This document shows, piece by piece, positions 1 through 64,000 of a DNA stretch of 64,000 bases. The translations under genes and the position numbers were made by a program. The stretch spans positions 372,001-436,000 of the forward strand of contig NZ_CP014164.1 in NCBI RefSeq assembly GCF_001543285.1, written 5' to 3'. This DNA is from Aerococcus viridans. GTDB lineage: Bacteria; Bacillota; Bacilli; Lactobacillales; Aerococcaceae. A model generated the notes under the pieces. That model did no database searches and had not been told where the DNA came from. It saw only the letters and a list, made by a program, of their open reading frames with translations. Every line of letters begins with the position of its first letter. Position 1 is the stretch's first letter.

Positions 1-194
1 ATCTTCAATTTCTTTGTCTAAATATTTTGCTAAAAGAACATACGCACGCTGAGTTGAGCGCTAACTCTACTTGGGGTGCTTTTCTCAATGACAGGCCACT
101 CAGGATACGCTAATAGGGGGATTCTTGTAAGTTGGCGGCAGGTCATCGAACATAAACGATAGACGCGAGACTCAACATTTGAAAGGGGCCAATC
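1..194. other. Left edge, no gene supported
   Basis: All six frames are broken by stops. A short open stretch on the minus strand runs off the left edge (bases 60 to 1) but follows a stop codon directly and has no start codon. A purine-rich GAAAGGGG sequence at its right end is the ribosome binding site of the next gene. I see no RNA gene or clear promoter here. Confidence 0.5.
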
Positions 195-1394
195 ATGGGA
201 ATCATTTCGACTGTCGGACGGCAGCGACAACCAAAAATACAGCCAGATTTAAGATACTATGAACAAGTCAAATTAATGAAAAATCGCTATACCAGACGGA
301 CTTTTCCAAATGGTGAATTTATCTTAAAAAAATTGCCGACCTCAGATGTTGGCGGCCAATTGGACGAGCGCTTGGTTGGGTCGATTAAAATTCACCGGGA
401 CCCGACGCCAGTGATTCAATACCTCAACAACATTATCGAGAAACAATATAACCCCTTCCTATTCTTGTATCGACGGGTAGTGGGGACGACTTTAAACCGG
501 GACATTTCAGACGGTCAAGTGACTATTCGCGAGTATGACTTCCCTATTGAAGAACGGTTTATGCATGCCCGGGTCTTCTATCCGGATGAAGTGCAACAAG
601 CAAATGAGCTAGCACCTGTAATCCTTTACCTTCATGGTGGGGGCTTTATTGGGACGACCTTTGATACCATTACCAATACCTGCCGGGGGATTGCCTATAA
701 GGCCGGTGCTGTTGTAGTGGCCTTTCCATATAGCTTGGCACCAGAGAAACCCTTTCCCCACGCCTTAGTGGACGGAATCGCGATGCTTGGTTGGGTCCGT
801 GATAACGCTGAAATGCTAGGTGTAGACCCTGGAAAAATAGCCATCATGGGTGATTCATCGGGTGCTAATATTGCTGCAGCCATGAATATCTATGACATCG
901 AATCGGGTAACCAGTGGATTAAACAGCAAATTCTCCTTTACCCCATCGTTAATATGGCACTTAAGGAAACGCCGGGTTATGAGTGGTCCTTGGATGAGTA
1001 TGATATCCATGACAACGACGAAATCATTACCTTTATCGTCAAGTCACTTGGAATTGGTGTTCATTATATTAACAAGTTATATGCTAAAAATGTGGACCTC
1101 AAAGATCCACTGGTGTCGCCACTATTCGCTTCAGATAAAACCATTCAACAAATGCCACCGACCATTATTGTGACGGCGGAATACGATTTCTTGCGAATTG
1201 AGTCAGAAGCCTATGCCAAGCGCCTGGTGACAAATGGTGTCCAAACGTCCTTCTTCCGTTATCGGGGTTTAGACCATGGTTTTGTCGATAAAATAGGGAT
1301 CTTCCCCCAATCAGAAGATGCCTTAAGTGAGATTGGTATCCGCTTTAGAGAGACCTTTGGCTTGGGGAAAATGACTGAATCTGAAAGTGTGTGA
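195..1394 (+). CDS. Alpha/beta hydrolase, HSL/acetyl-esterase family
   Basis: A 399-residue cytoplasmic serine hydrolase of the hormone-sensitive-lipase (group IV) type. The oxyanion-hole motif HGGGF lies near residues 146-150. The nucleophile elbow GDSSG is at 219-223 with Ser221. The rest of the triad is probably Asp331 (in TAEYDFLR) and His361 (in GLDHGF). This family hydrolyses short-chain carboxyl esters; the real substrate cannot be read from the sequence. About 140 residues precede the catalytic core, longer than in the simplest Aes-type enzymes, and no signal peptide or membrane segment is visible. The ATG follows GAAAGGGGCC at a normal distance. The next gene starts 121 bases downstream and probably has its own promoter. 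Confidence 0.85.
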   Translation: MGIISTVGRQRQPKIQPDLRYYEQVKLMKNRYTRRTFPNGEFILKKLPTSDVGGQLDERLVGSIKIHRDPTPVIQYLNNIIEKQYNPFLFLYRRVVGTTLNRDISDGQVTIREYDFPIEERFMHARVFYPDEVQQANELAPVILYLHGGGFIGTTFDTITNTCRGIAYKAGAVVVAFPYSLAPEKPFPHALVDGIAMLGWVRDNAEMLGVDPGKIAIMGDSSGANIAAAMNIYDIESGNQWIKQQILLYPIVNMALKETPGYEWSLDEYDIHDNDEIITFIVKSLGIGVHYINKLYAKNVDLKDPLVSPLFASDKTIQQMPPTIIVTAEYDFLRIESEAYAKRLVTNGVQTSFFRYRGLDHGFVDKIGIFPQSEDALSEIGIRFRETFGLGKMTESESV

Positions 1395-1515
1395 CCCTTT
1401 CCTTCAATACCTAAATGGGTTTCATGTATAATAAGGTATATAGTATTTTTCACATACAGAAGAAAAAATGTAAGTGATTAATTTTAAAAAGATCAACAAA
1501 AAGGGAGTGTGTAAA

Positions 1516-3216
1516 ATGTCTTATAAAATTTCACGAAAAGCTTCGGAGATAAACAAAGAAGCGAGTGCCATACAGCAGGGGAATACCCTAGCGATTTTTG
1601 GTGCGACTTTAGTTACCGGGATTATTACAGGCTTGATTACTTGGGCAATTGAAATGATTACCGGCACAACCGATACGACAACCGCAAAAGATTCTATGTT
1701 GACGATTGCGGGTATGGTATCGTTGATTATTTCGATCTTTATTTCTTTCCCATTAAGCTTAGGGATTGATTGGTCGGTTTTACGATTGGTGGATGAGGAT
1801 CGTTTCCATATTGGGAATATTTTCGAACCGTTCCAACGTCGTTATTTTCGTAATATCTGGAACCAAATTATCTATACTATCGTCATCTTTTTATGGATAA
1901 TCTTGTTTGCCGTAGTTCTTGGTGGTATTGGTGTTGGAATCTTCTACCTAACTGGTCAATCTTTAACACCGCCAACTGACTTAACAGCAGGTGATTATTC
2001 AGGATTAGCAGGTCTTGCAGTAGGGTTAGTGCTTCTTTTTATTATCTTGATGACAATCGTTACCTTGCGTTTAGTGATGAACAACTACCTACTATTTGAT
2101 AATGACCGTATTGGTGGCCGCAAGCCATTGAAGGTGTCTAAAGTCATGATGAAAGGGAACAAGTGGACCTTATTCTGGATTGGTTTTCAAAATGCCCTTT
2201 ACCCAGTCTTACTAGCTATTGTGATTTTTGGTGGTTTAGGACTATTAGGTGCCTTCCTAAATAACGGTGGTATCTTAATTGCTATCTTAGCGATTATCGC
2301 GACTGTAGCCATCATGATCTTCTCCATTAAATATACAATCCGTCAAATGGTTGCGACAGCTTTACTATACCGTTTAATTACTGACGAACACGGTGATGAT
2401 TTAGACCGCCGTTTTCCAGAATTAGACCTAACACCAGACGCACCAGTAAACGAATACCACACTGAGCAACGTCCAGCCTTTACGGAAAATGCAACAGCCA
2501 TTCATCCAGCTGATGATGTCGCTACAGGTACAGCTGCTAACCAAGCGATTAGGGAAACTCAAGCAGAAAAAGAAACCATAGCAGCTGACCAAGCTGACAA
2601 CTATGTGGGTGAAACAGCCGCTACAGCAGCAGGTGCTGCCGCAGTATTCTCCTTAGCTGACGAAGAAAAAGCTGGCCAAGATGACGAAGTGACTGAATCT
2701 AGCGAATATGAAGCAGACCAAGTAGCTGAAAACACTGCAGGCTCATCTTCAGCCTTACGAGGTTCATACAAAGTAGGTCAAGATGCAGCTGTGCGTCAAC
2801 CTTATCAAGCTACTTATACAACAAGTGAAGGTCCTATTTCAGCCATCCGTAACCACTTTACGGTAGAAGCGTCTGATTACAACGCAGAAAGACCAGCACA
2901 AGAAAAGCCTAGCTTTGACTTGAATGCAGGTCCAGCATCAGAATCAGCAGCTGTACGTCACTCATACGTAGTGGGCGGCCAAGCAATTTCAGATGATACA
3001 ACAAAAAATGAGGACCAAACGCCGGGAAAGAAACCTTATAACATTATGGGCTACAACACACCAGACCGTACCGATTTTGGTAAAGTTGAAAATGCCAAGG
3101 ATGTTATTATAGCAGCAGACAAGGCTGAATCAGGTGAAAACGGTATGTTAAACCCTGGGGATTTCGATAAAGATGTAGACTATGATCCAGAAATCGATCC
3201 AGATCATCAAAACTAA
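1516..3216 (+). CDS. DUF975-type integral membrane protein with long disordered tail
   Basis: A 566-residue protein. The ATG at 1516 is preferred because AAGGGAGTG precedes it; an upstream in-frame GTG at 1474 has no such site. The first ~310 residues hold about six membrane segments. The spacing, and the stretch KVMMKGNKWTLFWIGF between segments, resemble DUF975 membrane proteins of Firmicutes, whose function is unknown. The last ~250 residues are unusual: Ala-, Glu-, Asp- and Gln-rich and probably disordered. They contain two imperfect copies of a short motif, LRGSYKVGQ and VRHSYVVGG, about 190 residues apart. The tail is probably cytoplasmic. A TATAAT at 1427-1432 could be the -10 box. A YvrJ-family gene follows and may be co-transcribed. 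Function unknown. Confidence 0.75.
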   Translation: MSYKISRKASEINKEASAIQQGNTLAIFGATLVTGIITGLITWAIEMITGTTDTTTAKDSMLTIAGMVSLIISIFISFPLSLGIDWSVLRLVDEDRFHIGNIFEPFQRRYFRNIWNQIIYTIVIFLWIILFAVVLGGIGVGIFYLTGQSLTPPTDLTAGDYSGLAGLAVGLVLLFIILMTIVTLRLVMNNYLLFDNDRIGGRKPLKVSKVMMKGNKWTLFWIGFQNALYPVLLAIVIFGGLGLLGAFLNNGGILIAILAIIATVAIMIFSIKYTIRQMVATALLYRLITDEHGDDLDRRFPELDLTPDAPVNEYHTEQRPAFTENATAIHPADDVATGTAANQAIRETQAEKETIAADQADNYVGETAATAAGAAAVFSLADEEKAGQDDEVTESSEYEADQVAENTAGSSSALRGSYKVGQDAAVRQPYQATYTTSEGPISAIRNHFTVEASDYNAERPAQEKPSFDLNAGPASESAAVRHSYVVGGQAISDDTTKNEDQTPGKKPYNIMGYNTPDRTDFGKVENAKDVIIAADKAESGENGMLNPGDFDKDVDYDPEIDPDHQN

Positions 3217-3274
3217 TTGAATACTTGTCAAAAACCAAACCACTACCGTTCTTTTATATAAGGAGGTGGTGGTT

Positions 3275-3409
3275 TTGGATATGTTGGATGTTTCCATGCA
3301 ACTGATTGGTAATGTTGGCTTTCCCATATTTGTGTCGATTTACTTGATGACGCGAACAGAGAAAAAGCTGGATGACCTAATCGCAGCCGTCGAAAAACTA
3401 GCACAATAG
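3275..3409 (+). CDS. YvrJ-family small membrane protein
   Basis: A 44-residue protein. The start chosen is TTG at 3275, eight bases after AGGAGG (3261-3266); an ATG two codons later (3281) is the alternative. The core QLIGNVGFPIFVSIYLM is a single hydrophobic segment, followed by the charged helix RTEKKLDDLIAAVEKL. The NVGFP motif, one membrane helix and EKKLD helix are the pattern of YvrJ proteins, short membrane proteins of unknown role found in Firmicutes and some phages. It follows the DUF975-type gene by 58 bases and ends just before a strong terminator, so the two are likely co-expressed. Confidence 0.75.
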   Translation: MDMLDVSMQLIGNVGFPIFVSIYLMTRTEKKLDDLIAAVEKLAQ

Positions 3410-3459
3410 AAAAAGGCGCCTAGCCCATTCAAATTCGAATGGGGCTAGGCGCCTTTTTA
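3410..3459. terminator. Bidirectional terminator between yvrJ-like gene and uvrC
   Basis: A long GC-rich inverted repeat (arms AAAAAGGCGCCTAGCC and GGCTAGGCGCCTTTTT) with A- and T-runs at both edges. It can stop transcripts from the left (plus) and from uvrC on the right (minus). Confidence 0.9.
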
Positions 3460-3471
3460 GTGCATATTATG

Positions 3472-5349
3472 CTATTTACTTAAATCTTGATCAATATCTA
3501 ACAGAATTTCGTCAACTGCATTCGTTTCGCTATCATCAACAAGGCTCTCATTTGCATAAGGCGAGTTCTTTTGCCCGTCCCAAGCAGCCTTATGAATTTC
3601 AACAGCCACTTTTTCTGGAATAGATAATGCTTGAATATCCGCAATCGTGGCTTCGCGAACAGCTTTCATCGTCTTAAAGTGACGCAAGACCTTGGTCCGT
3701 GTTTTAGGACCAACGCCGTCAATCCCATCTAATTTAGAAGTAAAGGATTGTTTACTCCTTGTCTTACGATGGAAGGTAATCGCAAACCGGTGGACCTCAT
3801 CTTGAATCCGTTGTAAGAGATGGAAAGCCTGTGACCGAGGATCAAGTGGGATAATGGTCAGAGGATCACCAAAAATTAGGTTGGCTGTCCTATGTTTATC
3901 ATCCTTGACCATACCAGCCACTGGAATGTCTAAACCAAGCTCATCTTCCAAAACTTCCCTGGCAGCATTCACTTCAATTGCACCACCATCCATCAAGATT
4001 AAATCAGGGAAATCCCCATCTTCTTTCAGGAGTCGACCATACCGGCGACGGATAACCTCTTGTGTTGTCGCAAACTCATTTGATCCATCAACCGTCTTGA
4101 TCTTGTACTTCCGGTACATAGATTTATTCGGACGCCCGTCCTCATAGGCCACCATCGCCGATACCGGGTTAGTCCCTTGGATATTTGAATGGTCAAAACT
4201 TTCAATGACTTTCAAGTAAGGTAGGTTCAAGGCTTCAGACAATTGGTCAATAGCACCAGTCGTTTTTTGTTCCTTCATAGCCAACAATCTAAATTTGTCT
4301 AGATGGGCAATCTTAGCATTTCGTTGTGCCATCTGCAGCATCTTGTGCTTGTCACCTCGTTTAGGTGTCGATACCTTCACTTCAACAGTATCCGCAATCA
4401 ATTCATTGTCCAAGTTACCCGGCACCAAAATTTCTTTAGGCTTCGTATGGTTGGCTTCTTGGTAGAATTGGACGATGTAGGAAGTCAACTCCTCTTCGGG
4501 GTCAGAATACACTGGGAAAAGGGCCGAGTCCCGCTTAATAATGGAAAACTGCCGCAACAAGAATACCTGGATGGAAATCCAACCTTTATCAAAGTAAAAG
4601 GCGAAGACATCACGGTCATTGTATTGCTTAGACATGATATTTTGTGGTTCCACCGTTTGTTCAATATAGTTGATTTGGTCACGGTACTCAGCAGCTCGTT
4701 CAAACTGCAAGTCTTCAGAAGCAGCAGTCATTTTCCCCTTCAAATCATCCTTAATATTCTTCACATCACCATTTAGGAAACGGCGAATCCGTGCTTTCTG
4801 CGCTTTATATTCTTCCACTGGCACTTCATGGTCGCAAGGACCAATACATTGCCCGAGGTGGTAATAGAAACAAGCCCGCTTCTCATTCTTCCCGCACTTA
4901 CGCAAAGGATAGGTCTTCTGCAGTAAATCGAGGGTACCGGATGCCGCATAAATATTCGGATAGGGACCAAAGTACTCGCCACCATCATCCTCCACCACAG
5001 ACGTAATAATCATCTGTGGATCACGCTCATTGGTAATCTTGATATAAGGATACATGGTCCCATGCTTCAAGCGTATATTGTAGTGAGGCTGGTGTTTCTT
5101 AATCAGATTAATTTCAAGCAGCAAACTCTCTTTATCCGTTTGCGTGACAATATAGTCAAAATGGTCAATTTCACTCACAAGCTGAGCCGTCTTACCAGTA
5201 TGGGTTGACTTGAAATAGGAACGGACACGATTTTTTAAATTCTTCGCCTTACCAATATAAATAATCTGGTCATCAGCATTCTTCATAATGTAACAACCAG
5301 GCAAATCTGGTACAAGGGTTAACAAATTCTCAATTAACTCACTAGCCAT
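3472..5349 (-). CDS. uvrC: UvrABC system protein C, excision endonuclease subunit
   Basis: A 625-residue nucleotide excision repair nuclease that makes both incisions around a lesion after UvrA/UvrB loading. The start at 5349 (MASELIENLL) has a strong GGAAGGAGG site and matches the family start; a longer in-frame reading adds 16 unlikely residues. Domains in order: GIY-YIG nuclease (GCYIMK..IIYIGKAKNLKNRV, about residues 16-95, 3-prime incision); Cys-containing linker; UVR domain near 200-235, which binds UvrB; RNase H-like C-terminal nuclease with LMDGG and KDDKHRT (5-prime incision); helix-hairpin-helix DGIDGVGPKTRTKVLRHF. The end carries a short acidic tail. It stands alone on the minus strand between divergent and convergent neighbours. 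Confidence 0.97.
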   Translation of the reverse strand: MASELIENLLTLVPDLPGCYIMKNADDQIIYIGKAKNLKNRVRSYFKSTHTGKTAQLVSEIDHFDYIVTQTDKESLLLEINLIKKHQPHYNIRLKHGTMYPYIKITNERDPQMIITSVVEDDGGEYFGPYPNIYAASGTLDLLQKTYPLRKCGKNEKRACFYYHLGQCIGPCDHEVPVEEYKAQKARIRRFLNGDVKNIKDDLKGKMTAASEDLQFERAAEYRDQINYIEQTVEPQNIMSKQYNDRDVFAFYFDKGWISIQVFLLRQFSIIKRDSALFPVYSDPEEELTSYIVQFYQEANHTKPKEILVPGNLDNELIADTVEVKVSTPKRGDKHKMLQMAQRNAKIAHLDKFRLLAMKEQKTTGAIDQLSEALNLPYLKVIESFDHSNIQGTNPVSAMVAYEDGRPNKSMYRKYKIKTVDGSNEFATTQEVIRRRYGRLLKEDGDFPDLILMDGGAIEVNAAREVLEDELGLDIPVAGMVKDDKHRTANLIFGDPLTIIPLDPRSQAFHLLQRIQDEVHRFAITFHRKTRSKQSFTSKLDGIDGVGPKTRTKVLRHFKTMKAVREATIADIQALSIPEKVAVEIHKAAWDGQKNSPYANESLVDDSETNAVDEILLDIDQDLSK

Positions 5350-5431
5350 CCTTGGCCTCCTTCCGTCAATAATAGCGGCCCTAATATTAGACCTCAAAGT
5401 TAAGTAATTTAATCAATCTAGGATTCTATAT

Positions 5432-5462
5432 TTGAACATTTGTCATGGAAAAATTGTATTAA
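5432..5462 (+). promoter_or_regulatory. Weak candidate promoter for a short plus-strand transcript
   Basis: TTGAAC (5432-5437) and TATTAA (5457-5462) with a TG just before the -10 box; the spacer of 19 is long. It is noted only because a strong orphan terminator lies about 60 bases downstream with no protein gene between. Confidence 0.25.
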
Positions 5463-5515
5463 TTAGCAAAGTTTATTAAGCATGCTTGATATACATTAAT
5501 TAAATAATGCCATCA

Positions 5516-5570
5516 ATAAGTACGGCACATAGTTAGCACAGTATATGTGCCGTACTTATCTTGTTTTTTT
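5516..5570 (+). terminator. Strong orphan intrinsic terminator
   Basis: A perfect 16-bp stem (ATAAGTACGGCACATA, 5516-5531, pairs with 5544-5559), a 12-base loop, then a run of seven T at 5564-5570. It points along the plus strand, but the upstream protein gene, uvrC, reads the other way. It may end a small RNA made from the uvrC upstream region, or be a relic. Confidence 0.7.
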
Positions 5571-5823
5571 CCTATTCAATCCGAAATTATACCACGCAGC
5601 AACGATTTTTGGCAGTAATTTGCATGCTAGGATGGAATAGTAGCATAGAATTGGTATTATCCACCTTTGTGTTATAAGGATTGGGCTCGATATGGTAAAA
5701 TATACAACAAAGCTAGCAAGTAAAGCGTGGTCCTTTTTCAAGAGGGCTACATGTAGATAAAGTAAATTTCCTAGGCTGAGTGAGATTTGAGTTTGGGAAA
5801 TAAAAAACCAAGGAGGAATTATT
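5571..5823. other. Upstream region of the metallophosphoesterase gene
   Basis: No convincing gene. A possible promoter has TTGTGT at 5667-5672 and TATGGT at 5691-5696 (18-base spacer), overlapped by a better-looking TAAAAT at 5696-5701. AAGGAGG just before 5824 is the ribosome binding site of the next gene. Confidence 0.4.
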
Positions 5824-7188
5824 ATGACAAAAAAATCAGCTTTCAACACTTTATTAGGCTTGGGTTCCTTAGCGTTAGGTGCTGCTTATGTTAGGTGGCA
5901 AAATTATACTGTTGGAACGACAGATTACTTTGTCGAGAATCCTCGTTTCAAAGACAGTTTGAATGGCTTTACTATTGCCCACCTGTCTGACTTACACCTA
6001 CCTGATCAAAATGTAGACTTGAATGATATTTTAGATCATGTCTATGATATGCAACCAAATATCATCGCGATTACGGGAGATATTGTCCAAACCGATGCAT
6101 CTAATTTAGACGAAGCGACTTTGTTTACATTCTTTAAAGCTTTAACAGATATCGCGCCAACTTTTGCGACTTTTGGTAACCATGACGCGGTGTCCTTACA
6201 ACACAATCTGTTAGTTCGGACTATGGGGGCAGCAGGGATAGTCCACTTAAATGACCGGGCTATTACTTATACTTATAAGGGTCAACCGCTGACCTTGATG
6301 GGCTTAGATGATAAAAAGAATAAATATTTCTTAGTTGGAGATGCCTTGAGAACAGTAGATTTAACAGCTGATCAAATGGCGCAACCAAAAATCTTATTGG
6401 CCCACCATCCAGAAGCCTTCTTGCGGTATCATGAAAATATCAATAAGTCACCTGATTTGGTTTTATCAGGTCATGCCCACGGTGGTCAAATCCGCGTGCC
6501 GGGAATCGGTGGATTATTTGCTCCTAACCAAGGGAAATTCCCCAAGTATACAGCAGGTGTTTTCTACTTACCCGGTAACCCTGACAAGCAAATGGTGGTT
6601 TCACGCGGGATTGGGCCATCAAGTTTCCCAATTCGTTTAAACAACCGCCCAGAAGTGATTGCTGTCCATTTAACAACGGATATTGACCGGGCTGTTGACG
6701 GCTTGACCAAATCCATTGATTACATCACTGAGCAAGAGGGTGGGGTAACCTTTCAGCAAGTAGAAGCCCAATATCTAGCCCGCAAGCAAGCACGCGCGCA
6801 AGCGCAAGGGTACTTTTCAGTGACACCGGATGCCACAAGTAGCCAAGAAATTATTGATGCCATTGATGAAGAAGCAAATGTTGATGCCTATACATTGGTG
6901 CCGAATGAGGAGGAAACGGACATGACAGATCCAAGAAAAAATCCTTTTGTAGACAATAATGACTATGATGATGATGCAGTAGACCGTTCGACAATTGAAG
7001 CCCCTAAATATGAGGCTGATGATGAAGAGAAAGTGCCGCATAACCCAAATATTAAGTCATCTTATATCTTGTTGGACCCAGAAACAAATGAAAGAACTGT
7101 CGTAGATGAAAACGTAAATACAGAGAAAATCTTCTCTGATAATTTAAATGAAGATGTATTTATTGTGAAGGACCCTAAGAAAAAATAG
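5824..7188 (+). CDS. Membrane-anchored metallophosphoesterase (YkuE/YaeI-like)
   Basis: A 454-residue calcineurin-type phosphoesterase. Residues 5-25 are a hydrophobic N-terminal anchor or signal. The five metal-site blocks are present in order: DLHLP, GDIVQ, GNHD, LLAHHPEAF and GHAHGGQIRVPG. A SRGIGPSSFPIR block follows, as in YkuE/YaeI enzymes. Known relatives act on phospholipid or envelope substrates; the substrate here is unknown. The catalytic domain ends near residue 290. Beyond it are ~160 extra residues: a helical, Gln/Ala-rich stretch, then a very acidic disordered segment (DNNDYDDDAVDRS, YEADDEEK). This tail is not typical of the family. The start follows AAGGAGGAATT. Confidence 0.88.
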   Translation: MTKKSAFNTLLGLGSLALGAAYVRWQNYTVGTTDYFVENPRFKDSLNGFTIAHLSDLHLPDQNVDLNDILDHVYDMQPNIIAITGDIVQTDASNLDEATLFTFFKALTDIAPTFATFGNHDAVSLQHNLLVRTMGAAGIVHLNDRAITYTYKGQPLTLMGLDDKKNKYFLVGDALRTVDLTADQMAQPKILLAHHPEAFLRYHENINKSPDLVLSGHAHGGQIRVPGIGGLFAPNQGKFPKYTAGVFYLPGNPDKQMVVSRGIGPSSFPIRLNNRPEVIAVHLTTDIDRAVDGLTKSIDYITEQEGGVTFQQVEAQYLARKQARAQAQGYFSVTPDATSSQEIIDAIDEEANVDAYTLVPNEEETDMTDPRKNPFVDNNDYDDDAVDRSTIEAPKYEADDEEKVPHNPNIKSSYILLDPETNERTVVDENVNTEKIFSDNLNEDVFIVKDPKKK

Positions 7189-7204
7189 GGGTTATTGACT
7201 TAAA

Positions 7205-7236
7205 GAAGAGGGCCTAACCATGGCCCTTATCTTTTG
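7205..7236 (+). terminator. Probable terminator after the metallophosphoesterase
   Basis: AGGGCC (7209-7214) pairs with GGCCCT (7222-7227) around a short loop, followed by a T-rich stretch TTATCTTTT. The stem is short. Confidence 0.5.
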
Positions 7237-7290
7237 TAGCCAATATTGAACCATAAGCAGTAAAGTAGAAAAAAGAAATAGAGGACTAAA

Positions 7291-8652
7291 ATGACGGAAA
7301 ATGATACACAAATAACTGGTTTTGTAAGCCAATTACCTAATGGGCTTCAGGACAAATGGCAGTCAGCTGGCTTTGGCCAAGCAACTGATATTCAAACTGA
7401 GACCTTCCAACCGATGTATGATGCCCAAAGTGTGATTGCATCAGCACCAACAGGTTCAGGGAAAACCTTGGCTTATTTACTACCGGTTTTAAGCCGAATG
7501 GTGGCTGAACGAGAAGCGTCTCAAGGTCAATACAATGGGGGCTTGAGACTAATTGTTTTGGTGCCTTCACAAGAATTGGCTTCCCAAGTGGGGGACGTGG
7601 TCCAAGCGTGGGCACGAGCTGTCGACTTCAAAGCCATGAAAATTATTGGTGGCGCGAATGTGAAGCGGCAAATTGAGAAAATTAGAGAAAGACCGGATAT
7701 TATTGTCGGGACTTCGGGCCGGATGATTGAACTGATTGACCAACGTAAGTTGAAGGTTCATGAAGTGGATACTATCATTATTGATGAGGCGGATGCTTTG
7801 TTAGATGAGGAACATATTGGCCAAACCAAGCAATTGGTTAAAAAATTACCGGGTAGAGCGCAAGTGGCTTTATTCTCAGCAACAGTACCAGATACTTTGG
7901 CTGGTTTAGCTAGTGACTTATTGGCTGAACCTGTAATTGAATTGGCAGCTGAAAAAATAGGAACGGCCTTTGAAAAACAACGACAAGATGGCTATATTAA
8001 TGTTCCTGTTCGTAAGCGTGACGATATGTTACGCCGACTTGCTCAAGTTGAGGGGATGCGGGCCTTAGTATTTGTCCGTACGGTAGCTGAAATTGAACAG
8101 TTGCAACAAAAATTGCAGTTCAACCATATTCAAACGGCTTATCTGCATTCGAAGATGGCGGCGCAAAACCGCCAGCAAGCCATTGCCAAGTTCACGAAGG
8201 GTGAATATACTTACCTATTTACAACGGATGTTGCGGCACGTGGTTTGGATATTGAAGACCTATCTTTGGTTATTCAGTATGATTTACCAGCGACACCTGA
8301 ACAATATACCCACCGGGCTGGGCGAACTGGCCGTATGGGGAAAGCAGGACTGGTCTTGACTTTCGTTAACGATCGTTCGCTTAGAGATTTGAAGAAGCAG
8401 GTTGGTGATGATATTCAGCTGACAGCATTCTATACTTATGGGGGGCAACTGACGGACCAAGTACCGAGTGCGAGCCAGAACGACGAAGATCAACCCCTTT
8501 TACAGGAAGAAAAAGAGGGGGCGGCTGTCAAAGCAAAAGCGCGGGTGAAAAAACCGAAACAAGCGAATAAAGCGGCGGCACCGGCGAAGGCACGGAAGAA
8601 GAATCGTAAGCGGGATAATAAGAATAAAGGAGCTAGACGGCACAAGGATTAA
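7291..8652 (+). CDS. DEAD-box ATP-dependent RNA helicase
   Basis: A 453-residue RNA helicase. Motifs in order: Q motif near residues 28-36; ASAPTGSGKT at 50-59 (Walker A); PSQELASQ (motif Ia, usually PTRELA); TSGRM (Ib); DEAD at 165-168; SAT; TTDVAARGLDIE (V); HRAGRTGRMG (VI). The C-terminal ~60 residues are Lys/Arg/Ala-rich and probably bind RNA. Such helicases unwind short RNA duplexes in ribosome assembly or RNA decay, especially in the cold. It resembles the CshC-type helicases of Firmicutes, but I do not assign a symbol. The start follows AGAGGAC. It is separate from glmU by 102 bases. Confidence 0.93.
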   Translation: MTENDTQITGFVSQLPNGLQDKWQSAGFGQATDIQTETFQPMYDAQSVIASAPTGSGKTLAYLLPVLSRMVAEREASQGQYNGGLRLIVLVPSQELASQVGDVVQAWARAVDFKAMKIIGGANVKRQIEKIRERPDIIVGTSGRMIELIDQRKLKVHEVDTIIIDEADALLDEEHIGQTKQLVKKLPGRAQVALFSATVPDTLAGLASDLLAEPVIELAAEKIGTAFEKQRQDGYINVPVRKRDDMLRRLAQVEGMRALVFVRTVAEIEQLQQKLQFNHIQTAYLHSKMAAQNRQQAIAKFTKGEYTYLFTTDVAARGLDIEDLSLVIQYDLPATPEQYTHRAGRTGRMGKAGLVLTFVNDRSLRDLKKQVGDDIQLTAFYTYGGQLTDQVPSASQNDEDQPLLQEEKEGAAVKAKARVKKPKQANKAAAPAKARKKNRKRDNKNKGARRHKD

Positions 8653-8754
8653 TCTGGACTGGTCGAACGGCTTGGAATTCGATACAATGAATTAGTAATA
8701 TTGAGATAAATATTGAATAGTGGATAAATGATTTTAGAGGAGTGAATGTACATA

Positions 8755-10134
8755 ATGAGCAACCGTTATGCAGTAATTCTAGCAGCAGGTAAAGGGACTC
8801 GTATGAAGTCTAAATTGTATAAGGTGTTACACCCAGTTGCGGGTAAACCTATGGTAGACCACGTTTTGACTAGTGTGAATGACGCTGGGATTGATGAAGT
8901 GGTGACAATTGTTGGTCATGGTGCGGAGGCGGTCCAAGAGTTATTGGGCGACCGTACGGCTTATACAATACAAACGGAGCAGTTGGGTACTGGTCATGCG
9001 GTGCAACAAGCGGCGAGTGAATTGGCTGATAAAGAAGGTACGACTTTAGTTATTTGTGGTGATACGCCTTTATTTACAGCGGATACGATTGCGCGTTTGT
9101 TAGATGTCCATGAAGAGGCCGGCTTTAAAGCGACGATTTTAACTGCACCTGCTGATGATCCGACTGGTTACGGCCGTATTGTCCGTGATAAAGAGGGCCA
9201 AGTGGTGAAAATTGTTGAGCAAAAAGATGCCAATGATGCTGAAAAATTAATTACTGAAATTAACACAGGGACTTATGTCTTTGATAATGCCTTATTATTC
9301 GACGCTTTAAATAAAGTCGGTAATGACAATGCGCAAGGTGAATACTACTTGCCAGATGTGATTGAAATCTTGAAGGAAGCTGGCGAGGCTGTTGGGGCCT
9401 TCCAAATGGATAACTTAGATGAGTCCCTTGGGGTAAATGACCGTGTGGCTTTAGCGCAAGCTAACAAAACCATGTTTAAACGTATTAACGAATACCATAT
9501 GCGTAATGGGGTAACGATTGTCGACCCGGATGCGGTTTACATTGAAGATGGCGTTGAAATTGGCGCGGATACAGTGATTCAACCAAATGTATACCTTAAA
9601 GGGGATACTGTGATTGGTGAAGATTGCCATATTTATTCAGGGACAACAATCCGTGATTCTAAGATTGGTGATCGTGTGAAAGTCCGTGCTTCTGAAATTG
9701 AAGAAAGCCAAGTGAAAGATGGCGTGGATATTGGGCCAAATGCTCACTTACGTCCGGCATCTGTTATTGATGAAAATGCCCATATCGGAAATTTTGTGGA
9801 AATTAAAAAAGCACATATTGGTGCAGGCACTAAGGTCGGTCATTTAACTTATATTGGTGACGCCACTTTAGGCAAAAATATCAATGTTTCTTGTGGTGTG
9901 ATTTTTGCAAACTACGACGGTGTGAACAAACACCATTCAACAATCGGGGACAACTCATTTATCGGGTCTGACGTGACGATCATTTCACCTGTAAATGTTG
10001 AAGCTAATGCATTTTTAGCAGCTGGTTCAACGATTACCAAAGATGTCCCAAGCAAGGCTTTAGGGATTGCCCGTTCTCGTCAAGAAAATAAAGACGGTTT
10101 CTGGGATAGATTACCAATTGGTAAAAAAGACTAA
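8755..10134 (+). CDS. glmU: Bifunctional UDP-N-acetylglucosamine pyrophosphorylase / glucosamine-1-phosphate N-acetyltransferase
   Basis: A 459-residue enzyme making UDP-GlcNAc for peptidoglycan and other envelope polymers. It first acetylates GlcN-1-P, then adds UMP. The N-terminal pyrophosphorylase domain carries [11 protein letters not shown] and CGDTPLF. The C-terminal half is a left-handed beta helix of hexapeptide repeats with the acetyl-CoA site ([19 protein letters not shown]). The start at 8755 is chosen over 8746 because AGAGGAG (8736-8742) is 12 bases from the former and only 3 from the latter. glmU next to prs is the usual Bacillus order. Confidence 0.97.
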
Positions 10135-10259
10135 TCCTGCAAATATTTTAACTAAATTCACATTTTTCGATTCGCTATTTAGCTAACAATCGTCGTTCTT
10201 CTATGGTAGAATAGGGATGATAAGAGTGTCTGAGCATTCAGTATTGTGGAGGGAAAAAA

Positions 10260-11255
10260 ATGTCAGAATCTATAGTCGATCATGGACTAAAAATCTTTTC
10301 ATTGAGTTCAAACAATGAACTTGCTGAAAAAATTGCAACTTCAATGGGCGTAGAGTTAGGTCATATTTCAGTGTCACATTTCAGTGATGGTGAAATTAAA
10401 ATTGCGATTGAGGAATCTATTCGTGGGGACAATGTTTATATCATCCAATCAACATCTGACCCAGTAAATGATAACTTGATGGAATTATTAATCATGATTG
10501 ATGCTTGTCGTCGTGCAAGTGCCGAAGAGATCAATGTTGTGATTCCTTACTTTGGCTACGCACGCCAAGACCGTAAGGCACAACCGCGAGAACCAATCAC
10601 AGCGAAATTAGTGGCGCGTATGATGGAAAATGCTGGTGCAACTCGCATCCTTGCGTTAGACTTACATGCTGCGCAAATCCAAGGTTTCTTCGAAGTGCCA
10701 GTAGACCACCTATACGGTGCGCCATTACTAGCAGAATACTTCTTAACCAATGACCGTTATACCGATTCAGACATCGTTGTTGTTTCACCTGACCATGGTG
10801 GGGTAACACGTGCACGTAAACTAGCTGAATTCTTAAAAGCACCGATTGCCATTATCGATAAACGTCGACCTAAAGCCAACGTTGCTGAAGTGATGAATAT
10901 TGTAGGCGATGTTTCTAATCGCCACGCTATTATCATCGATGACATGATTGACACAGCGGGTACCATTACCCTAGCTGCATCAGCAATCAAAGACGCGGGC
11001 GCATTATCTGTTGTGGCTTGCTGTACACACCCAGTATTATCTGGCCCAGCAATCCAACGTTTAGAAGACTCAGTGTTAGATGAAGTTGTTGTTTCCGATT
11101 CAATCTACTTAACAGATGAAAAACGTATCGACAAAATCAAACAAGTAACAGTATCTGAATTAATCGCGGAAGCCATTGTACGTATCCACGAAAATCGTTC
11201 AGTATCACCATTATTCAACGAAAAATTCGAAGGCATGCACCACGTCATTGAATAA
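10260..11255 (+). CDS. prs: Ribose-phosphate pyrophosphokinase (PRPP synthetase)
   Basis: A 331-residue class I enzyme making PRPP from ribose-5-phosphate and ATP, the precursor of purines, pyrimidines, His and Trp. It supplies the hpt reaction also encoded in this window. Visible signatures: [11 protein letters not shown] (metal/ATP), [12 protein letters not shown], and the PRPP loop [12 protein letters not shown]. Length is normal for the family. GGAGGG precedes the ATG. A probable -10 (TAGAAT, 10207-10212) suggests its own promoter 125 bases after glmU. A strong terminator follows. Confidence 0.97.
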
Positions 11256-11285
11256 GCCTTTTGATGAGTAAGTGATAGATAAATT

Positions 11286-11328
11286 GAAAAGGGCAGTCCT
11301 TCCATTGCTGGCGGGACTGCTCTTTTAT
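11286..11328 (+). terminator. Terminator after prs
   Basis: AAAAGGGCAGTCC pairs with GGGACTGCTCTTTT around a 13-base loop and ends in a T-run. Confidence 0.88.
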
Positions 11329-11472
11329 TGTCTTAGCGATTCCCACGTGTAGAAATCTTGGAGCGGTATGCTACAATGGGTTTATTGTAAATTATTCAGG
11401 TGCTAGAAAAGTGGCAGTCCCTTGGTAAGCACGCCGAGCGTTTGTCAAAACATTTTATATTGGAGGAAATTT

Positions 11473-12411
11473 ATGTTTAGTAATTTTATGATCGGGTTTA
11501 ATGCAGTCATGCCGATGTTAATCTATATGCTTTTTGGGCAATTTTTTGCCCAAGCGGGGATGATTAAACAAGAATCCTTTCAAGACTTTAACAAAGCCTT
11601 ATTTAAAATTTTGCTACCAATCAACTTATTCACCAATATTTATAAGTCTGATTTCAAGCAATCATTCAACGGCTATGCCTTGACTTATATTTTTGTCATC
11701 GCTTTAATCCTGTACTTTATGCTAGCCTTTATTATTCCAAGGGTATCCAATGACCGGACCCGTTACGGGGTGATGCTACAGGGGTCAGTCAGAGCGAACG
11801 CCATCCTATTTGGTTTACCCTTGGGGACATCTCTATTAGGTGAAGAAAATTTGGGGATGGTGACTATTACCTTGGCCATCATCGTGCCGTTCTGGAATAT
11901 CATGTCGGTCGTCGGTTTTTCTTTATATTCAGAAGATAAAGTCTCTTTTAAACAGATGGGTAGAAGTATTATCACGAACCCAATGGTGATTGCCACGTTC
12001 ATTGGTTTGATTGTTATCTTACTGGGTCTACAATTTCCTGAAGCCATCAATACTTCTTTAACCAACATTAACCGAATGGTATCACCGCTTGCCTTGATGG
12101 TCATGGGGGGGACTTTCTCTTTTAAATTGAAAGATGTCGATTTTGCCTTAATCTTTACGGTAGCCAATAAATTGATTATTATTCCTTTGATCGCAATTAC
12201 CCTCGGTGCTATTCTAGGTTTTAGAGGGGATGCAATCGTTTCTATCCTGATTGCATTCGCTGGGCCAACGGCTGTATCGTCTTATGCTCAAGCCATTGCA
12301 GCGGACGGAGACGGGGACTTAGCCAACCAAACAGTGGTGTTTACGACCATCTTTTCTATGATTACCTTGGTATTCTTGATTGCCTTGATGAAAACATTTG
12401 GTTTATTCTAA
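11473..12411 (+). CDS. AEC-family permease (auxin efflux carrier / malate permease type)
   Basis: A 312-residue, very hydrophobic protein with about ten membrane segments. The start at 11473 follows TGGAGGAAATTT; an upstream in-frame start lacks a site. The N-terminal half and the C-terminal AFAGPTAVSSYAQAIAADGD block are typical of the AEC family, which in lactic acid bacteria includes malate and other organic-acid carriers. Substrate unknown; its position facing ldh would fit organic-acid transport, but that is inference. A probable extended -10 (TGCTACAAT, 11369-11377) lies upstream. Its original terminator has been split by an insertion sequence. Confidence 0.88.
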   Translation: MFSNFMIGFNAVMPMLIYMLFGQFFAQAGMIKQESFQDFNKALFKILLPINLFTNIYKSDFKQSFNGYALTYIFVIALILYFMLAFIIPRVSNDRTRYGVMLQGSVRANAILFGLPLGTSLLGEENLGMVTITLAIIVPFWNIMSVVGFSLYSEDKVSFKQMGRSIITNPMVIATFIGLIVILLGLQFPEAINTSLTNINRMVSPLALMVMGGTFSFKLKDVDFALIFTVANKLIIIPLIAITLGAILGFRGDAIVSILIAFAGPTAVSSYAQAIAADGDGDLANQTVVFTTIFSMITLVFLIALMKTFGLF

Positions 12412-12424
12412 TAAAACAGTAAGT

Positions 12425-12440
12425 AAAAACCCCCTAAGTC
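12425..12440. terminator. Left half of a terminator split by the insertion sequence
   Basis: AAAAACCCCCTAAGT (12425-12439) is the exact partner of ACTTAGGGGGTTTT (14121-14134). Without the insertion they form a 14-bp stem with a 6-base loop, serving the AEC gene (plus) and ldh (minus). The two halves now lie 1.68 kb apart. Confidence 0.85.
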
Positions 12441-12443
12441 GCG
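12441..12443. repeat. Target-site duplication, left copy (GCG)
   Basis: GCG occurs immediately outside both ends of the element (12441-12443 and 14116-14118). Three-base duplications are common in the IS3 family. Confidence 0.75.
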
Positions 12444-12616
12444 TATAGTGGACCCAAAAAGTTAGACTAAATTTTATGAGAGTTGACCGATTGGTCAGCT
12501 CTTTTTAATACATGCAATTTGGCTTAATTCCTGTTGTCGACAATACTTCTCATAAATTTCAATCTGTCAAGAGTAGTAGCGGAGCGACTCTTGATAGATT
12601 GAAACTTTATGTGAAA

Positions 12617-13462
12617 CTATGAAAAGACAATGGAATTAGTATATTGGCTGCGATACTGGACGGGGCTTAGCCATCCTAGTTTCTCTTTAATTCGTTCTTT
12701 ATTATAATAGTTAATATAGTTGGTAATTGATTCAGCCAATTCTTCAAAACTATGATAAGTTTGACCATAATACATTTCTTGTTTGAGTATACTAAAGAAA
12801 TTTTCCATTGGTGAATTGTCATAACAATTCCCTTTTCTAGACATACTTTGGAAGATATCATTATCTTTTAAAGTTTTTGAATACCGTTTCATTTGATAAG
12901 CCCAGCCTTGGTCTGAATGAAAAGTTCTTCTGAATATGCAATCATTTGTACGTTCTATAGCTACCTTCAAAGCTTCCATCATACTTTCACCGTTAGGCCG
13001 TTTTGTTATTTGAAAACTGATGATTTCGCTATTGAATAAATCCATATAAGGATCTAAATAAAGTCTGCCTGTCTGAGTATTGCCTAACTGGTCCGTATAA
13101 TAGTATTTGAATTCAGTTGTATCAGTCGTAATTTTTTGATGTGGAACTGATGTGTTAAAACGTCGTTTTAAACGATTTGATGCTACTTTCCCTACAGTTC
13201 CCTTATAAGACTTATACTTTCTGCTTTTGTGTGAGAAGGCAGTTACAAGAATGCCTAATTCACGCATTAAGCGTAATACTTTCTTCCGATTTATATGATA
13301 ACCTAATTTTTTTAACTCGGGAGTCAGTCTTTTATACCCATAATCCTTATTTTTCTCTCTTAGTTCTAGTAAAGCATCTTTGTAAACTTTATCCTTGTCT
13401 GGTCGTTTAGATTGCTTCCTAATATAGTGATAAGTTGCCTTTGGAAAGCCAGTTACTCTCAA
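12617..13462 (-). CDS. IS3-family transposase OrfB (DDE integrase domain)
   Basis: A 281-residue reading from a TTG at 13462. Homology-like sequence in the same frame continues upstream for about 27 more codons (including KKQIAQAIYNLHTINKFKLV) into the end of orfA. OrfB is therefore probably made as an OrfAB fusion by -1 frameshifting, as is known for IS3. A helix-turn-helix-like HTH_21 segment (KDYGYKRLTPELKKLGYHIN) precedes the rve core. The catalytic triad is visible: first Asp in TTDTTEFK, second in HSDQG, Glu in MENFFSILKQE. I do not see a canonical A6G slip site in the overlap, so the slip position is unsettled. Confidence 0.92.
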   Translation of the reverse strand: MRVTGFPKATYHYIRKQSKRPDKDKVYKDALLELREKNKDYGYKRLTPELKKLGYHINRKKVLRLMRELGILVTAFSHKSRKYKSYKGTVGKVASNRLKRRFNTSVPHQKITTDTTEFKYYYTDQLGNTQTGRLYLDPYMDLFNSEIISFQITKRPNGESMMEALKVAIERTNDCIFRRTFHSDQGWAYQMKRYSKTLKDNDIFQSMSRKGNCYDNSPMENFFSILKQEMYYGQTYHSFEELAESITNYINYYNKERIKEKLGWLSPVQYRSQYTNSIVFS

Positions 13463-13515
13463 AATATCAACTAATTTGAATTTATTAATAGTATGGAGAT
13501 TGTAGATTGCTTGAG

Positions 13516-14061
13516 CTATTTGTTTCTTTGTTGCTGTTTCTCTGCTTCCTGCAATCTCCCTAATTCCTTTAAAAATTCATTCTCGATTCTCAAATCACGA
13601 TTTTCATTTTCAAGTTGTCTCAGACGCTCAACGTCTACATCTTCTCTAGTTATATTCTTTGGATCCTGAAATACTTTCTTATCAGCTTTCTTCCGTTTAC
13701 CCATTTTCGGTGGCCTACCTCTCTGTTCTGATAAGCCATCGACACCTTTCTTGAGGATAGTAGTGCGCCAATTACAAATTAGACTAGGGTTATTCATCCC
13801 TAATGAATTGGCTACTTCTCGATAACTCATCTCTGTTGTTTCATATAATTTTACAGCACTAAGCTTAAAATCAACAGAGTAATGAGTTTGATTCTTACTA
13901 CGTTTCAGTCCTTCGATTCCAAATTGTTGATAGCTATTAACCCATCTTCTTACAATAGAATCTTGTATATTATATTTCTTTGCTACCGCTAGGTAGCCAC
14001 CATAGTTCCCCAGATAATGTTTTACAATTTCCAATTTAAATTCTAGTGAATATTTTGCCAT
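13516..14061 (-). CDS. IS3-family transposase OrfA (helix-turn-helix)
   Basis: A 181-residue DNA-binding subunit with two helix-turn-helix units (YLAVAKKYNIQDSIVRRWV and YREVANSLGMNNPSLICNW). A basic linker and a C-terminal heptad region (LRQLENENRDLRIENEFLKEL) probably serve as the dimerising leucine zipper of IS150-type OrfA. It ends inside the 5-prime part of the orfB frame, which is offset by -1. The ATG at 14061 lies 9 bases after a GGGGG run inside a hairpin formed by the element's own right end. Confidence 0.92.
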   Translation of the reverse strand: MAKYSLEFKLEIVKHYLGNYGGYLAVAKKYNIQDSIVRRWVNSYQQFGIEGLKRSKNQTHYSVDFKLSAVKLYETTEMSYREVANSLGMNNPSLICNWRTTILKKGVDGLSEQRGRPPKMGKRKKADKKVFQDPKNITREDVDVERLRQLENENRDLRIENEFLKELGRLQEAEKQQQRNK

Positions 14062-14070
14062 AAAAATAAA

Positions 14071-14107
14071 CCCCCAAAAGTTAGATTTTTGGTCTAACTT
14101 TTGGGGG
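14071..14107 (-). promoter_or_regulatory. Hairpin at the IS right end upstream of orfA
   Basis: A perfect 15-bp stem (14071-14085 with 14093-14107) around a 7-base loop, containing the inner part of the right inverted repeat. In an orfA transcript entering from outside, this stem would bury the GGGGG that could act as ribosome binding site. The insulating role is inference. Confidence 0.5.
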
Positions 14108-14115
14108 CCTCTACA

Positions 14116-14134
14116 GCGGAACTTAGGGGGTTTT
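14116..14134. terminator. Right target duplication (GCG) and right half of the split terminator
   Basis: GCG at 14116-14118 repeats 12441-12443. ACTTAGGGGGTTTT (14121-14134) is the complement of 12426-12439. This half alone cannot terminate ldh transcripts. Confidence 0.8.
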
Positions 14135-14174
14135 ATGTATTAATGAGCGTCTTGTAGTAGAATGCGTTGGGTAA

Positions 14175-15131
14175 TTAGAAGTCTAATTTTGCCCAAGCTG
14201 TTTCTAAGGTATCGCGTAATTTAGTTGCTGATAATTCCATTTGTTGTTGCTCGTGGTCGTTTAAGTCAGCTTCGATGATACCACGGATACCTTCACGGTT
14301 GATGATAGCTGGAGCACCAATATAAATATCATTTTGGTTGTATTCGCCATTTAGGTAAGCAGATACAGGTAAGATAGCATTTTCGTCATTTAAGATGGCT
14401 TTTAAGATGCGGACTAAAGATACACCAATACCGTAGTAAGTTGCGCCTTTTTTCTCGATAATCTTATAAGCCTTGTCACGTACGTGGTAGAACAAGTTCA
14501 CTAAAGCTTCTTCGTCGATTGCTGAAGTTTGAGTTACCCAGTCGTAAATTGATTGGCCACCAATGTTTGCGTGTGACCATACGGGGAATTCAGTGTCACC
14601 GTGTTCCCCCATGATGTAGGCGTGGACGCTTCGTGCGTCAACATCTAATGTAGTGGCTAATTCTTGACGGAAACGGGCTGAGTCTAATGATGTACCAGAA
14701 CCGATGACGCGGTTAGTAGGTAGGCCAGAGAATTTCCAAGTTGCATAAGTTAAGATGTCTACTGGGTTAGTAGCTACTAAGAAGATACCGTCAAAGCCTG
14801 AAGCCATAATTTGATCAATCATGCTCTTGAAGATACGTAAGTTTTTATCCACTAAATCTAAACGTGTTTCACCAGGCTTTTGTGCAGCGCCTGCAGTAAT
14901 CACAACAACATCAGCGTCAGAACAATCATCGTAAGTCGCCTTGTAGATTTTCTTAGGAGATGTATAAGCTAGGGCGTCGATAAGGTCTAATACATCACCT
15001 TCAACGCGGTCTTCGTCTAAATCGATAATTCCTAATTCTCTACCAACACCTTGAATTACAGAAGCGTATGCAAATGCAGATCCTACAGCACCATCACCAA
15101 TTAAAATAACTTTTTGACCATTTTTTGACAT
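14175..15131 (-). CDS. ldh: L-lactate dehydrogenase
   Basis: A 318-residue NAD-dependent enzyme reducing pyruvate to L-lactate and regenerating NAD in fermentation. Seen: nucleotide-binding GDGAVGS at residues 12-18; substrate Arg90 in [19 protein letters not shown]; and catalytic His177 in [19 protein letters not shown] precedes the ATG. A Rex-type site lies ~120 bases upstream and a perfect cre ~225 bases upstream, fitting redox and carbon control. Its terminator, once shared with the AEC gene, is interrupted by the insertion sequence, so the 3-prime end of its mRNA has probably changed. Confidence 0.97.
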
Positions 15132-15251
15132 AATATATTCTCCTTAACTTTTTGTCTCTTATAGTGTACGAAGCAAACCATATGGTAAATGTTCCATTAA
15201 CCCGTGCAAAGCTAGTGAACAATCGGTTTAAAAATTAGCTTGTTGATTAGT

Positions 15252-15269
15252 TAGTGAAATATTTAACAT
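15252..15269. promoter_or_regulatory. Rex-like operator upstream of ldh
   Basis: TAGTGAAATATTTAACAT matches the Gram-positive Rex consensus TTGTGAAATATTTCACAA at 15 of 18 positions. Rex represses fermentation genes when NADH is low. It lies about 120 bases upstream of the ldh start codon. Confidence 0.6.
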
Positions 15270-15354
15270 AATAATACCATTCTGTTTAAAAAAAATCAAT
15301 AGTTTTTTGCCATTATTTTTCAAATGCTATACAAAACATTGAATTTTATAACAG

Positions 15355-15370
15355 TTGTAAACGGATACAA
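15355..15370. promoter_or_regulatory. Catabolite-responsive element (cre) upstream of ldh
   Basis: TTGTAAACGGATACAA fits the CcpA consensus WTGNAANCGNWNNCWW at every position. A second copy in the opposite direction (15600-15615) differs at one consensus position. Because it lies upstream of the likely ldh promoter, activation is as plausible as repression. Confidence 0.65.
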
Positions 15371-15720
15371 AAGCTTCATATCAATGGTTTTTAAAAAATA
15401 TTAAAAACTGTTACTTTTGTTGTTTAAATCTGTACTAATGAAAATGAATAAATTCGGAATAACTTTGTGAAAAGTTGCTTAAATACTTTGCGAACGAAAC
15501 AATATTGTGTCGAATTATAGGCGATTTCTTACAAAAAGGGGACGGTGAGGGTGGAGGTTGATCACTTTTGAATTGGCCTCCACCCCTATTATGTCAAAAA
15601 TGTATCCGTTTTCCAACTGAGACCTGCTAAGATCTCAAAAATTGTCCACTATAACACGTGAACAAATTGAACTAGCAGTCAATATACACAAGGACCAGGC
15701 TTTTGCCTTTTAAGTTGAGG
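15371..15720. other. Long ldh-pth intergenic region
   Basis: No protein gene is supported. It holds a 9-bp GC-rich stem (GGGTGGAGG at 15549-15557 with CCTCCACCC at 15577-15585) and the near-cre at 15600-15615. The stem has no adjacent T-run in either direction, so I do not call it a terminator. Confidence 0.5.
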
Positions 15721-15738
15721 GGCTCTGTGTGGTATAAT
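15721..15738 (+). promoter_or_regulatory. Promoter of the pth leader (extended -10)
   Basis: TGGTATAAT with TATAAT at 15733-15738 is a good extended -10 box. The -35 is weak (TTTAAG about 18 bases upstream). Transcription would start near 15745, about 215 bases before pth. Confidence 0.55.
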
Positions 15739-15760
15739 AAACCTATCGAATATACAGGCG

Positions 15761-15809
15761 CTGTACGGGCTAACTCGCTAGGGGCGAGTGGATGTCCGTA
15801 CAGGTTTTT
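15761..15809 (+). terminator. Hairpin and T-run in the pth leader
   Basis: CTGTACGG (15761-15768) pairs with CCGTACAG (15796-15803), and ACTCGC (15773-15778) with GCGAGT (15784-15789). GTTTTTG follows. It looks like an intrinsic terminator only ~65 bases after the likely start site, so it either ends a tiny RNA or acts as an attenuator for pth-mfd. Confidence 0.6.
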
Positions 15810-15958
15810 GCGTATTAACAAGGATTTGCGCTACGAATGTAAAGTCTATTATCGTGATGAAGGCGCTTAATCCGCCAAAAGCTAGAAAATACGTATCCAA
15901 TAATTTAAATCAAGTATCTGAACAAATAAGCGACATAACAACAAGGAGACTTCAAGAA

Positions 15959-16522
15959 ATGAAATTAATCGTCGGATTGGGTAATCCAGGAAAAAAATAT
16001 GAGGGCACACGCCACAATATCGGTTTTATTGTCTTAGATGAATGGGCTCACCAACATCATGAAACCTTTAATAAAACGGGATTCAAAGGTGAATACTTTG
16101 AAACTTTTGTTAATGGAGAAAAAGTGATTTTCTTAAAACCAACTACCTTTATGAATAATTCTGGGGAAGCGGTTGGTGCGGTGGCCAACTATTATTCAAT
16201 TCCAGTAGAAGATATTTTAGTGGTTTATGATGATTTAGATATGGATCCAGGCCGGATTCGTTTACGTCAAAAGGGTTCTGCTGGCGGACATAACGGGGTA
16301 AAATCACTGATTGCCCACCTTGGCACCGACAAAATTCGGCGCATTAAATTAGGTATCGGCCATCCGGGTAAAGACGGGACCGTTGTCAACCACGTCCTAT
16401 CTAGATTTCCAAAAGAAGATCATACGCCGATGCTTGCGGCTACGCGTGCAGCGGTTGAAGCCATTGACTACTGGTTAGCGGGTCATTCTTTTGAGGAAAC
16501 CATGACCAACTATAACAATTAG
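15959..16522 (+). CDS. pth: Peptidyl-tRNA hydrolase
   Basis: A 187-residue enzyme that frees tRNA from peptidyl-tRNA dropped by ribosomes. The ATG at 15959 follows AAGGAGAC; longer in-frame readings are leader sequence. Family features: GLGNPGKKYEGTRHNIGF with the catalytic His19, LKPTTFMNNSGE, and YDDLDMDPGRIR with the catalytic-site Asp. Length is normal. It is followed after 22 bases by mfd, as in Bacillus (spoVC-mfd). A structured leader lies upstream. Confidence 0.96.
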   Translation: MKLIVGLGNPGKKYEGTRHNIGFIVLDEWAHQHHETFNKTGFKGEYFETFVNGEKVIFLKPTTFMNNSGEAVGAVANYYSIPVEDILVVYDDLDMDPGRIRLRQKGSAGGHNGVKSLIAHLGTDKIRRIKLGIGHPGKDGTVVNHVLSRFPKEDHTPMLAATRAAVEAIDYWLAGHSFEETMTNYNN

Positions 16523-16544
16523 CCGAGAAAAGGAGGGAGACCGC

Positions 16545-19500
16545 TTGGATTTACAAACATTTTTCTTGCAGGAATCTCAAAATGAGTCATTTAAACAACA
16601 AGCCAAATCAGGACAGTCTGTCCTTTATCTAGGCCTTCAAGGGGCTAGTCGGGCTTATATGGCAAAAACCCTATTGAATTTGGCCAGTGAACAAAAGGTC
16701 GTCATCGTAACCAATAATCTATTGCAGGCAGACCACTTTTATAATGACCTGCAAAGTGACTTTTCTGATGACCAATTGCATCTTTTTAATGTACCAGAAT
16801 CTGTGGCAGCTGACTGGGCAATTGCCAGTCCAGAAGCCTTAGCTGACCGGTTGACTGTTTTAAATTGGGCACGCGACACGAAAACAACCGGTGTTTTAAT
16901 CACACCTATGTTTGGTTTGAAACGCCTATTAACCCCAACTGAAATTTGGGATAATACTCGTTTACTAGTCAAGTTAGGGGATGAGTTAGAACCAGCTACC
17001 CTAGTTCAATGTCTGTTAAACCAAGGGTACCAACGGGCTGAAATTGTCATGACCCCAGGAGAAATGAGTCAACGCGGGGATATCGTAGACTTTTATCCTA
17101 TAAATGCCGAATATCCGATTCGAGTGTCTTTAGCTTTTGATGAGGTGGAGCGGATTTCAACTTTTGATCCAAATACTCAAAAATCACTACAAGACCAGCC
17201 GAGCATCAATATCCAACCGTCGCAAGAATTCATTGTCTTGCCACAACAATTGCAGGCCCAAGCCGATGCTTTTCAAAAATTGATGACCAAGTCTTTAGCT
17301 AAGATTAAAGACGAGGTGGTGAAAGATTTAGCGACTGCCGTTGTTAATGATGAAGTGCTTGCCTGGAAAAATGGCGAAACCACGGAAAACTCAAAATACT
17401 TCCACCGGTATATGTACCCAGAAACGACAACGATTCTTGACTACATTGGCGACCAAGCCTTCTTGATTTTGGACGACTATGCGCGTTTAATTCAAGAAGA
17501 GGCTACTTGGATCAGCAATACCGAAATGTATTTACAAACCATGGTTGAAATGGGGCAATTACCAGCCCAGGTTCAAGTTTATGCTGACTTTAAGGAAGGT
17601 ATTCAAGCTTTTAAAGGTCGTAAATTTTACTTTTCTGTATGGCAGCAAGGGCTAGGGTCACTGAAATTCGATGGGCTGTACCAGTACCAAACAAGAATGA
17701 TTACTCAGTTTTATGACCAAATGGACGCCCTGAAAATTGAGTTAGATGCTTGGATTCGGACAGGTCGAACAGTGGTTGTCATGTTAAAAGACAAGGACAG
17801 AGTGAAAAAAGTCCAAGCCATTTTGCAAGAAATAGATGTAACGGCTGAAGCGACGGACGAAGGGAATATCTTCGCCAACAAGATCAACTTAATTGCGGGT
17901 GGCTTATCAGGATCGATTGAATTCGTCCAAGAACGCTTAGTCTTACTGGCTGAAGCAGATATTTTCCATACCCAAAAGAAACGACGCAAGGCTAAGAAAC
18001 CGCTGATTTCAAATGCGGAACGGATCAAAAACTACCAACAATTAGAAGTTGGGGATTATGTGGTCCATGTGAACCACGGGATTGGTCGGTATACCGGGAT
18101 TGAAACGATCGAGTTTGCCGGCACTCATCAAGACTACCTGACCATTGTCTTCGCCGACCAAGCAGCTATTCATGTACCGATTGACCAGATCGATTTGGTC
18201 CAAAAATATGTGTCTGCTGAGGGGCGTGAGCCTAAATTAAATAAAATGGGCGGTAGCGAATGGGCGAAAACCAAGCAGAAGGTGTCCAGTAAGATTGAAG
18301 ATATCGCGGATGAACTGATTGACTTATACGCCTCTCGTGAAGCCCAGAAAGGTTTCGCTTTTGGTCCAGATACTGCTGAACAGGCTGAATTTGAGAATGC
18401 CTTCCCGTATACAGAAACTGATGACCAAGTCCGGTCAATCGCTGAAATTAAGAAGGATATGGAAGTAGAGAAACCGATGGACCGATTACTTGTTGGTGAT
18501 GTCGGTTTTGGGAAAACAGAAGTCGCTATGCGAGCTGTCTTTAAAGCCTTAATGGAGGGTAAACAAGTTGCTTTCCTAGTGCCAACGACTGTTTTAGCCC
18601 AACAACACTACGAAACCTTTACAGAACGGTTTGCGGACTGGCCTTTTGAAATTGGCTTACTATCTAGATTTAGAAGTAAGGCCCAACAAAATGAAACCAT
18701 TGCGGGCTTGAAAAAGGGGCAAGTGGACATTGTGATTGGTACTCACCGCATCCTGTCTAAAGATGTGGAGTTCCTTGATTTAGGCCTTTTAGTGGTCGAT
18801 GAGGAGCAACGGTTTGGGGTGAAGGCCAAGGAAAAATTGAAGGCCTTAAAAGCGAATGTGGATGTGTTGACCCTGACGGCGACACCTATTCCTCGTACCT
18901 TAAACATGTCTATGCTAGGAGTTCGGGACTTATCCGTAATTGAAACGCCACCAGCTAACCGGTATCCCGTCCAGACTTTTGTGATGGAACAAAATTACGG
19001 GGCTGTCAAAGATGCTATTGAACGAGAAATTGCTCGAGATGGTCAAGTTTTCTATCTCTTTAATAACGTGGCCCAAATCGAAGAAAAAGCAGCCTTTATC
19101 AATGAGTTGGTCCCTGAAGCGAGGGTGGCTATTGCTCACGGTCAAATGACCGTTGTCCAACTGGAAAATGTCATGATGGACTTTGTCCTTGGTGAGTTTG
19201 ATGTTTTAGTGACGACAACCATTATTGAAACAGGGGTCGACATTCCTAATGCCAACACCTTGCTGGTTGAAGGAGCCGACCGGATGGGTCTGTCTACCCT
19301 TTACCAATTACGGGGTCGGGTTGGACGGTCAACTCGAATTGCCTATGCCTATTTCATGTACCGACCAGACAAGATGTTGTCTGAGGTATCGGAAAAACGC
19401 TTGATGGCCTTGCGTGATTTCACGGAACTAGGGTCTGGTTTTAAGATTGCCATGCGTGACTTGTCCATTCGTGGGGCAGGTAACTTACTCGGGAAACAGC

Positions 19501-20246
19501 AACACGGATTTGTTAACTCAGTCGGTTTCGACCTCTATTCACAAATGCTACGTGAAGCAGTCCAACGTAAACGGGGCATTTTACCGGCTAAGAAAACTGA
19601 GCCAGTGGAAATATCACTATCTATTGATGCTTATATTCCACAGACCTATATCCGTGATGAGCGACAAAAAGTGGAGATTTATAAACGGGTGCAAGCCATG
19701 ACTAGTGTGGATGAAATGTGGGACTTGGATGATGAGTTGATGGATCGATATGGTGAACCACCAATTGAAACGCAACTTTTACTGCAAGTAGGTGCGATTA
19801 AAGCGGCGGCCGATAAGATTGGTGTGACAAGCATTAAACGGATTGCTGCCAGCAACACCATAGAAGTCCTTTTCCACGAAAATCTTGAACAAAAAATTAT
19901 GACACAAGCTATCTTCAAGGCTTTAGAGGACAATCCTTTCCGCTTAGCGATTAAGCAAGTTGGGGCTGCCTTAATGATTAGCCTAGGTTTAAACAAGTTG
20001 TCTACTGAAGAATGGTTGGACTACTTACTGCAATTTACAACCAAGTTAGCTGATGACGAAAATGTGGTCCAAATGAAGGCGGACCAATTGGCCAAGGAAA
20101 AAGCTGACTACGAGAAAGCGCAAGCCTTAAAAGCTGAACAAGAAGATGCAGCGGGTAAAGCTGCTGTAGATGCTCAAGTGAAGGCTGCTGAAAATGAAGC
20201 TGATCAAACTAGTTCAGATGCAGAAAATGACCAAGCAGGTGACTAG
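16545..20246 (+). CDS. mfd: Transcription-repair coupling factor
   Basis: A 1233-residue DNA translocase that removes stalled RNA polymerase and recruits UvrA. The start is TTG after AAAGGAGGGAG. Order: UvrB-like N-terminal domains that bind UvrA; the RNA-polymerase-interacting (CarD-like) domain with GDYVVHVNHGIGRYTG near 503-520; RecG-like helicase domains with GDVGFGKTE near 650, DEEQRFG, LTATPIPRT and QLRGRVGRS; and the C-terminal TRCF domain. The last ~60 residues form an Ala/Glu/Asp-rich tail not usually present. It functions with the UvrC encoded nearby. Three bases separate it from the next gene. Confidence 0.97.
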   Translation: MDLQTFFLQESQNESFKQQAKSGQSVLYLGLQGASRAYMAKTLLNLASEQKVVIVTNNLLQADHFYNDLQSDFSDDQLHLFNVPESVAADWAIASPEALADRLTVLNWARDTKTTGVLITPMFGLKRLLTPTEIWDNTRLLVKLGDELEPATLVQCLLNQGYQRAEIVMTPGEMSQRGDIVDFYPINAEYPIRVSLAFDEVERISTFDPNTQKSLQDQPSINIQPSQEFIVLPQQLQAQADAFQKLMTKSLAKIKDEVVKDLATAVVNDEVLAWKNGETTENSKYFHRYMYPETTTILDYIGDQAFLILDDYARLIQEEATWISNTEMYLQTMVEMGQLPAQVQVYADFKEGIQAFKGRKFYFSVWQQGLGSLKFDGLYQYQTRMITQFYDQMDALKIELDAWIRTGRTVVVMLKDKDRVKKVQAILQEIDVTAEATDEGNIFANKINLIAGGLSGSIEFVQERLVLLAEADIFHTQKKRRKAKKPLISNAERIKNYQQLEVGDYVVHVNHGIGRYTGIETIEFAGTHQDYLTIVFADQAAIHVPIDQIDLVQKYVSAEGREPKLNKMGGSEWAKTKQKVSSKIEDIADELIDLYASREAQKGFAFGPDTAEQAEFENAFPYTETDDQVRSIAEIKKDMEVEKPMDRLLVGDVGFGKTEVAMRAVFKALMEGKQVAFLVPTTVLAQQHYETFTERFADWPFEIGLLSRFRSKAQQNETIAGLKKGQVDIVIGTHRILSKDVEFLDLGLLVVDEEQRFGVKAKEKLKALKANVDVLTLTATPIPRTLNMSMLGVRDLSVIETPPANRYPVQTFVMEQNYGAVKDAIEREIARDGQVFYLFNNVAQIEEKAAFINELVPEARVAIAHGQMTVVQLENVMMDFVLGEFDVLVTTTIIETGVDIPNANTLLVEGADRMGLSTLYQLRGRVGRSTRIAYAYFMYRPDKMLSEVSEKRLMALRDFTELGSGFKIAMRDLSIRGAGNLLGKQQHGFVNSVGFDLYSQMLREAVQRKRGILPAKKTEPVEISLSIDAYIPQTYIRDERQKVEIYKRVQAMTSVDEMWDLDDELMDRYGEPPIETQLLLQVGAIKAAADKIGVTSIKRIAASNTIEVLFHENLEQKIMTQAIFKALEDNPFRLAIKQVGAALMISLGLNKLSTEEWLDYLLQFTTKLADDENVVQMKADQLAKEKADYEKAQALKAEQEDAAGKAAVDAQVKAAENEADQTSSDAENDQAGD

Positions 20247-20249
20247 AAG

Positions 20250-21911
20250 GTGAAAAATGACGATTCAAAGGCAAACTCAACAGGCCAAGTGGCCATGCAA
20301 GGGGCTGCCGTTCTAACACTCGCGGCCTTAGTGGCGAAAGTATTGTCTGCTATCTACCGGGTCCCTTTACAGAATATGGTCGGTAACGAAGGGTTCTATG
20401 TCTACCAACAGGTCTATCCAATTTACGGAATAGGGATGACCTTTGCTTTAAATGGTTTACCATCCTTTATTGGTAAACAAGTCGCACTACAAAATAACAA
20501 GCGGCAAAGTAAATCTTTGTTGAAGAGATACACAGTCATTGTATCGGTCTTTGCGCTCGCTTGTTTTGCCCTGATTTATTTTGGGGCTGATTGGATTGCG
20601 GCTATGATGGGTGATGGTTTGCTTGCGCCTGTTATCAAAAGCGTGTCTTTTATGTTCCTCTTGATGCCAGGTTTACTCCTGTCTAGAGGTTTTATGCAGG
20701 GGCATAATCTTATGACCCCAACCGCTATTTCGCAAGTAACCGAGCAATTTGTTCGGGTAGCAGTTATTTTAACTGTCGCCTTCACCTTTAGCCAGATGCA
20801 GGGGACTGGCGCGAAACCTGATGTCTACCAGATGGGTTTTTGGACCATGCAGTCAGCTTGGATTGCCGCCGCAGCTGCTTCGATCGTCATGGCTTATTAC
20901 TTGTTAAATTACCGCGAGAAGGCCATGTACCAAGACTTTTTAGCCGGGCATTACGGGTTAGATCAAGCGAGTGACCCTGATGACGGCGCAGGCTTATCCT
21001 GGACTAAATTAACCAAAGACTTTGTCACAGAAGGCTTTGTTATTTGTTTCTTCTCAGCACTATTGGTCTTTTATCAGCTGATTGATGCCTTTACCGTTTA
21101 TGACCAACTGGTAGATAATGGGATTACGACGGCGGTAGCTAAGGATTTGAAGGGCATTTACGACCGTGGCCAACCCATTGTACAATTGGGCATGGTTGTG
21201 GCCACATCGCTTGCCACTTCATTCTTACCCACCCTTGCTTTAGTGAAAAAGGGTGACCGCAAGCAAGCTGGCGAATTTGAAATCGTCAGCAGACAATACC
21301 TACGGGTGACTCTCTTTTTCGCCACCATCATTACGGGCGGTTTGATATCGATCATGCCCCAATTAAACCATTTCCTATTTGCTAGTTCTGCTGGCTCTGA
21401 GGTCTTAGTGGTTTATGTGCTGATGGTTATCTTTGCCAGTCTCATATTAGGGCAAAATAATATTCTCCAAGCCCAAGGACAGTGGTATAAAGCAGGTATT
21501 GCCTTTGTGGTCGGTATGCTGGTTAAAGGGATATTTACAGCGAGTTTAGTTGGTTTCCTAGGTACTGTAGGAGCGGCCTGGGCAACCAATTTAGGTTTAG
21601 TGGCTATGAGCATTTACCTAGATTGGACCTTGCCTAAGGAAGTGCGTCTGTTGAAATGGGGGCGAGTAGCCTTTAAAGCAGGGTTATTAGCTGTTTTAAT
21701 GGTTGCGGTGAACTTTATCTTAGCTTACTTATGGCACCAAGTCTTAGGGGTAGCGCCGGAACGGTTGATGGATGCCTTGTTGATGGGGATTCAAATCCTT
21801 GTAGGCGTTTTGTTGGTGGTTGGTTACTTACGGAAAGACCCGATATTAAACCAAGTCGAATGGGAAACCTTACCAAAGGGCGAGCTGATATGGCGACTAT
21901 TGCAGGGGTAA
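20250..21911 (+). CDS. Polysaccharide transporter / lipid-linked flippase of MVF-PST type (YabM-like)
   Basis: A 553-residue integral membrane protein with about 14 hydrophobic segments. The start is GTG, three bases after mfd, which suggests translational coupling. The N-terminal AALVAKVLSAIYRVPLQNMVG and the overall fold pattern match the SpoVB/YabM/MurJ-like superfamily, which flips lipid-linked sugars across the membrane. Its place after mfd is that of B. subtilis yabM. Whether it moves lipid II or another polymer precursor cannot be told. No YabN (MazG-type) gene follows, unlike in Bacillus. Confidence 0.85.
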   Translation: MKNDDSKANSTGQVAMQGAAVLTLAALVAKVLSAIYRVPLQNMVGNEGFYVYQQVYPIYGIGMTFALNGLPSFIGKQVALQNNKRQSKSLLKRYTVIVSVFALACFALIYFGADWIAAMMGDGLLAPVIKSVSFMFLLMPGLLLSRGFMQGHNLMTPTAISQVTEQFVRVAVILTVAFTFSQMQGTGAKPDVYQMGFWTMQSAWIAAAAASIVMAYYLLNYREKAMYQDFLAGHYGLDQASDPDDGAGLSWTKLTKDFVTEGFVICFFSALLVFYQLIDAFTVYDQLVDNGITTAVAKDLKGIYDRGQPIVQLGMVVATSLATSFLPTLALVKKGDRKQAGEFEIVSRQYLRVTLFFATIITGGLISIMPQLNHFLFASSAGSEVLVVYVLMVIFASLILGQNNILQAQGQWYKAGIAFVVGMLVKGIFTASLVGFLGTVGAAWATNLGLVAMSIYLDWTLPKEVRLLKWGRVAFKAGLLAVLMVAVNFILAYLWHQVLGVAPERLMDALLMGIQILVGVLLVVGYLRKDPILNQVEWETLPKGELIWRLLQG

Positions 21912-22228
21912 AGCGTAGTGAATGAGTGCACGTTCCGGAAATGGTCGAGGTGTCCCGGATATTGAGGGAAAGGCGTCCCAGATCCGTGAATGTTGTTTCT
22001 AATATGGGTATAGTCATTTTGCCTAAAGAATCATTAAAGCTTGTAAGGGGATAAAACTCCGGAAAAGCTAGCAAATTCCTAGCTTATTGGTTAAGGACTA
22101 GGCGCAAACCATGGTATACTAGATTTAAGATAAGTATGGAAATGGTTTTTGTGGATTAATTTAGAGAAAATTAAAAGAAACTAGCCGAATTTTCAAAAAA
22201 ATACGTATAAAATAAAGGAGCAAGATTT
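21912..22228 (+). other. Gap between flippase gene and rqcP, with promoter
   Basis: An extended -10 box TGGTATACT (TATACT at 22115-22120) with a weak TTAAGG -35 probably drives rqcP-divIC. A 40-odd codon open stretch at 21924-22052 has no ribosome binding site and no family I recognise. B. subtilis has yabN here. Confidence 0.5.
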
Positions 22229-22507
22229 TTGCGATTAGATAAATTTTTAAAAGTATCCAGAATTATTAAAAGAAGAAGTGTTGCTAAAGAAGTTGCGGAC
22301 AAGGGTCGGATTACCATTAATGGTCGTCCAGCTAAGTCAGGTACAGATGTTAAAATCGGTGACGAACTGGTAATTACATTTGGGAATAAGGACATGACTG
22401 TTCGCGTTGAAAACTTGAAAGAAACAACACGAAAAGATGAAGCGGAAAATATGTTTACCATAGTTGGCGAAAGTTACCACGAGGATCAGGAAAAAGGTAG
22501 TATTTAG
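22229..22507 (+). CDS. rqcP: S4-domain RNA-binding protein RqcP (YabO)
   Basis: A 92-residue basic protein starting with TTG after AAAGGAG. The S4 domain (RLDKFLKVSRIIKRRSVAKE, then INGRPAKSGTDVKIGD) covers most of it. In B. subtilis the YabO/RqcP protein works with RqcH on 60S-like obstructed 50S subunits to add Ala tails to stalled chains. It is followed by divIC as in Bacillus. The acidic C-terminus is short. Confidence 0.92.
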   Translation: MRLDKFLKVSRIIKRRSVAKEVADKGRITINGRPAKSGTDVKIGDELVITFGNKDMTVRVENLKETTRKDEAENMFTIVGESYHEDQEKGSI

Positions 22508-22602
22508 TCTTGATTTATGATGGCGCTAGCTTTGAATTATTGTTATACTATTTAAGTATATGATTGACGGATTCAAAACAACCACAGAAAGGGGTTTTTG
22601 CT

Positions 22603-23046
22603 ATGCGGCCAGAAGATCGTCCCGACCGTGAAAGCAAAAAAGTGACATCATTAGCAAAACACCGTAAAGCAAAAACCAAGAAGTGGTCACGAAAACCAAG
22701 GACCACAGCTGATTGGATTACATGGCTTGTCGTTGGTATCTTCGCTGTTGTGACTTTGGGTTGTGTGTCGACTGCTTATGCAGCGCACAAGGATCAGCAA
22801 GGCGTTGAAGAACAAATCGCTTTAACTGAGGATGAAATTGCCGGTGAACAAAAGGCGATTGACACCTTAAGTCAACAAGCAACCTTACTAAAAGATGATG
22901 AATACGTGGCAAAATTAGCGCGGTCACGGTACTACTTAAGTAAAGATGGGGAAATCATCTTCAGTGTGCCTGAAGATAATGCTTCTAAACAAGCTGAAAT
23001 CTTAAATAAGGCTTATTTACAAAATCAAGAAAATAATGATGAATAA
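22603..23046 (+). CDS. divIC: Cell division protein DivIC (FtsB/FtsL-like septum initiator)
   Basis: A 147-residue bitopic membrane protein. The ATG at 22603 follows GAAAGGGG at a good distance; a TTG 13 codons earlier has no site. A basic cytoplasmic N-terminus is followed by one membrane helix (WITWLVVGIFAVVTLGCVST) and an extracytoplasmic coiled coil. A DEYVAKLARSRYYLSKDGEI segment is typical of DivIC. It joins FtsL and DivIB in the divisome that activates septal wall synthesis. Confidence 0.92.
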   Translation: MRPEDRPDRESKKVTSLAKHRKAKTKKWSRKPRTTADWITWLVVGIFAVVTLGCVSTAYAAHKDQQGVEEQIALTEDEIAGEQKAIDTLSQQATLLKDDEYVAKLARSRYYLSKDGEIIFSVPEDNASKQAEILNKAYLQNQENNDE

Positions 23047-23141
23047 ATTGCGCTAACAAGGTAAACTAGAAATAGCTTTACTCGTCCGGATAAAAATCCT
23101 TTTACCGGATGCAAGAATTTCAAGGAGGATATTTGGGATAC

Positions 23142-23702
23142 ATGGCAATTGAAGTAGGAAATAAAGTTACCGGAAAAGTTACAGGGATTACAAAATTTGG
23201 TGCATTTGTTGATTTAGGAGAAGGCAAAAATGGTTTAGTCCACATCTCTGAAGTAGCTGAAGGATACGTGAAAGATATCAACGATGTCTTATCGGTTGGA
23301 GATGAAGTAACTGTTTTAGTGACCAATGTAGCTGATGACGGTAAGATTGCATTGTCAATCCGTCGTTTAAACGCAGATAGCGCAAGCAAACCAGCGTCTT
23401 CTAATCGCGGAAACAACGATGGTGGCGGTCGCGACCGTAGCAACCAAAACTTCCGTAAAGATGACAACCGCGACAACCGTGGTGGTGGCTATCAAGGTAA
23501 ACCAAAATCAAACAACCATTCAGGTGGTCGTTCAAACTTTGGTGGCGGGAATTCATTCAAGTCTAACGCTGGTAACAAAGCGGGGACAAATGATTTTGAT
23601 AGCCTGATGTCATCATTCTTAAAAGATTCCGATGACCGTTTAACTTCATTAAAACGTAATACAGAAGGTAAACGCGGTGGCCGAGGCGGCCGTCGTTCTT
23701 AA
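23142..23702 (+). CDS. S1-domain RNA-binding protein (YabR-like)
   Basis: A 186-residue protein. The S1 domain fills residues 1-75 (GNKVTGKVTGITKFGAFVDL and GLVHISEVAEGYVKDI). The rest is a low-complexity Gly/Asn/Arg/Asp-rich tail ending GRGGRGGRRS, similar to RGG-type RNA-binding tails. AAGGAGG is 13 bases from the ATG at 23142 and 4 from a TTG at 23133, so the start is uncertain by three codons. It holds the position of B. subtilis yabR after divIC. Its precise role is unknown. Confidence 0.88.
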   Translation: MAIEVGNKVTGKVTGITKFGAFVDLGEGKNGLVHISEVAEGYVKDINDVLSVGDEVTVLVTNVADDGKIALSIRRLNADSASKPASSNRGNNDGGGRDRSNQNFRKDDNRDNRGGGYQGKPKSNNHSGGRSNFGGGNSFKSNAGNKAGTNDFDSLMSSFLKDSDDRLTSLKRNTEGKRGGRGGRRS

Positions 23703-23762
23703 TGAGATATAGGGGGTTGTGACTAAGGTTACAGGCCCAAAAACTAAGTGTAGACACTTATT

Positions 23763-23799
23763 GAGAGGGGTCTGTGGCAATTTGTCGCAGACCTCTTTG
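23763..23799 (+). terminator. Terminator after the S1-domain gene
   Basis: AGGGGTCTG (23766-23774) pairs with CAGACCTCT (23788-23796) around a loop, followed by a weak TTTG. The T-run is short. Confidence 0.55.
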
Positions 23800-23877
23800 A
23801 TGTTTAATCGTGTCTAAGATAGATAGGGATAAATAGAGAATATTCGGGAAAGTAAAAACTTAGGAAAGGAGCGGTAT

Positions 23878-25332
23878 ATGATGGGTGAAAATCTATTAAA
23901 GGTAGTGGAAGACTGGCTATTAGCTACGAAAGACCGGTTGAAGTCGCAGCTACCGGCTAACTATAGGCCAATTGATGGGCAGATCCCTTTTCTATTGGCT
24001 GTGTCTGGTGGCGTAGATTCTATGGTTTTGTTAGATTTGTTTCACCGCTTAAGTCAGAAATCTTTAGTGACTTTTTCAGTGATCCATATCAACCACCAGC
24101 TCCGTCCTGAATCAACGGCTGAGCAAGATATGGTCATCAAATTTTGTGAGGACCGAGATATCCCTATCCAAATAGTGGCTTGGGACCACGATGACCCGCA
24201 GAATCCAAATCGGTCGGAATTGGCGGCGCGCGAATTCCGATATGCGGTCTTTAAGCGGATGATGGTCTTGACTAAGTCACCTTTCTTAGTGACAGCCCAC
24301 CATCAAAATGACCAGGCGGAAACAGTCCTGATGCGGTTGGTTCATGGCGGCCGCTTGAAGAGTATTGCCGGCATTCATCCCTACCGGCCAATTCACTTGG
24401 ACCAGGGCTTGCAGACGGGTTATGTGCTCCGCCCCTTGTTAAGTGTGGATAAGGCTGATTTATATGAATATGCAACGGCGTGGCAGATCCCTTTTAGTGA
24501 GGACGCGTCTAATCTTGACCTGGCTTATACCAGAAACAGGTTTAGACAGCAGTATCTGCCGGAATTGGAGGCGGAAGATGGCGCTCTTGTTGACCATCTG
24601 GGCGACTTTGCCTTGGCTGCTCAAGCGACCAGCCGGTTTGCTGATGCATATATGGACCAAGTTTTAAGAGATGTCTTGATGAAAAAAGATGACACTTGGC
24701 AAGTTGATTTGGCGGCCATAGCGGACTATGACTTACCTGAACAAGTTTTGTTGTGGCAGCGATTGTTTGACCGAACGGGGGTTGCCGATTTAGCCGCCTT
24801 TACGCAAGACGGCTTTAAGCGGATGGTGGCTTTCTTACAGAGCGAGAATGGGCAAGCTGAGTGGCGGTTGCCGGGAGGCTACCGCCTGGTCAAGGTGTAT
24901 GATACGGCCTATATTCTGCACGGTGGCCGGTCTGATTTCTTGGCGGGTGCTGGTGCCGCCGGTAAAAGGACTGAGCAAGTTTTAAGTTGGCAGGACTGGG
25001 TGGCAGTAGGCGACCGGGTCAAGTTTGGTTGGTTTGACGAGGATCAAGCAGATGTTTATTTGGACCAAGGGGCTGTCTTGTTGGCTGAGGTGGGTGCTGA
25101 GGTTAGCTTGACGGTGCGCAATCGCCTTCCCGGAGATTTTATCCGACTGTCAAACGGTCATCGACAAAAGCTAAATCGTTTTTTAATCAACGAAAAAGTC
25201 CCGTCTGGTATCCGAGATGATATTTTTGTATTAGCGGATAACCAGCAAGAGGTGTGGGGCCTCTTTTTAAATGGAGAGGTCTTATATGTAAACCGGAGTG
25301 GTGCGGGGGCTAAAGTATTGGTAAATTTTTAG
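23878..25332 (+). CDS. tilS: tRNA(Ile)-lysidine synthetase
   Basis: A 484-residue enzyme that converts C34 of the CAU-anticodon tRNA-Ile to lysidine so that it reads AUA; essential in most bacteria. The N-terminal PP-loop AVSGGVDSMVLLDLF (about residues 40-55) binds ATP. Conserved INHQLRPES and TAHHQNDQAETVLMRL blocks follow. The C-terminal TilS domain ends with NRLPGDFIRLSNGHRQKLNRF. GGAGCGG precedes two adjacent ATG codons (23878 and 23881). It is followed by hpt as in Bacillus. Confidence 0.96.
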   Translation: MMGENLLKVVEDWLLATKDRLKSQLPANYRPIDGQIPFLLAVSGGVDSMVLLDLFHRLSQKSLVTFSVIHINHQLRPESTAEQDMVIKFCEDRDIPIQIVAWDHDDPQNPNRSELAAREFRYAVFKRMMVLTKSPFLVTAHHQNDQAETVLMRLVHGGRLKSIAGIHPYRPIHLDQGLQTGYVLRPLLSVDKADLYEYATAWQIPFSEDASNLDLAYTRNRFRQQYLPELEAEDGALVDHLGDFALAAQATSRFADAYMDQVLRDVLMKKDDTWQVDLAAIADYDLPEQVLLWQRLFDRTGVADLAAFTQDGFKRMVAFLQSENGQAEWRLPGGYRLVKVYDTAYILHGGRSDFLAGAGAAGKRTEQVLSWQDWVAVGDRVKFGWFDEDQADVYLDQGAVLLAEVGAEVSLTVRNRLPGDFIRLSNGHRQKLNRFLINEKVPSGIRDDIFVLADNQQEVWGLFLNGEVLYVNRSGAGAKVLVNF

Positions 25333-25350
25333 GGGTTTTTGACGTATTTG

Positions 25351-25379
25351 TTGGCGTTTAATGGTAAGATTGATATAAT
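25351..25379 (+). promoter_or_regulatory. Promoter of hpt
   Basis: TTGGCG (25351-25356), a 17-base spacer, and TATAAT (25374-25379). Confidence 0.65.
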
Positions 25380-25528
25380 ACTTTTCGCTTATTGAATGTT
25401 TTTAGGGTGGTTTTTCTGCGCTAAAGGGGCTAGATTTGAATGAGTAGTCTTAATTAATTGCTATTAAATTGGGTTATTTGCTAAAATAACCTAGAATTAT
25501 GTGAAATGAAATGTGGAGGATTATAGGC

Positions 25529-26080
25529 ATGCATAAAGATGTAGAGGAAATTTTAGTTTCGACTGAGGAAATTGCGGAACGTATTCAGGTGTTAGGTGAG
25601 GAGTTAACGGCGGATTATCAAGATAAGAACCCGATTGTGGTTGGTATTTTGAAGGGTTCTGTCCCATTCATGTCTGACTTGATTCGTGCAATGGATGTTA
25701 AATTACAAATTGACTTTATGGATATTTCAAGTTACGGCGGTGGGGTTGAGTCATCAGGTCAGGTGAAAATTTTGAAGGACTTAGATGCAGATGTATCTGG
25801 TCGTCACGTGATTATTGTTGAAGATATCGTGGATACTGGTAATACGCTAGCGAAAATTCATGATTTGTTCCAACACCGTAATGCAGCAAGTGTGAAGGTG
25901 GTAACTTTACTTAATAAACCTGAACGCCGTACTGCAGATGTTTCAGTGGATTATATTGGTTTTGAAATCCCTGACAAGTTTGTAATTGGTTATGGTATGG
26001 ATTTTGACGAAGAGTACCGACAATTGCCTTATATCGGCATTTTGAAGCCTAGTGTTTACGCACATTTATTCCATAATTAG
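25529..26080 (+). CDS. hpt: Hypoxanthine phosphoribosyltransferase
   Basis: A 183-residue purine salvage enzyme joining hypoxanthine or guanine to PRPP. The ATG at 25529 follows GGAGG at 9 bases; an ATG six codons earlier overlaps that site. Seen: GILKGSVPFMSDLIRA, flexible-loop SSYGGGVESSG, and the PRPP loop VEDIVDTGNTL. In B. subtilis HprT also interacts with TilS and FtsH, encoded on either side here as well. Confidence 0.95.
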   Translation: MHKDVEEILVSTEEIAERIQVLGEELTADYQDKNPIVVGILKGSVPFMSDLIRAMDVKLQIDFMDISSYGGGVESSGQVKILKDLDADVSGRHVIIVEDIVDTGNTLAKIHDLFQHRNAASVKVVTLLNKPERRTADVSVDYIGFEIPDKFVIGYGMDFDEEYRQLPYIGILKPSVYAHLFHN

Positions 26081-26148
26081 TGAATTTATTTATATTTATA
26101 ACTATTCGATGGCTACTATAAGAACAAGAATTAGAATGGGGAAAATGA

Positions 26149-28314
26149 ATGCAACAAAAGAGACCTAACAGACCAAATAGAAACACCTTCATCAGAAGTG
26201 GTTTGCTGTGGCTGATTATGTTCTTTGCTTTGATGGCATTAGTTAGATCACTAACGAGTGATTCTACTGGTGGTACCACTGAAGAGTTAACACAATCAGA
26301 ATTCATTCAAACACTTTCTGATGGGGATGTAGAGCGTTTCTCTATCCAATCCAACGCCGGGGCTTACCAAATCCGCGGTGCTTACAAGGATTCGGGTGAG
26401 GAATCAAGTGAATCGTCATCGTCAACTAGTGATGGGATTCCAATTTTCCAAGATTTACAACAAAGTTCAGCTTCTGAGTTTGTGGTAAACGTATTGCCTA
26501 ATGACAACACAATCGCAATGATTACGGATGCAGCGAATGCGACCGGTACTGAAATGACGGCCTTAGAAGAAGACCAGTCTGGTATGTGGTTGAGCTTATT
26601 ATTCACTGCTGTACCGATTATTTTCTTCGTCGTGATTATGTACATGATGTTCAGCCAAAGCCAAGGTGGCGGTCGAAACAACCCAATGTCTATGGGTAAA
26701 TCGAAGGCTGTTGATCAATCGAAGAAAGAAGTAAAAGTACGATTCTCTGATGTCGCTGGTGCGGATGAAGAGAAACAAGAGTTGGTTGAAGTGGTGGACT
26801 TCTTGAAAGATCCACGTAAATTCCAAGCTTTAGGTGCACGCATTCCAAAAGGTGTGCTTTTAGAAGGTCCTCCAGGTACTGGTAAAACGTTACTTGCTAA
26901 AGCAGTTGCCGGTGAAGCTGGCGTGCCTTTCTACTCAATCTCAGGTTCTGAGTTTGTGGAAATGTTCGTTGGTGTCGGTGCTTCTCGTGTACGTGACTTA
27001 TTCGAGAATGCTAAGAAGAGTGCGCCATCGATCATCTTTATTGATGAGATTGATGCTGTTGGTCGTCGTCGTGGTGTTGGTCCAGGATCAGGGCATGATG
27101 AACGTGAGCAAACATTGAACCAATTGTTGGTTGAGATGGATGGTTTCTCTGAAAAAGATAATGTTATCGTGGTTGCGGCAACTAACCGTTCTGACGTATT
27201 GGACCCAGCTTTACTACGTCCAGGCCGTTTTGATAGACAGGTATTAGTTGGTCGTCCAGATGTTAAGGGTCGTGAAGCAATCTTGAAGGTACATGCCCGT
27301 AACAAGCCGTTCGGTCCAGGGGTAGACTTGAAAGTTCTTGCGCAACAAACCCCAGGATTTACTGGTGCTGAACTTGAAAACTTATTAAACGAGGCCGCTT
27401 TAGTGGCAGCTCGTGTAGATAAGAAACAAATTGATATGATTGATATTGATGAAGCGCAAGACCGCGTGATTGCTGGACCTGCTAAGAAAGATCGCGTGAT
27501 TTCTAAGGTTGAACGTCGTATGGTTGCTTACCACGAGGCTGGTCATACCATTGCTGGTTTAGTCCTAAGCGACGCCCGTGTAGTCCACAAGGTGACAATT
27601 GTACCGCGTGGTAAAGCTGGTGGTTATGCGATTATGCTTCCTCGTGAAGACCAAAACCTTTACACAACCAAAGACTTGCGTGAACAAGTGATTGGTTTAC
27701 TAGGTGGACGTGCCGCTGAACAATTAATCTTCAATACCCAAACTTCTGGAGCTTCTAATGACTTTGAACAAGCGACAGGTATTGTTCGTGCCATGATTAC
27801 TGAATACGGAATGAGTGAATTGCTTGGACCAATTTCATACGAAGGTAACCACTCAATGCGTGGGGCAGCTTCTGGTTATGCACAAAACAAATCTTACTCT
27901 GAACGCACGGCTGGTCAAATTGATGACGAAGTACGTAAGTTCATGGACGAGTGCTTAGACGAAGCAGAAAGTATCTTAGCTTCTCACCGTGATCAATTAG
28001 ATGTGATTGCTGAGAAATTATTAGAACTTGAAACATTAGATGAACGCACAATTCGCGCCTTATTCGAAACTGGTGAAATGCCAGAACCATTAGATGGCGA
28101 ACAAGAACGTGAATCAGAAGCTAAATCTTTTGAAGAAGTGAAAAAAGACTTACAACGTGGCGCTGAGCACCGTCAATACCGTAATGGTGAATGGTCTGAA
28201 GAAACGACTTCAGAAGACCAAACCGAAGCGGCTGACGATGTTAATGACTCTGATGACGACAGCGACGATCATCAAGGTCCACAAGGGCGAAACGCACATA
28301 TAGATCAAGACTAA
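26149..28314 (+). CDS. ftsH: ATP-dependent zinc metalloprotease FtsH
   Basis: A 721-residue membrane protease. Two membrane helices (near 20-37 and 146-167) flank a small extracytoplasmic domain. The AAA+ domain has GPPGTGKT (240-247) and [11 protein letters not shown], with the second region of homology in [19 protein letters not shown]. The zinc protease motif is YHEAGHT with HEAGH at 462-466. It degrades misfolded membrane and regulatory proteins as a hexamer. The last ~60 residues are strongly acidic (SDDDSDDH), longer than in many homologues. A two-way terminator follows. Confidence 0.97.
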
Positions 28315-28370
28315 GTAAGGGCGCGAGCGAACCCGACTAGGGTGTAAGAACCGACTTTTCTTGAATCAAT

Positions 28371-28406
28371 AAAAAACCTCCGATGACATTTTATCGGAGG
28401 TTTTTC
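28371..28406. terminator. Bidirectional terminator after ftsH
   Basis: AAAAAACCTCCGAT pairs with ATCGGAGGTTTTT around an 8-base loop. Confidence 0.9.
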
Positions 28407-28541
28407 AATGCAATAAAGAAGCGACTTTCCTAATACTTATAAACGTTTTTTTAAAGATGGACTATCTACATACCAATAAACGGGTTCAGCAAACGCAGTC
28501 AATATTTAGCAGTTTGCTTTACACCTTGCTAACTATTATAT

Positions 28542-28570
28542 TTTCACTGTTCGCCAAATTAGGTTAGAAT
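28542..28570 (+). promoter_or_regulatory. Promoter of hslO
   Basis: TTTCAC (28542-28547), a 17-base spacer and TAGAAT (28565-28570), ~60 bases before the hslO start. Nothing else is seen between the ftsH terminator and this promoter. Confidence 0.55.
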
Positions 28571-28631
28571 GGTAATTGAAAAGCGGCAAGCGAATAATGG
28601 GTGCTTAGCACCTAATAATGGAGTGAAATAA

Positions 28632-29507
28632 ATGACAGATAAATTAATTAAGGCAGTAGCCTTTGATGGTGAAGTTCGTATTACAGCTGTAGATGCTACG
28701 GGTGTTGTCCAAGAGGCACAAAAGAAACATGATACATGGTCTGCTTCTACAGCAGCTCTAGGGCGTACGTTAGTGGGTACTTTGATGATGGGGTCTGACA
28801 TTAAAGATGATGCCAAAATCACTGTCCAAATTAACGGGAATGGCCCAGCTGGTAAATTAGTGGCTGTTGCGGACGGTGAAGGAAATGTGAAAGGCTACGT
28901 TCAAGAGCCGCATATCAGCCTAGATCCAAACGACAAAGGCAAAATTGATGTACGTGGCGCGGTCGGAACGGAAGGTCTTTTTACCGTAACGAAAGATTTA
29001 GGTTTGAAAGAACCCTTCTCTGGTCAAGTGCCAATTGTTTCAGGTGAAATTGCTGAAGACTTCACGTACTATCTTGCTTATTCTGAACAAACGCCTTCTG
29101 CAGTTGGCTTGGGTGTCTTGGTGGATACGGATGAAACAGTGATTAACGCTGGTGGTTGGATGATCCAATTGATGCCAGGGGTGACTGAACCGTCTATTGA
29201 AGCCGTTGAAAAGGCCGTTGCTGAAACACCGCAAGTAACCGAATTATTGTCAAATGGCGCGACAGCCAAAGACATGATCAACCGTTTGTTAGGTGAAGAA
29301 AATGTCAAATTCTTAGATGAACGTGATGTGCAATTCGCTTGTGACTGTAACAAAGACCGGTTTGCAGCTGGATTAGCGACTTTACAAAAAGAAGAAATCA
29401 CAGCTATGATCGAAGAAGATAACGGGGCCGAAGTGGTATGTCAATTCTGTAATAAACGCTATCAATTCACGGCTGAAGATTTAAAAGGCATTGAAGACCA
29501 AGCTTAA
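28632..29507 (+). CDS. hslO: Redox-regulated chaperonin Hsp33
   Basis: A 291-residue cytoplasmic holdase that is switched on by oxidation. The zinc-binding cysteines are all present: CDC (Cys237, Cys239) and CQFC (Cys270, Cys273), in the usual CxC-X30-CxxC order. The N-terminal domain (STAALGRTLVGTLMMG, GPAGKLVAVAD) is typical. AATGGAGTG precedes the ATG. It is followed by the cysK-position gene as in Bacillus. Confidence 0.96.
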   Translation: MTDKLIKAVAFDGEVRITAVDATGVVQEAQKKHDTWSASTAALGRTLVGTLMMGSDIKDDAKITVQINGNGPAGKLVAVADGEGNVKGYVQEPHISLDPNDKGKIDVRGAVGTEGLFTVTKDLGLKEPFSGQVPIVSGEIAEDFTYYLAYSEQTPSAVGLGVLVDTDETVINAGGWMIQLMPGVTEPSIEAVEKAVAETPQVTELLSNGATAKDMINRLLGEENVKFLDERDVQFACDCNKDRFAAGLATLQKEEITAMIEEDNGAEVVCQFCNKRYQFTAEDLKGIEDQA

Positions 29508-29518
29508 GGCCAAGGTTT

Positions 29519-29526
29519 GCTATAAT
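29519..29526 (+). promoter_or_regulatory. Extended -10 promoter of the cysteine-synthase-like gene
   Basis: TTTGCTATAAT, with TATAAT at 29521-29526 and TG one base upstream. No good -35 box is seen. Confidence 0.45.
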
Positions 29527-29582
29527 AGGCATAATCAACAAGGCTATGCAATCATTTTACAGAGAAAGGTTTGAGCTAGAAG

Positions 29583-30512
29583 ATGGAAGTTACAAATTAT
29601 ATGAGTCAATTAATCGGAGAAACACCATTACTGAAATTGCAACGATCAGTCCCATATAAAGCCGCACAGGTATATGTCAAACTCGAAACAGCTAACCCAA
29701 CCGGATCAATTTACGACCGTGTTGCCTTAAACATGATTGAAGTAGCGGAAAATGAGGGTCGCTTACAAGCGGACCAACAAATTGTGGTCGCAACCACAGC
29801 CGAAGTTGCTGCCTCTTTCGCCTTACTAGGAGCGAGCAAGGGTTATGATACAAAAGCCTTTGTCCCAGATACAACCACGCACCATGACTTGACAGTCTTA
29901 CGCGCATACGGGGCTCAAGTGCAACTAGTAGCCGGTAAACAAGGTGTTGTAGATGCCATGACCCAAGCGCGGGCTTACGCTGAAGCAGGTAACCACCTAT
30001 TTATCGACGTTTACGATGACGGGGGCAATGCTGCTGTCCATGTAAAAACAACAGGACCAGAAATCATCGAAGCCTTAAACGGCGTGCCAGATGCCTTTGT
30101 ATCAACCATCGCAACTGGTGGAACGATGACGGGTGTTGGAACAGCCCTTAGACAGGAAAACAAGAATATCCAACTCTACGCGGTAGAAGATAAGGATAGC
30201 AAATTCTTGTCAGGTGAAATGGCTAAGCCAAGTGTAGCTACTGGATTCAACCCAGGTTTATTGCCTTTAAATCTGGATACCACTTTATACGACAGTATTG
30301 TGGCTATTGATTTGGCCAAGGCCAAAGAAACTAGTCGTTTGTTAGCCATCAATGAAGGTTTATTGGTAGGGCCAGCAGGTGGTGCGGCAGTTGCAGCAGC
30401 TATCGCAGTGGCTAAAACACTAAGCCAAAACAAAAAAGTAGTCGTTGTTATTCCAGATGATGGTAGACGATTTGTTGCTGAAGGTGCTTTCGACTTCAAT
30501 ACAATCAATTAA
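29583..30512 (+). CDS. Cysteine synthase (CysK)-family protein lacking the PLP lysine; probable pseudoenzyme
   Basis: A 309-residue full-length member of the O-acetylserine sulfhydrylase fold, starting MEVTNYMSQLIGETPLLKL. CysK uses the Lys of NPGGSVKDR to bind PLP. Here that block reads NPTGSIYDR, so residue 44 is Tyr. The substrate loop TSGNTG is replaced by TTAEVA. The phosphate-binding loop is kept (ATGGTMTGVG), and the C-terminal PDTGERY is altered to PDDGRRF. The frame is open, with normal codon use and a good start context, so it is not a simple pseudogene. It probably cannot make cysteine by the known mechanism. It may act as a binding or regulatory partner, a role known for CysK (for example with CymR in B. 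subtilis), but that is inference. The position after hslO is that of B. subtilis cysK. Confidence 0.88.
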   Translation: MEVTNYMSQLIGETPLLKLQRSVPYKAAQVYVKLETANPTGSIYDRVALNMIEVAENEGRLQADQQIVVATTAEVAASFALLGASKGYDTKAFVPDTTTHHDLTVLRAYGAQVQLVAGKQGVVDAMTQARAYAEAGNHLFIDVYDDGGNAAVHVKTTGPEIIEALNGVPDAFVSTIATGGTMTGVGTALRQENKNIQLYAVEDKDSKFLSGEMAKPSVATGFNPGLLPLNLDTTLYDSIVAIDLAKAKETSRLLAINEGLLVGPAGGAAVAAAIAVAKTLSQNKKVVVVIPDDGRRFVAEGAFDFNTIN

Positions 30513-30561
30513 CAGAAGTAATTGAGTAAATAAACATTATTAAAAGTGAAAGAAGGCTTTT

Positions 30562-30897
30562 ATGAAGGAAGCAGAAGAACATCTTGAGGATCTACATGGT
30601 ACGGTTGAACCGGAGCAAATTCAACATTTGAGTAAAATGTTTAAGGCTTTGGGGGATCCGACAAGATTACGCATACTATATTTATTGGGTGAAGGCGAAA
30701 TGATGGCTACTAAGATTTCTGAAGAATTAGGTTTGGAGCAATCAGCAGTGTCCCATCAATTAAAGAAATTGTTTGAATTGCGGCTAGTAAAGAAACGTAA
30801 GGAAAGAAATACGGTCATTTACAGCCAGGCAGACAGCCATGTCCTGCAAATTTTAACGGATGCCTTTACGCATATTAAAGAAGAGGATGACCAATAA
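30562..30897 (+). CDS. ArsR/SmtB-family metal-sensing repressor
   Basis: A 111-residue winged-helix protein. The core is KALGDPTRLRILYLL and the recognition helix is in LEQSAVSHQLKKLFELRLVKK. The alpha-3N ELCVCD motif is absent. The C-terminal helix has Asp91, His93, His104 and Glu107, with the same D-x-H-x10-H-x2-E spacing as the alpha-5 zinc site of SmtB (CzrA has His at the last place). It is therefore probably a zinc-type sensor that lets go of DNA when metal binds. No metal transporter lies next to it; lysS follows. Its target genes are unknown. Confidence 0.88.
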   Translation: MKEAEEHLEDLHGTVEPEQIQHLSKMFKALGDPTRLRILYLLGEGEMMATKISEELGLEQSAVSHQLKKLFELRLVKKRKERNTVIYSQADSHVLQILTDAFTHIKEEDDQ

Positions 30898-30930
30898 TTG
30901 AAAGCATAAGCAGTTCCTACCATAATAAGG

Positions 30931-30959
30931 TTTTCTTTAACCTGAAAATTTGGTACAAT
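30931..30959 (+). promoter_or_regulatory. Promoter of lysS (extended -10)
   Basis: TGGTACAAT (TACAAT at 30954-30959) with a moderate TTTTCT 17 bases upstream. About 165 bases of leader follow; it contains small hairpins (ACAGTTT/AAACTGT) but no T-box signature. Confidence 0.45.
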
Positions 30960-31113
30960 GCTTGTGTTTTCGTATTCTCATAGAGAGACGACAGTTTATC
31001 CGAAAAAACTGTTCTGATAGAAATTGTCGACAAGGGTCGCTTGCTTTTTTGGCAGAAAGTTGGCAATATAGATAAGTATCGAATTGACTAGAGGATAACG
31101 ATAGACAAAGTAA

Positions 31114-32646
<1,533 letters not shown>

Positions 32647-32656
32647 CAGTAAGTAT

Positions 32657-32712
32657 AAAAAGAGGCCACACTTTCCTTTGCTAGCCGGGGGAGAAGTGGT
32701 CTTTATTTTTTT
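32657..32712 (+). terminator. Terminator after lysS
   Basis: AGAGGCCAC (32661-32669) pairs with GTGGTCTTT (32696-32704), followed by ATTTTTTT. Confidence 0.75.
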
Positions 32713-32723
32713 GAGATTATTTG

Positions 32724-32752
32724 TTGACGCGACCTTGCGAATGTGATAAATT
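32724..32752 (+). promoter_or_regulatory. Promoter of the str operon
   Basis: TTGACG (32724-32729), a 17-base spacer and TAAATT (32747-32752). It leaves a leader of about 205 bases before rpsL. Confidence 0.7.
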
Positions 32753-32847
32753 ATATAAGGTGCTTTTTGTATGCAGATTCCTGTATTTGTATCCAAATCG
32801 AACAGTCGTGCTGACTGGTACATTAGCACACAAACATTGAAAAGCTG

Positions 32848-32880
32848 AAATCGTAGCTGTAAAGCGATTTTTATTTTTTC
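32848..32880 (+). promoter_or_regulatory. Attenuator-like hairpin in the rpsL leader
   Basis: AAATCG (32848-32853) pairs with CGATTT (32865-32870), followed by the T-rich TTTTATTTTTT. The stem is short, so termination would be weak; it may tune str operon expression. Confidence 0.35.
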
Positions 32881-32965
32881 AAAAAAATTATGACACGCTT
32901 GGATGTGTGAGCATAAAGTATATACAAAAAAATCACCCATTATTGGGAAGGAGGAGCTTATAGTT

Positions 32966-33376
32966 ATGCCAACTATTAACCAATTAGTACGCAAATCACG
33001 CCAAAGCTCAACTAAAAAATCTGGTTCTCCAGCTTTAGGCCGTGGTTACAACTCAATGAAACGTAAATCTACTTCTACAAACTCTCCTCAAAAACGTGGA
33101 GTTTGTACACGTGTAGGTACTATGACACCGAAAAAACCTAACTCAGCGTTACGTAAATACGCTCGTGTTCGTTTATCAAACATGATCGAGGTAACAGCTT
33201 ACATCCCAGGTATCGGCCACAACCTACAAGAACATAGTGTTGTTCTTATCCGTGGTGGACGTGTGAAAGACTTACCAGGGGTTCGTTACCACGTTGTTCG
33301 TGGTGCGTTAGATACTGCTGGAGTTAACGACCGTAAACAAAGCCGTTCTAAATACGGTACTAAAAAACCTAAATAA
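32966..33376 (+). CDS. rpsL: 30S ribosomal protein S12
   Basis: A 136-residue decoding-centre protein. The ATG at 32966 ([10 protein letters not shown]) follows GGAAGGAGGAG. The [11 protein letters not shown] block keeps the lysine whose change gives streptomycin resistance, so it looks drug-sensitive. First gene of the str operon. Confidence 0.98.
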
Positions 33377-33401
33377 TTAAAATTCGAAAGGAGGAGCACA
33401 A

Positions 33402-33872
33402 ATGCCTCGTAAAGGACATATTGCAAAACGTGATGTATTACCAGATCCAATTTATAACTCAAAATTAGTTACTCGTTTAATCAACCGTATCATGGTTGAT
33501 GGTAAACGTGGTAAAGCAGCTACTATTTTATATACTGCCTTCGACAACATTAAAGCTGAAACAGGTAACGATCCAATGGAGGTTTTCGAACAAGCAATCG
33601 AAAACATCGCACCAGTTTTAGAAGTTAAAGCTCGTCGTATTGGTGGTTCTAACTACCAAGTGCCAATCGAAGTTCGTCCAGAACGTCGTCAAACTTTGGC
33701 ATTACGTTGGTTAGTAAACTACGCTCGCCTACGTGGTGAGAACACAATGGAACAACGCTTAGCACACGAAATCATGGACGCTGCTAACAATACAGGTGCT
33801 TCAGTTCGTAAACGTGAAGAATCACACCGTATGGCAGAAGCTAACAAAGCCTTCGCACATTTCCGTTGGTAA
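33402..33872 (+). CDS. rpsG: 30S ribosomal protein S7
   Basis: A 156-residue primary 16S rRNA binding protein that nucleates the 30S head and touches the E site. [21 protein letters not shown] and the central [19 protein letters not shown] are diagnostic. AAAGGAGG precedes the ATG, 25 bases after rpsL. Confidence 0.98.
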
Positions 33873-33982
33873 GAGTTTTCTAAAAGTCGATAATTTATAT
33901 TGTCGACTTTTCTCTAAAAACGTTATAATGATTGTGGAAACCAATTATTAAACGAATCAAAGAAAAAAGGAGTAAAGATAAG

Positions 33983-36076
33983 ATGGCTAAAAGAGAATTC
34001 CCTCTTGAAAAGACTCGTAATATCGGTATCATGGCCCACATCGATGCTGGTAAAACGACGACTACTGAACGTATCTTGTTCTACACTGGTAAAATCCATA
34101 AAATCGGTGAAACTCACGATGGTGGGGCACAAATGGACTGGATGGAGCAAGAACAAGAACGTGGTATCACTATTACATCTGCTGCAACAACTGCACAATG
34201 GAAAGACCACCGTGTAAACATCATTGATACCCCAGGACACGTGGACTTCACTGTTGAAGTTGAGCGTTCATTGCGTGTATTAGATGGTTCAGTAGCTTTA
34301 CTAGATGCCCAATCGGGTGTAGAGCCTCAAACAGAAACTGTTTGGCGTCAAGCAGATACTTATAAAGTACCTCGTATTGTATTCGTAAATAAAATGGATA
34401 AAATGGGTGCAGACTTCTTATACTCTGTAAACACTATCCACGAACGTTTACAAGCAAACGCTCAACCTATCCAATTACCAATTGGTTCTGAAGATGACTT
34501 CGAAGGTATCATTGACTTAGTGGAAATGAACGCTGAAGTTTACACTTCTGATGACGGTAGAGAATACGAAGAACGCGAAATTCCAGAAGAATACCGCGAA
34601 TTAGCTGAAAAATGGCACACAAACCTAATTGAATCAATCGCTGACGTGAATGAAGATATTATGGAGAAATACCTTGAAGGTGAAGAGATTTCTAAAGAAG
34701 AGTTGAAAACGGCTATCCGTACAGCAACTACTAACGTTGACTTCTTCCCTGTAATGTGTGGTTCTGCCTTTAAAAATAAAGGTGTTCAATTAATGCTTGA
34801 TGCAGTTATCGACTACTTACCTGCACCAACTGATGTACCACCAATCCAAGGTCATGCATTTGACAACCCAGAAGAAGTGATCGAAGTTCGTGCGAACGAC
34901 GATGCACCATTCTCAGCATTGGCGTTTAAAGTGATGACTGACCCATTCGTAGGTCGTTTAACTTTCTTCCGTGTATACTCTGGTACTGTTCAATCAGGTT
35001 CATACATCCAAAATGCTACTAAAGACAAACGTGAACGTTTAGGTCGTATCTTAATGATGCACGCTAACTCTCGTTCTGAAGTAGATGAAGTATTCTCTGG
35101 TGATATCGCTGCTGCCGTAGGTCTTAAAGACACTACTACAGGTGATACTTTATGTGACGTTGACAACAAAGTTATCCTTGAGTCAATGGAATTCCCTGAG
35201 CCAGTTATTGAAGTTGCTATCGAGCCAGATACTAAAGCTGACCAAGACAAAATGTCTATCGCTTTAGGTAAATTAGCTGAAGAAGATCCAACTTTCCGTG
35301 CGTCAACTGACCACGAAACTGGTCAAACAATCATCGCTGGTATGGGTGAACTTCACCTTGACATCATCGTTGACCGTTTGAAACGTGAATTCAATGTTTC
35401 TGCAACTGTAGGTGCGCCTCAAGTATCTTACCGTGAAACATTCACACAACAAACTCAAGTTCAAGGTAAATTCGTTCGTCAATCAGGTGGTAAAGGTCAA
35501 TACGGTGACGTATGGATCGAATTCACACCTAACGAAGAAGGTGCTGGATTTGAATTTGAAAATGCAATCGTCGGTGGTGTGGTTCCTCGTGAATACATCC
35601 CTGCTGTTGAAGCTGGTCTTAAAGATGCAATGGAAAACGGTGTATTAGCTGGATTCCCATTAATCGATGTGAAAGCTAAACTTTACGATGGTTCTTACCA
35701 TGATGTCGATTCATCTGAGACAGCCTTCAAAGTTGCTGCTTCATTAGCGTTACGTAACGCTATTAAAACTGCTAAACCTGTAATTCTTGAACCAATGATG
35801 CGTGTGGACATCCAAGTTCCTGAAGAATACTTAGGGGACGTTATGGGTCACGTATCAGCTCGTCGTGGACGTATCGAAGGTCAAACACCACGTGGTAACG
35901 CGTTGATGATCAACTCACAAGTTCCATTATCAGAAATGTTTGGTTACGCAACTACTTTACGTTCTGCAACTCAAGGACGTGGTACTTTCACAATGACATT
36001 CGATCATTACGAAGCTGTACCGAAATCTATTCAAGAAGACATTATCAAACAATATGGTAAAGGTTCAGAAAATTAA
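33983..36076 (+). CDS. fusA: Elongation factor G
   Basis: A 697-residue translocase GTPase, also used in ribosome recycling. The start at 33983 ([13 protein letters not shown]) follows AAAAGGAG. G motifs: [17 protein letters not shown] and NKMDKMGAD; domain IV and V segments ([18 protein letters not shown]) close the protein. Nothing suggests fusidic-acid resistance, though I cannot score each position. It is 110 bases after rpsG. Confidence 0.98.
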
Positions 36077-36106
36077 TTTTTAAATTAAGACTTTGACGAT
36101 AGGCTT

Positions 36107-36170
36107 ACTCGCGAAAATCAAGTACCTACTAGCTTTTTCAAAGGTTAGATGCTTGATTTCTGAAGCGAGT
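36107..36170 (+). other. Long-range hairpin between fusA and tuf
   Basis: ACTCGC (36107-36112) pairs with GCGAGT (36165-36170) and AAATCAAG (36115-36122) with CTTGATTT (36152-36159). The loop is 29 bases. The right arm contains the tuf -35 box. No T-run follows, so it may be an mRNA processing or stability element. Confidence 0.45.
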
Positions 36171-36181
36171 TTGACTATAAT
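36153..36181 (+). promoter_or_regulatory. Promoter of tuf
   Basis: TTGATT (36153-36158), a 17-base spacer and consensus TATAAT (36176-36181). It would let tuf be expressed independently of the rest of the str operon. Confidence 0.8.
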
Positions 36182-36244
36182 GAACTTATTGAAAATCTAT
36201 AAAACTTAGGTTTATATTTTCTATTCTTAGGAGGAATACATAAA

Positions 36245-37432
36245 ATGGCAAAACAAACATATGAACGTACAAAACCCCATGTTAACGTTGGTACTTTAGG
36301 ACACGTTGACCACGGTAAAACAACTTTATCAGCTGCAATCGCAACTGTATTAGCTAAACACGGTTTCGGTGAAGCTCAAGACTACGCTTCAATCGATAAC
36401 GCTCCAGAAGAGCAAGAACGTGGTATTACAATCAATACTTCACATATCGAGTACGAAACAGCTAACCGTCACTACGCGCATATCGACGCCCCAGGACATG
36501 CTGACTACGTTAAAAACATGATCACTGGTGCTGCTCAAATGGATGGTGCGATCTTAGTAGTATCTGCTGCTGATGGTCCAATGCCACAAACTCGTGAGCA
36601 CATCCTTTTAGCTGGCCAAATCGGTGTTCCTGCATTCGTAGTATTCTTAAACAAAGTTGACCAAGTTGACGATGAAGAATTACTAGAATTAGTTGAAATG
36701 GAAGTTCGTGACTTATTATCTGAGTACAACTACCCAGGTGACGATCTACCTGTAATCGCTGGTTCTGCTTTATTAGCATTACAAGGCGATGAAGCTCAAG
36801 AAGCTAAAATCATGGAATTAATGGAAGCTGTAGACTCTTACATTCCAGAACCAGAACGTGACAACGACAAACCATTCATGATGCCAATTGAGGATGTATT
36901 CTCAATCACTGGTCGTGGTACTGTTGCTACAGGTCGTGTTGAACGTGGTGAAGTTCGTACAGGTGACGAAGTTGACATCGTTGGTATTGCTGAACAAATC
37001 GGTAAATCAGTTGTAACTGGTGTTGAAATGTTCCGTAAAAACTTAGACTACGCTCAAGCTGGTGACAACATCGGTGCATTATTACGTGGTGTTCAACGTG
37101 AAGACATCCAACGTGGTCAAGTATTGGCTGCTCCTGGTTCAATCACTCCACATACTAAATTTAAAGCGCAAGTTTACGTTTTATCTAAAGAAGAAGGTGG
37201 ACGTCATACACCATTCTTAACTAACTACCGTCCACAATTCTACTTCCGTACTACTGACATTACTGGTGTTATCACTTTACCAGAAGACGTAGCTATGGTT
37301 ATGCCTGGTGACAACGTTGATATGGACGTTGAATTGATTCACCCAGTTGCGATCGAAGATGGTACTAAATTCTCTATCCGTGAAGGTGGACGTACTGTAG
37401 GTGCGGGTACAATCACTTCAATCGAAGCTTAA
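36245..37432 (+). CDS. tuf: Elongation factor Tu
   Basis: A 395-residue GTPase that delivers aminoacyl-tRNA. G motifs: [29 protein letters not shown] and a GSALLAL block. The Cys of the common DCPGH motif is Ala, which I recall from lactobacilli. GGAGG precedes the ATG. It has its own consensus promoter and a strong terminator. Confidence 0.98.
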
Positions 37433-37472
37433 TTAACACAATTAAACTTTAAAAATTAAATTTGCAAATTGG

Positions 37473-37509
37473 AAAGGCGACCGGGTGACGACTCGGTCGC
37501 CTTTTTTTG
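37473..37509 (+). terminator. Terminator of the str operon
   Basis: AAAGGCGACCG pairs with CGGTCGCC around a short loop, followed by TTTTTTT. Confidence 0.92.
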
Positions 37510-37537
37510 TGTTTCTATAATAGATGGTTCTATAATA

Positions 37538-37585
37538 AATAGTGTTGGTGAGATTTCATGTTGAATCTCATTGACACTATTTTTG
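37538..37585 (+). terminator. Second terminator-like hairpin after tuf
   Basis: An 18-base arm (37538-37555) pairs with 37564-37581, with two wobble positions in the middle, then TTTT. Two copies of TTCTATAATA (37513-37522 and 37528-37537) lie between it and the first terminator and could act as -10 boxes of a very short transcript. Confidence 0.5.
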
Positions 37586-37609
37586 TGAACGCCAAAAGGC
37601 CATCTTATC

Positions 37610-37639
37610 TTTCATGCATGCAAATTTCATGCATGCAAA
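37610..37639. repeat. Tandem pair of a 15-bp near-palindrome
   Basis: TTTCATGCATGCAAA occurs twice with no gap (37610-37624, 37625-37639). Each copy is close to self-complementary around CATGCATG. It lies ~130 bases upstream of the membrane-anchored protein gene. A pair of AACGAAATAT repeats follows. It could be an operator. Confidence 0.6.
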
Positions 37640-37763
37640 ACAGTTACCTAACGAAATATCATGAATGATGTAAACAAATAACGAAATATTTTGCCGCAAT
37701 ATCTTTTTTTGAACCAAGGGAGTATACTTATGGCAGCGAAATTTAAATGAAATTTGGTGTTTT

Positions 37764-38639
37764 ATGCATAAAAAAATATTCGTTTTATTACTTTGTATTG
37801 GAGGCTTTATCCTTTTGGCTTTTATTTTATTTAACCAAATGATAAATTCAAGGCGTTCTACAACAGCCGTTTATTCATGGGATACGGTTCAGGTGGAAAA
37901 CCCAGATGATACTGTGAGTACCTTAATTTCATTAGACATCGATGATATTTACCAATACGCTTCAGAAGCATACTTGAATGATCCCGTATATTTAGATAAT
38001 ATCATTGCTTTCATTCAAAAAACGGAACAGGCTAATAAAGGGGTATATTTGTTAAATGGCGAACCGGAATGGGCGATTGATCCTGACGCAAGGGAGCTTA
38101 TTCAATATATCAACACTGTGGATGAATTGAACCAATCGTTACCCAAGGATCAGCAGATTAGAGGAATTGTTATTGATATTGAACCACAAAGCCTGCCAGA
38201 ATTTGAGTCTAATCCAGACTTACTGATGAGGCATTTTACAGAAGGATTGACTGCAGCGTATCAAGTTGCTAATCAAAAAGGATTAGAGGTCATCGTATGT
38301 CTACCGTATTTTTTTGATACGGAAGGATTTAGCGATGAATTAGCGACCATTGTTCAAAGAGCCTCCGATCAAGTGGCCATCATGAACTATTATAGAGGCA
38401 AGGAAATCGACCATATAAGCAATGAAGCTAGTTTAAGTAAGCAATATCATAAACCCATTCAAACGATTTATGAGTTACAAGCACCAGGTCAATTTGATTT
38501 GGCGGAAATAAATACTTATCATCATTTATCTTTGGATGCTGTGGTAGAGAATTTTAATCAATTAAAGACGCACTTTAGCGACCAACAAGTTAATTTGGGT
38601 TTACATGAATACAAGAGTTTGGTGAAGCTGCTAGAGTAA
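37764..38639 (+). CDS. Membrane-anchored protein of unknown function, possible TIM-barrel enzyme
   Basis: A 291-residue protein I do not recognise as a named family. Residues 4-25 are a hydrophobic anchor or signal (FVLLLCIGGFILLAFILF). The outside part has strand-like blocks reminiscent of glycosidase-type barrels: GVYLLNG, RGIVIDIEPQSL, EVIVCLPYFFD, VAIMNYYRG and LGLHEYKS. The VIDIEP block, with acidic residues at a strand end, resembles barrel active sites. No known catalytic motif is complete. It is the only intact gene of a three-gene cluster with a HEAT-like protein and a family 2 glycosyltransferase. A role in making or trimming a surface polysaccharide is therefore likely but inferred. 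The start lacks a strong ribosome binding site. Confidence 0.6.
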   Translation: MHKKIFVLLLCIGGFILLAFILFNQMINSRRSTTAVYSWDTVQVENPDDTVSTLISLDIDDIYQYASEAYLNDPVYLDNIIAFIQKTEQANKGVYLLNGEPEWAIDPDARELIQYINTVDELNQSLPKDQQIRGIVIDIEPQSLPEFESNPDLLMRHFTEGLTAAYQVANQKGLEVIVCLPYFFDTEGFSDELATIVQRASDQVAIMNYYRGKEIDHISNEASLSKQYHKPIQTIYELQAPGQFDLAEINTYHHLSLDAVVENFNQLKTHFSDQQVNLGLHEYKSLVKLLE

Positions 38640-38653
38640 AATGGGGAGAGGAC

Positions 38654-39576
38654 ATGAAGTATAATTTTATATATTTGTATTTAATTTTTATTGTTGTATT
38701 AAGTGTGGTGATGATGCTCATTGTGTTGTGCCATAGAATATATGTCCATTTTACAAAAGCAAGATTCGAAAAGAGAAAAGACCAATGGCGTGATTATTAT
38801 GCTAATGACAATTTTGTAGGCAATCAGGACGCTATTTATGAAAAGTTAAAACAGGTAAAACAATTAGTAGCTTTTGAAGCTGTTATCCAAGAACTGAAAA
38901 ATATGGATAGTCAAGCAGACAAAGTTAGATTGAATGATTTTACATCTAGCATTTATCCAGTATGGGTGGCTTTAGGCAAATCCTACTTAAAGCGGCCACT
39001 TATCTATCAGGCTTATTTTGCCTATATCTCTTGTTTATTGCCTTTTCATCAAGTGAACCACGATACCAAATCACTTGAAGCAATTTTATTGAAATAGTTG
39101 CGCAAGACTCAGCCTATTGTCAAAATTATGCCTTCAATACTTTAAACAAAATTAGTAACGCTGATATCGTTATTCAAGCATTAAAAGTTTTAAATAATTC
39201 AAAGGGTATACCATTGAATACGAAACTAATTTCAAGTAGTCTACTGTCTTTTACTGGTGATTTCGATTAATTATTTGAAAAAATCATTTCATCAGAATAT
39301 TTTAAAATGGGCAGATACCAGTGACGTGCGAGAATGGGCGTGTGCAGGAGTCGCTACCTCAACACTAGCCCACTATCCAGGACCAGCAACTATTGATCAA
39401 TTGAAGAAAAATATTTTTTCGAGAGAGTGGTATATTCGAAGAATGCAAGTATCGCTTTAAGCGAATTAGCGGTTGCTCCAAGTGAGTTGAGTATCATATT
39501 TAATGGAGATGATCCGTATGCTAAGGAGCAATCAATCTATTATTATGACCAGAAAGGATTAAGTCATGGATGTTAG
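38654..39576 (+). pseudogene. Broken membrane-anchored HEAT-repeat-like protein
   Basis: The gene opens at 38654 with a membrane helix (LYLIFIVVLSVVMMLIVL) and helical repeats, and stops at 39095-39097. The continuation is in another frame (IEIVAQDSAYCQNYAFNTLN) to a TAA at 39268-39270, which probably replaced a GAA. It then jumps frame near 39300 (ILKWADTSDVREWA, AGVATSTLAHYPG, a HEAT-like pattern, with likely loss of DNA). It jumps again near 39435 (NASIALSELAVAPSEL) and ends TGT-TAG at 39576, overlapping the next gene's start. That makes at least three frameshifts and one nonsense change. The original was probably a scaffold for the adjacent glycosyltransferase (inference). Confidence 0.7.
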
Positions 39577-40973
39577 CGAAGTGATTCAATATACGGAAAT
39601 ATTTTTCTTATACTATTTATTTTTTTATGTGACCTATATTTCAGTTGGGAATATATTTGCAATGGTTAAAATTCACCGAAATCGACAACGCAGGTTGATG
39701 ATGAATCAGTTAGACCACTAATATTACTATCCAATTTTTATTATCGTGCCAGCTTATAATGAGAGTGCGACCATTCTTTCGACAATCAATAACTTGTTGT
39801 ACCAGGATTACAAAATTTTTGAAATAATTGTTGTCGATGATGGATCTACAGATGGTACTGGGCAAAAAGTGATTGATGCATTTGATTTTTCACTTATAAC
39901 CCATCCAATTCGTCTTCAAGTCCCTAGTAAACATATACAAGCGGTTTATGGTCATAAAATAGGACGCATTTCGATTAAATTGATTCGCAAAGAGAATGGG
40001 GGGGAATAAGGCTGACTCTGTAAATGCTGGGATTAACGTTTCAGAGTATCCGTATATTGTGTCAATGGATGCCGATGAAATTTTACAAGCGGACGCCTTA
40101 AAGCATGCGATTAGACCTTTCTTTGAGGACGCGACTACGGTTGCTGTTGGTGGTTTATTAGGCATTTCAAATGATGTTGTTTTTAAACATGCATATCCTG
40201 TGGAAACAAAAATCTCTAAAAGTTTGGTAGCAGCTATGCAGTCACTAGAGTATTCACGAGCCTTTATGGGCTCTCGCATTTTTAGCGATGCTTTTAATGG
40301 TAATTTAAATGTATCGGGTGGGTTTGGTCTCTTTAAAAAGGAAGCGCTTATTCGTGTGAATGGTTATGATGTGAATAGTGTGGCTGAAGACATGGACTTG
40401 GCTTTACGCTCACATCGGTATTACGTGGAGAATAAAATCCCCTATAATAATCGGTATGTTGCGAATGCAATCTGTTGGACGCAAGCGCCTTTTACTTTAA
40501 AAGACTTGGCGAAATAGCGGTCGAGATGGCATCGAGGATTAATACAAAGTATGTGGCAATACCGTACCATCATGTTAAATCCTAAATATGGTTTACTAGG
40601 TACCGTATCGTACTTATTCTATTTCCTATATGAATTGATGGTGCCATTTATTGAATCACTAGGTATCATCATTATTTCTTTATCATTCATGCTAGGCATA
40701 TTAAATGTTTCTTCCGCGATAGCACTTGCGTTGTTATATTTTCTGTTTTGTGTTTTTCAAACGATGGTTTTCTACGTGGGCAGATATTTTATCCAAGACT
40801 ATAAATTTCTCCGCGGGGATACCTTAAAAGCTTTTGGTATTACAATTCTAGATTCGATCTTCTATAGACCCTATCTACTATTTGTTCGTTTATATGCTGC
40901 GATTACTTATAGTACCCACTTGCATAGTTGGCATAAGATTGAACGAGAACATTCGATAAGACAAGCTAAATAA
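39566..40973 (+). pseudogene. Broken family 2 glycosyltransferase (processive membrane type)
   Basis: From ATG 39566 the reading gives a membrane helix (FFLYYLFFYVTYISVGNIF), then TAA at 39719-39721. The same frame continues with PAYNESATIL and VVDDGSTDGT. A run of seven G (39998-40004) shifts the frame by one; removing one G restores KENGGNKADSVNAGIN. Next come SMDADEIL and VAEDMDL. TAG at 40515-40517 stands exactly where the Q of QxxRW should be (RSRW follows). Two to three membrane helices close the protein. The layout is that of cellulose/PNAG-type synthases. Three lesions make it non-functional unless the sequence contains errors. Confidence 0.85.
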
Positions 40974-40989
40974 AGCTAGTGCATTTGTA

Positions 40990-41048
40990 AAGAGACAAGT
41001 AGCTTTAAGGAATAAGGACTTGTGCTTGCTTGTTGTCTTTTCATTTTT
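40990..41048 (+). terminator. Possible terminator of the glycosyltransferase cluster
   Basis: AAAGAGACAAGTAGC pairs imperfectly with GCTTGCTTGTTGTCTTTT and is followed by CATTTTTA. The stem has mismatches and a long loop. Confidence 0.4.
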
Positions 41049-41187
41049 ATACAATATTTGCACATTCTAACCTAAATTAATATAGTAATGAAATTTCAGG
41101 AGAACGGATTTAAGGGACTTTTATTAGGATTCTATGAGTAGATTGTATATAAAATTGTAAAAAATGATAATTTTTTACATGATTTTG

Positions 41188-41216
41188 TTGACTTTGCATA
41201 GTCAATAGCGTAATCT
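41188..41216 (+). promoter_or_regulatory. Promoter of carAB
   Basis: TTGACT (41188-41193), a 17-base spacer and TAATCT (41211-41216), just before the PyrR leader. Confidence 0.7.
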
Positions 41217-41233
41217 TAAAAAAAAACAAAGCA

Positions 41234-41362
41234 ACCTTTAAATAAAGTCCTGTGAGGCTTTCAAGGGGTCAAGTGAAACCATGCGAATGGTTTGTTTACT
41301 ATATCTTCAATTTACTTGTAGTGTCGTAAAGCGCTTAGCCCTCGGGCTAAGCGCTTTTTTTT
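41234..41362 (+). promoter_or_regulatory. PyrR-dependent attenuator leader of carAB
   Basis: AGTCCTGTGAGGCT (41246-41259) fits the PyrR-binding loop consensus ARUCCNGNGAGGYU. It is flanked by CCTTTAAAT and TTTCAAGG, which form the anti-antiterminator stem as in Bacillus pyr leaders. A strong terminator hairpin follows (41328-41362: AAAGCGCTTAGCCC, loop TC, then the complement and eight T). UMP-bound PyrR should favour termination, switching carAB off when pyrimidines are plentiful. Confidence 0.88.
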
Positions 41363-41417
41363 ATAGTGTAAATGTAAATGGTCATAATCGGTGTGTTCGT
41401 TGAAGGTGAGTGAAAAA

Positions 41418-42521
41418 ATGGAAAAAATATTGTTGTTAGAAACTGGTGAAACATTTTATGGTGAAGCTTTTGGTGCTACGAAAGAGGTTATTGGCGAAGT
41501 AGTCTTTTCAACAGGAATGACAGGTTATCAAGAATCATTAACTGACCAGAGTTATAACGGTCAAATGTTAACATTTACCTTTCCATTAATTGGAAACTAT
41601 GGTGTAAATGCTGATGATTTTGAATCTGTAGACCCTACAGTGAAGGCTATCATTTGTCGTGAAGTTGCACGTTTCCCATCTAACTGGCGATCAAAAATGA
41701 GCTTGGATGAGTTCTTAGTGGAATATGATATACCAGGCATTAAACATATTGATACGCGTCAATTAACCAAAACAATCCGTAGTCACGGAACGATGAAAGC
41801 TAGTTTACTAAATGAGGGGACTGACATTGAAGCTGCGCTTGCGACACTTCGCGCGACAGACTTGCCTACAAACCAAGTAGCGCAAGTATCAACTAAAACG
41901 CGATATGTGAATCCAAATGCTGGTAAGAATGTGGTCGTAGTAGACTTTGGTTTGAAACATTCAATTTTACGTGAATTAAACAAACGTGAGTGTAATGTAA
42001 CGGTGGTACCATATGATACAACTGCCCAAGAAATTTTACGTTTAGCTCCGGATGGCGTCATGTTAACCAACGGCCCTGGGGATCCAACGAGTATTCCAGA
42101 AACTTTAGACATGATTAATGAAATTCAAGGTAAAATACCTTTGTTTGGTATCTGTCTTGGTCACCAATTGTTATGTTTAGCGAATGGTGGCGAAACCTTC
42201 AAAATGAAATTCGGCCATCGTGGCTTTAACCACCCTGTACGTGAAATTGCTACTGGTCGTATTGATTTCACTTCTCAAAACCACGGTTATGCGGTAGATG
42301 CTGATTCATTAGTGCATACAGATTTAGAAATCACTCATATCGAAATCAACGATGAAACGGTAGAAGGTGTGCGCCACAAAACTTTACCTGCTTTTAGTGT
42401 GCAATATCATCCTGATGCAGCACCAGGACCACATGATGCAGACCACTTATTTGATCGTTTTATTGAATTAATGGATAACAACAAGAACTTGGAGGGAATA
42501 TTTAATGCCAAAACGTACTGA
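41418..42521 (+). CDS. carA: Carbamoyl-phosphate synthase small (glutaminase) subunit
   Basis: A 367-residue class I glutamine amidotransferase that feeds ammonia to CarB. The ATG at 41418 follows AAGGTGAG. The N-terminal domain begins [18 protein letters not shown]. The glutaminase domain has TNGPGDP, nucleophile Cys246 in GICLGHQ, and [12 protein letters not shown] with the catalytic His. Its end overlaps carB by 17 bases, typical of coupled translation. Expression is controlled by the upstream PyrR leader. Confidence 0.96.
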
Positions 42522-45500
42522 TATTCACAAGATTATGGTTATCGGATCTGGTCCAATTATCATCGGACAGGCAGCAGAATTTGACTATGCTGGTACACAA
42601 GCATGCTTATCTTTACGTGAAGAAGGTTATGAAGTTGTATTAGTTAACTCCAATCCAGCAACTATCATGACTGACACGGAAATTGCTGACAAAGTGTATA
42701 TTGAACCGATTACGCTAGAATTTGTATCACGCATCTTACGTAAAGAGCGTCCAGACGCGATTCTACCTACTTTAGGTGGCCAAACAGGCTTAAACATGGC
42801 GATTGAATTAGCCAATGATGGTATTTTAGATGAATTAGGTATCCAATTATTGGGTACAAAATTATCAGCTATCGATCAAGCTGAAGACCGTGACCTTTTC
42901 CGTAATCTAATGCGTGAATTGAATGAACCAGTTCCTGAGAGTGATATTGTACATACAGTTGACGAAGCACTAGCTTTTGCAGAACAGGCTGGTTATCCAG
43001 TAATTGTACGTCCTGCCTTTACCATGGGTGGAACAGGTGGGGGGATTTGTAATGACCCTGCTGAATTACGTGAAATTGTTGCTAAGGGCCTTAAATTATC
43101 GCCTGTAAACCAATGTTTGATTGAAATTTCAATCGCTGGTTACAAGGAAATCGAATACGAAGTAATGCGTGATAGCGCAGATAATGCTTTGGTTGTTTGT
43201 AACATGGAAAACTTTGACCCAGTTGGTATTCATACAGGAGATTCAATTGTTTTCGCACCGACCTTGACTCTAACAGACTACGAAAACCAAATTTTGCGCG
43301 ATGCATCATTAAAGATTATCCGTGCCTTAGGTATTGAAGGTGGTTGCAATGTCCAATTAGCCTTAGATCCAAACAGCTTCAATTACTACGTTATTGAAGT
43401 AAACCCACGGGTGAGCCGTTCTTCAGCGCTTGCATCTAAAGCAACTGGTTATCCAATCGCTAAAATTGCAGCCAAAATCGCAGTAGGGTTAACACTTGAT
43501 GAAATGATCAACCCTGTAACAGGTACAACCTTAGCCGAATTTGAACCAGCTTTGGACTATGTGGTTGCGAAGATTCCACGTTGGCCATTCGATAAATTCG
43601 AGAAAGGTGATCGTCAGTTAGGTACTCAAATGAAAGCCACTGGTGAAGTCATGGCTATTGGTACGAACCTTGAAGAAGCGCTGTTAAAAGCTGTCCGTTC
43701 ACTAGAAATTGGTGCTGAACACATGGCAACAACTGCTAGTCGCGAAGCTGATGAAGTAACCTTAATTGATAAGATTCCACGTGCACAAGATGACCGCATC
43801 TTCTACTTAGCTGAAGCTTTGCGCCGCGGATATACCATTGAACAATTGCATGACATGACAAAAATTAATCTCTATTTCCTAGATGTTTTAATGCACATTG
43901 TAGAATTAGAAAATACACTTGAAGCCAATAAAGAAGATGTTGCTGTCTTAAAAGAAGCAAAACGTTATGGTTTCTCTGATTTAGCCATCTCTAGACTATG
44001 GGAAAATGATTTAGCAGATGTACGTGACTTACGAGCTGCAAACGGCATTTGCCCAGTCTACAAAACCGTTGACACCTGTGCGGCCGAGTTTGAATCGAAC
44101 ACACCATACTACTATTCTACCTATAGTGCTGATAACGAAAGTATGCCTTCAGACAAAAAGACTGTTTTAGTATTAGGTTCAGGTCCCATCCGTATCGGTC
44201 AAGGGGTAGAATTTGACTACGCCACAGTTCACTCTGTTAAAGCAATCCAACAAGCTGGCTACGAAGCGATTATCATGAATAACAACCCAGAAACAGTTTC
44301 AACTGATTTCTCTATTTCGGATAAACTTTACTTCGAACCACTTACTTTAGAAGACGTACTACATGTCATCGACCTTGAACAACCAGAAGGGGTTATTGTA
44401 CAATTTGGTGGTCAAACAGCGATAAATCTAGCTGAACCATTACATGCATTAGGTATTCCTATCTTAGGGACAACCGTAGAAGACTTAGATCGTGCTGAAG
44501 ACCGTGACTTGTTCGAGCAAGCCTTAACAGACTTAGGAATCCCTCAACCAGAAGGTTTTACAGCAATGTCTGTAGAAGATGCTTTACAAATCCCAAGTAA
44601 GATTGGTTATCCAGTCTTAGTACGTCCAAGTTATGTCTTAGGTGGGCGTGGTATGGAAATCGTGGATAACGATGCCGACTTACGCAGCTATATGGAAGAT
44701 GCCATGATTGCCTCTCCAGACCGTCCAATTTTGATTGACCATTATGTAGTGGGTACCGAAGTCGAAGTCGATGCAATTTGTGACGGTGAAAATGTCTTAA
44801 TCCCAGGAATTATGGAACATATCGAACGTTCTGGGGTCCACTCAGGTGACTCTATGGCCGTTTATCCTTCACAAAGTCTATCTGATGAGGTGAAGGCGAC
44901 CATCGTCGATTACACTGAACGTCTATCTTTTGGCTTAAATTGCTTGGGTATGATGAATATTCAATTCATTGTTCAAGATGGCCAAGTTTATGTGATTGAA
45001 GTAAATCCACGTGCCAGCCGTACAGTACCTTTCTTGAGTAAGGTAACGGGTATTCCAATGGCACAAGTAGCAACGCGTGCTATCCTTGGCGAAAGCATTA
45101 TTGACCAAGGTTACCAACCAGGTCTTTACGCTGAAGGCAACATGGTTCATGTAAAAGCACCAGTATTCTCATTCACTAAATTGAACCTAGTTGATCCGCA
45201 ATTAGGACCAGAAATGAAATCAACTGGTGAAGTGATGGGTTCAGATATCAACCTTCAAAAAGCACTATACAAGGCCTTTGCAGGTAGCAACATCCACGTC
45301 AATGATTTCGGTAATGTCTTGTTCACAATTACCAAGGCTGATGTAGCAGAAAGTTTGGCATTGGCACAACGTTTCCGTCAAATTGGCTTCAGTGTCATGG
45401 TAACGGGCGACATGCAAGCGGAATTTGAAGCTGCAGATATTGATACTGTTGCAGTGACCTCAAATGAAGTAACAGACGAAAAAGAAATTGAGCAAACATT

Positions 45501-45699
45501 AGTGAACTTGATTACCGAAGAACGTGCACAAATTATCATTAATACATGGGGTCGCGCGCGACACGACCAAAACTCGGGTCAATTAATTCGTAAAGCTGCC
45601 ATCGAGCGTGGTGTGCCACTATTAACATCCATCGATACAGCAGAAGCAATTCTATACGTATTGGAAGACCGCGGTTTCCAAATCAATGCGTTAGTATAA
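42505..45699 (+). CDS. carB: Carbamoyl-phosphate synthase large subunit
   Basis: A 1064-residue enzyme making carbamoyl phosphate from bicarbonate, ammonia and two ATP, for pyrimidines and arginine. Two homologous ATP-grasp halves are evident: [20 protein letters not shown] near residue 12 and [20 protein letters not shown] near 558; each half has EVNPR(V/A)SR. The C-terminal MGS-like allosteric domain (FSVMVTGD, then [10 protein letters not shown]) is present. TTGGAGGG precedes the ATG inside carA. Control by PyrR suggests a mainly pyrimidine role. Confidence 0.97.
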
Positions 45700-45731
45700 A
45701 CCGCTATCTGATTTGAAACTTTAGGCAAAAT

Positions 45732-45777
45732 AAAAAGGTAGTCCGAAAGTACATGAAACTTTCGGGCTACCTTTTTT
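45732..45777. terminator. Bidirectional terminator between carB and ecfT
   Basis: AAAAAGGTAGTCCGAAAGT pairs with ACTTTCGGGCTACCTTTTTT around a short loop, with A- and T-runs on either side, serving convergent genes. Confidence 0.9.
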
Positions 45778-45778
45778 G

Positions 45779-46618
45779 TTATTGAAATGGATTATAGAAA
45801 CGACCACCATTGGTAAAGAATAGATATATACCAATCGCTACAATGATGACTGTCACAAACAGGGCAAGGAAATCCCCACGCTTGAAGGGGCGTGCGCTAT
45901 ACCATGTACGTCGATTTTCTTTACCAAAACGACGCAATTCCATCGATTGGCTAATCACTTCAATGCGGTCGAGACTAGAAAATATCAAAGGCATGATAAC
46001 CTGAGCCGAACGCTTAATGCGTTGGAAAAAGGGCGCCTTTTTTGACATTTCAATCCCGCGCGCTTGTTGGCTTTGACGAACAGCAAAGAATTGACTTTGG
46101 ATATCCGGAATATAGCGTAAGGCTAAGGCCACAGCATAAGCAATACGGTAGGAAACCCCAATCCGGTTTAAGGAAGAAGCAAACTCACTAGGGTTTGTCG
46201 TTAAGATAAAAATTAAAGCCAGGGGTATGGTCGAGAAATATTTAACAAACAGATTAAACTCATAGAATAGTTGTTCCTGAGTGATGGTATAACGACCAAT
46301 ACCTTCAGCAATCACCGTACGTGATCCATAGAGTTGAACCCCGTATTCTGGTTCGAAAATATAGATCGTAATTAGGTTCAAAATAGAGAAGAAGAGGATA
46401 AAGTAAATGACTGTATTCACTTCAGACCATCGAATCTTGGAAAGCCAAAAGAGTACAAGCGACAAAATACCCAAGCCAATCAGAAATCTTGTATCGTAGG
46501 ATGTCATGGCAATAACCGAAAGGGTGATAAAGGCAATTAACTTGGTTGCACCAGATAAACGGTGAAGTGGCGTGTCATGGGCAATGTAGCCTAATGTTTG
46601 GGCTTGTGTTTTAGCCAT
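45779..46618 (-). CDS. ECF transporter membrane coupling protein (EcfT)
   Basis: A 279-residue membrane protein with about five to six hydrophobic segments. The coupling helices carry two A-R-G-type motifs, here QQARGIEMSKK and SMELRRFGKENR, which contact the ATPases. It starts within the last eight bases of the ATPase gene, so translation is probably coupled. It works with the double ATPase and the S component upstream. Confidence 0.92.
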   Translation of the reverse strand: MAKTQAQTLGYIAHDTPLHRLSGATKLIAFITLSVIAMTSYDTRFLIGLGILSLVLFWLSKIRWSEVNTVIYFILFFSILNLITIYIFEPEYGVQLYGSRTVIAEGIGRYTITQEQLFYEFNLFVKYFSTIPLALIFILTTNPSEFASSLNRIGVSYRIAYAVALALRYIPDIQSQFFAVRQSQQARGIEMSKKAPFFQRIKRSAQVIMPLIFSSLDRIEVISQSMELRRFGKENRRTWYSARPFKRGDFLALFVTVIIVAIGIYLFFTNGGRFYNPFQ

Positions 46619-48413
46619 AGTCAGTCACGCTTCTTTCTATACCTGCTGTCGTTGGGTTAACTGCTGGAAGATTTCGTTCAAAGCGAATGAAGGTATCAAT
46701 AAAGTTTGTCGGTGCGATATTAGGCAATGTCTTGGCTAACTGATAAATGCTAGTCGGTGCCAAATGTGCTTGCTTCATCAAATATTCATTAGAAAGAACG
46801 GCAGAAGGTTTATCATCTGCTAGAATTTTTCCATCATGTAGTACGATGGTTCGATTAGAGTATTCCTGCATCAAATGCATATCGTGGGTAATCATCAATA
46901 TGGTGATTCCTTCGCTAGCATTCAATTCTTGAATAAATGTCATCATATCCGTGTAGTGTTTATAATCTTGTCCAGCCGTAGGTTCATCCAAAATCAAGAG
47001 CTTTGGATTTAAGACTAGAATGCTTGCAATCGTCGCGCGTCTTTTTTGCCCATAAGATAGTGCCGAAATTGGCCAATTACGATAGGGATATAGACCACAA
47101 ATGGTCAACGCATGACCCACACGTTCCTGTAAGGCCTCATCCGTTGCATACTGGTACAAACCGCGATTGATTAAACCCGCAGCCACCTCATCCGCCAGAA
47201 TATTCTTTGAAATCATCAAATTTGGATTCTGCATGACATAGCCTATATTATCTGCAATTTCCTTAATCGATAGATTTGCCGCATCTTGACCGAACAAAGT
47301 AATTGTCCCCGCATCAGGACGCTCAAAACCACACAGCAGCTTAGCGAGCGTTGATTTGCCAGCCCCATTCGTGCCGACCAACGAAATGAGTTCCCCATCG
47401 TAGATTGTCAGATGCATATCGGAAATCAGAGGTGCATCTTGATAGCGAAAAGCAACATCATCGAGTTGAACAATTGGGGTCTGTTGGACATCTTGGCTCT
47501 TTTCAACCTGACTATCATACCAAGTCGTTAACTCCTGCGCCACCTTAGGCGTTACTAGGTCAGGTGTAAAGGCACCAAGGCGTTGAAATTGATCCAAGGA
47601 AACCCCAGCATAAGCAAAAGCATCCAAATAGAAGGGTTGACGAACTCCAATTTGGTCCAACAAATCAGAACGTAGCAACGCGTCAACGGACATATCGCCC
47701 ACCAAATGGCCGTCTTCAATCACGATGACGCGATCAATATCAGCAATCAGGGTTTCCTCCAGACGATGCTCGATCACAATCGTCGTTAATTGTTCAGACG
47801 CATTTAGCTGACCAATGAGTGCCATGGTTGCTAAGCCCGATGCTGGGTCTTGATTAGCTAATGGTTCATCAAATAGGGCAATCGGTGATTCGTCAATTAA
47901 AACCCCACCAATAGATACCCGTTGTTTCTGCCCGCCTGACAAGGCTTGAGGTTTGGCATTTAATAAGTCATGAAGATCTAATGTAGTAGCCCAGGCATTT
48001 ACCTTGTTTACCATTTCTCCTTGATCAACATAATCATTTTCTAAAGCAAAGGCTAGGTCTTCAGCTACTGTTAAGCCAACAAATTGACCATCGGTATCTT
48101 GCAAGACGGTACCAACTTGTAGTGAAAGGTCAAAAATTGACTGTCCTTTAATTGATTGCCCGTTAATAAAAATATCACCTGTGAAATCACCGTCAAAGGT
48201 ATTGGGGATTTGCCCATTAATCATTTTTCCGATAGTGGATTTCCCAGAACCTGAAGGTCCGATAATAAGTACTTTCTCACCAGGATAAATGGCAAATGAC
48301 AAATCGTGTAGATTTAAGTCCGCTTGACTCGCATAGCGAAAAGATACATTTTTAAATTCAATAGCCGGTGTGACATTCAAGTCCACCGGCTCTGTTGTAA
48401 ATACGTTATTCAT
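46611..48413 (-). CDS. ECF transporter double ATP-binding protein (fused EcfA-EcfA', YkoD-like)
   Basis: A 600-residue protein with two ABC ATPase domains in one chain. Domain 1: GPSGSGKST near 53, LSGGQKQRV, and ALFDEPLA. Domain 2: GTNGAGKST near 350, variant signature LSYGQKRRAT, and LILDEPTAGQD. Many Lactobacillales have separate EcfA1 and EcfA2; a fused form is typical of dedicated ECF systems. It powers uptake through the EcfT and S subunits encoded on either side. No strong ribosome binding site is seen before 48413; the S gene ends 15 bases upstream. Confidence 0.93.
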   Translation of the reverse strand: MNNVFTTEPVDLNVTPAIEFKNVSFRYASQADLNLHDLSFAIYPGEKVLIIGPSGSGKSTIGKMINGQIPNTFDGDFTGDIFINGQSIKGQSIFDLSLQVGTVLQDTDGQFVGLTVAEDLAFALENDYVDQGEMVNKVNAWATTLDLHDLLNAKPQALSGGQKQRVSIGGVLIDESPIALFDEPLANQDPASGLATMALIGQLNASEQLTTIVIEHRLEETLIADIDRVIVIEDGHLVGDMSVDALLRSDLLDQIGVRQPFYLDAFAYAGVSLDQFQRLGAFTPDLVTPKVAQELTTWYDSQVEKSQDVQQTPIVQLDDVAFRYQDAPLISDMHLTIYDGELISLVGTNGAGKSTLAKLLCGFERPDAGTITLFGQDAANLSIKEIADNIGYVMQNPNLMISKNILADEVAAGLINRGLYQYATDEALQERVGHALTICGLYPYRNWPISALSYGQKRRATIASILVLNPKLLILDEPTAGQDYKHYTDMMTFIQELNASEGITILMITHDMHLMQEYSNRTIVLHDGKILADDKPSAVLSNEYLMKQAHLAPTSIYQLAKTLPNIAPTNFIDTFIRFERNLPAVNPTTAGIERSVTDYG

Positions 48414-48428
48414 AATAAAAACTACTTT

Positions 48429-48986
48429 CTATTGTTGCTCTTTACGCAAACTTCCTGATTTCGTACGTGTAGAAGCATATCCTTTAAGTAACAATGTACC
48501 AATAATACCAACAGATAATGCGTTAACAAGTGCAGAAACACCACCTTGTAAGAAAACTTTGTTGGCAGGTTCAGAATAAATTAAAATGTCTAATACTGGT
48601 GCAATGACAACCCATGATAACACGTTCACGATAACTTGACCAATATTGAATTGAATTGCATCTTTCAGTGTAAAAATACCTTCGTTTACTTTTAAACGGC
48701 GACCTACGATACCAAAACCATAACCAGCAAAACTAGATGTTAGTACCCATGACCACCACAAACCGTATGTTAATAGGTCTTTGATAGCGTGACCGATTAA
48801 ACCAATGAATAGACCAGCAAATGGTCCAAAGATAGTAGCCATTAAAGCTAAGAAGGGATAGGTTGTTTCAATACTTGTATTTGGAATACCAGTCGGGATA
48901 GATAGGAAGCGACCTAAGATAAAGAATACGGCTGCACCCACACCGATAGCAACTAGGGTTGTAATAGATGATTGTTTTTTATTCAT
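48429..48986 (-). CDS. ECF transporter substrate-binding (S) component, UPF0397 family
   Basis: A 185-residue protein with about five to six membrane segments. The N-terminal block [20 protein letters not shown] and [19 protein letters not shown] are characteristic of UPF0397. The substrate of this S family is not certain. It is co-directional with a SAM-hydrolase gene 74 bases upstream, which hints at SAM, adenosine or a related compound (inference). AAAGGAG precedes the ATG. Confidence 0.9.
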
Positions 48987-49060
48987 TTTTATTCTCCTTT
49001 GAATGTTTCTTCTATATAATATAGGGTTTTACTTATGGTGATTTAAATGGAAAAATAGCT

Positions 49061-49903
49061 TTAAATTTTTCGAACTTCAATTTGCCAATCAATTCCGGTA
49101 CCAACACCGTAAGTTTCAGCAAAGTTCTTTTGATTAATTGCGACACCTAGATTTAATAATGAATTGATATAACCGATTGGTTCACCAACAGACACGTCCG
49201 CAAATGAATGGCCAAATAGAATATAATTTTGATAATGTTTGATGCCGTTATGGTAAATGGTTACGCTGATCGTATCGCCGTTTTCAATCCCAGATGTTTT
49301 TAAGGTACTTGAAGGGATATTTGTCCACAGTGAACCAAAGCGGACGTCTAGTATATCGATAGTTCCGTAAATAGTGTTGTCAGCTAAACGCAAGTCGCCT
49401 AGTTTGAAGCTAGTCACCGTATCAGCAGTGATGTCATTTTTCAATTCGTCATAATAAGATGTGTCTTGTGCTAGTTTAGCACCGTTATAAACGTAAACGT
49501 CACGTCCATGGAAGGTATGTGATTCTTCAGAATGTGGTAAGCGGTTTTTAATTTCATCGATTTCTTTCACAGATTCAAGGCCGATGTGTTTAGCCACGTG
49601 TGTTAAGGTACCGTTGTCAGGCGTTACGATATAATGCCCTGAGTTAGTTTTCGCTACAACAGATTTACGTGCAGAACCAACACCAGGATCGACTACAGAA
49701 ACGAAGACTGTATTTGCTGGCCAATATTTAATGGTTTGTAATAGGCGGTATGAAGCGGCGAAAATATCGTAAGTAGGAATCTCGTGGGTTAAATTGGCAA
49801 TTGTTAAAGCTGGGTCTACTGTGTAAGCCACCCCGTACATTGCTGCTACCGCACCATCACCTAAACCAAAGTCAGTTTGTAATACTAAGAAACTATTCGT
49901 CAT
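49061..49903 (-). CDS. SAM hydrolase (SAM hydroxide adenosyltransferase, DUF62)
   Basis: A 280-residue enzyme of the family that splits S-adenosylmethionine with water into adenosine and methionine. The ATG at 49903 follows TTGGAGG at eight bases; a TTG at 49918 overlaps that site. Family blocks: LQTDFGLGDG at the N-terminus, VDPGVGSARKS, TPDNGTL and FHGRDVYV. Length is normal. It is the first gene of the ECF operon, so imported material is probably processed by it or the reverse (inference). Confidence 0.9.
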   Translation of the reverse strand: MTNSFLVLQTDFGLGDGAVAAMYGVAYTVDPALTIANLTHEIPTYDIFAASYRLLQTIKYWPANTVFVSVVDPGVGSARKSVVAKTNSGHYIVTPDNGTLTHVAKHIGLESVKEIDEIKNRLPHSEESHTFHGRDVYVYNGAKLAQDTSYYDELKNDITADTVTSFKLGDLRLADNTIYGTIDILDVRFGSLWTNIPSSTLKTSGIENGDTISVTIYHNGIKHYQNYILFGHSFADVSVGEPIGYINSLLNLGVAINQKNFAETYGVGTGIDWQIEVRKI

Positions 49904-49943
49904 ATCTGTATCCTCCAATGATATAATATCCTTTTATAGGCTT

Positions 49944-49972
49944 ATCATACGCAACTTGTGGGCATTTAACAA
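49944..49972 (-). promoter_or_regulatory. Promoter of the SAM hydrolase-ECF operon
   Basis: On the minus strand, TTGTTA (49972-49967), a 17-base spacer and TATGAT (49949-49944). No SAM or other riboswitch was recognised in the leader. Confidence 0.6.
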
Positions 49973-50261
49973 TCACTGTCAAATGAATTTCGCAGGATAT
50001 AAGCTATCGCAAGTGATAGGTAAACTTGTTCGGTCCAAGTGGAGATATATGATTTTTGAACAGTCATTTGTTACAATAAACACCGAAAGCATAAATTCGC
50101 TATAATATAGAAGTAATCCTTATTTTAAAAAGCTGGTCCGGATTAGCTGACGACCATCTAAAGGAGAGAATGCTATTTTCCGAGAACTCAATAGCGAATA
50201 ACAAATAAGAATGATTATACAGTTATTATATAGAAGAAAAATGAGAGGAAGGCAAGATTTA
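49973..50261. other. Divergent region between the ECF operon and the SseB-like gene
   Basis: Contains TATAATATAG near 50101 as a possible plus-strand -10 and a short CTATC/GATAG hairpin near 50004-50020. I see no gene. Confidence 0.4.
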
Positions 50262-50669
50262 ATGACGCAGCCATTCGGCAAGCAAAGTTTAATAGAAGTA
50301 TTGACCGCATATAAGGCAGATCCCAATCCGTTAACAACGCTGGCTATGTTGACCACGATGGCGACCGCCCACTTATACGCTATCCAACTAGAGGGGGCAT
50401 CAGCCGACAAAAGTATCTGGTTAACTTACGACAAAGAAAAGGGACAACGAGAGCTTGTGACTTTCACGGACAAAGATCAAGCTAGCCAATACGCATCTAA
50501 AGCAGATAATGTTTCGATTCAGCAAATGACTTTTAAACAGATTGCCTTGATGGTTTTAGCCAAAGACAACCCTATTGATAGCTTTATTGTCAATCCTTGG
50601 ACCACCAAAGCAAAATTTAATCAAAGTATCATCGAAAAGGTATGGCAGTACGCGATAAAACATGTATAA
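50262..50669 (+). CDS. SseB-like protein of unknown function
   Basis: A 135-residue soluble protein. The ATG at 50262 follows GAGGAAGG. The pattern SIWLTYDKEKGQRELVTFTD (strand pair), a helix, then MTFKQIALMVLA and IDSFIVNPW resembles SseB N-terminal domains, in which a predicted beta-strand core ends with an INP motif. The molecular role is unknown. It lies directly before the S10 operon but in front of a clear separate promoter. Confidence 0.6.
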   Translation: MTQPFGKQSLIEVLTAYKADPNPLTTLAMLTTMATAHLYAIQLEGASADKSIWLTYDKEKGQRELVTFTDKDQASQYASKADNVSIQQMTFKQIALMVLAKDNPIDSFIVNPWTTKAKFNQSIIEKVWQYAIKHV

Positions 50670-50842
50670 TATACCTATTGAAAGATGACACAGTAGGGCG
50701 CGTTGCTAAGAAATGGCGACCGCCTTGTAAAATGTTTCAAAATGATACACTAGGTAGCGTTGGCAATAACCGTCAAAAAAAGGCCTTTCATAAAGAAATG
50801 GCGAGAAATAAGAATTTTTTTTGAAGAAAGGCGAGAAAAAGC

Positions 50843-50871
50843 TTGCACTGCCTAGTTTAATTTTGTATACT
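50843..50871 (+). promoter_or_regulatory. Promoter of the S10-spc-alpha operon
   Basis: TTGCAC (50843-50848), a 17-base spacer ending in TG, and TATACT (50866-50871): a near-consensus promoter fitting very high expression. Confidence 0.82.
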
Positions 50872-50878
50872 AATTGGG

Positions 50879-51030
50879 TGCCGTTTTATACGGAACCACA
50901 GTATTTACGTGCAAACGTTGATACATCAATAAGCAGTGATGTATGAGGTTGCGACACACCCGGTAGCATTGCCATAAGGGTGGCCGGTAATTCATGCGGA
51001 GCAAGTCAAATTTAAAATATGACGAGGAGG
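50879..51030 (+). promoter_or_regulatory. Structured leader of the S10 operon
   Basis: About 160 transcribed bases precede rpsJ. Three local hairpins are visible: CCGT/ACGG near 50882-50893, ATACATC/GATGTAT near 50921-50947, and CACCCGG/CCGG with flanks near 50957-50990. A regulatory role (for example ribosomal protein feedback) is inferred. Confidence 0.4.
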
Positions 51031-51038
51031 AAAAAGTC

Positions 51039-51347
51039 ATGGCAAAACAAAAAATTCGTATTCGTTTAAAAGCTTACGAACACCGTGCATTAGATCAATC
51101 AGCAGCTAAAATTGTTGATACTGCACAACGTACAGGAGCAGAAGTATCAGGTCCAATTCCATTGCCTACTGAACGCTCATTATTCACAGTAATCCGTGCA
51201 ACACACAAATACAAGGATTCACGTGAACAATTCGAAATGCGTACGCACAAACGTTTAATCGACATCGTTAACCCAACACCAAAAACTGTTGATGCGTTAA
51301 TGAAATTAGATTTACCATCAGGCGTAGACATCGAAATTAAATTATAA
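51039..51347 (+). CDS. rpsJ: 30S ribosomal protein S10
   Basis: A 102-residue protein of the 30S head that also joins NusB in antitermination. The start at 51039 ([15 protein letters not shown]) follows GAGGAGG. The [16 protein letters not shown] block is diagnostic. First gene of the long ribosomal operon. Confidence 0.98.
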
Positions 51348-51415
51348 TTCCAGAATCATCGCAACAAATTAGTTAACCCAATTATTAAATAAAAAAATTA
51401 TACGGAGGTGTACTC

Positions 51416-52051
51416 ATGACTAAAGGAATCTTAGGAAAAAAAGTAGGTATGACACAATTCTTTACAGAAACTGGTGAATTAGTACCAGTTACAGTTATCG
51501 AAGCACAACCAAACGTTGTTTTACAAGCTAAAACAAACGAAACTGATGGCTACGAAGCTATTCAAGTTGGTTTTGACAACAAACGTGAAGTATTGGCAAA
51601 CAAACCTCACAAAGGTCATGTAGCAAAAGCAGAAACTACTCCTAAGCGCTTCATTAAAGAATTCAAAGATGTTGAGCTAGGAGATTACGAAGTTGGATCA
51701 GAAATCAAGGTTGATATCTTCCAAGCAGGAGACATCGTTGATGTTACGGGTACTTCAAAAGGTAAAGGATTCCAAGGTGCTATCAAGCGTCATGGTCAAT
51801 CACGTGGGCCTATGTCACACGGTTCTCATTACCACCGCAGCCCAGGTTCAATGGGTATGGCGTCGGATGCTTCTAAAGTATTCAAGGGTAAAAACTTACC
51901 AGGACAAACTGGTGGTACTCAAATCACTATCCAAAACCTAGAAATCGTTAAAGTAGATGCAGAGCGCAACGTCATCTTAATCAAAGGTAACGTTCCAGGT
52001 GCTAAAAAATCTATGGTAACAATCAAATCTGCAGTTAAATCTGCTGAATAA
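51416..52051 (+). CDS. rplC: 50S ribosomal protein L3
   Basis: A 211-residue early-assembly 23S rRNA binding protein near the peptidyl transferase centre. [16 protein letters not shown] opens it; the [20 protein letters not shown] loop contains the conserved region that reaches the catalytic centre. GGAGG precedes the ATG. Confidence 0.98.
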
Positions 52052-52074
52052 TACCAGGAAGGAGGAACAGTTTC

Positions 52075-52698
52075 ATGGCAAACATTACATTATTTAAACA
52101 AGACGGTTCACAAGCTGGCGAAATCACATTAAACGATGAAGTCTTCGCAATCGAACCAAATGAAAATGCAATCTACGATGTAGTTATTATGCAACAAGCT
52201 TCATTACGTCAAGGTACTCACAAAGTTAAAGGACGTTCAGAAGTTAGCGGTGGTGGACGTAAACCATGGCGTCAAAAAGGTACAGGTCGTGCTCGTCAAG
52301 GTTCAATCCGCTCTCCACAATGGGTAGGCGGTGGCCGTGCATTCGGACCAACACCTCGTTCATATGCTTATAAATTACCTCGTAAAGTTCGTCGTTTAGC
52401 TTTACGCTCTGCATTATCTACTAAGGTAGCAGAAAACAACTTCATCGTTGTTGATGAATTAGCATTCGAAACACCAAAAACTAAATTATTCCAAGAAGTG
52501 TTGAATAACTTACAAGTTGAAAATAAAGTTTTAGTTGTAATCAACAAAGACAACGACAACGCACAATTATCAGCTCGTAACTTACCAAACGTAAAAGTAG
52601 TTGATGAAAACAACGTTAACGTATTCGACTTAGTTAACTCTGAAAAAGTCATCATTACAAAAGCAGCACTTTCTAACGTAGAGGAGGTACTAGCATAA
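52075..52698 (+). CDS. rplD: 50S ribosomal protein L4
   Basis: A 207-residue protein lining the peptide exit tunnel. The extended loop with [19 protein letters not shown] is the part near the macrolide site and looks unmodified. AAGGAGGAA precedes the ATG. Its stop codon shares one base with the rplW start. Confidence 0.98.
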
Positions 52699-52988
52699 TG
52701 TTGGCACACGACGTAATCATTCGCCCAATCATCACTGAAGAATCAATGTTGAAAATGGACGAAAACAAATACACTTTTGAAGTAGCTGTTAAAGCGAACA
52801 AAACAGAAGTTAAACAAGCAATCGAAGAATTGTTCAACGTAGACGTGAAAAACGTAAACATCATGAACGTTCGCGGTAAATTAAAACGTATGGGACGTTT
52901 TGCTGGTTATACACGTAAACGCCGTAAAGCAATCGTAACCATCGCTGAAGGTCAATCAATCGAAATCTTCGGAAACGAAGCAGAATAA
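52698..52988 (+). CDS. rplW: 50S ribosomal protein L23
   Basis: A 96-residue protein at the exit tunnel mouth where trigger factor and SRP dock. [14 protein letters not shown] opens it. The ATG overlaps the rplD stop (TAATG), and GAGGAGG lies at the end of rplD. Confidence 0.98.
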
Positions 52989-53009
52989 TTAAGATAGGAG
53001 GAAATTCAC

Positions 53010-53843
53010 GTGGCGATAAAAACATATAAAGCAACGACTAACGGTCGTCGTAACATGTCAGGTTCAGATTTCTCAGAAATCACTAAAACAACTCCTGAAA
53101 AAACATTGTTAGAATCACAAAGCAAACGTGCTGGTCGTAATAACAACGGTCGCATTACAGTTCGTCATCACGGTGGTGGACACAAACAAGCTTACCGTAT
53201 CATCGACTTCAAACGTAATAAAGACAACGTTGAAGGTGTAGTGAAAGCTATTGAGTACGATCCAAACCGTTCAGCTAATATTGCATTAATCCACTATACA
53301 GATGGTATTAAAACTTACATCATCGCACCTAAAGGTTTACAAGTTGGTGCTCGTATTTCTTCTGGTGAAGCAGCAGATATCAAAGTTGGTAATGCATTAC
53401 CATTGAAAAATATCCCAGTTGGTACTTTAGTACATAACATTGAAACTAAACCTGGTAAAGGTGGACAATTAGTTCGCTCTGCTGGTGCTAGCGCTCAAGT
53501 GTTAGGTAAAGAAGACAAATACGTATTGATTAAATTAACTTCTGGTGAAGTTCGTATGATCTTAGGTACTTGTCGTGCAACAATTGGTGCTGTTGGTAAC
53601 GAACAACACAGCTTAATCAACGTAGGTAAAGCAGGACGCTCTCGTTGGGCAGGTAAACGTCCAACTGTTCGTGGATCTGTAATGAACCCTAACGATCACC
53701 CTCACGGTGGTGGTGAAGGTAAAGCTCCAGTCGGACGTCCAAGTCCAATGACTCCATGGGGTAAACCTGCACGTGGTATTAAGACTCGTGATAAGAACGC
53801 ACGTAGCAATAAATTAATTGTACGTCGTCGTAACTCTAAGTAA
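53010..53843 (+). CDS. rplB: 50S ribosomal protein L2
   Basis: A 277-residue core protein needed for subunit joining and peptidyl transfer. It starts with GTG after AGGAGG. The [18 protein letters not shown] and [13 protein letters not shown] blocks are diagnostic, the latter holding the conserved His near the active centre. Confidence 0.98.
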
Positions 53844-53880
53844 TCACATTAAATAGGATAGCGAAGGGAGCCAAATAAAT

Positions 53881-54159
53881 ATGAGCCGTAGCTTGAAAAA
53901 AGGACCTTTTTGTGATGACCATTTAATGAAAAAAGTGGTTGCACAACAAGACGCACAAAAGAAACAAGTAATCAAAACATGGTCACGCCGTTCAACAATT
54001 TTCCCTAACTTTGTTGGGTTAACAATTGCTGTATACGATGGCCGCAAACATGTACCAGTTTATATCCAAGAAGATATGGTAGGTCACAAATTAGGTGAAT
54101 TCGTACCAACTCGTACATATAAAGGACATGGCGCTGACGACAAGACAACTCGTCGTTAA
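53881..54159 (+). CDS. rpsS: 30S ribosomal protein S19
   Basis: A 92-residue 30S head protein. [17 protein letters not shown] and [18 protein letters not shown] are diagnostic. GAAGGGAG precedes the ATG. Confidence 0.98.
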
Positions 54160-54180
54160 TCTGAGAGGAGGAAATAAAGA

Positions 54181-54537
54181 ATGGCAGAACAAATTACATC
54201 TGCAAAAGCAACTGCAAACACAGTTCGCGTTTCTGCTCGTAAAGCACGTTTAGTTGTTGACTTAATCCGCAACAAAACTGTCGGTGAAGCTATTGCAATC
54301 TTAAAAAACACTCCTCGTTCAGCATCTCCTGCTGTAGAGAAAGTGTTAATGTCTGCAATTGCAAACGCAGAGCACAACTTTGGCTTAGAGCCAGCTAACT
54401 TAGTAGTAAGCGAAGCATTCGTAAACGAAGGACCAACGATGAAACGTTTCCGTCCACGTGCGAAAGGTTCAGCTTCTAGAATCAACAAACGTACAAGCCA
54501 CATTACAGTGGTAGTAAAAACAGCAGAGGAGGCATAA
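54181..54537 (+). CDS. rplV: 50S ribosomal protein L22
   Basis: A 118-residue tunnel protein whose beta hairpin ([20 protein letters not shown]) meets L4 at the macrolide constriction; it looks wild type. AGAGGAGG precedes the ATG. Confidence 0.98.
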
Positions 54538-54540
54538 TTA

Positions 54541-55191
54541 ATGGGACAAAAGATTAATCCTATCGGTATGCGTATCGGCGTCATCAAAGATTGGGACGCT
54601 CGTTGGTATGCAGAAAAAGACTTTGCAGATACTTTACACGAAGACTTACATATCCGCGAATACATCGCTGAAACATTAAAAGATGCTTCTGTATCTCAAG
54701 TTGAAATTGAACGTGCTGCAAACAAAGTTAACGTAAACATCCACACTGCTAAACCAGGTATGGTTATCGGTAAAGGTGGTTCTGAAGTTGACGCATTACG
54801 TAAAACTTTAAACAACCGTACAGGTAAAAAAGTACACATCAACATTGTAGAAATTAAAAAACCTGAATTAGACGCTAAATTAGTTGGTGAGTCAATCGCT
54901 CAACAATTAGAAAACCGTGTAGCTTTCCGTCGTGCGCAAAAACAAGCAATCCAACGCACAATGAAATCAGGAGCTAAAGGTATCAAAGTTCAAATCTCAG
55001 GTCGTTTGAATGGTGCCGACATGGCGCGTTCAGAAACTCAAGTAGAAGGAACAGTTCCATTGCATACATTGCGTGCGGACATCGACTACTCATGGGAAGA
55101 AGCCGACACTACTTACGGTAAGATCGGTATCAAAACATGGGTATGCCGTGGTGAAATCCTTCCAACAAAAAATATTCAAGGGGAGGCTTAA
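54541..55191 (+). CDS. rpsC: 30S ribosomal protein S3
   Basis: A 216-residue protein at the mRNA entry site. It carries a KH domain ([20 protein letters not shown]). GAGGAGG lies inside the rplV end, three bases before the start region, so translation is probably coupled. Confidence 0.98.
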
Positions 55192-55194
55192 AAC

Positions 55195-55623
55195 ATGTTA
55201 GTACCTAAACGTGTAAAACACAGACGTGAATTCCGTGGTAAAATGCGTGGCGAAGCTAAAGGCGGAAAAGAAATTGCATACGGTGAATTCGGTTTGCAAG
55301 CATTAGATTCAGCATGGATCACTAACCGTCAAATTGAAGCATCTCGTATTGCCATGACACGTTACATGAAACGTGGTGGGAAAGTATGGATTAAAATCTT
55401 CCCACATAAATCTTATACAGCTAAAGCAATTGGTGTTCGTATGGGTTCTGGTAAAGGTGCTCCAGAAGGTTGGGTATCTCCAGTAAAACGCGGTAAAATC
55501 TTATTTGAAGTTGCCGGTGTTCCAGAAGAAGTAGCTAAAGAAGCATTGCGTTTAGCATCTCACAAATTACCTATTCGTACTAAAATCGTAAAACGTGAAA
55601 TTGGTGGTGAATCTAATGACTAA
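55195..55623 (+). CDS. rplP: 50S ribosomal protein L16
   Basis: A 142-residue protein near the A site. [19 protein letters not shown] and [10 protein letters not shown]-like [11 protein letters not shown] segments are diagnostic. GGGGAGG precedes the ATG. It overlaps rpmC by eight bases. Confidence 0.98.
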
Positions 55624-55807
55624 ATTTACAGATATTAAAGATCTTTCCACTGCTGAACTTACTGCTAAAGAACAAGAATATCGTCAAGAATTATTCAACT
55701 TACGATTCCAATTGGCAACTGGTCAATTAGAAAACACAGCTCGTATTAAAGCTGTTCGTAAAGATATCGCACGTGTTAAAACTGCGTTACGTAATCAAGA
55801 AGCGTAA
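55616..55807 (+). CDS. rpmC: 50S ribosomal protein L29
   Basis: A 63-residue helical protein at the tunnel exit. The ATG at 55616 ([15 protein letters not shown]) lies inside the rplP end; GGTGGTG is its weak site, so it probably depends on coupling. The [16 protein letters not shown] block is diagnostic. Confidence 0.97.
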
Positions 55808-55836
55808 GAAAATTCAGTAAAGGAGGAAACCTGTCC

Positions 55837-56100
55837 ATGGAAGAACGTAATAACCGTAAAGTGTTACAAGGCCGTGTTGTTTCTGACAAAATGGAGAAAA
55901 CAATCACAGTCCAAGTTGATACTTTCAAATTCCATCCAACATATGGTAAACGTATCAAATATTCTAAGAAATACAAAGCACATGATGAAAACAATTCAGC
56001 AAAAATGGGTGACATCGTCCGCATCGCGGAAACTCGTCCATTGTCAAAAGACAAATACTTCCGTCTTGTTGAAATCGTTGAAGAATCAATCATTATCTAA
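55837..56100 (+). CDS. rpsQ: 30S ribosomal protein S17
   Basis: An 87-residue OB-fold 16S rRNA binding protein. [20 protein letters not shown] and [18 protein letters not shown] are diagnostic. AAAGGAGGAA precedes the ATG. Confidence 0.98.
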
Positions 56101-56127
56101 TAACAACTGGAAGGAGGTACTCTATAA

Positions 56128-56496
<369 letters not shown>

Positions 56497-56528
56497 AATC
56501 TGAAGAAAATAAGGAGGTGCCCGTTTAA

Positions 56529-56867
56529 ATGAAAGTAAAAGCAAATGACACAGTTATCGTTATTGCCGGTAAAGACAAAGGCAAACAAGGTCGTGTAAAA
56601 CAAGCTTTGCCAAAAGCTGACAAAGTTGTTGTTGAAGGTGTTAACATCGTTAAAAAACATCAACGTCCAACTCAAATGAACCCTCAAGGCGGTATCATCG
56701 AAGTTGAAGCACCTATTCATGTATCTAACGTACAACTAGTAGACCCTAAAACAGGCGAAGCAACACGTGTAGGTTACCAAGAGCAAGATGGTAAACGTGT
56801 TCGCGTAGCGAAAAAATCAGGCGAAGTAATCGCTGAAGCAGTATCAGGAGAGGAGGACGCTGAATAA
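56529..56867 (+). CDS. rplX: 50S ribosomal protein L24
   Basis: A 112-residue assembly initiator with a KOW motif ([13 protein letters not shown]). It is a few residues longer than usual, with an acidic end (SGEEDAE). AAGGAGG precedes the ATG. Its last base is the first base of rplE (TAATGG). Confidence 0.98.
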
Positions 56868-57409
56868 TGGCTAATCGTTTACAAGAAAAATATAAAAATG
56901 AAGTAGTACCATCAATGGTTGAAAAATTTAACTATAGCTCAATCATGCAAGCACCTAAATTAGATAAAATCGTTATCAACATGGGTGTTGGTGATGCAGT
57001 ATCTAACGCGAAAAACTTAGAAAACGCTGTTGAAGAATTAACATTAATTGCTGGTCAAAAACCAGTTGTTACAACTGCTAAGAAATCAATCGCTGGTTTC
57101 CGTTTACGTGAAGGTATGCCAATCGGTACTAAAGTTACTTTACGTGGCGAACGTATGTATGAATTCTTCGACAAATTAGTAACAGTTTCACTACCTCGTG
57201 TACGTGACTTCCGTGGTATCAGCAACCGCTCATTCGATGGTCGTGGTAACTACACATTAGGTATCCGTGAACAATTGATTTTCCCAGAAATCGACTTTGA
57301 TAAAGTATCTAAAGTACGTGGTATGGATATCGTAATTGTTACAACTGCTAATTCAGACGAAGAATCATTAGAATTATTAACTCAACTAGGAATGCCATTC
57401 CAAAAATAA
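56867..57409 (+). CDS. rplE: 50S ribosomal protein L5
   Basis: A 180-residue 5S rRNA binding protein contacting P-site t[23 protein letters not shown]-like [20 protein letters not shown] and [19 protein letters not shown] segments are diagnostic. GAGGAGG lies in the rplX end. Confidence 0.98.
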
Positions 57410-57436
57410 TAAAGTCTTGAAGGAGGCGTGAGTAAT

Positions 57437-57622
57437 TTGGCAAAAAAATCAATGATCGAAAAGAACAAGAAACCAGCTAAATATTCTACTCAAGAATATA
57501 CTCGTTGTGAACGTTGTGGACGCCCACATTCAGTTTACCGTAAATTTAAATTATGCCGTATTTGCCTTCGTGAACTTGCCTATAAAGGGGAAATTCCTGG
57601 AGTCAAAAAAGCAAGCTGGTAA
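57437..57622 (+). CDS. rpsN: 30S ribosomal protein S14, zinc-binding type Z
   Basis: A 61-residue S14 of the short zinc type, with the four cysteines CERC and CRIC. The start is TTG at 57437, ten bases after AGGAGG; a GTG at 57428 is too close to that site. Confidence 0.97.
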
Positions 57623-57658
57623 ATTTCTGGTAATTAAGTAAAGGAGGGTGTACTCGTA

Positions 57659-58057
57659 ATGGTCATGACTGATCCAATTGCGGACTTTTTAACTCGTATT
57701 CGTAACGCCAACATGGTGCGCCACGAATCATTCGAAAGTCCATCATCAAAAATCAAAGAAAATATTGCTGCTATCCTTAAAGAAGAAGGATATATCAAAG
57801 ATTACGAAATCATCGAAGATGATAAACAAAACGTTATCCGTGTATTCATGAAATACACAAGCGATAACCAACGAGTAATCACAAACTTAAAACGTATCTC
57901 TAAACCAGGTTTACGTGTATACGCGAAAAGTGATCAAATTCCTAAAGTTTTAAATGGCTTAGGTACTGCATTAATTTCAACATCTGAAGGTGTTATCACT
58001 GATAAAGCAGCCCGTGCTAAAAACATCGGTGGCGAAGTTTTAGCTTACATTTGGTAA
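57659..58057 (+). CDS. rpsH: 30S ribosomal protein S8
   Basis: A 132-residue primary 16S rRNA binding protein, the translational regulator of the spc operon in E. coli. [17 protein letters not shown] and [19 protein letters not shown] are diagnostic. The ATG at 57659 is 10 bases after AAGGAGGG; an ATG two codons on is possible. Confidence 0.98.
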
Positions 58058-58106
58058 TAAATAACAAAAATTAAAAAACAAAATTGAAAGGCAGGTGCAG
58101 TCTAGA

Positions 58107-58643
58107 ATGAGTCGTATTGGTAATAAAATTATCGAGATTCCTAGTAACGTAACCGTAGAAAAAGCTGGTTCAACTATCACTGTTAAAGGCCCTAAAGGCG
58201 AATTATCACGTGAGTTCAACCCTGTAATTGATATTCAAATCGGGGAGAAAGAAATCACATTCACTCGTCCGAATGACCACAAAGAAGTACGTTCTATCCA
58301 CGGAACTACTCGTGCATTAGTAAACAACATGGTTATTGGTGTTTCTGAAGGATTCGAGAAGAAACTTGAAATGACTGGTGTTGGTTACCGTGCACAATTA
58401 GCAGGTAATAAATTAACTATCAATGTTGGTTTATCTCACCCTGTTGAATTTGTAGCACCAGAAGGCATCGAAATCGAAGTGCCAACTAACACTACAATCA
58501 ACATCAAAGGTATCAACAAAGAAGTTGTTGGTGAATTAGCAGCGAATATCCGTTCAACTCGTTTACCAGAACCATACAAAGGTAAAGGTATTCACTATGT
58601 TGGCGAACACATTCGTCGTAAAGAAGGTAAAACTGGTAAATAA
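58107..58643 (+). CDS. rplF: 50S ribosomal protein L6
   Basis: A 178-residue two-domain protein near the sarcin-ricin loop. [18 protein letters not shown] and [16 protein letters not shown] are diagnostic. The ATG at 58107 follows GAAAGGCAGG. A 100-base gap with a small AGGGTGAC/GTCATCCTT hairpin precedes rplR. Confidence 0.98.
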
Positions 58644-58744
58644 TTGTAATTCTTTACAATTATTTCCTTTTACTTGTATCCAAATTATTTATAAAATGAG
58701 GGTGACGAGGTCATCCTTACAAATCTAACAAAGAGGTGACTATT

Positions 58745-59101
58745 TTGATCAGCAAACCAGATAAAAATAAATTACGTCAAAAACGCCACGCGCGTGTTCG
58801 TAGCAACATTTCTGGAACAGCAGAGTGCCCACGCTTGAACGTATTCCGTTCTAACAAACACATCTACGCTCAATTAATTGATGACGTAGCGGGTGTTACT
58901 GTAGCGAGTGCCTCTACAAACGAAGAAACATTATCTGCCGCAACTAAAACCGAAAGTGCAGCATTAGTTGGTAAAGCTATCGCTGAACGCGGTGTAGCAG
59001 CAGGCGTTAAAGTTGTAAAATTTGACCGTGGTGGCTACCAATATCACGGACGTGTACAAGCTTTAGCAGATGCAGCTCGTGAAAACGGCTTAGAATTTTA
59101 G
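58745..59101 (+). CDS. rplR: 50S ribosomal protein L18
   Basis: A 118-residue 5S rRNA binding protein. It starts with TTG at 58745 ([17 protein letters not shown]) after AAGAGGTG; this start gives the usual family length. [18 protein letters not shown] is diagnostic. Confidence 0.97.
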
Positions 59102-59122
59102 GAAAAGGAGGAAGCCAAGAAC

Positions 59123-59635
59123 ATGACAAACACATTTCAAGAATTAAACATTAACGAAAACGACCTTGAAGAACGCGTTGTTGCCATTAACCGTGTTGCT
59201 AAAACCGTTAAAGGTGGACGTCGTATGAACTTCGGTGCCGTTGTTGTTGTCGGTGATAGAAATGGCCATGTTGGTCTAGGTACTGGTAAAGCTGCCGAAG
59301 TACCAGAAGCAATCCGCAAAGCGGTTGAAGATGGTAAGAAAAACTTAATTACTATACCTCGTGCAGGATCAACTGTTCCTCATGAAGTTATCGGTAAATT
59401 TAACGGTGGACACGTATTACTTAAACCAGCTCAAGCCGGTTCAGGTATCGCTGCTGGTGGTCCAGTTCGTGCCGTAGTCGAATTAGGTGGTATCGCAGAT
59501 ATTACTTCTAAATCACTAGGTTCTAACTCACCAATCAACATTGTACGTGCTACTTTAGAAGCAATTAAATCATTAAAATCTCCAGAAGATGTCGCTGCAT
59601 TACGTGGTAAATCTGTGGAAGAATTATTAGGTTAA
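59123..59635 (+). CDS. rpsE: 30S ribosomal protein S5
   Basis: A 170-residue fidelity protein. The [20 protein letters not shown] block covers the spectinomycin loop and looks wild type. AAAGGAGG precedes the ATG. Confidence 0.98.
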
Positions 59636-59648
59636 GGGGGAAATTCGA

Positions 59649-59828
59649 ATGACTGAAGTAAAAATTACTTTAAAACGCAGTTTAATTGGACGTCCTCAAG
59701 ACCAAATTAAAACAGCTCAAGCATTAGGGTTAACAAAAGTTGGTAAAACAGTTGTTAAAACTCGTAACGAGGCAATCAACGGTATGATTACTAAAATTGC
59801 TCACTTAGTAGTTGTTGAAGAAGCATAA
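59649..59828 (+). CDS. rpmD: 50S ribosomal protein L30
   Basis: A 59-residue protein starting [19 protein letters not shown] and containing [12 protein letters not shown], both typical of bacterial L30. AAGGGGG precedes the ATG. It sits between rpsE and rplO as usual. Confidence 0.97.
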
Positions 59829-59853
59829 TCTAGAATAGGAGGTGCCTAACAGG

Positions 59854-60294
59854 ATGAAATTACATGAATTACAACCTTCAGAAGGATCTCGTCACACACG
59901 TCACCGTGTAGGTCGTGGTGCAAGTTCTGGTTGGGGTAAACTATCAAAACGTGGACAAAAAGGTCAAAAAGCTCGTTCAGGTGGTGGTGTACGTCTAGGT
60001 TTCGAAGGTGGACAAACACCATTGTTCCGTCGTATTCCAAAACGTGGTTTTACAAACATCAACCGTAAAGAATATGCGATCATCAATCTTGATGACTTAA
60101 ACGTATTTGAAGATGGTGCTGTTGTAGCCGCTGCTGACTTAATCGAAGCAGGCTTAGTTAAAAAAGAAAAATCTGGTATCAAAGTTTTAGGTAATGGTGA
60201 ATTAGAACGCAAACTAACCGTTAAAGCAGCTAAATTCTCAGCATCAGCTAAAGAAGCTATTGAGGCCGCTGGGGGTTCAATCGAGGTGATCTAA
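59854..60294 (+). CDS. rplO: 50S ribosomal protein L15
   Basis: A 146-residue late-assembly protein. [20 protein letters not shown] and the Gly-rich [18 protein letters not shown] segment are diagnostic. TAGGAGGTG precedes the ATG at 59854. Its stop overlaps the secY start (TAATG). Confidence 0.98.
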
Positions 60295-61601
60295 TGTTTC
60301 AAATACTGAAAAATGGATTTCAGGATAAGGATATTAGAAGCCGCGTGGCATTCACAGCAATCATGTTGATTGTATTCCGTATCGGGGCTAGCATAACTGT
60401 CCCGGGCGTGAATGCTGCAGGAATTCAAGGGTTAGCTGAATCTGGTTTATTCAGCCTACTAAACACTCTTGGTGGGGGAGCACTTTCGAGCTACTCCATC
60501 TTTTCATTGGGTGTTTCACCGTATATAACCGCATCTATTATTATTCAACTATTGCAGATGGAGATTATACCTTCATTTACAGAGTGGTCTAAACAGGGTG
60601 AAGTTGGTCGTCGTAAGTTAAATCGATGGACTAGATACTTTGCTGTAGCGATTGGCTTTTTTCAAGCTTTAGCTATTTCAATAGGATTTAATTCATTGTC
60701 ATCGCTAGGATTAATTGATAATCCAGGTTTTGTAACTTACTTACTGATTGCTTTATTCATGACTGCTGGATCTATGTTTGTTGTCTGGATTGGTGAGCAA
60801 ATCACTGAATATGGAATAGGTAATGGTACTTCAATCATTATCTTTGCTGGTATTCTAGCGCAAATCCCCTCAGAGTTAACGTCTTACTATCAAAATAACA
60901 TTGTAGATGCTACTAGCAGTGAATTAAATCAACAATTGATATATGCAGGACTATTTGTTCTTGTATTTATCCTATTAATTATGTTCGTCATTTTCATGAG
61001 TCAAGCGGAACGTCAAATCCCCGTACGTTATTCAAAACGTGCGAATTCGGCATCGCAAAAGTCTCATTTACCATTAAAGATTAACTCAGCAGGTGTTATT
61101 CCCGTTATCTTCGCGTCATCATTAATCATGGTGCCACAAACGGTACTCGGACTATTTGCCGCTGATTATAGTGATGTTTCTTGGTATCAAATATTGTCAA
61201 CAATCTTTAATTTGGAAAAACCAGCGGGTATTGCTATTTACGCAATTGTCATTATTTTGTTCACATTCTTCTATGCACATATTCAGATTAACCCTGAACG
61301 TGCTGCAGAAAACTTGCAAAAAGCTGGTGGATATATTCCAAGTATCCGGCCAGGTTTAGCAACTAAAGAATATTTACAAAAAATGTTAAATCGTTTAAGT
61401 ACAGTAGGCTCACTATTCTTGATGGGTGTAGCAGTTCTACCTTTACTAGGGGCATACTTCTTTGATATGCCACAATCAATTGCTTTAGGTGGTACAAGCT
61501 TACTAATCGTTGTTGGTGTTGCTTTAGATACAGCAAAACAAATTGAAGGACGTACAATTAAACGTCAATACGTTGGCTTTATTCATGATAAAAAAGACTA
61601 A
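60294..61601 (+). CDS. secY: Protein translocase subunit SecY
   Basis: A 435-residue channel with ten membrane segments. ALGVSPYI-type SLGVSPYITASIIIQLLQM (segment 2), RYSKR in the cytoplasmic loop, and the C-terminal GRTIKRQYVGF are diagnostic. It forms the Sec channel with SecE and SecG. Translation is coupled to rplO by a one-base overlap. Confidence 0.98.
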   Translation: MFQILKNGFQDKDIRSRVAFTAIMLIVFRIGASITVPGVNAAGIQGLAESGLFSLLNTLGGGALSSYSIFSLGVSPYITASIIIQLLQMEIIPSFTEWSKQGEVGRRKLNRWTRYFAVAIGFFQALAISIGFNSLSSLGLIDNPGFVTYLLIALFMTAGSMFVVWIGEQITEYGIGNGTSIIIFAGILAQIPSELTSYYQNNIVDATSSELNQQLIYAGLFVLVFILLIMFVIFMSQAERQIPVRYSKRANSASQKSHLPLKINSAGVIPVIFASSLIMVPQTVLGLFAADYSDVSWYQILSTIFNLEKPAGIAIYAIVIILFTFFYAHIQINPERAAENLQKAGGYIPSIRPGLATKEYLQKMLNRLSTVGSLFLMGVAVLPLLGAYFFDMPQSIALGGTSLLIVVGVALDTAKQIEGRTIKRQYVGFIHDKKD

Positions 61602-61628
61602 TGCGTAACGTGCTTGGGGAGGACAATT

Positions 61629-62276
61629 ATGAATATTATTTTAATGGGCTTGCCTGGTGCCGGTAAAGGTACTCAAGCAGCTAAAATCGTTGAAGATTAC
61701 AAATTTCCACATATTTCTACTGGAGATATGTTTAGATCAGCAATCGCTGAAGGAACTGAATTAGGAAAAAAAGCTAAATTATTCATGGATGATGGTGCAT
61801 TAGTTCCTGATGAAGTAACGAATGGTATTGTTGAAGAAAGACTTCAAAAAGAAGATACACAAGCTGGCTTTATGCTAGACGGTTTTCCAAGAACTGAAGC
61901 GCAAGCTAAAGAGCTTGGCGGTATCATGACTCGCTTAGATCGCGACATTGATGCAGTTATCTACTTAGACGTGCCAGCAGAAACGTTGAAAGAACGTTTA
62001 TCAGGACGAATCATTTGTCGTAACTGTGGCGCAACATACCACAAAGTTTTGAACAAACCAAAAGTAGACGGCGTATGCGATGTTTGCGGAAGCCATGATT
62101 TCTACCAACGTGAAGACGATAAACCTGAAGTTGTTGAAAACAGATTAAAAGTTAATCAAGAACAACAACAACCAATCTTAGACTTCTATGAAGGTCAAGG
62201 AAAGCTTTATCGCATTCCTGGTGATATCGGTATTGACAATGTTTACGCTGAGATCCAAAAGATTTTAGATAAATAA
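61629..62276 (+). CDS. adk: Adenylate kinase
   Basis: A 215-residue enzyme interconverting ATP, AMP and ADP. P-loop [17 protein letters not shown] and ISTGDMFR are present. The lid holds four cysteines (CRNC and CDVC), the zinc-binding type of many Gram-positives. The ATG at 61629 follows GGGGAGG. Confidence 0.97.
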
Positions 62277-62282
62277 ATTTTG

Positions 62283-62311
62283 TTGCTTTAAGTCGCTAAT
62301 TATGGTAAGAT
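62283..62311 (+). promoter_or_regulatory. Internal promoter before infA
   Basis: TTGCTT (62283-62288), a 17-base spacer ending in TGG, and TAAGAT (62306-62311), in the 119-base adk-infA gap. Confidence 0.55.
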
Positions 62312-62395
62312 ATTCGGGTTGACTGAACATTTCGTATTTCTATCCTACAATCAATTAGTGATTAAACGAAACAACCACCATTAGGAGGAAAAACT

Positions 62396-62614
62396 TTGTC
62401 AAAAGAAGATATGATCGAAATTGAAGGTACTGTTACTGAAACATTACCTAATGCTATGTTTAAGGTCCAATTGGAAAATGGTTATGAGGTTTTAGCGCAT
62501 ATTTCAGGAAAAATGCGTGTAAACTACATTCGTATTTTGCCAGGTGACCGTGTAAAAGTTGAGATGTCTCCATATGACTTGACGAAAGGTCGTATCACCT
62601 ACCGATTCAAGTAA
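62396..62614 (+). CDS. infA: Translation initiation factor IF-1
   Basis: A 72-residue OB-fold factor that occupies the A site during initiation. [20 protein letters not shown] and [19 protein letters not shown] are diagnostic. It starts with TTG after AGGAGG. Confidence 0.98.
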
Positions 62615-62645
62615 TGTAGAGATATATAATCGAGGAGGTATAACT

Positions 62646-62759
62646 GTGAAAGTAAGAGCATCTGTTAAACCAATGTGCGAACATTGTAAAGTTATTCGCC
62701 GTAACGGTAAAGTTATGGTTATTTGTTCTAATCCAAAACATAAACAACGCCAAGGCTAA
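62646..62759 (+). CDS. rpmJ: 50S ribosomal protein L36, zinc-binding type
   Basis: A 37-residue protein with a GTG start after GAGGAGG. It keeps all zinc ligands (Cys11, Cys14, Cys27, His32), so it is the zinc-containing form. Confidence 0.97.
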
Positions 62760-62791
62760 TTAAAGATAAATAAAAAGGAGGGTTTTCATAT

Positions 62792-63157
62792 ATGGCTCGT
62801 ATAGCAGGAGTAGATATTCCACGTGAGAAACGTATCGTTATTGCCTTAACATACATCTATGGTATCGGTAAAACGACTTCTCAAAAAATCTTAGCGCAAG
62901 CTGAAATTTCAGAAGATACTCGTGTACGTGACTTAACTAACGATGAGTTAGATCGTTTACGTGCAGCAGTAGATACAATTAAAGTTGAAGGCGACTTACG
63001 TCGTGAACGTGCTTTAGACATCAAACGTCTACAAGAAATCGGTTCATACCGTGGTATCCGTCACCGTCGTGGTTTACCAGTTCGTGGTCAAAACACTAAG
63101 AACAACGCACGTACGCGTAAAGGTAAAGCTGTCGCAATTCAAGGTAAGAAAAAATAA
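62792..63157 (+). CDS. rpsM: 30S ribosomal protein S13
   Basis: A 121-residue 30S head protein touching the P-site t[23 protein letters not shown] and [18 protein letters not shown] are diagnostic. AAGGAGG precedes the ATG. Confidence 0.98.
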
Positions 63158-63180
63158 TCTAAAAGGAGGTTAATTACACT

Positions 63181-63570
63181 ATGGCTAAACGTCCAGTTTC
63201 ACGCAAACGTCGTGTGAAGAAAAATGTCGAAACAGGTGTGGCGCACATCCACTCTACATTTAACAATACTATCGTTATGATTACTGATGAGCATGGTAAT
63301 GCAATTTCTTGGTCATCTGCAGGTGCTTTAGGATTTAAAGGTTCTCGTAAATCTACTCCTTACGCTGCACAAATGGCTTCAGAAACAGCTACAAAAGCTG
63401 CTATGGATCACGGTATGAAATCTGTTGAAGTTTCAGTAAAAGGCCCTGGTTCAGGTCGTGAATCAGCTATCCGTGCTTTACAAGCAGCAGGTTTAGAAGT
63501 TACTGCTATTCGCGATGTAACACCTATTCCTCATAATGGTTGCCGTCCTCCAAAACGTCGTCGTGTTTAA
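63181..63570 (+). CDS. rpsK: 30S ribosomal protein S11
   Basis: A 129-residue platform protein near the E site. [18 protein letters not shown] and [16 protein letters not shown] are diagnostic. AAAGGAGG precedes the ATG. Confidence 0.98.
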
Positions 63571-63636
63571 TCGATTGATGAACTTGGATATGCGATGATA
63601 CATTTTCTCACGTTTTGAAAGGGGTAATTTGTCGAT

Positions 63637-64000
63637 ATGATCGAAATTGAAAAGCCAAATATTGAGACAATTGAAATTAACGACGATAGTAAATTTGGTA
63701 AATTCGTTGTAGAACCATTAGAACGCGGCTATGGAACAACCCTAGGTAATTCATTACGTCGTATCTTGTTGTCCTCACTACCAGGTACAGCTGTTACATC
63801 AATCCAAATTGACGATGTTTTGCATGAATACTCAACAGTCCCAGGTGTACGTGAAGACGTTACTGAGATTGTGTTGAACGTAAAACAATTATCATTGAAA
63901 TTGTATGACGTAGAAGAAAAACAAGTAGAAATTGACATCACAGGTCCAGCTGACGTAACAGCTGCTGATATTATTGCCGATGCTGATTTCGATGTTATGA
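63637..64000 (+). CDS. rpoA: DNA-directed RNA polymerase alpha subunit (5-prime part)
   Basis: The first 121 codons only; the frame runs off the right edge. The N-terminal domain blocks [20 protein letters not shown] and [18 protein letters not shown] are those of the alpha dimerisation region. AAAGGGG lies upstream of the ATG. rplQ is expected outside the window. Confidence 0.97.

Follow-up and report, generated by a model that had tools for sequence, protein, structure and literature searches.

An hslO-linked CysK homologue of Aerococcus without the PLP-binding lysine, probably kept for a non-catalytic role

Pseudo-CysK and its active site

The gene at 29583..30512 (+) of the window (the whole 64,000-nucleotide stretch of Aerococcus viridans DNA that was analysed) is an orthologue of the hslO-linked cysK and encodes a full-length fold-type-II (PALP) protein of 309 aa without the PLP-binding lysine, referred to here as pseudo-CysK. 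Catalysis has probably moved to a cysK-cysE operon elsewhere in the genome, and the hslO-linked CysK was probably kept as a pseudoenzyme with a non-catalytic, likely protein-binding, role.

The initial annotation had described an open frame of full length with a changed lysine block and a changed substrate loop, and each of these readings held. The frame ran uninterrupted through 309 codons on the + strand, residues 38-46 were NPTGSIYDR vs. NPGGSVKDR in cysteine synthases, and codon 44 was TAC (29712..29714, +), which gives Tyr44 where 47/47 canonical rows of the alignment had Lys. Residues 71-76 (29793..29810, +) were TTAEVA in place of TSGNTG, the substrate- and peptide-binding loop. Val143 (30009..30011, +) replaced an invariant Gln that contacts substrate and peptide, and Ala265 (30375..30377, +) replaced an invariant Ser that contacts PLP; the roles of the loop and of both residues are those given in the portions of PMC12895370 drawn on here. 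The phosphate loop, described as kept, was ATGGT (residues 177-181; 30111..30125, +) vs. canonical GTGGT, so that Thr178, Gly179 and Thr181 were kept and the first Gly was changed to Ala. Chance or assembly error as the origin of Tyr44 was excluded by the Lys of all 47 canonical rows and by the presence of Tyr44 in the orthologues.

The alignment had 58 rows, namely 47 canonical (39 distinct sequences), five Tyr-type and six other altered, and 60 positions were taken as invariant, each conserved in at least 95% of the canonical rows. Pseudo-CysK of the window kept 41/60 of these positions and lost 19/60, including K44, S72, G73, N74, T75, G76, E101, R102, Q143, G177 and S265, and the MSxER lid was gone. 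Four of the eight PLP contacts given in section 2.5 of PMC12895370, mapped by motif, were lost (K44, N74, G177 and S265) and four were kept (T178, G179, T181 and D292). Section 2.6 of that paper gives four residues as core contacts of the CysE tail, of which T71 was kept and S72, T75 and Q143 were lost. The altered stretches overlapped three segments that, according to the same paper, move to close over bound substrate (TSGNT, MPETMSLE and EPAKGMKG). With an active-site set drawn up by hand, the window protein kept 8/23 positions in the set vs. 68/98 elsewhere (p = 0.003). Losses were also concentrated in the active site in genome G011 (p = 0.0009) and not significantly so in G003 (p = 0.34), G049 (p = 0.14) or G050 (p = 0.57), which makes the concentration significant in two of five lineages. 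The chemistry of O-acetylserine sulfhydrylase (OASS) requires an internal aldimine with the active-site lysine, according to the same portions of PMC12895370; with Tyr44 in place of the lysine, the window protein would be unable to form this aldimine and so would not be a cysteine synthase.

Descent of the window protein from CysK was evident in all comparisons of family and fold. Pfam PALP (PF00291) matched residues 8-292 with 203.5 bits (cut-off 35), and the nearest solved structures by sequence were CysKs (9jxu, 2egu and 8srt; identity to solved CysKs about 38-40%). The AlphaFold model had a mean pLDDT of 89.2 and a pTM of 0.89, and its best PDB match was S. aureus CysK (TM-score 0.94); a CysK-like model was to be expected because canonical CysKs were among the 34 rows of the input alignment. 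The NCBIfam cysK model TIGR01139 was passed by 6/6 canonical CysKs (362-442 bits) and missed by the window protein (251 vs. 350.95 bits). Four of the four other altered copies were also below the cut-off, G050 narrowly (336 bits) and G011 without a match at E 1e-60. The window protein is thus a member of the PALP fold superfamily that ought not to be annotated as a cysteine synthase. Genes of this kind, about 40% identical to real CysK, are likely to receive that name, although their products would be unable to work by the known mechanism.

Orthologues, selection and number of losses

The order of the locus in the window genome (G000, 2.2 Mb) was tilS-hpt-ftsH-hslO-cysK-arsR-lysS. The upstream neighbour hslO (28632..29507, +), which encodes Hsp33 and defines the conserved locus, adjoined cysK in 11/15 Aerococcus genomes, and Hsp33 was found in 15/15. 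In the remaining four genomes (G001, G007, G008 and G009) hslO was followed directly by dusB and the linked cysK was absent. A linked dusB was present in eight Aerococcus genomes, located between hslO or cysK and lysS; the genomes with Tyr44 (Tyr clade) had arsR in its place. The best Dus matches of the Tyr clade and of G002 and G010 were elsewhere in the genome and scored lower.

Tyr44 was present in 5/5 close orthologues, all at the same locus: the window genome, G014 (97% identical to the window protein), G012 (96%), G006 (94%) and G005 (72%). Contig L036 of Aerococcus sp. UBA6277, which probably equals the G006 contig, also carried Tyr44 in a copy 94% identical to the window protein, and was the single locus returned by a scan of genome contigs for further Tyr-type copies. 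All 462 records returned by a search of plasmids were below 60% identity. Lysine, which the initial annotation had proposed to look for in close relatives, was found at this position in none of the close orthologues and occurred only in the syntenic, canonical copies of G010, G002 and G013, which were about 48% identical to the window protein and had lost 0/60 invariant positions.

The other linked copies of Aerococcus were altered in different ways. G003 and G004 had Arg44, with NLTGSGRDR and IDDGYFG. In G011 the lysine was kept (NPTGHIKDR), TSGNTG was replaced by CADFVT and the phosphate loop read STGAS. Five of the six genomes of g16, a second genus of Aerococcaceae, were covered, and a linked copy was seen in each; all five copies kept Lys. 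TSGNTG was TDGNAx in G049, G050 and G051, and G053 and G054 had an altered loop and frames broken at different places. In these last two, cysK was split between two frames before (G053, L075:4983-5866) or within (G054, L076:4962-5890) the phosphate-loop motif, which may be either real decay or sequencing error, the two being indistinguishable here. Two genomes were covered in genus g19, and the linked copy was canonical in both (G071, and G068 with adjacency judged by coordinates). Altered linked copies were seen only in Aerococcus and g16.

Outside the family the linked copy was uniformly canonical. HslO was searched for in 158 genomes of the order, and the stretch behind hslO was taken from 60 of them (53 from other families and seven from this family, with the Streptococcaceae-like f4 not included). 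cysK was behind hslO in 12/60 (eight of family f2, one of f6 and three of f7), and 12/12 of these copies kept both Lys and TSGNTG, so that a linked canonical CysK is likely the ancestral state. In B. subtilis, cysK presumably adjoins hslO as well.

The initial annotation had named a neutral substitution pattern as evidence against a conserved protein; the pattern was purifying. By the Nei-Gojobori method, omega was 0.089-0.166 in the six pairs among four close Tyr-type genomes (dS 0.13-0.23; 10 to 19 non-synonymous vs. 26 to 43 synonymous changes). Fisher tests gave p values of 3e-13, 1e-9 and 6e-15 for the window genome vs. G014, G012 and G006, respectively. Pairs with G005 were saturated at synonymous sites. 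The Arg-type pair G003/G004 had an omega of 0.060 (31 non-synonymous vs. 108 synonymous changes). In the same close pairs omega was 0.018-0.338 for neighbour genes and 0.065-0.104 for the canonical CysK linked to cysE. Identity between the window genome and G005 was 72% for pseudo-CysK and 85% for the catalytic paralogue. Pseudo-CysK is by these counts clearly constrained, though less than the catalytic paralogue. With Tyr44 fixed in 5/5 orthologues, which represent five species, purifying selection and an intact cysK elsewhere in the genome, the earlier proposal of a conserved pseudoenzyme stood.

The gene tree implies at least two losses of the lysine, one to Tyr and one to Arg, and the g16 alteration is separate from the losses in Aerococcus. 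How the Aerococcus copies group depended on the genes used. The gene tree of the linked copies united the eight altered Aerococcus copies (support 99/96, and 98/95 in a second tree), and a group of the Tyr-type copies with G010 and G002 was rejected (p = 0.015, and p = 0.013 without the 60 columns). These results point to a single loss in Aerococcus, after which G010 and G002 would have regained a canonical gene. That rejection was lost when the longest branch, G011, was left out (p = 0.069), however, and in any case the gene tree requires the lysine to change twice. In a tree of four neighbouring proteins, G010 and G002 grouped with the Tyr clade (93/94), and the eight altered copies were rejected as one group (p = 0.028). 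Exactly seven of the 15 genomes, the five of the Tyr clade together with G002 and G010, lacked the linked dusB, which the remaining eight had. A single loss with return of the gene is on balance doubtful, and we favour parallel loss, in which the gene-tree grouping would be an effect of long-branch attraction, though the point is contested.

The cysK-cysE operon and the role of pseudo-CysK

An intact cysK, which the initial annotation had advised looking for, was found twice elsewhere in the window genome, each time in canonical form (NPSKSVKDR at G000:C1:219697 and NPSGSVKDR at G000:C1:329111). A cysK directly beside cysE was found elsewhere in 11 Aerococcus genomes, and the linked copy was altered in eight of these and absent in three (G001, G008 and G009). 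The linked copy was intact in exactly three Aerococcus genomes, G010, G002 and G013, all without a cysK-cysE operon elsewhere; in G010 and G002 there was one CysK match each, and cysE was on a different contig. In G013 the best cysE match (52 bits) was not a real one, and the presence there of a second canonical CysK unaccompanied by cysE weighs against the operon explanation. G007 (85% complete) had neither a linked cysK nor a cysK-cysE pair. The 11-to-3 split had a chance of 1 in 364 with relatedness ignored, which is an upper bound on its strength since relatedness matters.

The cysE of the window genome (L107:1450-2022, G000:C1 near 330042) directly followed a canonical cysK and its product ended in EYSI. 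This C-terminal Ile is as in classical cysteine synthase complexes and points to such a complex in Aerococcus, in which the partner of CysE in the window genome would presumably be the neighbouring canonical CysK. An unlinked second CysK of G004 (L071:4965-5936) kept Lys, had GGSIKTRT and TTGNTG, and had lost 7/60 invariant positions; it is possibly another altered cysteine synthase.

In the explanation that we consider probable, cysteine synthesis would have passed to the cysK-cysE operon, so that the linked copy was no longer bound to catalysis, and the linked copy would have been retained for a second, non-catalytic job of the hslO-linked CysK. That job would most likely be that of a dimeric protein-binding or regulatory partner. 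It would no longer be done through the usual pocket for the CysE tail, because only one of its four core contacts is left. The likeliest partners, as a guess, would be the co-occurring active CysK/CysE pair or, in the Tyr clade, the neighbouring ArsR; Hsp33 and a CysK-CysE pair co-occurred in all eight genomes with altered copies, and ArsR was at the locus in the Tyr clade only. A decoy for the CysE tail that uses the usual pocket was disfavoured, with 1/4 core contacts kept. The faster evolution of pseudo-CysK than of the catalytic paralogue counts against the probable explanation, as a loosely constrained protein would evolve in this way. It is also possible, more tentatively, that the hslO-linked CysK of Bacilli has an ancient second job, and that Aerococcaceae stripped the catalytic site at least twice, in different ways, where the operon took over.

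The alternatives were judged by the pocket, the neighbouring gene, the remaining PLP contacts and the state of the frames. In the first, pseudo-CysK would be a ligand sensor or a new enzyme, its phosphate loop would hold another phosphorylated molecule, and its reshaped pocket (Tyr44, Glu74, Val143 and Ala265) would sense that molecule or do PLP-free chemistry. Tyr44 was fixed rather than variable, T178, G179 and T181 of the phosphate loop were kept, and Tyr44, Thr72, Ala73, Ala76, His101, Asp102, Val143, Ala177, Ala265, Arg295, Phe297 and Ala299 were identical in 5/5 orthologues, all of which is consistent with a pocket in use. Between the window genome and G005, however, the two proteins agreed at 40/41 of the kept invariant positions, at 13/19 of the lost ones and at 167/249 of the others. 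The altered pocket thus appears no more conserved than the rest of the protein, no new pocket function is visible in these counts, and they weigh mildly against one. The pockets of the Arg-type copies and of G011 were also quite different, with STGAS as the loop in G011. A sensor or new enzyme is unlikely.

The second alternative concerns the 111-aa ArsR/SmtB-family regulator encoded at 30562..30897 (+), which pseudo-CysK would regulate in a two-gene module linking metal and thiol status. The initial annotation had described the cysK locus as lying beside a zinc-sensor-like ArsR gene; this was true of the five Tyr-type genomes, and the arrangement was local, as arsR was found in none other of 17 linked loci. 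In 5/5 Tyr-type genomes arsR was 50 bases downstream of pseudo-cysK on the same strand and its product was 93-99% identical, which agrees with a module. The last helix of ArsR was DSHVLQILTDAFTHIKEE, and Asp, His, His and Glu, read by eye, were at the places of zinc-sensor ligands. In spacing, the helix resembles the zinc site of CzrA/SmtB sensors, the final ligand position being taken by Glu. Altered copies of the Arg type, of G011 and of the second genus lacked an adjoining arsR, and no inverted repeat of at least 7 bases was found before pseudo-cysK, both of which argue against the module. Regulation of ArsR by pseudo-CysK was judged quite improbable.

The region upstream of pseudo-cysK contained TGCTATAAT (29518..29526, +), a putative extended -10-like element. 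Its resemblance to an extended -10 and the presence of TGNTATANT in 5/5 Tyr-type genomes suggest that pseudo-cysK may be transcribed from a promoter of its own. The consensus promoter scan did not list the element at 29518-29526, and its promoter count was 6 vs. 6.2 in shuffles. Terminator sites were no more numerous than in shuffles, and Rfam gave no match at the gathering score in 28000-32800, so that no riboswitch or other RNA element was found there.

That pseudo-CysK is still a PLP enzyme, with PLP held without lysine or through another lysine, is very unlikely. Half of the PLP contacts remain, and crystal structures exist for Lys mutants of relatives (the K95A and K43A PDB entries), which agrees with binding of PLP; the lysine, the Asn, the Gln and the Ser contact were all gone together, however, and the changed motifs contained no new lysine. 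Least probable of all is a functionless, slowly decaying pseudogene, to which the loss of the linked copy in 4/15 Aerococcus and the broken frame in two g16 genomes would point, and which is contradicted for the Tyr and Arg types by open frames and purifying selection.

Comparison with known systems

Several moonlighting roles of CysK have been reported and are hard to separate from catalysis. Retention of the altered copies despite loss of the catalytic lysine and, for most lineages, of the pocket for the CysE tail means that selection acts on something else. If the second job is indeed ancient, the altered copies would be natural separation-of-function proteins that show the second job only, and they make a second role of the hslO-linked CysK directly testable. 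No paper on a lysine-less bacterial CysK was found in the literature search, which is not proof of absence.

Pseudo-CysK resembled CysK/OASS A of the B. subtilis type (TIGR01139) in fold, length and PALP domain, and canonical linked copies share its hslO locus. It differed from it in lacking the PLP lysine, TSGNTG and Gln143, in its changed Ser265, and in scoring 100 bits below the cut-off. The pairing of B. subtilis CysK with the repressor CymR is a documented non-catalytic, regulatory role of CysK in Bacilli, in the portions of the literature drawn on (PMC4961446 and PMC6522883 among them). The window genome differed in having no Rrf2-family match (E 0.001). Rrf2 matches over the cut-off were found only in G005, G006, G007, G012 and G014, with none over it in G003, G004 or G011, and a CymR co-repressor was rejected as the common partner.

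The C. elegans protein CYSL-1 is a CysK homologue that has lost biosynthetic activity and acts by binding EGL-9; it binds the C-terminal Ile of its partner and retains the bisulfide site, according to the part of PMC5562914 consulted. The window protein differs in that its peptide pocket is largely gone. In the Ssd1/Dis3L2 pseudonucleases, as treated in the excerpts of PMC8097288 used here, the active site was lost repeatedly and a second function was kept. These belong to an unrelated enzyme family in fungi and their second function is known, but a two-job protein that hands catalysis to another gene, as has been proposed for them, fits the pattern of pseudo-CysK.
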